Below, in pieces: positions 1 to 38,015 of a stretch of 38,015 nucleotides of DNA (positions within the stretch are counted from its first letter, which is position 1; each line of letters opens with the position of its first letter). The stretch covers positions 1-38,015 of the forward strand of contig JAGMCN010000034.1 in NCBI GenBank assembly GCA_023129235.1. Direction: 5' to 3'. The stretch is from Caldifarciminota bacterium. GTDB taxonomy: Bacteria > Hydrothermota > UBA3073 > JACQXS01. Position numbers and translations under genes: made by a program. The notes beneath the pieces are model-generated. The model was not told the origin of the DNA. It made no database searches and saw only the letters and a list, made by a program, of their open reading frames with translations.

Positions 1-54
1 TAGAGCACCGGTTTCCTAAACCGGGGGTCGTGAGTTCGAGTCTCGCCAGGGGTA
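1..54 (+). tRNA. tRNA-Arg(CCU), 3' part
   Basis: The window opens inside a tRNA. Visible are the 3' side of the D-stem (GAGC), a perfect five-pair anticodon stem CCGGT/ACCGG around the loop TTCCTAA, giving anticodon CCT (reads AGG, arginine), then the T-arm GTGAG-TTCGAGT-CTCGC and the 3' acceptor strand CAGGGGT followed by discriminator A. No CCA is encoded. The 5' acceptor strand lies outside the window, so the acceptor pairing cannot be checked. Confidence 0.9.
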
Positions 55-91
55 ATAGAAACTTAAAATGCAAAAGTCAAAGTTTAAAATT

Positions 92-114
92 GTTCGCAGA
101 ATCCTGTGGACAAG
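92..114 (+). repeat. Family-1 interspersed repeat, intergenic copy
   Basis: The core TTCGCAGAATCCTGTGGACA recurs at 34812-34834 on the same strand, and inverted inside the WecA-like gene (35074-35092) and inside metE (36341-36360). This copy lies between the tRNA and the HsdR-N gene, just after an AAGT-rich stretch (61-90) of low complexity. Confidence 0.7.
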
Positions 115-149
115 CAGAGAGTTTTAAATAATTAAAAAAGGGGGGAAGA

Positions 150-1250
150 ATGAATGAGCCAAAAGCAAAGATTAAAGAGGAGCTCAAGAAGTTTCTATCA
201 GAGAAATTGGTTAGTAGAGTGAAAAACTACAAGGTCAAAGGAATAAGCGAATCTGACACTAAAGCAAAACTTGTAGAACCATTATTTGAGAAATTAGGAT
301 GGGACCTTCGCGGAGAAGAAGTAATAAGAGAATATCCAATTGGGTTAGAGGTGAAACCTGTAGATTATTTATTTAAAATAGATGAAGAAGCTCAATTTCT
401 TATGGAAGTTAGGAAAATTAATGTTTCATTAGAAGACAAGTCAGGAATAATGGAACAGAGCAAAGCAAACAGTATTAACTGGTGCGTGTTCACAGATGGG
501 AATAAAATAGAGGTATATAATTCTGATTGGGCCGGAGATGTTAAGAATAAAAAGTTTTTTGAAGTCTCTTTGGAAAAGCTTTCTCAAGAATTTTCTGGGA
601 GATTTGATACATTTTTTGAGAGTGTATGGTTATTATCCAGAGAAAGCATGATATCTCGGGAGTTGGAAAAAGAGGGAGAAAGAGAATATGCCAAGAGAGT
701 AATTTTGGAGATATTTAAAGATGAAGAGACCTTGAAATTCATAGGCGGAAGAGCAAGAGTTAAAAAAGTAAAGGTGAAGATAGTAAGAAATGTTCTTAGG
801 GAATTGGAGATTAAAGAAGCTTTCCCTTTTCCATTAAGGCCCCCGGAGGAATTAGTTCCAAAAGAAAAAGAGGTTGCCTCGAAAATCGCATCTGCCAAAG
901 AATCCCCAAAAACAGTTGCTCCAACTGACCAAGAGGATGTTATGGGAGAGATTATAGAGCATATTCACGATTCCTCAGTAAAAGAGGCTTTTAAGACAGC
1001 GATAGATACATTTAGAAAATTCGGCAGGGATGTAAGCGAAGAGCCAACCAAGAAAGTTGTTGTTTATAAGGTTAAAAACAGGGGCTTTGCGAAGTTACAT
1101 CCTTATAGAAATTATTTTGAGATAAGCATCTTTAATTTAGCTCTTAGGAAATGGTTATCATTTGATGTTGAGCGAGAGACTTTAAACCGACTCCAAGATC
1201 GCATAGATAAAGCTAAAGATAGTTACAAGGAGCTCCGAAAAAGGAGATGA
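150..1250 (+). CDS. HsdR N-terminal-like (type I/IV restriction) nuclease-domain protein
   Basis: This 366-aa protein starts with a domain resembling the N-terminus of type I restriction R subunits (HSDR_N family). The segment KLVEPLFEKLGWD is followed by REYPIG, an aspartate in VDY (about D72), a strand MEVRK (about 85-89) and NWCVFTDGN. In this PD-(D/E)xK fold the usual motif is E-V-K; here it is E86-V87-R88-K89, so the catalytic lysine is replaced or shifted by one position. No helicase motor, specificity or methylase gene is nearby, so this is an orphan and not a type I system. The C-terminal about 100 residues (HPYRNYFEI) look like a separate small domain of unknown role. The ATG follows a strong GGGGG/AAGG-type ribosome site. 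Its stop overlaps the start of nadE. A DNA-binding or nuclease role is inferred. Confidence 0.65.
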   Translation: MNEPKAKIKEELKKFLSEKLVSRVKNYKVKGISESDTKAKLVEPLFEKLGWDLRGEEVIREYPIGLEVKPVDYLFKIDEEAQFLMEVRKINVSLEDKSGIMEQSKANSINWCVFTDGNKIEVYNSDWAGDVKNKKFFEVSLEKLSQEFSGRFDTFFESVWLLSRESMISRELEKEGEREYAKRVILEIFKDEETLKFIGGRARVKKVKVKIVRNVLRELEIKEAFPFPLRPPEELVPKEKEVASKIASAKESPKTVAPTDQEDVMGEIIEHIHDSSVKEAFKTAIDTFRKFGRDVSEEPTKKVVVYKVKNRGFAKLHPYRNYFEISIFNLALRKWLSFDVERETLNRLQDRIDKAKDSYKELRKRR

Positions 1251-1966
1251 ATCTACCGGATAAAATAAGCGAATGGATTAAAGCCAAAGTAGATGAAGCG
1301 GGAGCAAAAGGAATTGTTCTTGGTTTGTCTGGAGGACTTGATTCAGCAGTTGTAGGGGTTTTGGCAAAGCAATCTTTAGGGAAAAATGTATTAGGAATCA
1401 TAATGCCCTGTCATAACGAGCAGGATTGCGAAGAAGATGCTAATCTCATCGCAACAAAATTCAAGATTAAGACAGCTCGCGTGGTTCTTGACAAGATTTT
1501 TGATGAACTCCTCAATGTTTTGCCTGATGCATCAAATCTAACTCAAGCTAATTTAAAGCCAAGACTCAGGATGCTTATTTTATATTATTTTGCGAATAAA
1601 CTAAATTATCTTGTGGCTGGGACTGGCAATAAGAGCGAGTTAACGGTCGGATATTTCACAAAGTATGGAGATGGGGGAGTTGACATTCTTCCTTTGGGTA
1701 GACTTTTGAAGACTCAGGTAATAGAGCTTGCGAAAGAGCTCAAAATACCTCAAAAAATAATAGAGAAAGCTCCTTCAGCAGATTTGTGGAAGGGGCAGAC
1801 AGACGAAGGAGAGCTTGGAATTTCGTATGCAGAACTTGACAAGACTATTCTGGCGATAGAATCTGGCAATCCAGAAACTACAGACCCAATGGTTTTAAAC
1901 AAGTTGCTCAATCTAATGCAAGCTTCAGAGCATAAAAGGTTGCCTGTCCCATTTTTAAAAACCTGA
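1247..1966 (+). CDS. nadE: NH3-dependent NAD+ synthetase
   Basis: This enzyme catalyses the last step of NAD synthesis: it adenylates nicotinic acid adenine dinucleotide with ATP and amidates it with ammonia, in the cytoplasm. The PP-loop SGGLDS is at residues 28-33. AGTGNKSEL and the C-terminal PSADLWKGQTDE segment, both characteristic of the family, follow. At 239 aa it is the short form and has no glutaminase (nitrilase) domain, so it should use free ammonia unless a partner supplies it. The ATG overlaps the previous stop (ATGA). The GGAG ribosome-site sequence directly abuts the start, which suggests translational coupling with the upstream gene. Confidence 0.93.
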   Translation: MNLPDKISEWIKAKVDEAGAKGIVLGLSGGLDSAVVGVLAKQSLGKNVLGIIMPCHNEQDCEEDANLIATKFKIKTARVVLDKIFDELLNVLPDASNLTQANLKPRLRMLILYYFANKLNYLVAGTGNKSELTVGYFTKYGDGGVDILPLGRLLKTQVIELAKELKIPQKIIEKAPSADLWKGQTDEGELGISYAELDKTILAIESGNPETTDPMVLNKLLNLMQASEHKRLPVPFLKT

Positions 1967-1991
1967 ATTTTTTAGAATTTTAAAAATTAAG

Positions 1992-3785
1992 GTGAGAGAA
2001 AAAAGAATATCATCGCTTTTTTGTTTAACCTCTGCAATATTTTCAATTCTCCTAATAAGAATTATTGCACTTCAGCTAATGAATGTCCAAAAATACAAAC
2101 GACTTGCAAGAGAAAATTATGTAAAACCTCAAGTTGTAGAATCGCCAAGAGGAATAATATATAGCAGAGACAGAAAAGTACTTGCCGAGAATATTCCAAG
2201 TTATACAATTATTATAGATTCTAATCGGATAACAGAAGAGGAATATAGAGAATTTTCTTCATTTTTGAAGTTGCACAGCCATCCGGATAGTGTACCTTTA
2301 CAAACTGGAAGCCCGTGTCACTATGTAATAAATAAAATTCCTTTCTCAATAGTTTGTGATATTGAGGAACACAAAGAGGATTTTCCAAATGTTTCTATAA
2401 TAGCACGTCCAACAAGAAGATATCCTAATTATGAGATTTTTTCACACCTTTTGGGTTATACATCGGAGATTTCAAAAAAAGAGCTTAAAGCTCATCCCGG
2501 CTATAGATTAGGAACTACTATTGGTAAGTCAGGGATAGAAAAAAGTTATGAAGAATTTTTGCGTGGCAAAGATGGAACGAAGTATATAGAAGTGGATGTA
2601 AGAGGTCGTGAGCTCGAGCTTATATCTTATGTTTCTCCTGAGCCGGGTTGTGATATATGGCTTAATATTGATGCAGAACTTCAAATATTTGCTTATGAGA
2701 TTTTGCCAGATAGAGGAGCTTGTGTAGCAATGAACCCTCAAAGTGGTGAGATTCTATTGTGGGTATCAAAGCCGGGATTTGACCCAAATTTTTTCTCTGG
2801 AGGAATCCCTTCTAAAATATGGAGAGAATGGAGAGAAGATTCTCTTTCTCCTCTTTGGGACCGGGTAATGAAAGGATGTTTTCCTCCTGCTTCAGTTTTT
2901 AAGCTTATTACTGCTGCCGCTGGACTTGAAAAAGGAATAGTAGGTCCTCATACTAAACAACCAGTGCAATGCAATGGAAGTATGATGATTGGAAGAAGGG
3001 AATTCAAGTGTTGGGAGACTCACGGCTCTTTAAATTTAATAGATGCAATCGTTTACTCTTGTGATGTCTATTTTTACCAACTTGGAATCTTGCTTGGCGT
3101 CGAGAGAATAATGAGTCAAGCTAAAAAAGTTGGGCTTGGGGAGAAAACAGGAGTAGATATTCCAGGTGAACTTACTGGACTTATACCCTCAGAGAAATGG
3201 TATGACAAAAGATATGGCAAAGGTAGATGGAGTAAAGGAATTTCAGCAAATCTGTCGGTAGGACAAGGAGAGATACTTACCAGTCCACTTCAGATTTTGT
3301 ATTTTGTATCAGGAATTGCTAATCGCAAGGTTTTGAATACTCCGAGAATTGTAGCACGAGCAATAAGTTCAGATGGAGAAGAAGTTTTTTCAAACACTCC
3401 ACATTCTCGTACTCTCCCGTGGAGTGCTGAGACAATAGAAGTTTTAAGACAGGGGATGTTAGGAGTTGTGGAGAGGATTGATGGCACAGGAGGATTGGCG
3501 AGAGTTCCGGGAATAAAGGTAGCTGGGAAAACGGGAACAGCCCAGAATCCCGGCGGAGAGCACCATGCATGGTTTGTAGCTTTTGCCCCTTATGATAACC
3601 CTGAGATTTGTGTTGTGGTATTTATTGAAAATGGAGGGATGGGTGGTTCAGTAGCAGCCCCAATAGCAGGACAGATACTCAATAAGTTTTTCTACAAAAG
3701 TAAAGAGAGAATTTCTAAATCCGAAATCCTAAACTCTAAACAAATTCAAATGACCAAAATTCAAGACATATGTTTTGGATTTTGA
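1992..3785 (+). CDS. mrdA: Penicillin-binding protein 2 (peptidoglycan D,D-transpeptidase)
   Basis: This is a class B PBP that cross-links peptidoglycan during lateral wall growth. It has an N-terminal membrane anchor (about residues 8-27), a PBP dimerisation domain (ESPRGIIYSRDRKVLAEN onward) and a transpeptidase domain. The transpeptidase domain contains the active-site S-V-F-K box (PPASVFKLITAA, about residue 301), an SxN-type motif present as SCD (about 357) and the KTG box (AGKTGTAQ, about 512). The length of 597 aa is normal for PBP2. The start is GTG with AAG just upstream. The last about 24 codons (after KERI) are read from a palindromic repeat, not from PBP sequence. The protein therefore carries an acquired C-terminal tail, probably dispensable. 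No mreC, mreD or rodA is adjacent. Confidence 0.92.
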   Translation: MREKRISSLFCLTSAIFSILLIRIIALQLMNVQKYKRLARENYVKPQVVESPRGIIYSRDRKVLAENIPSYTIIIDSNRITEEEYREFSSFLKLHSHPDSVPLQTGSPCHYVINKIPFSIVCDIEEHKEDFPNVSIIARPTRRYPNYEIFSHLLGYTSEISKKELKAHPGYRLGTTIGKSGIEKSYEEFLRGKDGTKYIEVDVRGRELELISYVSPEPGCDIWLNIDAELQIFAYEILPDRGACVAMNPQSGEILLWVSKPGFDPNFFSGGIPSKIWREWREDSLSPLWDRVMKGCFPPASVFKLITAAAGLEKGIVGPHTKQPVQCNGSMMIGRREFKCWETHGSLNLIDAIVYSCDVYFYQLGILLGVERIMSQAKKVGLGEKTGVDIPGELTGLIPSEKWYDKRYGKGRWSKGISANLSVGQGEILTSPLQILYFVSGIANRKVLNTPRIVARAISSDGEEVFSNTPHSRTLPWSAETIEVLRQGMLGVVERIDGTGGLARVPGIKVAGKTGTAQNPGGEHHAWFVAFAPYDNPEICVVVFIENGGMGGSVAAPIAGQILNKFFYKSKERISKSEILNSKQIQMTKIQDICFGF

Positions 3786-3831
3786 ATTTAGATATTGTTT
3801 AGGATTTAGTGCTTTGAATTTAGGATTTATA
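3715..3831 (+). repeat. Long imperfect palindromic repeat overlapping the end of mrdA
   Basis: This AT-rich element begins TAAATCCGAAATCCTAAAC and ends in the complementary GTTTAGGATTTAGTG...TTTAGGATTTA, so its ends form inverted repeats. It supplies the last codons and the stop of mrdA. It fills the whole spacer up to the next gene, whose ATG lies nine bases after it, leaving no clear ribosome site for that gene. Confidence 0.75.
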
Positions 3832-3839
3832 AAAATAAG

Positions 3840-5615
3840 ATGGATTTTTGGGAAAGAATAAAGGAAAGAGTGCTTGTTGCTGATGGAGCAATGGGAACTC
3901 TTCTTTATGAGCGCGGAGTGCCAAAAGGTCATTGCTATGACGAGCTTAATCTGTCCAATCCAACACTCATTCAAGAAATACATAAAGCTTATCTTGATGC
4001 TGGTGCTGAGCTAATTGAAACTAATACCTTCGGGGCAAACGAGTATATTCTCTCAAAATACTATGACCTTGGTGAAAAAAGCAAAGAAATTAACTATAGA
4101 GGTGCGAAAATTGCAAGAGAAGTAGCGAGGGATAAATTTGTAGCTGGAACTGTAGGGCCGGTTACAAGACCACTTGAATCAAGAGAAAAGTTACAGTCAT
4201 CAGAAATAAAGGAGATTTTTACATCACAGATTCTTGCTCTTCTGGAAGGAGGAGTAGACCTCATTATCCTTGAGACTATGGCTTCTATTGATGAGCTTCT
4301 ATTGGGATTTCGGGCTGCAAGAGCAGTATGCGACCTACCTATAATATGCCAACTTTCATTTGCTGAAGATGGTCGCACAATTTTAGGTGTTGACCCTGTA
4401 GAGGCATCTATTAGACTTGACAAAGAAAAAGTCCAAATAATAGGTGCTAATTGCGGAATAGGACCCCAGAGCGTATATGAATCCATTCAGCGTATGGGGC
4501 ATATAACTCAGGCAACACTTTCAGCACAACCAAATGCAGGTAGAGCAAGTTGGACTGGAGAAAAGTTTGTGTATCCTGCTACACCAGAGTATTTTGCAGA
4601 CTACGCCAAACGTTATGTGAGTAGCGGAGTCTCGATAATAGGTGGTTGCTGTGGAACTACTCCTGCATACATATCTGCTATTAAAAACGCTGTTGAATCC
4701 TTAACTCCGAAGCCCAGAAAAATTGTGCAAATAAATGTAGGAGCAGGGTTGAAGCCCACTCCTACCGGTAGGGACGAGGTTACCTCGCCCCTACAACAAA
4801 TGCTTAAGGAGAAATTTGTTCTCAGTCTTGAACTTGAGCCACCAAAATCCACAAATGTTGAAAAAGAGTTACTCACAGCTGAAAGTTTTAAAAACTTAGG
4901 TGGGGATTGCGTTAATATATCAGATAATCCTATGGCGAGACTCCGGATGAGTCCTATTCCCCTTGCCCATATAATTCAGGATAAAGTGGATATTGAGGTA
5001 ATCCTACATTTTACCTGTAGAGACAGAAATCTCCTCGCAATTCAGTCTGACCTGATTGGAATGCATGCTCTGGGAATTCAGAACATACTTGCCCTAACAG
5101 GTGACCCACCATCAGTCGGGGATTATCCATTTGCAACAGCTGTTTTCGAAATTAACTCTGAAGGGCTTGTAGAAATCATAAACTCTCTTAACAATGGAAC
5201 AGACTGGCTCGGCAATCCAATTCCTAATCCAACTTCTTTTTTTGTGGGTGTTGCGAGTGGTTTAGACGGGCTATCCCGCACAAAGAAAAAAATAGCCAAA
5301 GGAGCAAGATTTATTCAAACTCAACCAATATTTGATATAGAGAATTTCCGAAAGTTTGTCTCGGAGTTCCCTGATATTCCTGTAATCGCAGGAATTCTTG
5401 TGCTTGGGAGCTTGCGACAGGCTGAGTTTATTCAAAATGAAGTCCCCGGAATTACTATCCCAGACCCAATAATGGAGAGAATGAAAAAAGGAGCTACTGA
5501 TGAGGGAGCAATTATTGCCAGAGAATTGCTTGGAGAGTTACGAAAGTTCTCCGATGGTGCGTGTATAATGATTCCAGGTGGAAAATATGAACTTATTAAG
5601 GATGTGCTAAAATGA
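3840..5615 (+). CDS. Bifunctional homocysteine S-methyltransferase / 5,10-methylenetetrahydrofolate reductase
   Basis: This is a fusion enzyme of the YitJ type. Residues about 1-290 are a zinc-dependent homocysteine methyltransferase barrel: DGAMGTLLYERG at the start, and the zinc ligands in GANCGIGP (about 204) and GGCCGTTP (about 267). Residues about 320-591 are a MetF-like flavin barrel: LELEPPKS, ALTGDPP, GVASGLDG and FIQTQPIFD. Together they would make 5-methyl-THF and transfer a methyl group to homocysteine, giving methionine. The length (591 aa) fits the family at about 610. The linker between the domains (about residues 300-319, GAGLKPTPTGRDEVTSP) is encoded by two tandem DNA hairpins, an inserted repeat. 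The metE gene at the window end belongs to the same pathway. No cobalamin-dependent MetH is visible. Confidence 0.93.
   Translation: MDFWERIKERVLVADGAMGTLLYERGVPKGHCYDELNLSNPTLIQEIHKAYLDAGAELIETNTFGANEYILSKYYDLGEKSKEINYRGAKIAREVARDKFVAGTVGPVTRPLESREKLQSSEIKEIFTSQILALLEGGVDLIILETMASIDELLLGFRAARAVCDLPIICQLSFAEDGRTILGVDPVEASIRLDKEKVQIIGANCGIGPQSVYESIQRMGHITQATLSAQPNAGRASWTGEKFVYPATPEYFADYAKRYVSSGVSIIGGCCGTTPAYISAIKNAVESLTPKPRKIVQINVGAGLKPTPTGRDEVTSPLQQMLKEKFVLSLELEPPKSTNVEKELLTAESFKNLGGDCVNISDNPMARLRMSPIPLAHIIQDKVDIEVILHFTCRDRNLLAIQSDLIGMHALGIQNILALTGDPPSVGDYPFATAVFEINSEGLVEIINSLNNGTDWLGNPIPNPTSFFVGVASGLDGLSRTKKKIAKGARFIQTQPIFDIENFRKFVSEFPDIPVIAGILVLGSLRQAEFIQNEVPGITIPDPIMERMKKGATDEGAIIARELLGELRKFSDGACIMIPGGKYELIKDVLK
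4737..4797 (+). repeat. Two tandem Family-2 hairpins inside the fusion gene linker
   Basis: The first hairpin (4737-4765) has arms GTAGGAG/CTCCTAC. The second (4768-4794) has arms GTAGGGACGAGG/CCTCGCCCCTAC with one mismatch around a TTA loop. The same GTAGGG...CCCTAC design occurs in intergenic copies at 34461-34490, and related hairpins lie at 10265-10293 and 14618-14673. Here the pair is read in frame, adds about 20 residues and contains no stop codon. Confidence 0.8.
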
Positions 5616-5683
5616 ACCACAAGAGCATAGATACCGTCCTCTGCCTTTATGGGAAAATACTTTTCGGGGCTCAATAGTTAGGA

Positions 5684-6421
5684 ATGGGAAAAATGAATAT
5701 AAAAAGGTGTATTTTTGAGGGTGTTCTGATTTTTGGTACGGCTTTTACTTTATGGGCTGGAGACATTGCAAAATTTAATGATGTCTCTATACTTGATAAC
5801 GAAAATGCGTATGCAGTTGGAAATAATGGAGCGGTTATGAAAAAGACACAAGATAAGTGGAAAGAAATAAATCTTGCAGTAACTCCTCAAATTAAACAAA
5901 CTGAATGGGACTTTCGGGGTATATGCTTTGTAGATTCACAAACTGGCTGGATTGTTGGCAATAATGATGAGCAACAAGGTGTTGTGTTGAAAACAAAAGA
6001 TGGAGGAGAGAATTGGACTGCCGAGTTTCCAAAAGTAAGAGGTAAGGAGCTTCCATTTTATTGTATCAATTTCAGCAATGCAAGTATAGGATATATTGGA
6101 GCTGGCAATGGTTATGTGTTGAAAACTGTATATGGTGGTAAAAAGTGGATACCAACTGCCAAGCCAGTTCCTATTAGGATGTATAAGTCTAAATGTAAAG
6201 TTATAAGTTTATGGGTAGAGAGAGATTCTCCTCTTGGAGATCATGTGTGGGCTGAGGTAGTTACTGAAGAGGGGAAAAGAATGGTTTCGCGAAGTATAGA
6301 TGGAGGATGCAGTTGGGATATATGGGATCCTCTTTATGATAAAGAGTTTAGGGAGTTGTTTGGTATGACAAGAAATAATCCTGATTGGGTTAAGCCAAGT
6401 AGAGTAGATAGTAGCGAGTAG
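5684..6421 (+). CDS. Secreted Ycf48/BNR-type beta-propeller protein
   Basis: This 245-aa protein has an N-terminal signal peptide (basic MNIKR, then the hydrophobic stretch VLIFGTAFTLWAG). The rest consists of Ycf48/BNR-like propeller blades: NAYAVGNNGAVMKK, GVVLKTKDGGENWT, GYVLKTVYGGKKW and SRSIDGGCSWD, each with the Asp-box-like GGxxW turn. Proteins of this type bind partners or ligands outside the cytoplasm, and no enzymatic residues can be assigned. It is short for a complete propeller and lacks a C-terminal sorting domain. Its 3' end runs into a GTAGATAGTAG-like low-complexity repeat, so it may be truncated. A second in-frame ATG nine bases downstream is equally plausible as the start. 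Confidence 0.6.
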   Translation: MGKMNIKRCIFEGVLIFGTAFTLWAGDIAKFNDVSILDNENAYAVGNNGAVMKKTQDKWKEINLAVTPQIKQTEWDFRGICFVDSQTGWIVGNNDEQQGVVLKTKDGGENWTAEFPKVRGKELPFYCINFSNASIGYIGAGNGYVLKTVYGGKKWIPTAKPVPIRMYKSKCKVISLWVERDSPLGDHVWAEVVTEEGKRMVSRSIDGGCSWDIWDPLYDKEFRELFGMTRNNPDWVKPSRVDSSE

Positions 6422-6436
6422 TTAGTAGATAGGGAA

Positions 6437-8083
6437 ATGATAAGACTTTTAAACAGTAAGGTGAGGATTTATCCCTTGCGAATAAGAATATTTTTTATAA
6501 GTTTTATTGTTTTAACTCCAAGCCTCGTATATCCTTTAGAGCTTCATAACCTGGAGCTTGTGCTGGAAATTATGAGACCCGATACCTCTTCAATACATTC
6601 ACCTTTGGGGATTGGACTTGCCAGTGGAGATGTAAATGGAGACGGGTTTAGTGATATTATTGTAGGAGGAGGGGGGATTGGATACGATAAGTGTGTATGT
6701 GTCTATTATGGTGGAGAGACCCCAGACCCCACTCCTGATGTAATTATTATGCAAAAACCAGAAGATGAGGGGAATGCCTTTGGTAATTATGTAACAGTGG
6801 GAGATATAAATGGTGATGGATATGACGATGTAATGATAGGCGGTGGTTACCAAAGCCGCGCATATTTTGGAGGCGACCCAATGGACTCATTGCCTGATTT
6901 AATGCTAGAGTGTGGAGAATGGATGGGATGTGGTGACTTAAATAATGATGGATATGACGATTGGGCAATTGGACAGTGTGTCTGGGATGAAGGAAGAGGA
7001 AAAGTAATTATTTATTTTGGTGATTCTATTCCTGACATAATCCCTGATATTGTCTTATATGGTGAAGAGATTGGAAGAGGAAATTTTGGAGGGAGTATCC
7101 AGAGCGGGTTCGATGTGAATGGTGATGGATATGAGGATTTGTTTATATCTGCTAAAGGATATTATGGAAATAATGGGACCTGGCAGTATCAGGGTAAAAC
7201 TTATATTTATTATGGAGGTGACCCGATGGATACGGTTCCTGATGTTACAATGCTTGGCAAGTGCCCTTGGGACTTTTTTGGTATACCTGCGCTTGTGCCA
7301 GACCTTACCGGCGATGGATTTGATGATGCCTGTGTAGGGGACCCACTTGACAATGTGCATGATACGGTTTATTCTTACTGGGGTGGAAATCCGATGGATA
7401 GTGGAGTTGATTTAATCTTTAGCGGTGAATACTCTCGCAATCGATTTGGAAATTCAATTGGAGGTATAGAAAAAGTACACCCAAGCGGTTCAAAAGCAGT
7501 AAGTATTGGGAGTTGTTGTTATCCTGATCCTTATATTGATACTCTTCTACGTGGTAAAGTTTATGTTTATTTAGGAGGGACATCTCTTGACATTGTAGTT
7601 GATGCCTGGGCAGTTGGTGTAGATAGCCAGGAGATAGGATGGGTGGTTGCAAGTGCTGGTGATGTTGATGGCGATGGGATAGATGAAATTATGTTCTCAA
7701 ATTACGCGGCATTATCTTATATTCCTCACAAAGTCTGGATATGCAAGTATACGGGACCGGGGGTGGAAGAAACCAATTATCAATTAGCAATTAACAATTA
7801 TCAATTAGCAATTTCTCCAAATCCAGTTGTTCGGAGAGCAGTCATTAATTATCAGTTGCCAGTTAAAAGTAAGGTATCACTGGAAATTTATGATGTTAGT
7901 GGGAGATTAGTGAAGAAATTGTTTGATAAGTCCCAAAAGTTAGGGCAGTATGAAGTTATATGGAACGGGACTGATGAGAAAGGGAAGTCAGTGGCATCAG
8001 GAGTCTATGTTTTTAAGTTAAAAGTAAAAAGTGAAAAGTTGGAAGTTGAAAGGACAAAGAAGATACTTTTTTTAAAAGAGTAA
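6437..8083 (+). CDS. Secreted FG-GAP/integrin-alpha-like propeller with C-terminal FlgD/T9SS-type sorting domain
   Basis: This 548-aa protein opens with a signal or anchor helix (IFFISFIVLTPSLVYP). It then has about seven FG-GAP repeats with calcium-binding loops of the type D-x-N-G-D-G-x-x-D (DVNGDGFSD, DINGDGYDD, DLNNDGYDD, DVNGDGYED, DLTGDGFDD, DVDGDGIDE), matching a seven-bladed propeller. The final about 85 residues (ISPNP, VSLEIYDVSGRLV, GVYVFKLK) form a FlgD-like/type A sorting domain typical of type IX-exported surface proteins. Just before this domain a 21-bp tandem repeat encodes NYQLAIN twice. A second AAGT-rich repeat (about 8016-8052) encodes KLKVKSEKLEVE in the last strand. The function is probably adhesion or a structural surface role. 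Confidence 0.75.
   Translation: MIRLLNSKVRIYPLRIRIFFISFIVLTPSLVYPLELHNLELVLEIMRPDTSSIHSPLGIGLASGDVNGDGFSDIIVGGGGIGYDKCVCVYYGGETPDPTPDVIIMQKPEDEGNAFGNYVTVGDINGDGYDDVMIGGGYQSRAYFGGDPMDSLPDLMLECGEWMGCGDLNNDGYDDWAIGQCVWDEGRGKVIIYFGDSIPDIIPDIVLYGEEIGRGNFGGSIQSGFDVNGDGYEDLFISAKGYYGNNGTWQYQGKTYIYYGGDPMDTVPDVTMLGKCPWDFFGIPALVPDLTGDGFDDACVGDPLDNVHDTVYSYWGGNPMDSGVDLIFSGEYSRNRFGNSIGGIEKVHPSGSKAVSIGSCCYPDPYIDTLLRGKVYVYLGGTSLDIVVDAWAVGVDSQEIGWVVASAGDVDGDGIDEIMFSNYAALSYIPHKVWICKYTGPGVEETNYQLAINNYQLAISPNPVVRRAVINYQLPVKSKVSLEIYDVSGRLVKKLFDKSQKLGQYEVIWNGTDEKGKSVASGVYVFKLKVKSEKLEVERTKKILFLKE
7774..7813 (+). repeat. Two tandem 21-bp units in the FG-GAP gene
   Basis: The unit CAATTATCAATTAGCAATTA is repeated twice with a 21-base period, so it stays in frame and encodes NYQLAIN-NYQLAIS. 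It sits exactly at the junction between the propeller and the C-terminal sorting domain. Confidence 0.8.
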
Positions 8084-8100
8084 GAGGAAATAGTAATGCT

Positions 8101-8158
8101 TAAGAGAGATACAGAGATTAGATATATAAATGTTTTCCTCTGTGCTCTCTGTGGTTAA
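8101..8158 (+). repeat. Imperfect palindrome of the CCACAGAG type upstream of a glycosyltransferase
   Basis: The spacer reads AGAGAGATACAGAG on the left and CTCTGTGCTCTCTGTGGTTA on the right, which are inverted and similar. A related, better preserved element lies at 34689-34751. The ORF track start at 8130 is inside this element, which argues for the downstream ATG at 8172 as the real start of the next gene. Confidence 0.6.
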
Positions 8159-8171
8159 AAAAGGAGATAAA

Positions 8172-9245
8172 ATGAAAATTGCTATGATGGGTGGTTGGAA
8201 CACAGACTCAGGTGCTTCGTTTCATGCCGAACTTGTTGGAAGAGCATGGATAGACCAGGGGCAGGGATTAAAAGTATTTACCTTTTACGACTATGCTTTT
8301 CACGGAACACAAATTACTGGCAAAGACGAGGATTATGTGGAAAGATGCTTTACAGTATCTTCATATACTCCTCCTAACCTTAATCCTGTTCCTTTTTTAG
8401 CTGAGGATTACGATATATTTGTTGTTCAGGACCTTGGGATGCTTCCAAAAGATTTGCTTGGCAAAATATTCCATCGCATAAAAAAGCGTGCTAAAGTAGT
8501 GAATGTAATTCACGACGGGAATCTATCGGAAGACCCTGCCTTTTATCAATTTGACTGGGATGCCATTGTGTGCTTTGATGAGAGATACCGAAAGTTTCTT
8601 ATCTCTGCGTATGACTCTGAGAAAGTTCGTATGATACCGTATCCCTGTCTCCCTTATGCTCCCGGGGACAAGAAAGCAAAAAGAGAGAAGTTAGGTCTCC
8701 CACAGGATAAGCATATTATCTTTAGCTTTGGACCGGCTTCAAACTCCACACTTGAAGTTATGCCAAGTATAGCGGAACTGGCTTCAAAATACCCGATATT
8801 AGTTTTAACGGTTACAAAGCACAAGGAAGCACTTGAAGGTTTTAAGTCAATTGTCAGTGGTCAGCAGTCAGGAGTCAGTATTGAGATAAGAGAAGAAGCA
8901 CCTCCTACAGATGAGCTATATGATTATCTACACGCTTCAGATGTGCTTGTTTTTAACAAAACATCTACTCCACAGGTAGTGGTTTCCTCAACTGCCTTCC
9001 AATGTCTTGGCTCAGGATGTCCAATTGTGGCAAAAGAGTCAAACTATGTGGAGTTTTTTGATAAAGAGGTGCTGAGGTATTCGGATGTGGACACTTTCAA
9101 ATCGCATCTCTCGGCAATTTTTGATAAAACGGAGGCATACGAAAGAACACTTGAATCTGCAAAAAAGTATGTGATAGAGAACTCGGCTCAAGAGATAGGC
9201 AAAAAGTATATAGAGCTATTTAAATCTTTAATTCAAAAATATTAG
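8172..9245 (+). CDS. Glycosyltransferase, GT4-like (group 1)
   Basis: This protein is about 357 aa from the ATG at 8172, which has AAGGAG six bases upstream. The ORF track start at 8130 lies in a repeat and is rejected. It has a GT-B architecture: an N-terminal domain beginning MKIAMMGGWN, a middle IIFSFGPASN segment, and a C-terminal donor-binding region with LGSGCPIVAKESNYVEFF resembling the family's E-x7-E region. The acceptor and sugar are unknown. It is followed by a GH130 enzyme, a pairing that suggests linked handling of a mannose-containing glycan. A repeat-derived insertion (SIVSGQQSGVSIE, about residues 226-238) interrupts the C-terminal domain. Confidence 0.75.
   Translation: MKIAMMGGWNTDSGASFHAELVGRAWIDQGQGLKVFTFYDYAFHGTQITGKDEDYVERCFTVSSYTPPNLNPVPFLAEDYDIFVVQDLGMLPKDLLGKIFHRIKKRAKVVNVIHDGNLSEDPAFYQFDWDAIVCFDERYRKFLISAYDSEKVRMIPYPCLPYAPGDKKAKREKLGLPQDKHIIFSFGPASNSTLEVMPSIAELASKYPILVLTVTKHKEALEGFKSIVSGQQSGVSIEIREEAPPTDELYDYLHASDVLVFNKTSTPQVVVSSTAFQCLGSGCPIVAKESNYVEFFDKEVLRYSDVDTFKSHLSAIFDKTEAYERTLESAKKYVIENSAQEIGKKYIELFKSLIQKY
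8846..8880 (+). repeat. GTCAGT-type short tandem repeat in the glycosyltransferase gene
   Basis: The stretch consists of near-repeats of GTCAGTGGTCAGCAGTCAGG. It is read in frame as SIVSGQQSGVS and has no stop. Its low complexity contrasts with the flanking coding sequence. Confidence 0.6.
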
Positions 9246-9246
9246 T

Positions 9247-9326
9247 ACACAGATTCTCACAGATAGAACAGATTTGCACAGAATATAATCTGTGACAATC
9301 TCTCTAATCTGTGTATATCTGTGTGC
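9247..9326 (+). repeat. ACACAGAT-type palindromic repeat filling the spacer before the GH130 gene
   Basis: The left arm ACACAGATTCTCACAGAT is complementary to the right arm ATCTGTGTATATCTGTGT, with an internal AATATAATCTGTGAC. The element fills nearly all of the spacer between the glycosyltransferase stop and the GH130 ribosome site, and could fold as a long RNA hairpin. Confidence 0.75.
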
Positions 9327-9344
9327 TAAATAAAAGGAGGAGAT

Positions 9345-10262
9345 ATGTTAAAAAGATACGACGGGAATCCAATTCTTGACCCCATACCTTCTAATGCTTG
9401 GGAATCGCGGATGGTATTTAACTGTGCCGCAATTCACGAAGGAGGAAAAACACACCTCATCTATAGAGCCAGAGGCGTTGATGGGCATGTCTCAAGATTC
9501 GGATATGCAGGAACCAAAGACGGATTTCATATAGACGAAAGACTACCGGAGCCCATATTTATGGGCGACCCCATAAATGACCTTGAGTGCCACGGATGTG
9601 AAGACCCAAGATTAACAAGAATTGGTGATAGAATTTATATGTGCTACACTGCTTATGGAATGGTTCCGGGAGTAACAAGACAAATTGGGTCAATCCAAAT
9701 AGGTATGACATCTATTTCAGTAGATGATTTTCTTAATCACAAGTGGAACTGGGAGAAAAGATGGTATCCTTTTCCAAGAGTTGATGACAAGAATGCTTGC
9801 CTTTTTCCTGAAAAAATAAATGGGAAATGGGTTATGTATCATCGTCTTGCTCCTCATATATGGGTCAGTTATTCGGACGATTTAAAGCATTGGGGTGCCT
9901 CTAAAATAGTAATGAGTCATCAAGAAGATTGGGAATACTTTAAACTCGGAAGTGGTGCTCCACCAATTAAAACACCTAAGGGATGGCTTTTCGTATATCA
10001 TGCTGTATCTCGTGAATTTCATTATCAACTTGGGCTTGCTCTTATAGACCTTGAGAATCCTGAAAAAGTAATCTGGAGAGGCAAGGAACCACTGCTTAAA
10101 CCAGAAGCACCGTATGAGGTAAATGGAGTTGTGTCTGATGTAGTCTTTACCTGTGGGGCAGTAGTGAGAGACGATACGCTTTTTATATATTATGGTGGTG
10201 CAGACACATCAATTTGTGTAGCAACTGCAAAGCTCTCTGATTTACTTGATTCTATGAAATAA
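9345..10262 (+). CDS. Glycoside hydrolase family 130 protein (beta-mannoside phosphorylase-like)
   Basis: This 305-aa protein is a five-bladed-propeller GH130 member. It shows the N-terminal RYDGNPILDP, the IYRARG segment, the CEDPR motif holding the family's proposed catalytic aspartate (about D86) and FVYHAVS, whose histidine aligns with a phosphate-binding residue in known phosphorylases. Family members phosphorolyse or hydrolyse beta-1,2- or beta-1,4-mannosides in the cytoplasm and release mannose 1-phosphate. The exact substrate cannot be read from sequence. The ATG has an AGGAGG ribosome site. The mannose 1-phosphate could in principle feed GDP-mannose for the Gmd-dependent sugars downstream, which is an inference. 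Confidence 0.88.
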   Translation: MLKRYDGNPILDPIPSNAWESRMVFNCAAIHEGGKTHLIYRARGVDGHVSRFGYAGTKDGFHIDERLPEPIFMGDPINDLECHGCEDPRLTRIGDRIYMCYTAYGMVPGVTRQIGSIQIGMTSISVDDFLNHKWNWEKRWYPFPRVDDKNACLFPEKINGKWVMYHRLAPHIWVSYSDDLKHWGASKIVMSHQEDWEYFKLGSGAPPIKTPKGWLFVYHAVSREFHYQLGLALIDLENPEKVIWRGKEPLLKPEAPYEVNGVVSDVVFTCGAVVRDDTLFIYYGGADTSICVATAKLSDLLDSMK

Positions 10263-10264
10263 GG

Positions 10265-10293
10265 GTAAGGGCGGGTTTAAACCCCGCCCTTAC
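10265..10293. terminator. Hairpin between convergent genes
   Basis: GTAAGGGCGGG-TTTAAA-CCCCGCCCTTAC forms a stem of eleven or more pairs exactly between the GH130 stop and the end of the minus-strand gene. The position suits a bidirectional transcription stop, but no U-tract follows on either strand. It resembles the Family-2 hairpins, so it may simply be a repeat copy. Confidence 0.55.
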
Positions 10294-10302
10294 TATAAAT
10301 CT

Positions 10303-12804
10303 CTATTTCAGAAGGATAAGCTTCCTCGTGCTTTGATAATCTCCGGACTTGAACTTGCAGAAGTAAATCCCGTTTGCCAGCTTAGTTCCAGCGTCGTTTT
10401 CTCCAGTCCATTTGATTGTATATGTCCCGGGCTCTTTTTTGGAATTTACAAGAGTCCTGACTACTCTTCCAGTTACATCATAGACTTTGAGAGACACCTT
10501 ATCGCAACCAGAGATTCCTACTCCATATTTTATGCTGATAGCACCACCAGATGGATTAGGAGCTACCGGATAAAGCATAGTAATGGAAGGGATTTTTGTT
10601 TCCTCAACTCCAGGCTCCAAAATAACAACTGGATTGTCTAAATTGGGAAAACCACAAGCTTTACCACCCCACTGATTCTCAAAATAGAAGCAATAGTTTA
10701 GAACACCATCTCCTGCATAATCTATTGGTGTAGTAAAAGTATAAAATTTCCCATCGCTGTATGTAGTATCATTAGCATCTAATTCAATCATTGCAAATCG
10801 TTCACCTGGCTCGTAATCCAAGTTGTCATTCAAATCAATCAGGACTTCATAAACATAGGGAGAATCATTATAGGCATTTGTATATCTCACTCCAAATTCA
10901 AATGCATCGCCGTCTGCACCTGTATCTGGGTCCACTCCATCTGATTCAAAACCAGTGGCACCAACCCATTCTAGATATTCTATAGGTGTATAATAAAAAT
11001 CCACCGTCGCAGAACTGTCCAAATCGCCTATTGTAAATGTAGTGTCGGTTGGTGTGTGCTCATATCCCTCAATCCAGGGTACAGACACAGTCCACTCTGC
11101 ATCACATATCTTGAAAGAATAGGTACTATCGGACTGACTTACCTTACCATTTGCTGAATATCCATAAGGCCAGATACTGTCTCCATCTGCGCCAACCCAG
11201 ATATCTTCGGGCACATAAAAAAGCCCATGTAACATACCAGAAAGTGTGCAGTGCCCATAATTGAGCATAAAATCATTTCCAGGAACATCAACCGTATCTA
11301 CGGTCACGCTCTCTATACGCTTAGGGAAAGGCAACCACTCCTCGGGTCCCCAGAGCTCAATATTCCAGGTTCCTTCTGGTGCACCCACTTGATAAGTTCC
11401 ATTTGAGTCTACTGGACTCTGTACTTCAGTTTCCCATGTCATAGGGTTAATTACTCCTACTGTAAATTCAGTGTAATCAGAAACTGGAGGGTCTCCCGGG
11501 TCAACAGAAAGACTGCCTGACACAGAGCCCTTATAGGTAACTAAATTCACATAGACCGTATCTCCAAGCCCTGCATTCCATCCATTTCCTCCCTCAATTG
11601 CAAATCCTGGTAGAAGTTCATCTTCGTCAAACCATAAATGGTAAGAATCAACTATACTACTCACAGAAATTACAAACAAGCCTGTTGCAGGGTCGCTGTT
11701 GATTTCTATATGTCCGACACTATCCTCTGATGTTTCCATCTCGTAGGACTTTGACGGCAATCCTCCATTCTCAGTGATTAAGCCAAATATGCTCGTATCA
11801 GTTCTTGGAAGGAAAATATCCTTACGGATGCTGTCACCGACTCCAACATTGAATCTCTGATTCCAGAATTCAGGTATAAGATAATCTGGCCATACTTCTT
11901 CCTCTCCCATGCCAAGTCTGTAATTATCTCCAGCAAGCACTCCCATAAAATAACGGCCACTGTCAGTAGATGCCTGAGCTACACCCTCATGGGTATCCTC
12001 ATCCTCTATACCTATGTGCAGGGTTCTTATAACAAGTGAATCCCTATCATCCTTTATATCCCCATATACATAAGCTTCAGGGAGTTCATACTCAAAGTCA
12101 ATTCCTGTGACGGGAGCGGTTACATGTAATACAGTATCTCCAGGCCGAATATATGGTGGAATATCATCCGCAACCACTACATGCCAGGTGCCTGTATCTG
12201 GCAGGTTTAAAGTATAGTCTCCAAACGAATCAGTAATTGCAGACCACCAGGGCTCTTCGTCCATATCAGTGCAAACCCAAAGTGCGTTAAGCAGAGAATC
12301 AGGAGCACTAATACCTTCTATGCTCACAGTTCCTGATACTATAGCTGGTGGTGAGGGATGCGGATTTATAAGTAACCAGTTCTCTGCTGTGCTTGCATCA
12401 ATGTCATTTGTCACTTTGAACACATAATTCCCAGGTGCAAACGCCATTCCAGTTATCACATTACCAATATCACAATAAAATATCCCATCCAGCACAGCTG
12501 ATGAATCAGCAGGTCCCTGGTCCCAATCTGTCATTCCATCAATCAGTGTGAACGGACTCATTATCCATAGTTTATCACCTGCATCTATCGTATGGTTAGC
12601 ATTCAAATCAAGCCACAACTCCGCGGTTAAAGTATCGCCAAGTTCACAATCGCATTCCCATGCCATAGTATCGCCTTGCGTCATCACTGTATCTGGTGAA
12701 CCATTTACAACAAACTTGAAATAATTGGTTCGCTGTGCTTCCACAGGCAGACTAAAACCAATCACTCCTAAAACTACTATCGCCCTTAAAACATTTCTAC
12801 TCAT
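10303..12804 (-). CDS. Large secreted multidomain protein with C-terminal sorting domain
   Basis: This 833-aa protein has a signal peptide (MSRNVLRAIVVLGVIGFSLP, then VEA). The N-terminal region contains NANHTIDAGDK, a dockerin/EF-hand-like phrase. Several carboxypeptidase-regulatory/Ig-like beta domains follow, recognisable by VSGTVSIEG, SFGDYTLNLPDTGTW and VYGDIKDD. The last about 85 residues (YPVAPNPSGGAISI, VSLKVYDVTGRVV, NGIYFCKF, RKLILLK) are a FlgD-like/type A sorting domain, which implies export through a type IX-like route. It has a good AGGAGG ribosome site. No catalytic residues are recognised, so a surface or extracellular structural role is inferred. Composition is rich in D, G, S and T and low in K, as for exported calcium-binding proteins. 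Confidence 0.72.
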   Translation of the reverse strand: MSRNVLRAIVVLGVIGFSLPVEAQRTNYFKFVVNGSPDTVMTQGDTMAWECDCELGDTLTAELWLDLNANHTIDAGDKLWIMSPFTLIDGMTDWDQGPADSSAVLDGIFYCDIGNVITGMAFAPGNYVFKVTNDIDASTAENWLLINPHPSPPAIVSGTVSIEGISAPDSLLNALWVCTDMDEEPWWSAITDSFGDYTLNLPDTGTWHVVVADDIPPYIRPGDTVLHVTAPVTGIDFEYELPEAYVYGDIKDDRDSLVIRTLHIGIEDEDTHEGVAQASTDSGRYFMGVLAGDNYRLGMGEEEVWPDYLIPEFWNQRFNVGVGDSIRKDIFLPRTDTSIFGLITENGGLPSKSYEMETSEDSVGHIEINSDPATGLFVISVSSIVDSYHLWFDEDELLPGFAIEGGNGWNAGLGDTVYVNLVTYKGSVSGSLSVDPGDPPVSDYTEFTVGVINPMTWETEVQSPVDSNGTYQVGAPEGTWNIELWGPEEWLPFPKRIESVTVDTVDVPGNDFMLNYGHCTLSGMLHGLFYVPEDIWVGADGDSIWPYGYSANGKVSQSDSTYSFKICDAEWTVSVPWIEGYEHTPTDTTFTIGDLDSSATVDFYYTPIEYLEWVGATGFESDGVDPDTGADGDAFEFGVRYTNAYNDSPYVYEVLIDLNDNLDYEPGERFAMIELDANDTTYSDGKFYTFTTPIDYAGDGVLNYCFYFENQWGGKACGFPNLDNPVVILEPGVEETKIPSITMLYPVAPNPSGGAISIKYGVGISGCDKVSLKVYDVTGRVVRTLVNSKKEPGTYTIKWTGENDAGTKLANGIYFCKFKSGDYQSTRKLILLK

Positions 12805-12934
12805 CTTTCCTCCTTTCCTTGTATGATTTAACTCATCTCTGCCTTCGTTTATATTCTATGGACACCACCGCCTCTAAATTTTTGTATAATAACCTCAAAA
12901 AACTCTCTTTATAGAGTATTAAATTTACATTGTG

Positions 12935-12956
12935 CCTGTCGTAGGCTCTATGAGTG
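12935..12956 (+). repeat. Family-3 repeat (TGTCGCAGACTC type), diverged copy
   Basis: CTGTCGTAGGCTCTATGAGTG matches the family consensus TGTYGCAGACTC-NN-TGAG with a few changes. It is the first of two copies in the spacer between the minus-strand genes. Confidence 0.5.
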
Positions 12957-12969
12957 TTATAATTTCCTG

Positions 12970-12987
12970 TGTTGCAGACTCTATGAG
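12970..12987 (+). repeat. Family-3 repeat, second copy in the same spacer
   Basis: TGTTGCAGACTCTATGAG closely matches the copies at 32251-32277 and 34533-34555. It lies just beyond the stop codon of the PQQ-propeller gene. The rest of the 188-base spacer (12805-12992) holds only the ribosome site of the 833-aa gene and AT-rich sequence. Confidence 0.6.
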
Positions 12988-12992
12988 ATGAT

Positions 12993-14543
12993 TTACCTCA
13001 CCAATACCAGCTTTCTTGTCACGCTTTTCTCATCGCATTGTGTAGTACAATAATAAATTCCTCTTGGCAGAGACTTGCCTGATTCATCGGTGCCGTCCCA
13101 ACTTACCTTATGGATTCCAGATTCCTGAATCTCATCTACCAGCACTTTTACTAATCTACCAGAAAGGTTATAAATCCTCATACTCACAGCAGTTGGTTTT
13201 CCTATTTCATATTCAATGAGAGTCTTGGCTATGAATGGATTAGGATAATTACCCAATATCTCAATTCCCTCAATTCTCTCATTTTCCTCAATCCCTGTAT
13301 CTTCGCAGTAAATAGCATAAAGCTTATTCCCGGAGCAATCTCCAAAGTAAACTGTCTTATTAGGTCCTATTGCTGGAGAATTCCAAACCTCATTTTCTGT
13401 CCTGTAGAAACATACAATATCTCCATCAGATTGCTTTAATATAAAAAGTCCACCAGTCCCTGGAACCCAATTGTCACTTGCTACTCCAATATAAACGTAA
13501 CCATTTGAGCTCAATGCTGGAGAGGAAGCAATATTCCAATAAGCATCACCTCCGGGAAGATATTTTGCCCATTTCCTTGTGCTATCAGGATTAACGGCAT
13601 GCACTGTATCTGCTACTGCACCTATATATATCGTTCCATCATAACTTATTGCTGGCGAAGATATAAGAGCTGAGCGATCTCTATTATTAGCTGGCCTTGA
13701 GGACAATAAGTATGTCCATTTTAAAGTGCTATCAGGATTTAGAGCATAAAGAGTTTGGTCTTCAAGTGTTGAGAAATATATTGTTCCATCATCACCTATT
13801 GCTGGAGAACTTCTAATTTTACCCCCAGCTTGATAGGTCCACTTGCACTTTCCATAAGTAATTGAATCCTCTATAGCATAAAGCTTGTTATCATCTGCTC
13901 CTATATATATTGTCCCGTCAGAAGCTATAGCTGGTGAGGACTGAATAACACTACCTATTGAAAATGTCCACCGTAGATTACCATTAGACTTCATAGCATA
14001 AAGCAAACCATCATAAGTTCCCACATATATTATACCAGCGTTTATTACAGGCGAAGAGGAACTACCATGAAACCCGAATCCTGAGGATGGAATAGTCCAT
14101 CTTACTTTACCACTATCTGAATATAGACAATAAAACTTACCATCCCAAGCCGATGTTCCTTCCCCTATATAAATATATTTATCATATATTAGTGGAGAAG
14201 AATTAAACTCTAAACAGGCAGGAGCAGAATATTCCCATTTCTTTGCAACAGAATTGAGCCCAAGATCCTTAATTGCATAAACTAAACCAACACCCGCATT
14301 CCCTCTATTGCCTATATATATCAGTGTATCATTTCCCTCCACTCTCACTGACGGAGAAGAATAAAAATAGTTTGCCCCACTAAATTTCCATTTCTCATTA
14401 CAACACTCGGGACCTGGATAAGGACTTTGACCTGTGCGCCTTGTGTCATACTTAAACATAGGCCAATAATCTATGTCTGCACTTAAAACCCCTGCCTTTA
14501 AGACACCAAGCAAAAGCACCAAACTTATCAACTTTTTATTCAT
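12993..14543 (-). CDS. Secreted PQQ-like beta-propeller protein with sorting domain
   Basis: This 516-aa protein has a signal peptide (MNKKLISLVLLLGVLKAGVLSA). It has eight propeller repeats of the pattern SSPAI-x-DGTIYIGA-x-LYAI, close to PQQ/WD-like blades of the BamB or quinoprotein fold. No dehydrogenase active-site features are visible, so it is probably non-enzymatic. The C-terminus (GNYPNPFIAKTLIEY, VSMRIYNLSGRLV, RGIYYCTT, RKLVLVR) is a FlgD-like/type A sorting domain. The AGGAG ribosome site lies about ten bases before the ATG. Such proteins are abundant surface or secreted factors in FCB candidate phyla, and its partner or ligand is unknown. Confidence 0.78.
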   Translation of the reverse strand: MNKKLISLVLLLGVLKAGVLSADIDYWPMFKYDTRRTGQSPYPGPECCNEKWKFSGANYFYSSPSVRVEGNDTLIYIGNRGNAGVGLVYAIKDLGLNSVAKKWEYSAPACLEFNSSPLIYDKYIYIGEGTSAWDGKFYCLYSDSGKVRWTIPSSGFGFHGSSSSPVINAGIIYVGTYDGLLYAMKSNGNLRWTFSIGSVIQSSPAIASDGTIYIGADDNKLYAIEDSITYGKCKWTYQAGGKIRSSPAIGDDGTIYFSTLEDQTLYALNPDSTLKWTYLLSSRPANNRDRSALISSPAISYDGTIYIGAVADTVHAVNPDSTRKWAKYLPGGDAYWNIASSPALSSNGYVYIGVASDNWVPGTGGLFILKQSDGDIVCFYRTENEVWNSPAIGPNKTVYFGDCSGNKLYAIYCEDTGIEENERIEGIEILGNYPNPFIAKTLIEYEIGKPTAVSMRIYNLSGRLVKVLVDEIQESGIHKVSWDGTDESGKSLPRGIYYCTTQCDEKSVTRKLVLVR

Positions 14544-14617
14544 AATTACATCTCCTGAAAATATGTATATACTACAATTTTGTTAATTTGTCAAGTTCTT
14601 TTTGAAAAATAAAAAAA

Positions 14618-14673
14618 GGGTAGGGTTGAAGCCCTCGCTTCAACTATATGAGAGCGAGGGCTCTCATCTACCC
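14618..14673. repeat. Family-2-like hairpin between divergent genes
   Basis: The outer arms are GGGTAG/CTACCC and the inner arms GCCCTCGCT/AGCGAGGGC, with AGGGTTGAAGCCC as in the first hairpin of the 4737 element. It lies between the start of the PQQ-propeller gene and the polysaccharide locus, so it cannot be a terminator for either gene's end. It is most likely a mobile repeat copy. Confidence 0.75.
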
Positions 14674-14742
14674 ATATGGAATGGAAGAACTGTTCCACAG
14701 GAGGACATTTTTGCCGAAAAGTAACATTTTTCAAAAAAAAGT

Positions 14743-14772
14743 TTGACATCTTGTATTTTCAGGATACATCTT
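14743..14772 (+). promoter_or_regulatory. Possible promoter of the polysaccharide locus
   Basis: A consensus TTGACA box (14743-14748) stands about 16-17 bases before a weak TACATC/ACATCT -10 candidate, just upstream of the first gene of the locus. The -10 match is poor. If it is real, transcription would start close to the first ATG, favouring the second ATG (14817) as the translation start of the SLBB protein. Confidence 0.3.
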
Positions 14773-14783
14773 AAAGACTTAAG

Positions 14784-15224
14784 ATGTGTGATAAAAAACT
14801 AAAGATTAACAAAACAATGATTTGTAAGGCAACCTTCATTTTATCACTCCTATTATTTTCGGATTCATTGTTTGGTGAGGTATGTGTTCATGTATGGGGT
14901 GAAGTCAAAAAGCCAGGTGAATATTACGTACCTGCTGGAATAAATGTCCTTGAGCTCATTTCCAAAGCCGGTGGTCCCACAGAGTATGCGAATATTAAGA
15001 ACATCACACTTACTCACAGAGAGGTAACTTCTGATAGGATAGTCAAGGTTAATTTAAGCAATTATTTGAAGAAAAAGGAGTTCAAGAAACCCATTCCTGT
15101 GGTAGAGAATGGGGATGTTGTCAGGGTTCCTCGCAATAAATGGTATAGATGGCGAACTCTGATAAAAATTGCTGCCGATGTAGCAATTATTGCTAATGCC
15201 TATTACTGGTTCTCAAGAGATTAA
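14784..15224 (+). CDS. SLBB-domain polysaccharide export protein, short
   Basis: This 146-aa exported protein has an n-region rich in lysine, a hydrophobic core ATFILSLLLFSDSLFG and one SLBB domain: VHVWGEVKKPGEYYVPAGINVLELISKAGG, then GDVVRVP. A C-terminal hydrophobic segment (LIKIAADVAIIANAYYWF) may anchor it. SLBB domains occur in Wza-type outer-membrane export proteins, but the Poly_export N-terminal domain is missing, so this alone cannot form a Wza channel. It directly precedes the Wzc-type kinase gene and overlaps it by about 29 bases, which suggests a working partnership in export. A start at the ATG 33 bases downstream is also possible. No clear ribosome site is visible for either. 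Confidence 0.75.
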   Translation: MCDKKLKINKTMICKATFILSLLLFSDSLFGEVCVHVWGEVKKPGEYYVPAGINVLELISKAGGPTEYANIKNITLTHREVTSDRIVKVNLSNYLKKKEFKKPIPVVENGDVVRVPRNKWYRWRTLIKIAADVAIIANAYYWFSRD

Positions 15225-17391
15225 AGAATTAAGTTTCAGTGACTTCATAAGTGCTGTCCTGAGGAGAAGGCGGATAGCCATTACTTGTTTCCTAGGTGTA
15301 GTCATTGCCACAATTCTCTTTAACCAACTTTCTCCCAAAGTCTATGAGGCAGAAACAACTATTGTATTTGAGGAGACCAAGGAACCTATTCCCACATTTG
15401 ATTTCTCTCAAGCTATTTCCACGAAAAGTTTTATCCAGAATCAAATAGAGGAAATAAAAAGCAGGACCTTATCTGAAGAAGTAACAAGCACTTTATCAGA
15501 TGAAATCATCAAGACATTTAAGATTCCCAACAAGCTACCTAAAGGATTCACCAAAGAAGAACTCATTACCGCTAACATAAGAAAGAATATATCCGTTACT
15601 CCCACCAGGAACTCTGATGTTATACAGATTAAAGTTCGCTCTCGCAATCCATTATCTGCTACAGTGATTGCCAACGCAATAACCAGAGTTTTAAAAGAAA
15701 GATGCTTAAAGGTAAAGCGTGAGGAAGTTAGCAGTATGCGTGTCTTCATTGAAGGCCAGCTTGGACTTTTTGAAGACCAACTTCAGTCTGCGGAATTCAC
15801 TCTGAAAGAATTTAAAGAAAGGAATAGGGTTACCCTCCTGGACGATGAATCCAAAGAGATATTAAAGCGTATAACTGCGGCAGAGGTTTTATATAACCAA
15901 GCTTGTTCTGACCGCAAATCTGCAGAGCATCGTCTAAGCTATATTCAAAAGAGATTGGCAGAGCAAAAAAGCGTACTTGTTCCTTCTATAACTGAGGTTG
16001 CAACTCCATGGGCAAGGAAGCTGAAGCAAAAGCTGGTTGACCTGGAGGTTCAGTACACCACCCTTAAGATTCAGGATTATCCGGAAAGCCATCCTCAAGT
16101 TGTAAAGCTTAAGGACCAGATTGCTCAGACTAAGGAAACGCTTGAGACCAAGATGCTCAAGATAGTAAAGGGTGAGCGAATCATTGACCCTTTATCTGAG
16201 CTTCAGGATTTGTTGCAAGAGACTATATCACTGGAGATAAATCTTGAAACCTACAGGGCTAAAGAAAATGCCCTACATAAAACCGTAAATACCTATAACA
16301 AGAAGTTGCAATCACTTCCGGAGAAAGAGTACGAGTTATCCCAGTTAATAAGGGATAAGGAAGTAAGCGACAAGATATATGCTATGCTTTTGGAGAAGCA
16401 CGAGGAAGCTCGTATCACCGAAGCAGGCAAAGTGAGCAGTATTAGGGTAATAGACCCCGCTAAAACTCCTAAGTTTCCCATAAAGCCAAAAAAGAAACTG
16501 AATCTGGCAATAGGAGTGATAATAGGACTAATGCTTGGCATAGGATTGGTCGTATTCCTTGAATACCTGGATACCTCCATAAAGACGATTGAGGATGTGG
16601 AAAGAGATGTCAATCTCGTTGTATTAGGCTCAATTCCCATCATCAGAGAAAAAAGTAAACTTAAGGATGAGGCAAGTCCGATAACTTCTCATCTCGCTAC
16701 CAATTTACCATTAAAGTCCCATGCTATGGAAGCATACAGAAGTCTCCGCACAAACATACAATTTACAGACCCTGATAAGCCATTGAATGCAATTCTTTTC
16801 ACCAGTGCGGGACCGGGTGAAGGAAAGACACTAACAGTTAGCAATCTTGGTATAGTTCTTGCTCTCTCAGGAGTTAAGACACTGTTGATTGATTGTGATT
16901 TAAGGAGGCCAGTGCTACATAAGTTGTTTCAGGAAGATAAAGAGCCGGGTGTTGTTAATATATTGGCTGGTCAATCTGAAGTTAAATCCGTAATCCATAA
17001 GACTAAAATTGATAATCTGCATATTATAACTTGTGGTGCTATTCCCCCGAATCCAGCAGAGATGTTAGGCTCGCATAGAATGAAGGAACTTTTAAGTGAG
17101 CTAAAGAAGAAATTTGATATCATACTGGTGGATTCTCCACCAGTTATAGCTGTTACCGACCCTGTAGTTCTCAGCTCAGAGGTTGACGGAGTGGTTTTAG
17201 TTATTAAATCAGGTAGCACAAGCAGTGATGCGGCATTGAGGGCAAAATCACTATTAGAGAATGTAAATGCAAGGATTGTCGGTGCGGTATTGAACAATGT
17301 GTGGGTAGAGGGACTTTACGGAAGATACGGCTATTATCATCACTACCATCATTACTATACACAGGAAGGCGAGAAGAAGGGACGTAAATGA
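15196..17391 (+). CDS. Wzc-type tyrosine autokinase / chain-length determinant
   Basis: This inner-membrane protein of about 731 aa controls polysaccharide chain length and export. It has an N-terminal Wzz domain with its first membrane helix (about residues 25-45) and a long coiled-coil periplasmic region. A second helix (LNLAIGVIIGLMLGIGLVVF, about 435-455) is followed by a cytoplasmic BY-kinase domain. The kinase domain has Walker A SAGPGEGKT (about 537), Walker A' LLIDCDLRRP and Walker B IILVDSPP. The C-terminal tail is rich in tyrosine and histidine (GLYGRYGYYHHYHHYY), as expected for an autophosphorylated tail. The ORF track start is a TTG at 15190; the ATG at 15196 is preferred. It overlaps the SLBB gene. 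Confidence 0.92.
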   Translation: MPITGSQEIKELSFSDFISAVLRRRRIAITCFLGVVIATILFNQLSPKVYEAETTIVFEETKEPIPTFDFSQAISTKSFIQNQIEEIKSRTLSEEVTSTLSDEIIKTFKIPNKLPKGFTKEELITANIRKNISVTPTRNSDVIQIKVRSRNPLSATVIANAITRVLKERCLKVKREEVSSMRVFIEGQLGLFEDQLQSAEFTLKEFKERNRVTLLDDESKEILKRITAAEVLYNQACSDRKSAEHRLSYIQKRLAEQKSVLVPSITEVATPWARKLKQKLVDLEVQYTTLKIQDYPESHPQVVKLKDQIAQTKETLETKMLKIVKGERIIDPLSELQDLLQETISLEINLETYRAKENALHKTVNTYNKKLQSLPEKEYELSQLIRDKEVSDKIYAMLLEKHEEARITEAGKVSSIRVIDPAKTPKFPIKPKKKLNLAIGVIIGLMLGIGLVVFLEYLDTSIKTIEDVERDVNLVVLGSIPIIREKSKLKDEASPITSHLATNLPLKSHAMEAYRSLRTNIQFTDPDKPLNAILFTSAGPGEGKTLTVSNLGIVLALSGVKTLLIDCDLRRPVLHKLFQEDKEPGVVNILAGQSEVKSVIHKTKIDNLHIITCGAIPPNPAEMLGSHRMKELLSELKKKFDIILVDSPPVIAVTDPVVLSSEVDGVVLVIKSGSTSSDAALRAKSLLENVNARIVGAVLNNVWVEGLYGRYGYYHHYHHYYTQEGEKKGRK

Positions 17392-17712
17392 AATCTGTTT
17401 ATTAAATAGGTATATATCTGAATAACTTAGCTATCATACAGTAAATGGTTAACAAAGTCAAACAAGTGGTAAATGTATTTGCTGGAGATAAAGTAGAATA
17501 TCTTTCTATTGAGAAGTTTGATGCAATCTTAAGAGATAGATATATTTCTCCGTAAATCAAAGTTCCCATATATTTGACAGCTTTTTGGCCGGCAAACGAG
17601 AGAATATTAGGCATATGCTGAGGACTTTGCTCAATGACTCAATCATCCAATAAAGTGTTAACTAATAACCTGAAGGTCAAGGAAGAAGAATTAAAGAAAG
17701 CACTCTAATCGT
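17392..17712 (+). pseudogene. Gene-free stretch with degraded coding remnants
   Basis: No intact ORF fits. A 37-codon open stretch (about 17444-17554, reading KVEYLSIEKFDAILRDRYIS) and, in other frames, FLAGKRENIRHMLRTLLNDS and KVLTNNLKVKEEELKKAL look like pieces of one or two decayed genes broken by stops and frameshifts. I cannot name the family. The stretch sits between wzc and the methyltransferase gene and contains no obvious promoter or hairpin. Confidence 0.4.
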
Positions 17713-18504
17713 ATGAAGAAAATTATTTCAAGAAGTAATTCAACGAGAGTATTTGGAAAAGAATATGCCTTATCTTACGATTATTTTTATCAGGATAAAG
17801 ACTACGAAAAAGAATGCGATTTTATTGAGAGCATTTTCAAGAAGTTTTCAGGTAATGTAAAGACAATCCTGGATTTGGGATCTGGGACAGGTGGGCATGC
17901 CTTGATTTTAGCCAAGCGAGGTTATTATGTTATGGGAGTGGACCGTTCTAAAGAGATGCTTGAGATAGCCAAGAGTAAAGCGAAGAAAGAAAACCTTTCT
18001 ATAGAATTTATTCATGGGAATATAACTGATATTGATTTACATCAGAAATTTGACGCTATAATTTCTATGTTTGCGGTGATAAGCTATCAAACTACTAATT
18101 CTGCACTTGCAGGAGGTTGTAAAGTAGCAAGTAAGCATTTAGTCTCAGATGGATTATTTCTTTTTGACTGCTGGAATGGCTCTGCAGTTCTTACTGAAAA
18201 ACCAACTGTGCGTGTCAAGAAAGTAGAGTTAAAGGATAACAAAAAGATAATAAGGTTTACAGATCCTATTCTAAACACCATGAATCACACTGTAGAAACC
18301 CGATTCAAGATCTGGAAGATAGAGAACGATCATTTAATTGACGAGACCAACGAATCTCACTTTATGCGGTTTTTCTTCCCTCAAGAAATCAGGTACTTTC
18401 TTGAAATAGCAGGTTTTTCGGAAGTAGAATTTTGTCCTTTTCTTGAATTGGAAAAGACATTAACAGAACACGATTGGAATATGGCAGTAATAGCCAGGAG
18501 GTAA
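17713..18504 (+). CDS. SAM-dependent methyltransferase (class I)
   Basis: This 263-aa protein has a Rossmann-type methyltransferase fold. Motif I is ILDLGSGTGGHA (about residues 51-62), followed by the acidic VMGVDRSKEML (motif II), an IEFIHGNITDI segment and FDAIISMFAVISY (motif IV). It lacks a signal peptide, so it acts in the cytoplasm, probably on a nucleotide sugar or a lipid-linked sugar given its place in the locus. The substrate cannot be deduced. It is followed after four bases by the cupin gene, so the two are probably co-translated. The ATG has no strong ribosome site. Confidence 0.82.
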   Translation: MKKIISRSNSTRVFGKEYALSYDYFYQDKDYEKECDFIESIFKKFSGNVKTILDLGSGTGGHALILAKRGYYVMGVDRSKEMLEIAKSKAKKENLSIEFIHGNITDIDLHQKFDAIISMFAVISYQTTNSALAGGCKVASKHLVSDGLFLFDCWNGSAVLTEKPTVRVKKVELKDNKKIIRFTDPILNTMNHTVETRFKIWKIENDHLIDETNESHFMRFFFPQEIRYFLEIAGFSEVEFCPFLELEKTLTEHDWNMAVIARR

Positions 18505-18508
18505 TTTT

Positions 18509-18913
18509 ATGTCTATTGAATGGATAAAAGATGGAGAACAAGTATTAGCAGTAATTATTCCGTTTGATTATAATCCATCAAAAACAGAATTTATAACCCC
18601 GCTTGATTACAAACAACAACTTGGATTTATTGTGTATGAAAGTGGAGAATCTATCACACCACATCTTCATATTCCTATGAATAGAAATTTGATTGGAACA
18701 TCTGAAGTTCTTTTTATAAAATCAGGAAAGGTCAAAGTAGATTTATACACAAAAGATAAAAAATTAGTGGCAACGAGAACTTTAAATCAAGGTGATATAA
18801 TACTATTGGTTAGCGGTGGACACGGGTTTAGAATGCTGAAAGACACTATTATGTTGGAAGTAAAACAGGGTCCATATATTGGGGTAGAAGAAAAAGAGCG
18901 ATTTAATTCATGA
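18509..18913 (+). CDS. Cupin-fold protein (WxcM/FdtA-like)
   Basis: This 134-aa single cupin domain contains HLHIPMNRNLIGTSEVLFIKSGK (cupin motif 1-like) and GDIILLVSGGHGFRM (motif 2-like). Small cupins of this kind sit in O-antigen and exopolysaccharide clusters beside DegT aminotransferases. Relatives such as FdtA are sugar 3,4-ketoisomerases, whereas others have no known activity. An AGGAGG ribosome site precedes the ATG. The stop overlaps the aminotransferase start by four bases (ATGA). It may isomerise or bind the keto-sugar intermediate, but that is an inference. Confidence 0.72.
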   Translation: MSIEWIKDGEQVLAVIIPFDYNPSKTEFITPLDYKQQLGFIVYESGESITPHLHIPMNRNLIGTSEVLFIKSGKVKVDLYTKDKKLVATRTLNQGDIILLVSGGHGFRMLKDTIMLEVKQGPYIGVEEKERFNS

Positions 18914-20019
18914 TACAGGTAAATGAGCCGCTAATTGGTGAGAAAGAATTACAATATGTTACCGAATGTTTAAAGACTGGTTGGATCTCTTCTGCCGGTA
19001 AATTTATAAAAGAATTTGAAGAAAAGTGGGCAGCGTATTGTGGCATGAAATACGGTGTTGCTGTAAGCAATGGGACTACTGCTTTGCAAATTGCCATAGG
19101 ATGCCTTGATTTAGAGCCAGGTGATGAGGTTATAATGCCCACTTTCACTATTATATCTTGTGCCCTTGCGGTTATCTATAGTGGTGGCAAACCAGTCCTT
19201 GTAGATTCTGACCCAAGAACATGGACAATAGATGTTTCTCGGGTTGAGGACAAAGTTACCTCCAGAACCAGGGCGATTATGCCCGTGCATATCTATGGTC
19301 ATCCCTGCGATATGAAGCCAATTCAGGAATTGGCAGGGAAATATAAGCTGGTCATCATAGAAGATGCAGCTGAAGCCCACGGCGCAGAATATAAAGGTAG
19401 AAAATGTGGTGGGCTTGGAGATATTAGTTGTTTTTCTTTTTATGCGAACAAAATCATTACTACTGGGGAAGGTGGAATGGTACTTACAAATAATGAAGAA
19501 TATGATGAAAGGGCAAAGTCTTTAAGAAACCTGTGTTTCAGGAACGATAGACGCTTTTATCATACGGAATTGGGCAGTAATTTCAGGTTAACTAACCTTC
19601 AGGCAGCCATTGGGATTGCTCAACTTGAACGAATTGATGAACTTGTGGAAAAGAAAAGATGGATAGGACATAGTTATAATGAAAAATTGAAAGATATCCC
19701 TTGGCTGATTCTCCCTATTGAGGAATCTTGGGCAAAAAATGTTTACTGGATGTATGGGATTGTGTTGGATGAAAATATGGGGATGGATGCAAAAGGATTT
19801 GCGAGACGATTGCTTGAACATGGTGTGGATACACGGCCATTCTTTTTGGGGATGCATGAACAGCCTGTTTTCCATGAGATGGGGCTTTTTAGAGATGAGC
19901 ATTATCCAGTAACTGAGCAAATTGCACGACAGGGGCTTTACTTGCCATCTGGGCTTACACTAACAGAAGATCAGATAGACGAAATAGCCAAACGGATCAA
20001 AGAAATTTTAACGAAATGA
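18910..20019 (+). CDS. DegT/DnrJ/EryC1/StrS aminotransferase, perosamine-synthase-like
   Basis: This 369-aa PLP-dependent sugar aminotransferase has the N-terminus VNEPLIGEKELQYVTECL, TGWISSAGKFI, SNGTTALQIA and EDAAEAHGA. The catalytic lysine is in SFYANKIITTGEGG (about K181). The overall pattern, especially TGWISS and the internal layout, is closest to GDP-perosamine synthases (RfbE/PerA), which convert GDP-4-keto-6-deoxymannose to GDP-perosamine using glutamate. The substrate would come from Gmd at 32410. Other 4-amino-sugar synthases cannot be excluded. It is tightly coupled to both neighbours: it overlaps the cupin gene and the flippase gene by four bases each. Confidence 0.88.
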   Translation: MIQVNEPLIGEKELQYVTECLKTGWISSAGKFIKEFEEKWAAYCGMKYGVAVSNGTTALQIAIGCLDLEPGDEVIMPTFTIISCALAVIYSGGKPVLVDSDPRTWTIDVSRVEDKVTSRTRAIMPVHIYGHPCDMKPIQELAGKYKLVIIEDAAEAHGAEYKGRKCGGLGDISCFSFYANKIITTGEGGMVLTNNEEYDERAKSLRNLCFRNDRRFYHTELGSNFRLTNLQAAIGIAQLERIDELVEKKRWIGHSYNEKLKDIPWLILPIEESWAKNVYWMYGIVLDENMGMDAKGFARRLLEHGVDTRPFFLGMHEQPVFHEMGLFRDEHYPVTEQIARQGLYLPSGLTLTEDQIDEIAKRIKEILTK

Positions 20020-21467
20020 AATTAGAAGCTTCTGATATCAAGAAAAAAGCTATTAAATCTGTGAAATGGACAGCCCTTATGGAAATTGTCTCTCGTTCTA
20101 TCCAGCCTATTGTTGTACTAATTCTTGCTCGACTTTTAGCACCAGCAGAGTTTGGTGTTGTTGGTGTGGCAATGATAGTTATTGGACTTGCGCGGATATT
20201 TCAAGACTTTGGACTTGGGAAGACCTTAATCCAGCGAGAGACAGAGATAGATAAGTCAGCAAATATAATCTTCTGGACGAATTTGACGTTATCACTCTTT
20301 CTGTATTTTATACTTTTTATAACTGCACCTTTACTTTCTCAATTTTTCCACGAACCGAAGGTAATAGATGTAATTAGAGTTTTATGTTTACAGATTATTT
20401 TTTTCAGTCTTATATCAGTACATCAATCGTTATTTCAACGGAAATTTCAATTTAAACAACTCTTCCTTATTAGATTATTCTCAGCCATTGTCCCTGGTTG
20501 TGTATCAATTCCTCTGGCATTATCTGGTTATGGTGTATGGTCGTTAGTCTGGGGAACTCTTGCTGGTACTGCTGTTCAGGTTTTGCTTTTCTGGAGAAAT
20601 AGTCCCTGGCGACCTAAATTAAGTTTTGATTTTCAATTAGCAAGGCAATTATTAGGATTTAGTAGTTGGGTTGTCTTGGAAGCATTCTTGGGTTGGTTAA
20701 TTGTATGGGGAGATTCCATAGTTCTCGGTCATTTTCTGGGGGTGAAAGAACTCGGAGTATATCGTGTGGGAGTAACCTTTCTTACGCTTGTTTTTGGTAT
20801 CTTTTTTAGTCCTATATTGCCAGTTGTTTATTCGATTTTTTCTAGATTGCAATCTAATTTATCCGAATTGAAACAATTCTTTCTTAAAATAACTCAATTG
20901 ATAGCAGCAATTTCCTTGCCTATCGGTCTTGGGTTAGCTATATCAGCAAAGTCCATTGCATTAGTCATATTCGGTCGGATGTGGTTGGGAATTGAAATTG
21001 TTATTTTAATTTTGGCAATCTCCGAATCCGTAGCTTGGCTCGTAGCCCATAATCATGAGGCATATAGAGCTATTGGCAGACCAGATATAAACGTAAAACT
21101 TCTCATATTATCTGTTATTTGTTTTCTTCCTGCTTATATATTGGCTGCTCCTCATGGACTTTTTGTATTTTGTTTAGTAAAGTCCGGGGTTGTTATGCTT
21201 ACCATGTTTTTTCATCTTTTTGTAGCCAATAAAGTCTTGCACTTACCATTTACTTACTTATGGAAACTTATTCGGATACCCTTGGTTGCGGCAATACCAA
21301 TGGGATTCGCAATTTACGGTATTACTAATGTAATAAATACATATAGTTGGTTCAGCTTGATTTCAAGTATAATAAGTGGTGGTATTTTTTATCTATTAAC
21401 TCTCTGGATGATAAAGAAAGATTTTGTTAAATGGAGTTTCCGACAGCTGATGGAGATGGCAAGGTAA
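20016..21467 (+). CDS. Lipid-linked oligosaccharide flippase (Wzx, PST family)
   Basis: This 483-aa integral membrane protein has about 12-14 hydrophobic helices and belongs to the polysaccharide transporter family. The N-terminus (SVKWTALMEIVSRSIQPIVVLILARLL, then PAEFGVVGVAMIVIG and FGLGKTLIQRE) is typical of Wzx/RfbX/TuaB-like proteins. It would flip the undecaprenyl-linked repeat unit across the inner membrane. It overlaps the aminotransferase stop by four bases (ATGA) and is followed by the broken gmd gene. Confidence 0.9.
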   Translation: MKLEASDIKKKAIKSVKWTALMEIVSRSIQPIVVLILARLLAPAEFGVVGVAMIVIGLARIFQDFGLGKTLIQRETEIDKSANIIFWTNLTLSLFLYFILFITAPLLSQFFHEPKVIDVIRVLCLQIIFFSLISVHQSLFQRKFQFKQLFLIRLFSAIVPGCVSIPLALSGYGVWSLVWGTLAGTAVQVLLFWRNSPWRPKLSFDFQLARQLLGFSSWVVLEAFLGWLIVWGDSIVLGHFLGVKELGVYRVGVTFLTLVFGIFFSPILPVVYSIFSRLQSNLSELKQFFLKITQLIAAISLPIGLGLAISAKSIALVIFGRMWLGIEIVILILAISESVAWLVAHNHEAYRAIGRPDINVKLLILSVICFLPAYILAAPHGLFVFCLVKSGVVMLTMFFHLFVANKVLHLPFTYLWKLIRIPLVAAIPMGFAIYGITNVINTYSWFSLISSIISGGIFYLLTLWMIKKDFVKWSFRQLMEMAR

Positions 21468-21476
21468 ACATGGAAG

Positions 21477-22328
21477 ATAGGATAAGTATTAGGTTTAAGG
21501 AACTCTTGTTAATAAAGGAAATCTTTTAGAGTTGTCAAATGTAGTCAAGATAATAGAAAAAAGTGAACCTGACGAAATCTATAATTTATCTGCCTAAAGT
21601 TCTGTGAAATTATCTTTTAACCAACCGATAGAAACTCTCGAATTCAATATACTTAGTGTGGCAAATTTATTAGAAGGCATAAGAGTTGTCAATCCTAAAA
21701 TAAATTTTTATCAGGCGTCAACCAGTGAAATATTTGGCAAGGTAAAAAAAGAATTTTTACCCGTAAATGAAGACTCTCTATTTAATCCTGTAAGTACCTA
21801 TGGAATATCAAAAGCTACAGCTCACTGGATTACTAAAAACTATAGAGAAGCTTATGGTTTGTTTGCAGTTTGTGGAATCCTTTTTAACCACGAAACTACA
21901 CTTAGAGGTAAAATTTTTGTTACGAAAAAATCCTTAATAGTGCTATTAAAATTAGCAGAGGTTTGGCTGATAATTTGATACTGGGAAATTTGAAGGTTTA
22001 TAGAGATTGGGGATACGCCCCTGAGTATGTAAAGGCAATGTGGCTAATGTTACAACAGAATAAACCACGTGATTATATTATCTGCTCCGGAGAAGCTCAT
22101 AGTTTAGAAGAATTTACAAAGGAAGTATTTAAAAAACTAAATTTAGATTTCAAGAAATTTATAAAGATAGATAAGACCCTTTATAGACCTGTAGAATTAG
22201 AAATTATTTATGGGGACAACACAAAAGCAAAGGAACTTTTAGGATGGCAATATAATATGACTTTTGAACAGTTGATAGATACGCTTGTAAAAGACGAAAT
22301 TGAATACATGAACTGGAAGTTGCATTAA
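21477..22328 (+). pseudogene. Degraded GDP-mannose 4,6-dehydratase
   Basis: The reading can be followed as SNVVKIIEKSEPDEIYNLSA-stop-SSVKLSFNQPIETLEFN, then YQASTSEIFGK, YGISKATAHW, LFNHETTLRGKIFVTKK, a one-base frameshift, and ILNSAIKISRGLADNLILGNLKVYRDWGYAPEY to the natural end. The in-frame TAA (21595-21597) stands where the family has a Gln codon (AQSSV), so CAA to TAA is the likely change. The frameshift lies in an A6 run (21925-21930). The Rossmann N-terminus (about 50-60 residues, GxTGQDG) is missing. The ORF track entries 21604-21978 and 21963-22328 are its pieces. The intact gmd at 32410 is clearly diverged, so this is not a recent duplicate. Confidence 0.9.
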
Positions 22329-22331
22329 AAA

Positions 22332-23558
22332 ATGATTAAGGTCTTATTCACAACTCCTGTTCTTGAACATCCTGCGGCAGGAGGTCCTCAACTCCGTATT
22401 GAGAATTCTATTAAGGCGTTGAGTAAAGTTTCAGAATTGCATATCATATCAAGAGCACGTCTTGCTTCTATTGGTGGAATGGATGCACAAAGGTTTTACG
22501 AGAGCTATTGTAAAAAGTTTCTTTACGTTCCCTCTGCCAAGCGACTCTCAAACAATAGATATATGCGAAAGATTCAAAGAACATCAAGAGGATTTTTGAG
22601 TCAAGATTGCAAGTTCATTCTTCAATATGCCGCAAGACATTCCATTAATGTGATTTGGTTTGGGTATGGTAATATTTCATTTGATTTAATCTGCAAAATT
22701 AAAAAGAATCGGTATGATATCCAAGTTGTTTGTGATACCGATAGTGTTTGGTCCAGATTTATCTTGAGGGGACTGCCGTATGAGGAATCTCTCATCAGGA
22801 AACTCAAAATATACACAGCAGGAAAAAAGAAAGAAAGAGAAGAGCAAGTATTGGTAAATTTAGCGGATATTACAACAGCCGTTTCTGATATAGATGCACA
22901 ATATTATCGTTCTATTACAAACGTTCCAGAAAAGATTCAACTCTTTTCAAATGTTCTTGATATTAAGGAGTACAATAAAAAGCCAGAACCACCTAAAGAT
23001 ATAAAACGACCAGCGATATATCTTGCGGGAACATTTAGTCCGAAAAGTCCAATGGACAAAGCAGCTTGGTGGATTATTAAAGATGTGCTACCAATCCTTA
23101 AAAAAGCAATTCCCAACATACATTTTTATATCATAGGTAGGGGGTCGAATCACACTTTTTCTAACGTAAATGATCCGAATATTACTATTACGGGAAAATT
23201 GCCATCTGTACTTCCATATCTGTGTAATGTGGATGTATCGATTGTTCCACTGAGATTTGAATCAGGAACGCGGTTTAAAATCTTGGAGGCAGGTGCTTGT
23301 GATATACCTGTTATATCAACTACTTTGGGCGCTGAGGGGCTACCTGTTACCCATGGGAAAGATATATTGGTTGCGGATTCACCTGAGGAGTTTGCTAATT
23401 CTGTTATAAGGTTAATTCAGGATAAAAATCTATCTTCGCAATTGGCGGAGAATCTCCGTACTTTAGTTCGTTCAAAATTTAGCATCGAACATCTTGAGAT
23501 TGAGGCAGGGAACATTTTGGAGAAACTAAATTGCCACTATGACAAAGAATTTCTCTAA
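22332..23558 (+). CDS. Glycosyltransferase family 4
   Basis: This 408-aa GT-B fold enzyme starts IKVLFTTPVLEHPAAGGPQLRIENSI, carries the acceptor-domain segment VVCDTDSVWSRF and a linker, and has a donor domain with AGTFSPKSPMDKAAWW. The closing GTRFKILEAGACDIPVISTTLGAEGL is the classic E-x7-E-like region of retaining GT4 enzymes. It would add one sugar to the lipid-linked repeat unit in the cytoplasm; neither donor nor acceptor can be assigned. It starts three bases after the gmd remnant stop. The spacer holds no promoter, so it is probably transcribed from upstream. Confidence 0.88.
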   Translation: MIKVLFTTPVLEHPAAGGPQLRIENSIKALSKVSELHIISRARLASIGGMDAQRFYESYCKKFLYVPSAKRLSNNRYMRKIQRTSRGFLSQDCKFILQYAARHSINVIWFGYGNISFDLICKIKKNRYDIQVVCDTDSVWSRFILRGLPYEESLIRKLKIYTAGKKKEREEQVLVNLADITTAVSDIDAQYYRSITNVPEKIQLFSNVLDIKEYNKKPEPPKDIKRPAIYLAGTFSPKSPMDKAAWWIIKDVLPILKKAIPNIHFYIIGRGSNHTFSNVNDPNITITGKLPSVLPYLCNVDVSIVPLRFESGTRFKILEAGACDIPVISTTLGAEGLPVTHGKDILVADSPEEFANSVIRLIQDKNLSSQLAENLRTLVRSKFSIEHLEIEAGNILEKLNCHYDKEFL

Positions 23559-23607
23559 TTTTATTGCAAGCTGGAGTATTTGGTGTTTACAATATTAGGA
23601 GTTGCCA

Positions 23608-24975
23608 ATGACGGAAATACTTTATGGGATCCTCAGCATCATCTTTATGGTGGGTGGCATTGCGGTTGGGAAAATTAGGTTTGGATCATATATCTTTAAC
23701 CCGCCCGGCTTATACAGTCTTATTTGGGGCATTGGGCTTATCGGTCTCAATTTTAGAATATCAAGTGAATTTTATCCACTAAGCCCTCAGGCAAATAATA
23801 TTTTCTTTGTAGCTTGGTTTTTCTTCCTTCTGGGGGTAACTTCTTTTGGCCATCTCGCATGTACTTTTCAGGCAAGAAAGAACCAACTTAGTGAGAGTAT
23901 AGAACAAATAAAGAAATTTTATTTAGTATCTTTGAGTACTTCTATCCTTTTTTTGCTTGTAATGTTGTTCCATATATTGTCCTATGTTAGCATTTATCAA
24001 TATATTATGTTGGCACCGATGTATAGATTAGCGTATTTTTATGCCGACCTTCCGGGTGCAGAAATTTACGCATTATTCCCTTATTCTGGAGCATTCTATA
24101 ATTTAATTGTTTACCCTCTTCTTTTAATATCTGCTATTTATGGTGCCTGTTATGCAAACATTGTTAACCCAAAATGGATACTCTCATATTTACCAATAGG
24201 AGGTGCAATGATATGGTCCATGATTACTCTTGGTCGATTTCCTGTCTTTATTGTGGGAAGTATCTACTTGTTTGCCTGGATGTTCACGGAGAGAAAAAAA
24301 GTTTGGGGAGGAAAAACTCTCCGAATAGGACTATTAATAGGAATTTCTATATTATTTGTCACTTTTTTAGAAAATATACGATTAGGAGAGATGAGAGAAA
24401 TCACAAAATCTTATGCTTATAGCGCGTCTGGAATGAAAGTGCCTTATCTCATAATGAATCCTGTTTATTCTCAATATGGAGGATTGGTACTATTTTCTGT
24501 ATGTCTGCCAGAAACAAGATTCAGAGAGTCTTATTATGGAGGGATTACTTTCAAGGAGTTCCTATGGATTAGAGGTATTGTTATCAGACACATATTGGGA
24601 GACAAAGATTATCGATTCAATCCAGATGCTCTCGTTGATTTGCAAGAAGGTGCCAAGTACATAGGTAATAACATAAAAACGAACGCCTTTCAAACTTATT
24701 TACACGCTCCTTGGCATGATTTTAGGTATTTAGGTATAATTATGTTTCCTTTTATTATGGGTTTTCTTTGTTGTCTGCCATATAGATTTTTTCTTAGAAC
24801 AGGTAGTTTTTACATGTTTGGTTTATATTTATATTTAATTGTAGTATTTATTTTAGTATCAACTATAGTATGGCGACTCTCAGATATTTTTTATTCTTTG
24901 CCTATTTTTTATCTCGTGGCAGGTTATATTTTATGGAAATGGAATAGAAGTCATCCTAAGAAATTAAGGGATTGA
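23608..24975 (+). CDS. O-antigen/oligosaccharide repeat-unit polymerase (Wzy-like)
   Basis: This protein of about 455 aa is almost entirely hydrophobic, with ten or more membrane helices and a long periplasmic loop (about GMREITKSYAYSASGMK through RHILGDKDYRFNPDA). This is the layout of Wzy polymerases, which are recognised by topology more than by sequence. Family resemblance is to the oligosaccharide repeat unit polymerases. The ATG at 23608 has AGGAG nine bases upstream. The ORF track start two codons earlier is a TTG and less likely. It would join repeat units at the periplasmic face after flipping by the Wzx protein. Confidence 0.82.
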   Translation: MTEILYGILSIIFMVGGIAVGKIRFGSYIFNPPGLYSLIWGIGLIGLNFRISSEFYPLSPQANNIFFVAWFFFLLGVTSFGHLACTFQARKNQLSESIEQIKKFYLVSLSTSILFLLVMLFHILSYVSIYQYIMLAPMYRLAYFYADLPGAEIYALFPYSGAFYNLIVYPLLLISAIYGACYANIVNPKWILSYLPIGGAMIWSMITLGRFPVFIVGSIYLFAWMFTERKKVWGGKTLRIGLLIGISILFVTFLENIRLGEMREITKSYAYSASGMKVPYLIMNPVYSQYGGLVLFSVCLPETRFRESYYGGITFKEFLWIRGIVIRHILGDKDYRFNPDALVDLQEGAKYIGNNIKTNAFQTYLHAPWHDFRYLGIIMFPFIMGFLCCLPYRFFLRTGSFYMFGLYLYLIVVFILVSTIVWRLSDIFYSLPIFYLVAGYILWKWNRSHPKKLRD

Positions 24976-24983
24976 GGTATTTT

Positions 24984-26156
24984 ATGAAAATTGTATTCTT
25001 ATCTCCCATAAGACATTTAGCGAGCATACCATTTGCCATGGAAAGTATCCAGGCATTTGCAGATAGAGAGTATAGGGTAGATGTAATAACCTCTTCCGCC
25101 CTTGAATTAAAATATAAACCGAATCATTTAAAAATTCGTGTTATTACTTATCCGGATAATAAAGGATTATTTGATTATCTATTTATTTCTTTTTTTAAAA
25201 AAGTTTACTTATATCAAAAACACAACTCGTATGATATAGTTATTGGAATGTCTCAGAAAGGCTTAATTGCTGCAACCTTACTTATGTTCCGAAAACCTGT
25301 AATTTATTTTAACGATGAACTATGGACCGGATATGAAGGAAGGAAATGGTACAAAAAAATATATAACAGAGTTTGGAAGTGTATTGAACAGTTTTGCAAT
25401 CGGCGGGTTACATTCTCTGTTAATCAGGACAATCTTCGTGCAGATTTACTTGCCAAGATTAATAAAATTCCCCGTGAATCTATTATACTTTTACCAAATT
25501 CATTTTCAGGAAAAGCCAGCCGAAAGGAAAGCAGTTATCTTCAAAAAAAATTTCACATTCCAGAAAAGTCCAATACTCTTTTATCTATTGGGGCAATCCC
25601 GGTGAACTCAGGATATTTAGAATTGGCTGAGGAAGCAAAAAAATGGCCGGAGGAATTCAGATTGGTGTTTCATATGCGACATCCTGTAAGTCCTCAAAAG
25701 TACTCGTATGCATATAGAACTCTGGAGTCAGCGGATAACAAGCATGTTTATGCTTCCGTATCGCCTGTGTCTTATGAAATTTTAGTGGATATTGTAGCAT
25801 CTTCTAAAATTGGGTTAGCTTTATATGGGAACAGAAACTCCAGAGACCTTAATGCTCTATTCATAGGCTATTCTTCCGGAAAAGTGAATTTATATCTTAA
25901 ACTGGGGATTCCTGTGATTGCACAAGACTTTCCAGGATTTAAGTGGATAGAAGAATCTGGAGCAGGTATTTGTGTGTCTGAATATACAGAAGTTTTTGGT
26001 GCTGCTAAGGATATAATGGCCAATTATAATTTCTATAGTGAAAATGCTCTTAAAACATTTAAAGAACGGCTTAGTTTTGACTGTTCGTTTGAAATCATAG
26101 AAAACAAGGTTAGACGAATTTCAACTAATAAAAATCTGAAAAGGAGAGTTAAATGA
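24984..26156 (+). CDS. Glycosyltransferase, GT4-like
   Basis: This GT-B enzyme of about 390 aa begins MKIVFLSPIRHLASIPFAMESIQAFADREYRVDVIT. It contains FNDELW, a PNSFSG linker, LLSIGAIPVNSGYLELAEEA at the start of the donor domain, and YLKLGIPVIAQDFPGFKWIEESGAGICV near its end. The ATG at 24984 is preferred over the TTG at 24972, because the conserved MKIVFLSP begins there. Sugar specificity is unknown. The stop overlaps the start of the pyruvyl transferase gene by four bases (ATGA). Confidence 0.82.
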   Translation: MKIVFLSPIRHLASIPFAMESIQAFADREYRVDVITSSALELKYKPNHLKIRVITYPDNKGLFDYLFISFFKKVYLYQKHNSYDIVIGMSQKGLIAATLLMFRKPVIYFNDELWTGYEGRKWYKKIYNRVWKCIEQFCNRRVTFSVNQDNLRADLLAKINKIPRESIILLPNSFSGKASRKESSYLQKKFHIPEKSNTLLSIGAIPVNSGYLELAEEAKKWPEEFRLVFHMRHPVSPQKYSYAYRTLESADNKHVYASVSPVSYEILVDIVASSKIGLALYGNRNSRDLNALFIGYSSGKVNLYLKLGIPVIAQDFPGFKWIEESGAGICVSEYTEVFGAAKDIMANYNFYSENALKTFKERLSFDCSFEIIENKVRRISTNKNLKRRVK

Positions 26157-27547
26157 AAGCTTTAGAGAGAGAATTGAGAGTATTTATTCCAGAGAATTTT
26201 CCATTAGAAAACAAAGGAGAAGAAGCGATACTTCGAGGTATTGAAGATATGTTATCACAAAGTGGCTTGAGTGTTCTATTTTGTACACTTCCAACCACAT
26301 GCAACAGAAAAAAAATAAAAGGTAATGTAATAATGTATCCCCACGAATGGATACATTCTTCCTGGTATTATTTGACATTTCAACCAGGTTTTTCATTTCC
26401 TGCTTTATACTCAACACTCTGTTGTATTTGTAGACATATCTTAAACAGGTTTTTACCTAATTGGATAAAGATTATGCCTTTGCCTCTGCGATTGCTAATA
26501 TGGTTAGAGAAAGACGTTCCTTGGCTTCGGAAGTTGTTTCCTGAGCGGTATGAAATGCTACAAGAGCTAAAAAAGATGGATATTGTTATCGCAGGACACG
26601 ATGGAGTTTTTCGTCCTAGGGAGTATCATATCCTGAATTTCATGAGAGATATGGGACTGGTGTACGGAATTATAGGCTGTAGTTTAAAACCAGGTAATCC
26701 TAAAATCGCAAGGATGTATGAAAAGAGCTTTTCTAATAGCTTATTTTTATATTTCAGGGAGAAATTCAGCTATGAGTGGGTACAAGAGCAGTTACCCAGT
26801 CTCAAAAAATCTGCAATAGCTCCCGATCCAGCTTTTGCCATGAGACCCGTTGAGACAAAAGAAGTAGATTCTATTATTAAAAAAGAAAAGTTGGATAACA
26901 TCTTCTTAATGCCAGTGGTAATGATGACCGTTACTGAGAATGTTATGATAAAGAGATTTGCATTTAAGGATAAACAAAAAGTCATAAATAAAATAAGAGC
27001 CCATAGATATCTTATGGCAAATTTGGTTCAGCATATTATAGATGAATGGAATGCCTCGATTATTTTTCTACCTCACTCTACAGGTATTACCGATGAATTA
27101 GAGGACAGAAGGATTGCAAAGGAAATTATGAAGTTAGTTAAGAATCCTATGAATAGGGTAAAAATAATATACAATGAAGAATATGGGGCGAGGCAATTGA
27201 AAGGATTGATTGGTAGGGCTGATTTATTGATTGGTGAGAGAGTTCATTCAATTATCGGTGCTGTGGGTGTCAATACACCATTTGTCTGCATTGGCTCAAA
27301 AAATGATTTTCGGATAACCGGGATTATAGGCAACATGTGCCAATGTAGTGACTGCCTCTACTATCTGGAGTCCGCTGCTCTTGAAACATTATGTGCATTT
27401 GCAGATAGCATCTGGAAAAGAAAGGAGGCTATTAGAGAGAGACTTAAGAATGTTTCATCAGAGATGCAGGCACAATTAAGTGGGATAGGAAACGAAATTT
27501 TAGCCTATGTAAAAAGTGGGATGAAAATAAATGAGAGGTCTTTCTGA
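26153..27547 (+). CDS. Polysaccharide pyruvyl transferase family protein
   Basis: This 464-aa member of the CsaB/ExoV-type pyruvyltransferase family would transfer pyruvate from phosphoenolpyruvate to a sugar as a ketal, giving the polymer negative charge. Characteristic signatures are ENKGEEAILRGIEDML near the N-terminus, IVIAGHDGVFRP, IAPDPAFAMRP and a C-terminal GERVHSIIGAVGVNTPFVCIG. The family is known from exopolysaccharide and capsule loci. The gene overlaps the previous stop by four bases and the next start by 17 bases, so it is very tightly coupled to both neighbours, including the FrhB-like protein. Confidence 0.86.
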   Translation: MKALERELRVFIPENFPLENKGEEAILRGIEDMLSQSGLSVLFCTLPTTCNRKKIKGNVIMYPHEWIHSSWYYLTFQPGFSFPALYSTLCCICRHILNRFLPNWIKIMPLPLRLLIWLEKDVPWLRKLFPERYEMLQELKKMDIVIAGHDGVFRPREYHILNFMRDMGLVYGIIGCSLKPGNPKIARMYEKSFSNSLFLYFREKFSYEWVQEQLPSLKKSAIAPDPAFAMRPVETKEVDSIIKKEKLDNIFLMPVVMMTVTENVMIKRFAFKDKQKVINKIRAHRYLMANLVQHIIDEWNASIIFLPHSTGITDELEDRRIAKEIMKLVKNPMNRVKIIYNEEYGARQLKGLIGRADLLIGERVHSIIGAVGVNTPFVCIGSKNDFRITGIIGNMCQCSDCLYYLESAALETLCAFADSIWKRKEAIRERLKNVSSEMQAQLSGIGNEILAYVKSGMKINERSF

Positions 27548-28799
27548 TAGAATAGAGAAAAATTTAACAATTGAAGCAGTTGTTCGCTCAGAATTATGCT
27601 TGGGATGTGGAACATGTGTAGCTCTTTGTCCTAATAATGCTATTGTTTTGCGTATTCGTACCAAGAAAAAAGTTTACATGGCTGAAATTGTTGGAAGCTG
27701 TGAGGAGTGTGGACTTTGCTATCGTGTGTGTCCGGGGAAGGGTGTTCCCTTGCTAAGAATGGGGGGAAAATTATTCTCTACTTCAATGCAATCTTCTGTT
27801 GGACGATATATTGCTTGTTACTCAGGTTATGCCGTGGATCAGAATGAAAGATTCCATAGTTCTTCCGGAGGATTTGTAACTGCGATTCTCAAAGAGCTTC
27901 TCCAAAAGAAAGAGATTGATGGGGCTATTGTAACAAGATTTAATCCTGAAAGATTAGAGGCTTATGCAGTTATTGCTAAAAGCGAAGAGGAAATTGGGAA
28001 ATGTAGGGGCTCTAAATACTGTCCTGTACCAGTAAATATTATTTTGCGTAGAGTGCTTGCAGAGAGAAATAAGAATAAATATGTTTTTGTTGGACTTCCA
28101 TGTCATATTCAAGGGCTTCGATTAGCTCAGGATGTCATGCCTATTTTAAGGAAAAAAATTATACTTGCACTTGGACTCTTCTGTGGAGGCATGTTAGGAT
28201 TAGAAGCTACCCGACAGGTGCTGAGACATAGACATATAACTCCTAAACAAGTATCGAAATTATCCTTTCGTGGAAGTGGATGGCCGGGAGCGATGAAGAT
28301 TGAAACAGTGGACACAAGAACTTATTCACTCTCATATCCAGAATATTTCAAAGGGCTTGGATACTTAGAGCCGAATCGATGTCGGCTATGCATTGACCCT
28401 CTTGCAGAGTTAGCAGATATTGGTTTTGGAGATGCCTGGCTTCCACGTTATGCAAATGATTCTGATGGATATTCTATCGTAATTATCAGAGGATTGGAAG
28501 GGGAGAGTATATTTCAACAGACAATTAAGTCAATGAGAATTATAGCAGAGCAAATTTCTATGGAGGATGTTTTGAAATCTCAAAATGGAAATATAGTTAT
28601 TAAAAGAGCAACTATGGGAGTGCGTCGGGTTCGGTATGCGATATTATTCAAGAAGCTCCCAACATATGATCTGAAATTCCACCTGAGCCTAAAGGCAGTT
28701 TATAAAGATCTAAGAATGTATTTAGGGCAACTCATAAAGATGTGGAGTAACGAATTGAGAAGTTACTTTAATGATAGGGTGTCAAAAAAGGGGAAATAA
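27531..28799 (+). CDS. Coenzyme F420 hydrogenase/dehydrogenase beta-subunit (FrhB)-like iron-sulfur protein
   Basis: This 422-aa redox protein has two N-terminal 4Fe-4S clusters, CLGCGTCVALCP (about 23-34) and CEECGLCYRVCP (about 62-73). An FrhB-like flavin-binding part follows, with GLPCHIQGLR, LGLFCGGMLGLE and CRLCIDPLAELADIGFGDAW. FrhB-like proteins are flavoproteins that move electrons. In bacterial polysaccharide loci they are commonly placed beside pyruvyl transferases, and their role there is not established. The 17-base overlap with the pyruvyl transferase gene supports a joint role, for example in reducing or oxidising a modified sugar. No F420 biosynthesis gene is visible in the window. 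Confidence 0.88.
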   Translation: MRGLSDRIEKNLTIEAVVRSELCLGCGTCVALCPNNAIVLRIRTKKKVYMAEIVGSCEECGLCYRVCPGKGVPLLRMGGKLFSTSMQSSVGRYIACYSGYAVDQNERFHSSSGGFVTAILKELLQKKEIDGAIVTRFNPERLEAYAVIAKSEEEIGKCRGSKYCPVPVNIILRRVLAERNKNKYVFVGLPCHIQGLRLAQDVMPILRKKIILALGLFCGGMLGLEATRQVLRHRHITPKQVSKLSFRGSGWPGAMKIETVDTRTYSLSYPEYFKGLGYLEPNRCRLCIDPLAELADIGFGDAWLPRYANDSDGYSIVIIRGLEGESIFQQTIKSMRIIAEQISMEDVLKSQNGNIVIKRATMGVRRVRYAILFKKLPTYDLKFHLSLKAVYKDLRMYLGQLIKMWSNELRSYFNDRVSKKGK

Positions 28800-28804
28800 A
28801 TAAT

Positions 28805-29902
28805 ATGAACTTAATGTCCGAGAAGCTTACTCAAGCTATCAAAAATCCTAAAAGAGTATTTTATAGATTTAAAGAGAAATTGACTAAGAAAACATGTGAG
28901 GAGTCTTTAATAGATGAATCAATTAGATATTTTCCTTCAAAAGAAGAAGGAATTAAAATTTTCTTTGTGGAATCAAAATATGATTATGGAGATAAAAATA
29001 GAGGATTAAGTTTTGAAGAAAACAATTTCCTGCATACATTGGTCCACTCGTGCTATGAAACTATTGTTTTCGACCCTATTCTTACGATGAAAAAATATGG
29101 AAAAAAAACGATGAATCGCATACTTATAGAGAGCGTCTATCGTTGGAACCCAGATATTGTATTCTTTGTATTGTTTAAAGATGAGATTGAGTTGGATACT
29201 CTGATAGAAATTAGAGATAGTATGGGAATAAAAACCTTAAATTGGTTTTGTGATGACCACTGGAGATTTGATAATTTCTCAAAAATCTATGCTTCCTTTC
29301 TCAGTTATGTAATAACTACTTATAAACCAACAGTAGAGAAATATAAATTAATCGGGGTGAAAAATGTGATATTGTCCCAATGGGCGTGTAATCATTACTT
29401 GTATAAAAGATTGAAGCTTCCTTATCTATACGATGTGAGTTTTGTAGGGCAACCTCACGGGGATAGATATAAAATAATAAGAAGGATTAGAAAAGCAGGA
29501 ATAAAAGTTGAAACTTTTGGGTATGGGTGGCCGAATGGAAGAGTTACAACTTACGAGATGATAAAAATATTCAACCAGACAAAGATAAATCTAAATTTAA
29601 GTAATGCATCGAGAGGAAAAATAAATCAGATAAAGGGAAGAGATTTTGAGATACCAGGATGCGGAGGACTTATGATTACCGGATATAATGAAAATTTGAA
29701 AGATTATTACCGGATAGGAAAAGAAATGGTATGTTATAACACTGTAGATGATTTAATCGAACTATTAAGACATTATCTCAAAAATGATGAAGAGAGAGAA
29801 ACTATAAGAGAAGCAGGTTATAAAAGGGTGTCGGCAGAACATACATACGAGGAAAGATTTCAGAAGATATTTAAAAAGACATTGGAAGATAGAAACTTGT
29901 GA
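28805..29902 (+). CDS. CgeB-family glycosyltransferase
   Basis: This 365-aa protein resembles CgeB/spore-maturation glycosyltransferases. It has an N-terminal domain with NWFCDDHWRFD, SQWACNHYLYK and VSFVGQPHGDRY, and a C-terminal domain with KINLNLSNASRG, GRDFEIPGCGGLMITGYNENL and a final EERFQKIF helix. These are GT-B enzymes used in surface polysaccharide synthesis. The ATG has a GGGGA ribosome site. A second in-frame ATG lies nine bases downstream. The gene is unusually rich in AAA and ATA codons, like the next two genes, which sets 28.8-32.1 kb apart in composition. Confidence 0.8.
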   Translation: MNLMSEKLTQAIKNPKRVFYRFKEKLTKKTCEESLIDESIRYFPSKEEGIKIFFVESKYDYGDKNRGLSFEENNFLHTLVHSCYETIVFDPILTMKKYGKKTMNRILIESVYRWNPDIVFFVLFKDEIELDTLIEIRDSMGIKTLNWFCDDHWRFDNFSKIYASFLSYVITTYKPTVEKYKLIGVKNVILSQWACNHYLYKRLKLPYLYDVSFVGQPHGDRYKIIRRIRKAGIKVETFGYGWPNGRVTTYEMIKIFNQTKINLNLSNASRGKINQIKGRDFEIPGCGGLMITGYNENLKDYYRIGKEMVCYNTVDDLIELLRHYLKNDEERETIREAGYKRVSAEHTYEERFQKIFKKTLEDRNL

Positions 29903-31035
29903 AAATTCTTATCACGGTTGAATTTTACTACCCTAAAATTGGAGGAGTGGAGTTATGGACTCAAACTATTGCTGAATACTTTGCATCAAGGAGACATAAA
30001 GTTTATATTGCAACAACTTATTTGGAGAATAGGAAAACAAGAAACTTAAATCGTGTAAATATTTTAGGATTTAATATTAAGGGTAATAAAGTCAAAGGGA
30101 TAAAAGAATTAACAAAAGGTGATATAAAAAGATATAAAAAATTACTTTTGGAAGGAGGATTTGATATTATTCTCCAGCACGCGGCTCAAACATGGCATAC
30201 GGATTTAATGTTTGACATCATTGACAAAGTAAGAGCTAAAAAGATTTTAATTCCATGTGGCTACTCGGGATTATCTACACCATTGCGAAAATTAATATAC
30301 TATAAGTATTTTAAAAAACTACCAAAATACTTACGCAAATACGATCTTTTAATCTATCACTGTGAGGGATATAGAGACTATAAGTTTGGGGAAAGACATG
30401 GTTTAAACAAATATAAGTTAATCCCGATTGGCATTAACTTAAAAGAATTTCAAGAGGTATATAAAAGCGATAAAATAAAATTTAGAGAAAAGTATAAAGT
30501 TAGTAGTAAATATATAATTCTCAATGTATCAAACCATTATAAGCTTAAAGGTCACTATTTCGCGATAAAAACTTTGGAAAAGTTATTAAGAGAAGGGATG
30601 GATGTTTCTCTATTAATTATAGGAAACCCGGCTATTGGCACAAAGCAAAATTGCTATCATGCTTGTCTTAAATATTCGCAAATCAATGAGAAATTTAAGG
30701 TACTTACTGATATGCCGAGGAAAGATGTAATTAAAGCTTATACGGAAAGCGATGTGTTTTTACTCAGTTCTAAAATTGAATACTTCCCTGTAGTGATATT
30801 GGAATCAATGGCGGGAAGTCTACCTTATGTATCTACGAATATCGGCTGCGTGAGAAATATGGGTAAAGGAATAATTGTCCACGATCCAAGAGGAGCCACT
30901 GAAGCAATTAGACAAGTACTTTCTGACAAGAAGTTAAGGGATAGTATAGTAAAACATAACAAAGGTAAAATAGAACACGAGTATGAAATTAACGATGTTT
31001 TAAAGCTTTACGAGAAAGCCCTTATAGAAGCTTGA
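29899..31035 (+). CDS. Glycosyltransferase family 4
   Basis: This 378-aa GT-B enzyme opens with MKILITVEFYYPKIGGVELWTQTIAEYFASR, the glycine-rich donor-proximal start typical of GT4. It has NVSNHYKLKGHYFAIKTLEKL at the second domain, and SDVFLLSSKIEYFPVVILESMAGSLPYVST as the E-x7-E-like region. The start is GTG, overlapping the previous TGA by four bases, so translation is coupled. It is AT- and lysine-rich like its neighbours. Donor and acceptor are unknown. Confidence 0.9.
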   Translation: MKILITVEFYYPKIGGVELWTQTIAEYFASRRHKVYIATTYLENRKTRNLNRVNILGFNIKGNKVKGIKELTKGDIKRYKKLLLEGGFDIILQHAAQTWHTDLMFDIIDKVRAKKILIPCGYSGLSTPLRKLIYYKYFKKLPKYLRKYDLLIYHCEGYRDYKFGERHGLNKYKLIPIGINLKEFQEVYKSDKIKFREKYKVSSKYIILNVSNHYKLKGHYFAIKTLEKLLREGMDVSLLIIGNPAIGTKQNCYHACLKYSQINEKFKVLTDMPRKDVIKAYTESDVFLLSSKIEYFPVVILESMAGSLPYVSTNIGCVRNMGKGIIVHDPRGATEAIRQVLSDKKLRDSIVKHNKGKIEHEYEINDVLKLYEKALIEA

Positions 31036-31061
31036 TTTCATCAGTTTTTTTAATCATTAGT

Positions 31062-32105
31062 ATGTTTTCAGTATTAATGTCTGTGTATCATATTGAAAAG
31101 CCAAATTATTTGGATCTTGCGTTCAAATCTCTTTACGAGCAAACATTTAAAGACTTTCAAATTGTGCTTGTATGTGATGGACCTTTAACAAAAGGAGTAA
31201 ATGCTCAAATAGAAAAGTGGAAATCTGTATTTAAAGAAAAGTTATTAGTTGTAAGGTTAAAAGAAAATAAAGGATTAGGAATTGCCTTGCAGGAAGGACT
31301 TAAACATTGCAAGTATGATATAGTTGCCAGAATGGATACAGACGATTATTGCGACCCTACCCGTTTAGAAAAGCAATATAACTTTTTAAAAAGTCATTTA
31401 TCTATTGAGGTAGTGAGTTGTGCATTAAAAGAATTTGTAGAAACACCCGATAATGTAATTTCTGTAAAACCAGTATATGAGACACATAAAGAGATTGAGA
31501 AAAAGTTTTGGTTTAGAAATCCTATAAATCATCCTGCTGCAATGTTCAGAAAGAAAACAGTTCTAAAAGTAGGCGGATATAAAGATTTGCTGTTTCTGGA
31601 AGACTATTATTTATGGAGCAGAATGTGGGTAAATAAATCAAAATTTTGGAATCTTACCGAACCACTTTATTACCAACGTATTGATAAAAATTTCTATAAA
31701 CGACGAGCTGGGATTACGCAATTGAAAAATGAAATTTTTATAAGGCAGTATTTATATAAAAACCATAAAATAGGTCTTCCCAAATTTCTTGCATCAATAG
31801 TTATTCAAGTATTCTTGAGGTCAACACTTCCTGGAATCCGCCGTTTCTTCTGGTCTAAAATCAGAAAAAAGTATAAAGGATACAAAAACATTAACAAACG
31901 CAATGATGAAAATGATAGAATTGAGCGAGGAAAAAAGAAAACAAGTGAAGAAAAGGGGAAGAAAGTCTTAAAAGAATTTGATGAAAAGATTATTATTAAA
32001 AAGTACTTGGAAGTTCTGCCAGAGATTAGTGAATTAGATAATAGGGGAAAGATGAAACCACAGATTTCACAAAATTACATTGATTCAAAAGCACAGGAGT
32101 TGTAA
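31062..32105 (+). CDS. Glycosyltransferase family 2 with a foreign, partly frameshifted C-terminal tail
   Basis: This GT-A enzyme of about 347 aa has the N-terminus MFSVLMSVYHIEKPNYLDLAFKSLYEQTFKDFQIVLVCDG, the metal-binding DTDD (about 90-94) and INHPAAMFRKK/EDYYLWSRM near the end. It resembles AmsE-like enzymes. The ATG at 31062 is preferred over the TTG at 31032 because MFSVLMSVY is the family's usual beginning. From about 31864 the sequence stops looking like GT2. The other frame reads SIKDTKTLTNAMMKMIELSEEKRKQV and the gene's own frame then reads VLKEFDEKIIIKKYLEVL, both GT4 C-terminal sequence. The GT2 catalytic part seems complete, so the enzyme may still work. Confidence 0.8.
   Translation: MFSVLMSVYHIEKPNYLDLAFKSLYEQTFKDFQIVLVCDGPLTKGVNAQIEKWKSVFKEKLLVVRLKENKGLGIALQEGLKHCKYDIVARMDTDDYCDPTRLEKQYNFLKSHLSIEVVSCALKEFVETPDNVISVKPVYETHKEIEKKFWFRNPINHPAAMFRKKTVLKVGGYKDLLFLEDYYLWSRMWVNKSKFWNLTEPLYYQRIDKNFYKRRAGITQLKNEIFIRQYLYKNHKIGLPKFLASIVIQVFLRSTLPGIRRFFWSKIRKKYKGYKNINKRNDENDRIERGKKKTSEEKGKKVLKEFDEKIIIKKYLEVLPEISELDNRGKMKPQISQNYIDSKAQEL
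31864..32084 (+). pseudogene. C-terminal remnant of a lost GT4 glycosyltransferase
   Basis: In the frame of the ATG at 31903 the DNA reads DTKTLTNAMMKMIELSEEKRKQVKKRGRKS-stop. A one-base shift within AAAAGGGGAAGAAAG moves to VLKEFDEKIIIKKYLEVLPEIS. Together these reproduce the usual last 50 residues of a GT4 enzyme. The remnant now forms the tail of the GT2 gene, so a deletion has probably fused two neighbouring genes. Confidence 0.75.
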
Positions 32106-32293
32106 TGTTAGAAAAGACGAAAATATCAAAGACAAATATTGAATGTTATAATGCGTGGAGAGTGAATGGATTAAGCGTAAGTCCATTTGTATTTGTGATT
32201 AAAAAATTATCGAAGATTTTGCAATTTCCTTTTTTCAACCGCTTACAGAGTCTGTCGCAGACTCAACGAGCGACAGATGAATCCGTCAGTTGA
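32105..32293 (+). pseudogene. Short ORF, possible glycosyltransferase C-terminal fragment
   Basis: This 62-codon ORF starts on the last base of the GT2 stop. YNAWRVNGLSVSPFVFVIKKLSKILQF reads like a membrane-proximal C-terminus, such as those closing some GT2 enzymes. No start of a full protein is present, and its last 15 codons fall in a Family-3 repeat and its flank. It is most likely a leftover, not a functional gene. Confidence 0.35.
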
Positions 32294-32297
32294 CGGA
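32251..32297 (+). repeat. Family-3 repeat followed by a TCCGTCA palindrome
   Basis: TCTGTCGC-AGACTCAACGA-GCGACAGA (32251-32277) has eight-base inverted ends and is the best preserved Family-3 copy. It is followed by TCCGTCAGTTGACGGA (32282-32297), a second perfect hairpin with arms TCCGTC/GACGGA. Neither has a U-tract. They lie in the spacer before gmd. Confidence 0.75.
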
Positions 32298-32409
32298 ATA
32301 GACACAGATGCAATCTAAATGAGAAACAATCTCAAGTAATGTATAAAGCTACAGACTCGCATGAAATAAAAATGTTGACTTTCATATTTTTAATATATGA
32401 TTAAACAAG

Positions 32410-33456
32410 ATGAGAAAGAAAGCTCTAATCACGGGAATAACAGGTCAGGATGGTTCTTATTTAGCAGAGTTCTTACTTTCAAAGGGATATAAGGTTCACG
32501 GAATTATAAGAAGAACAAGCACTTTCAATACATCCCGTATAGACCATATTTATCAGGACCCTCATGCCCCTGGGACGAAATTGTTCTTGCATTACGGTGA
32601 CCTTATGGATAGTGAACAGATAAATGACATAATTTACAATATAAAACCCGACGAAGTTTATCACTTAGGTGCCCAAAGTCATGTAAGAGCGAGTTTTGAT
32701 ATGCCTGAATACACTGCTAATGTCACGGCTCTTGGAACAACCCGAATTTTAGAAGCAATAAGAAGAAGCGGAAATAAAATAAAGTTCTATCAAGCGTCAA
32801 GTAGTGAGATGTTTGGCGCGTCTAAACCGCCTCAAAATGAAGAATCGCCTTTTAAACCACGCAGTCCCTATGCCTGCAGTAAGATCTATGCTTATTGGAT
32901 GGTAGTAAATTATCGTCAGGGTTACGGTCTTTTTACCTCTAATGGTATCTTATTTAACCATGAAAGTCCTCGTCGGGGAGAAACTTTTGTAACTCGCAAA
33001 ATCACACGTGCCATCGCTTCGCTTCTCGCCAAAAAACAAGATTGTCTTTATCTGGGCAATCTTGAAGCCAAGCGAGATTGGGGATTCGCACCTGAGTATG
33101 CAGAGTTTATGTATAAGATGCTCCAGAATAGTAAGCCGGACGATTTTGTCATAGGTACGGGTGAAACCCATTCTATAAAGGAATTTGTGGAAGAAGCTTT
33201 CTCTTATATTGGCTTGGATTGGAGAAAATATGTAAAGATTGATCCCCGATATCTCAGGCCCACAGAAGTGGAAGAATTAGTGGCTGATTCAAGAAAGGCA
33301 AAGAAAATTTTAGGATGGGAGCCTAATATACGATTTAAAGAATTGGTGAAGATAATGGTGGATACAGATATGCGAAAAATGGGATTAACTCCAATAGGGG
33401 AAGGAGATAAAATCTTGAAAGAAAAGTTTCCACAGAGATGGTGGAAGGTAGATTAG
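32410..33456 (+). CDS. gmd: GDP-mannose 4,6-dehydratase
   Basis: This 348-aa extended SDR enzyme converts GDP-mannose to GDP-4-keto-6-deoxymannose. The NADP-binding motif is [15 protein letters not shown] at the N-terminus. [10 protein letters not shown] and the catalytic Tyr-x3-Lys (YACSK, Y154/K158) follow. [31 protein letters not shown] and [21 protein letters not shown] are family signatures. It is intact, unlike the copy at 21477. A TTGACT...TATGAT promoter-like pair (32375-32401, 15-base spacing) sits just before the ATG, which would give an almost leaderless transcript; this is weak evidence. It supplies the Fcl enzyme and probably the perosamine-synthase-like enzyme. Confidence 0.97.
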
Positions 33457-33468
33457 TATAGTTTATAA

Positions 33469-34431
<963 letters not shown>

Positions 34432-34460
34432 AATTAAAACTTATAAGCCACGAAAACACT

Positions 34461-34490
34461 GGTAGGGACGTTCAATTGAACGCCCCTACC
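34461..34490. repeat. Near-perfect Family-2 palindrome after fcl
   Basis: GGTAGGGACGTTCAA-TTGAACGCCCCTACC is a 30-base palindrome with one mismatched pair. It may stop transcription from fcl, but lacks a U-tract. It shares GTAGGGACG and CGCCCCTAC with the second hairpin inside the methionine fusion gene. Confidence 0.8.
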
Positions 34491-34532
34491 ATAATATAAT
34501 TTCTTTTGTGTACCTTAGTGTTTTGGGAATTT

Positions 34533-34555
34533 TGTTGCAGACTCCGTGAGTGGCA
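34533..34555 (+). repeat. Family-3 repeat copy
   Basis: TGTTGCAGACTCCGTGAGTG matches the copies at 12970 and 32251 (TGTYGCAGACTC-NN-YGAG). Confidence 0.6.
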
Positions 34556-34688
34556 TTTTGTAAAAATTGCATTGGTTTTGCAAAAACTGCATACATAGAT
34601 AGACACAACTTGTTTTCAGTGGGTTTCTTAACCTGCCAGACAGACCTCCCTATAAAAGATAGGGGACTCCCCATGAAAGATAAATCTT

Positions 34689-34751
34689 GCCGCAAAGACA
34701 CAGAAGTTGCAAAGTTTTATTTTTCCTCTGCGTTCTTCGCGTCTCTGCGGC
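34689..34751. repeat. GCCGCAAAGAC palindromic element
   Basis: The left end GCCGCAAAGACAC and the right end GCGTCTCTGCGGC are inverted repeats with two mismatches, with an AT-rich middle TTTTATTTTTCCTCTGCG. The element type resembles the spacer element at 8101-8158, which shares CCTCTG and a CTCTGTGG-like end. Confidence 0.75.
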
Positions 34752-34811
34752 GAAAATCTTTTTTCTTGACTTTGATATAACTTTTGCTATTAAATTAAAA
34801 GTGAAGGGCAG

Positions 34812-34834
34812 GTTCGCAGAATCCGTTGGACAAG
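34812..34834 (+). repeat. Family-1 interspersed repeat, second intergenic copy
   Basis: TTCGCAGAATCCGTTGGACA differs from the copy at 92-114 in only two central bases. It lies 47 bases before the WecA-like gene, which itself carries an inverted copy. Confidence 0.75.
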
Positions 34835-34880
34835 TATTTTGAACAAAAGTAGAAATAATAGTTTCAAAGGATAGGTAAGG

Positions 34881-35930
34881 ATGGGATATATCTGGAAAAT
34901 ATTGCTTTCTTTTATCATAAGCTGTGCCATCCAGTATATAGTAGTTTGCCTTGCTCGCAAATTCAACTTTTTTATAGATAGGGTAGATGACAAGCCCCAG
35001 AGGTTTCATAAAGACCCTATCCCAAGAGCCGGTGGGATAGGCATTCTTGTAGGCAGTTTTATTCTGCTAACATCCTGTCCACATTCTGCGAATAAAATAG
35101 GTATAGGTATTCTTTTGATTCTATCAAGCTTGCCTTCCTTCTTGATTGGGAAGGTGGAAGATTTAAGAAATAATTTATCAGTTAAAATAAGGTTTCCTCT
35201 CTTAATCATTTCTCCTATTCTGGGAATGTTCCTTCTTGGAAATATAGTAAAGGATACAGGGATATTTACTCTCCCAATGATAATTGCAATTCCATTTACA
35301 TTATTTGCGGTTATAGGGATGACCAATGCTATAAATATCATAGATGGATTTAATGGACTTGCTTCGGGAATATCTTTAATTGCTTTTGGCTTTTTGGGGT
35401 TAGCGGCTTACATTGTTGGCGATATTGAACTTCTAAGGATAATAGGAATCTTGTCTGCTTCTTTGCTTGGCTTTTTTGTGTGGAATTTTCCAAGAGGAAG
35501 AGTATTTCTCGGAGATGGAGGAGCGTATTTTCTCGGCTTTATGCTTGCAAGCATTTCTATATTACTTGTAAATAGGAATCCACAAATATCACCATGGTTT
35601 ATTCTTGTGATTTTAGCATACCCGGTGTGGGAGGTCATATTTTCTGCGTATAGGAAAAAGATGGTAAGGAAGAAAAGCCCACTGGTATCAGATAGAGTTC
35701 ATCTACATATGTTGATATATCAACGCATTACCAAAACACACTGGAAGACATCCGTATATTTATGGATGCCCAGCGTGTTTATTGGTAGTTTAGGAATAGC
35801 ATTTTCCCGTTCAGCATTGATTTTAAGCATACTCTTGTTAATCTACATACTTTTTTATAATCTCTTCTATAATAGAATAGTAAGGTTTAAAGTGAAAAAA
35901 TTAAGAAAAATACAAAAGGTTAAGAAATAA
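34881..35930 (+). CDS. Undecaprenyl-phosphate sugar-1-phosphate transferase (WecA/MraY family)
   Basis: This 349-aa polytopic inner-membrane enzyme transfers a sugar 1-phosphate (often GlcNAc or a related HexNAc) from UDP-sugar to undecaprenyl phosphate and starts the repeat unit. Motifs: DDKPQRFHKDPIPRAGGIGI (first cytoplasmic loop), VEDLRNNLSVKIRF (the family's DD pair appears as ED), NAINIIDGFNGLASG (about 150-164), GDGGAYFLGF and HLHMLI (about 274). About eleven helices. Residues around SCPHSANK (about 65-72), in a loop between helices, are encoded by an inverted Family-1 repeat. A WecA-type rather than a WbaP-type initiator suggests that a HexNAc is the first sugar. Confidence 0.9.
   Translation: MGYIWKILLSFIISCAIQYIVVCLARKFNFFIDRVDDKPQRFHKDPIPRAGGIGILVGSFILLTSCPHSANKIGIGILLILSSLPSFLIGKVEDLRNNLSVKIRFPLLIISPILGMFLLGNIVKDTGIFTLPMIIAIPFTLFAVIGMTNAINIIDGFNGLASGISLIAFGFLGLAAYIVGDIELLRIIGILSASLLGFFVWNFPRGRVFLGDGGAYFLGFMLASISILLVNRNPQISPWFILVILAYPVWEVIFSAYRKKMVRKKSPLVSDRVHLHMLIYQRITKTHWKTSVYLWMPSVFIGSLGIAFSRSALILSILLLIYILFYNLFYNRIVRFKVKKLRKIQKVKK
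35074..35092 (-). repeat. Family-1 repeat inside the WecA-like gene
   Basis: The reverse complement reads TTCGCAGAAT-GTGGACAGG, the Family-1 core with three bases missing, so the frame is kept. It encodes SCPHSANK in an inter-helix loop. Confidence 0.65.
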
Positions 35931-35986
35931 AAGATGCCGAATCTCTGAAAAAAGCAGAGAGAAAACTCATAACTCTCAGCTATAAT

Positions 35987-38015
35987 ATGAAAACTTATGC
36001 TTATGGTTTCCCGCGATTAGGACAAAATCGGGAGTATAAAAAAAGTATAGAGAGCTTCTGGAAAAGAGAAACATCAAAGCAGGAGCTTGTTTCAAAAATC
36101 TTCCAATTAGAAAGAGAAATTATTGATAAATATGAGAACAGTGTGGATAAGTTCCCTGTAGGCGAGATGACTTTTTATGATAATATGCTGGACACAGCTT
36201 TGATGCTTGGACTTTATCCTTACAAAACTCTTGAAGAATATTATGACTTATGTTGGGGCAAAAGTGCTCTGGAGTTAAGTAAATGGTTCAATACAAACTA
36301 CCACTATCTTATACCTGAATTTCCTCAAGATTTCTCTCCCTCTCCACAAGATTCTGCGAATAAATTTAAACTATTATGGAATAAGCCGAAAGAAGCATTT
36401 GAACGATATAAAATTGGAGCGAAGCGGAAATCCCGTTCCGGCGGGAAGGGAATCCCCTATATGATAGGACCATTTACTTTTTTGAAATTAAGCAAGGGAC
36501 TTAAATCTAAAGATTTTGAAGACTCCCTGCTCGCATTAGGAGCAATATATAAAGAAATAATTAAAGATTTCCCGGAAGTCCACATTGACGAACCTGCTTT
36601 AGTTATGGAAATTTCACAGGTAGAACTCTCTTTATTTAAGCAAGTATATAATGAAATAGGGCATTCTTCTAAAATAAATCTCTTTACTTATTATGACTCT
36701 GTGGATTATTTAGAAATTCTATATAGTCTGCCCCTACAAGCTATTGGACTGGATTTTGTTCAGGGCAAAGCCAACTTAGATGAGATAAGAAAATACGGTT
36801 TCCCAGAAGATAAGGTTTTAATTGCCGGGATAGTTAATGGCAGAAATGTTTTGAGAGGCAATATCGAATACTATCTTGCTTTACTAAAAGAACTATCCGG
36901 TTATGCCAAAAATATTGAAATTTCAAATGCAGGACCTCTTTACCATTTACCCATATCAGTGAAGCAGGAAAAGTTTCCTCCAGAACTCTCGGGAAAGTTA
37001 GCTTTTGCCAATGAGAAACTGGAGGAGTTAAAAACTATCGGGAGAATGGTTGAAGAACGAGAACCCACACTCAAGAATTTAGAGGATTTTAAGCATAAAA
37101 TACCTCAGGATATTAAGAGATTAAAAGAAAAGGATTTTAAAAGAGCAGTCACTTTTCAGGAACGGAGAAAGATACAAAATAAGGTTTTAGATTTACCTCT
37201 TTTCCCTACAACAACTATAGGTAGCTTTCCTCAAACTCCCGATATTCGGAAAAAAAGAGCAGATTTCCGCACAGGCAAGATATCCAAGGAGGAGTATAAA
37301 TCCTTTATTAAGACAAAAATTGAGGAGTTAATTAAGCTTCAGGAAGATATAGGATTAGATGTTCTGGTGCATGGAGAATTTGAGCGAAGTGATATGATTG
37401 AGTTCTTCGCTGAAAAATTAGAAGGTATTACCACTACCAAGAATGGATGGATTATTTCTTATGGGACTCGGTGCTACCGTCCGCCTATTATTTATGACGA
37501 CGTGAAAAGGAAAGCACCTTTGACCCTGGAAGAGATAGCTTTTGCTCAGTCAATTACCAAAAAGCCTGTAAAAGCCATACTTACAGGACCTGTAACAATT
37601 GTTTCCTGGAGTTTTGTGCGGGATGATATACCCTTACCTTTAGTTGCTTATCAAATTAGTTTAGCCCTGCAGGAAGAAGTTAAGGACTTAGAAAAAGCAG
37701 GAATAAAAATCATTCAGATTGACGAGCCCGCTTTTAGGGAAAAAACACCCATTAAAAAAAGAGATTGGGAAACGTATTTTGATTGGGCTATAAAATCTTT
37801 CAGACTTGCCAGTTCTTTATCCTCGCCAGAGACTCAAATACATACTCATATGTGTTATTCAGAATTTGGCGAAATACTTGAGTATATTGAGAAAATGGAC
37901 TTTGACTGCATTACAATTGAGGCAAGTCGTAGCAGGGGAGATACTTTACAGTATTTCAAGGATATAAACTTTGAGCGGCAAATTGGTCCAGGAGTCTGGG
38001 ATGTTCATTCACCTG
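35987..38015 (+). CDS. metE: Cobalamin-independent methionine synthase, 3' end outside window
   Basis: This gene is absent from the ORF track because it runs off the window. It encodes 676 visible residues from ATG 35987. The N-terminal barrel begins MKTYAYGFPRLGQNREYKKSIE and contains MIGPFTFLKLSKG and HIDEPALV. The C-terminal barrel has TTTIGSFPQTPDIRKKRADF, ILTGPVTIVSWSF, IQIDEPAFRE and the zinc-binding HTHMCYSEF (His and Cys) with IEASRS (Glu). The last zinc cysteine would lie just beyond the window. It transfers the methyl of 5-methyl-THF to homocysteine. Two repeat-derived insertions sit in the N-terminal barrel: SPSPQDSANK after PEFPQDF, and AKRKSRSGGKG before IPYMIGP. The reading frame stays open throughout. 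No strong ribosome site precedes the ATG. Confidence 0.95.
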   Translation, partial: MKTYAYGFPRLGQNREYKKSIESFWKRETSKQELVSKIFQLEREIIDKYENSVDKFPVGEMTFYDNMLDTALMLGLYPYKTLEEYYDLCWGKSALELSKWFNTNYHYLIPEFPQDFSPSPQDSANKFKLLWNKPKEAFERYKIGAKRKSRSGGKGIPYMIGPFTFLKLSKGLKSKDFEDSLLALGAIYKEIIKDFPEVHIDEPALVMEISQVELSLFKQVYNEIGHSSKINLFTYYDSVDYLEILYSLPLQAIGLDFVQGKANLDEIRKYGFPEDKVLIAGIVNGRNVLRGNIEYYLALLKELSGYAKNIEISNAGPLYHLPISVKQEKFPPELSGKLAFANEKLEELKTIGRMVEEREPTLKNLEDFKHKIPQDIKRLKEKDFKRAVTFQERRKIQNKVLDLPLFPTTTIGSFPQTPDIRKKRADFRTGKISKEEYKSFIKTKIEELIKLQEDIGLDVLVHGEFERSDMIEFFAEKLEGITTTKNGWIISYGTRCYRPPIIYDDVKRKAPLTLEEIAFAQSITKKPVKAILTGPVTIVSWSFVRDDIPLPLVAYQISLALQEEVKDLEKAGIKIIQIDEPAFREKTPIKKRDWETYFDWAIKSFRLASSLSSPETQIHTHMCYSEFGEILEYIEKMDFDCITIEASRSRGDTLQYFKDINFERQIGPGVWDVHSP
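36341..36360 (-). repeat. Family-1 repeat inside metE
   Basis: The reverse complement TTCGCAGAATCTTGTGGAGA matches 18 of 20 bases of the intergenic copy at 92-114. It is read in frame as SPQDSANK at a place where other MetE proteins have a short turn. Confidence 0.75.
36419..36458. repeat. GC-rich hairpin insertion inside metE
   Basis: TCCCG-TTCCGG-CGGGA (36431-36446) forms a hairpin flanked by GCGAAGCGGAAA and AGGGAATCCCC. It is far more GC-rich than the surrounding gene and encodes AKRKSRSGGKGIP, a basic, glycine-rich stretch atypical for MetE. Confidence 0.65.

What the first reader, a model, noticed from the sequence alone, without database searches (positions are those of the whole stretch)
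4737..4797. Two tandem palindromes form the interdomain linker of a methionine-synthesis fusion enzyme
The linker between the homocysteine methyltransferase and reductase domains is encoded by two back-to-back hairpins (GTAGGAG/CTCCTAC and GTAGGGACGAGG/CCTCGCCCCTAC) whose relatives are intergenic elsewhere in the window. A mobile-looking palindrome has been accepted at a place that tolerates sequence. It raises the question of whether such elements help build linkers.
Basis: partly seen in the sequence, partly recalled or inferred. Interest (0 to 1): 0.65.

Follow-up and report, generated by a model that had tools for sequence, protein, structure and literature searches.

The report
Mobile DNA palindromes inside enzyme linker
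Two short hairpin-forming repeats of a mobile, REP-like family lie in frame in the stretch joining the two halves of a methionine-synthesis enzyme; such repeats inside genes were already known, but here the same family also sits inside the genes of the transposases that probably spread it.

Summary
Two GTAG...CTAC palindromes (4737-4765, 4768-4794) encode residues 300-319 of a homocysteine S-methyltransferase/MTHFR fusion, between the two Pfam domains. They belong to a dispersed family: 17 GTAGGG...CCCTAC hits in the own genome against 0 for a reversed control. The best reading is GTAG-type REP elements in frame; intragenic GTAG REPs, including dimers, were described in 2013 (PMC3733652).

"Mobile palindrome in a tolerant place" holds. 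"Helps build linkers" does not: the linker region is 59-64 aa in 20 homologues with or without palindromes, and copies also sit inside catalytic domains, including both domains of this enzyme in a sister species.

Two less ordinary results: (1) at seven orthologous sites the palindrome stands in place of roughly 10-22 nt of coding DNA (net +6 to +18 nt), and some sites carry different palindromes in different species; (2) a clade of HUH Y1 transposases carries a palindrome inside its own reading frame just after the HUH motif (14 of 23 ORFs; 0 of 23 elsewhere in them; 1 of 25 other Y1 ORFs), usually with identical copies elsewhere in the same genome.

The parts
3840..5615 (+). Fusion gene, 591 aa: homocysteine S-methyltransferase + methylenetetrahydrofolate reductase family
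   Evidence: ORF; Pfam PF02574 E 2e-65, PF02219 E 7e-36
3873..4694 (+). S-methyl_trans domain, aa 12-285
4695..4802 (+). Interdomain linker, aa 286-321
   Evidence: Gap between the two Pfam domains; poorly conserved, length-conserved
4737..4765 (.). Palindrome 1, GTAGGAGCAGGGTTGAAGCCCACTCCTAC, read as VGAGLKPTPT; subfamily GTAGGGGCAGGTTTNAAACCTGCCCCTAC
   Evidence: subfamily relatives in G000:C244, G000:C222 and G002:C28
4768..4794 (.). Palindrome 2, GTAGGGACGAGGTTACCTCGCCCCTAC, read as (G)RDEVTSPL; subfamily GTAGGGGCGAGGTNACCTCGCCCCTAC
   Evidence: subfamily relatives in G000:C23, G002:C30, G003:C3/C87/C97, G006:C3/C8/C35
4803..5507 (+). MTHFR domain, aa 322-556
10265..10293 (.). Intergenic family member GTAAGGGCGGGTTTAAACCCCGCCCTTAC; at the same site G002 has GTAGGGGCGAGTTTTAAACCCGCCCCTAC
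34462..34489 (.). Intergenic family member GTAGGGACGTTCAATTGAACGCCCCTAC

Best explanation
The two hairpins are members of a GTAG-tagged REP-like family (small palindromes thought to be spread by HUH/Y1 'RAYT' transposases) that came to lie in frame in an already existing interdomain linker. Palindrome 2 was probably in place before families f1 and f4 of the order diverged, since its core GCGAGGTTACCTC survives, decayed, in G006. The palindrome-1 slot carries another subfamily in G006, the one that dominates that genome. The palindromes stand in place of old linker sequence, so linker length stayed about the same. They persist because a ten-residue stretch that is free of stops in two of three frames is tolerated in a connector; no function of the encoded peptide is needed. 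Shown: presence, family membership, reading frame, age relative to sister genomes, near-constant linker length, replacement-like net changes at comparable sites. Inferred: mobilisation by a Y1 transposase (none found in the 62%-complete own genome; present in most close relatives) and neutrality of the peptide.
For: 17 family hits against 0 reversed-control hits in the own genome; G001 34:1, G002 30:1, G003 26:0, G006 53:2. Exact copies at unrelated loci, e.g. 10 in G003 and 19 in the listed part of G006. GTAG end, 27-29 nt, no shared flanks. In-frame copies in many Pfam-supported genes. Linker series in sister genomes: intact, altered, decayed, other palindrome, none. Linker length 59-64 aa throughout. 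Sites with and without palindrome. Y1 transposases in relatives, with palindromes inside their own ORFs.
Against: No Y1 transposase was found in the own genome, though 38% of that genome is missing. No transposition was observed and no clean target duplication or exact junction was seen. Palindrome 1 is imperfect and not significant by itself. The G006 relic of palindrome 2 rests on a 13-nt core plus decayed arms.
Confidence: 0.85

Rival explanations
1. The palindromes arose in place by mutation or template-switch correction of imperfect inverted repeats, with no mobile element involved.
For: Sister alleles change both arms together at one SelA site (GTAGGGGCACGATGCATCGTTCCTCTAC against GTAGGGGCACAATATATTATGCTCCTAC). 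At the TonB and MTHFR-domain sites the sequence without a palindrome shares short stretches with it. Template switching may well refresh existing palindromes.
Against: Identical 28-mers recur at many unrelated loci within a genome, and the subfamilies differ by genome; local correction cannot make dispersed identical copies.
Confidence: 0.08
2. The palindromes are kept for a function: an mRNA hairpin (e.g. translational pausing between domains), a DNA-binding site, or a useful linker peptide.
For: Palindrome 2 is retained in frame in G000 and G002 and the pair folds stably as RNA. Pausing between domains is a plausible general idea (own knowledge).
Against: Closely related homologues have eroded it (G001, G003) or lack it (G008) while keeping the enzyme. 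Encoded peptides differ freely among subfamilies and copies sit at unrelated positions in unrelated genes.
Confidence: 0.06
3. The elements build linkers: their insertion supplied or lengthened the connector and so helped the two domains to fuse.
For: The palindromes occupy 20 of about 36 linker residues.
Against: The same fusion, with the same linker length and no recognisable palindrome, exists across the phylum: 59-64 aa in 20 sequences.
Confidence: 0.02

Closest known systems
GTAG-tagged REPs with intragenic copies and dimers (Di Nocera et al. 2013, PMC3733652)
   Same: 20-40 bp palindromes tagged GTAG, several families per genome, some in frame inside genes (DNA ligase, tRNA synthetases), as single units or dimers encoding 20-30 aa; the authors already suggest tolerance in linkers or loops; in one case (recB of two Xanthomonas species) different REPs at about the same site.
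   Different: Here the palindromes are near-symmetric (GTAG at one end, CTAC at the other), about half of the copies examined in two genomes lie inside ORFs, and palindromes also lie inside transposase ORFs.
REPtrons / RAYT (TnpAREP) transposases (PMC2817692, PMC6006769, PMC8266576)
   Same: HUH Y1 transposase genes associated with GTAG palindromes that have further copies in the genome; the WQ...R spacing reported for GTAG recognition is present (inference).
   Different: In the published descriptions read here the REPs flank the gene; in this clade a palindrome lies inside the ORF, just after the HUH motif.
Rickettsia palindromic elements (RPE; cited in PMC3733652)
   Same: Palindromes lying in frame in functional genes.
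   Different: Other sequence families: RPE-1 is longer and the intragenic R. conorii repeats listed there are CGTC-tagged; no transposase association is given for CGTC repeats.
REP 'orthoswitch' (Nunvar et al. 2013, PMC3686654)
   Same: The palindrome class associated with an orthologous locus changes between related strains.
   Different: Described for REPs flanking RAYT genes; here different palindromes occupy orthologous sites inside ordinary genes and intergenic regions.

Membership tests
GTAG REP elements | Short (20-40 bp) palindrome tagged GTAG at one end | tested here: met
   Both elements begin with GTAG and are 29 and 27 nt; the family is mostly 28 nt
GTAG REP elements | Dispersed, repeated in the genome above chance | tested here: met
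   17 against 0 control in own genome; 26-53 against 0-2 in G001, G002, G003, G006
GTAG REP elements | Association with a RAYT/TnpAREP-type Y1 transposase | tested here: inconclusive
   No Y1_Tnp in the incomplete own genome; present in relatives, with palindromes inside their ORFs
GTAG REP elements | Predominantly extragenic | tested here: not met
   9/16, 6/31, 13/23 and 4/8 copies inside ORFs in G000, G001, G003, G002. 'Extragenic' is part of the name but not a requirement in PMC3733652, which reports intragenic copies
GTAG REP elements | Mobilised by a cognate transposase | not testable with these tools
   Needs biochemistry or strain-level polymorphism; only copy-number association seen
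REPtron (RAYT gene with flanking REPs) | REPs flank the transposase gene | tested here: inconclusive
   In the clade studied the palindrome is inside the ORF (14 of 23); two G043 genes have a second identical copy about 320 nt away; a Spirosoma relative has one directly after the stop codon. Flanks were not surveyed systematically
Rickettsia palindromic elements | Sequence membership in an RPE family | not tested
   No RPE sequences were compared
S-methyl_trans/MTHFR fusion (YitJ-like) | Both domains in one ORF | tested here: met
   the same fusion in relatives. Enzyme activity not tested

The most novel reading that the evidence does not exclude
A transposase-palindrome arrangement in which the mobile palindrome lies inside the transposase's own reading frame (loop after the HUH motif), so that gene and cognate palindrome are copied as one unit; satellite palindromes then spread by replacing short stretches of target DNA and overwrite each other at fixed sites, many surviving in frame inside host proteins such as this linker.
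Probability: 0.5. Interest if true: 0.72.

Novelty: new member of a known kind. Interest (0 to 1): 0.5.

Why it matters
How REPs disseminate is described as poorly understood (PMC8266576). Here related genomes show loci with and without a palindrome inside genes, and each of several transposase genes carries its own candidate cognate palindrome, so specificity can be tested pair by pair. For protein evolution, it shows linkers and loops being rewritten by mobile DNA without change of length class, rather than being built by it.

Tried and rejected
The pattern GTAGGN{6,36}CCTAC is too loose (39 against 35 in the control). AlphaFold with three sequences gave a useless model (mean pLDDT 44.9), so linker flexibility is inferred from domain boundaries only and no fold search was run. 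The PDB search hits only the methyltransferase half. The genome-contig scan returned only the two sister MAGs, titled 'bacterium', so the phylum is not named. A clean 28-nt insertion with target duplication was looked for and not seen in close pairs; the nearest is the FGAM synthase gene, +27 nt against distant relatives. Flanks have no motif beyond a weak T before GTAG. 'Linker building' was considered and rejected on linker length.

Full report
Observation. Window 4737-4765 and 4768-4794 hold two GTAG...CTAC palindromes two bases apart. Both are in frame in the 591-aa ORF 3840-5615, between S-methyl_trans (aa 12-285) and MTHFR (aa 322-556). The second is beyond chance on its own. The first is unremarkable alone (score 5) and is credible as an element because it matches a dispersed subfamily.

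Family. GTAGGGN{4,30}CCCTAC gives 17 hits in the own genome (16 distinct sites, as two overlap) and none for the reversed control. Among relatives: G001 34:1, G002 30:1, G003 26:0, G006 53:2. Most distant genomes fall to control level, with scattered exceptions such as G047 79:8, G023 27:1 and G050 24:4. Most copies are 28 nt, perfect or nearly so, with subfamily-specific interiors and no common flanks. Exact copies recur at unrelated loci: 10 of GTAGGGACAGATTATAATCTGTCCCTAC in G003, 19 of GTAGGGGTTTGATTAATCAAACCCCTAC in the listed part of G006.

Inside genes. Of the copies examined, 9/16 (G000), 6/31 (G001), 13/23 (G003) and 4/8 (G002, partial) lie inside mechanically called ORFs, where 84-92% of the fetched sequence is ORF. 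They are therefore depleted in genes but far from excluded. Among 27 copies well inside ORFs of at least 150 aa the frames used are 19:8:0; the third frame would read the TAG of GTAG. Hosts with Pfam support include an asparagine synthase, an iron-containing alcohol dehydrogenase, an M50 protease, NAD-dependent DNA ligase (between HHH and BRCT domains), FGAM synthase, a methylguanine methyltransferase, SelA, glycosyltransferases, ArgS, a TonB receptor, a lipoyl synthase-like radical SAM protein, a UPF0004/radical SAM/TRAM protein, a glycerol-3-phosphate acyltransferase and a YjeF/Carb_kinase protein.

History of the linker. Twenty sequences with this protein (the window's own included) were found in 80 genomes. 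The span from GGCCG to the LExEPP motif is 59-64 aa in all of them. The sister G002 (92% identity) keeps palindrome 2 (GTAGGGACGAAGTTGCCTCGCCCCTAC) and has a palindrome 1 with a different left arm (GTAGGGACGAGTTTGAAGCCCACTCCTAC). G001 and G003 have linkers that align without large gaps and look eroded. G006, in another family of the order, has GTAGGGGTTTGATAAATCAAACCC followed by GCGAGGTTACCTCACCATTAC: a decayed palindrome 2 preceded by a different palindrome 1, of the type that dominates its own genome. G008 and the class-level outgroups show no palindrome. So the second slot is old, the first slot was refilled, and length hardly changed.

Arrival looks like replacement. Orthologous sites with and without a palindrome differ by: lipoyl synthase-like gene +6 nt, a G002 ORF (L192) +9, the MTHFR domain of the G001 fusion enzyme +9, TonB receptor +12, M50 protease +18, ArgS +18, and the methyltransferase domain of the G001 fusion enzyme +18. 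With 28-29 nt elements (24 nt, truncated, in the MTHFR case), roughly 10-22 nt of old sequence are gone. Clean insertion followed by compensating deletion is not excluded, because the pairs are related species and not near-identical strains. Elsewhere the same site holds different palindromes in different species: a glycosyltransferase (L114 v L212), an intergenic site (L119 v L197), SelA and DNA ligase (L116 v L213). A published parallel is recB of two Xanthomonas species (PMC3733652).

Transposases. No Y1_Tnp was found in the own genome; 46 of 80 genomes have one, including G001, G002, G003, G006 and G008. A search with the palindrome-bearing G003 ORF found a clade with the motif PNHxHG in 16 genomes. 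In 14 of 23 readable ORFs a palindrome with GTA(G/A) and (C/T)TAC ends lies within 50 codons after the HUH motif, against 0 of 23 before it and 0 of 23 further on. Among 25 other Y1 ORFs there is one case (L131), whose core GGGGCAATTGCCCC is that of the 20-nt palindromes repeated in the same genome. Exact copies, the embedded one included: G003 10; G001 4 and 3; G006 4; G013, G015 and G018 2 each; G043 2 and 2 (neighbouring); G059 and G011 only the embedded one. The spacing of the residues reported for GTAG recognition in E. coli TnpAREP (W94, Q95, R104; PMC6006769) is present in the clade's WQ...R motif (inference). Outside the phylum, a Spirosoma relative has a palindrome directly after its stop codon and a Leptolinea relative has none, so embedding is not universal.

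Literature. Intragenic GTAG REPs, including dimers and including DNA ligase and tRNA synthetases, and the argument that linkers or loops tolerate them, are published (PMC3733652). REPtrons are described there with flanking REPs, and class switching as 'orthoswitch' (PMC3686654). No description of palindromes inside the transposase ORF was found in the searchable library, which lacks most subscription papers.

Verdict. A real feature, correctly seen, of a known kind. The linker-building idea is not supported. The transposases with embedded palindromes and the replacement pattern are the parts worth following.

Noticed in passing
L237-L262 (e.g. L237 1561-1588, L256, L258): Y1 transposase ORFs of a PNHxHG clade carry a GTAG palindrome in frame just after the HUH motif; the interior differs between genomes and usually has further identical copies in the same genome.
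   Followed up: partly
L087 3001-4803 (G001 homologue of the window's enzyme): The same fusion enzyme in G001 has two other palindromes in frame, one in the methyltransferase domain (KEMCRGNSRTAPIFVAG against REVARDKFVAG) and a truncated one in the MTHFR domain (KFVGAVREPPNIP against KFVSEFPDIP).
   Followed up: yes
window 8844-8879 (gene 8130-9245): Where G002 has a GTAGAAGCGAGTCACCGACTCGCTCCTAC palindrome, the window has an unrelated AGTCAGTGGTCAGCAGTCAGGAGTCAGT repeat-like stretch of the same length; flanks 96-98% identical. A similar motif (TVNSQQSTVNS) precedes the palindrome in SelA and appears in lipoyl synthase.
   Followed up: partly
L120 2066-2093 and 2998-3025 (G000 SelA gene): SelA carries two in-frame palindromes; the first differs in sequence between G000 and G002 with changes in both arms, and the second is another subfamily in G001.
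   Followed up: partly
L143, L144, L156, L160, L163 (G001): A 19-20 nt subfamily GTAGGGGCAATTGCCCCTAC, intergenic, often inside a larger GGGTA...TACCC context; its core is embedded in the Y1 ORF of L131.
   Followed up: no
G043:C116:3296 and 3616; G043:C154:3786 and 4108: Two G043 transposase genes each have a second, identical palindrome about 320 nt from the embedded one.
   Followed up: no
G023 (same phylum): About 18 copies of a perfect palindrome GTAGGGAACAGGCATGCCTGTTCCCTAC in one genome with 14 Y1_Tnp matches.
   Followed up: no
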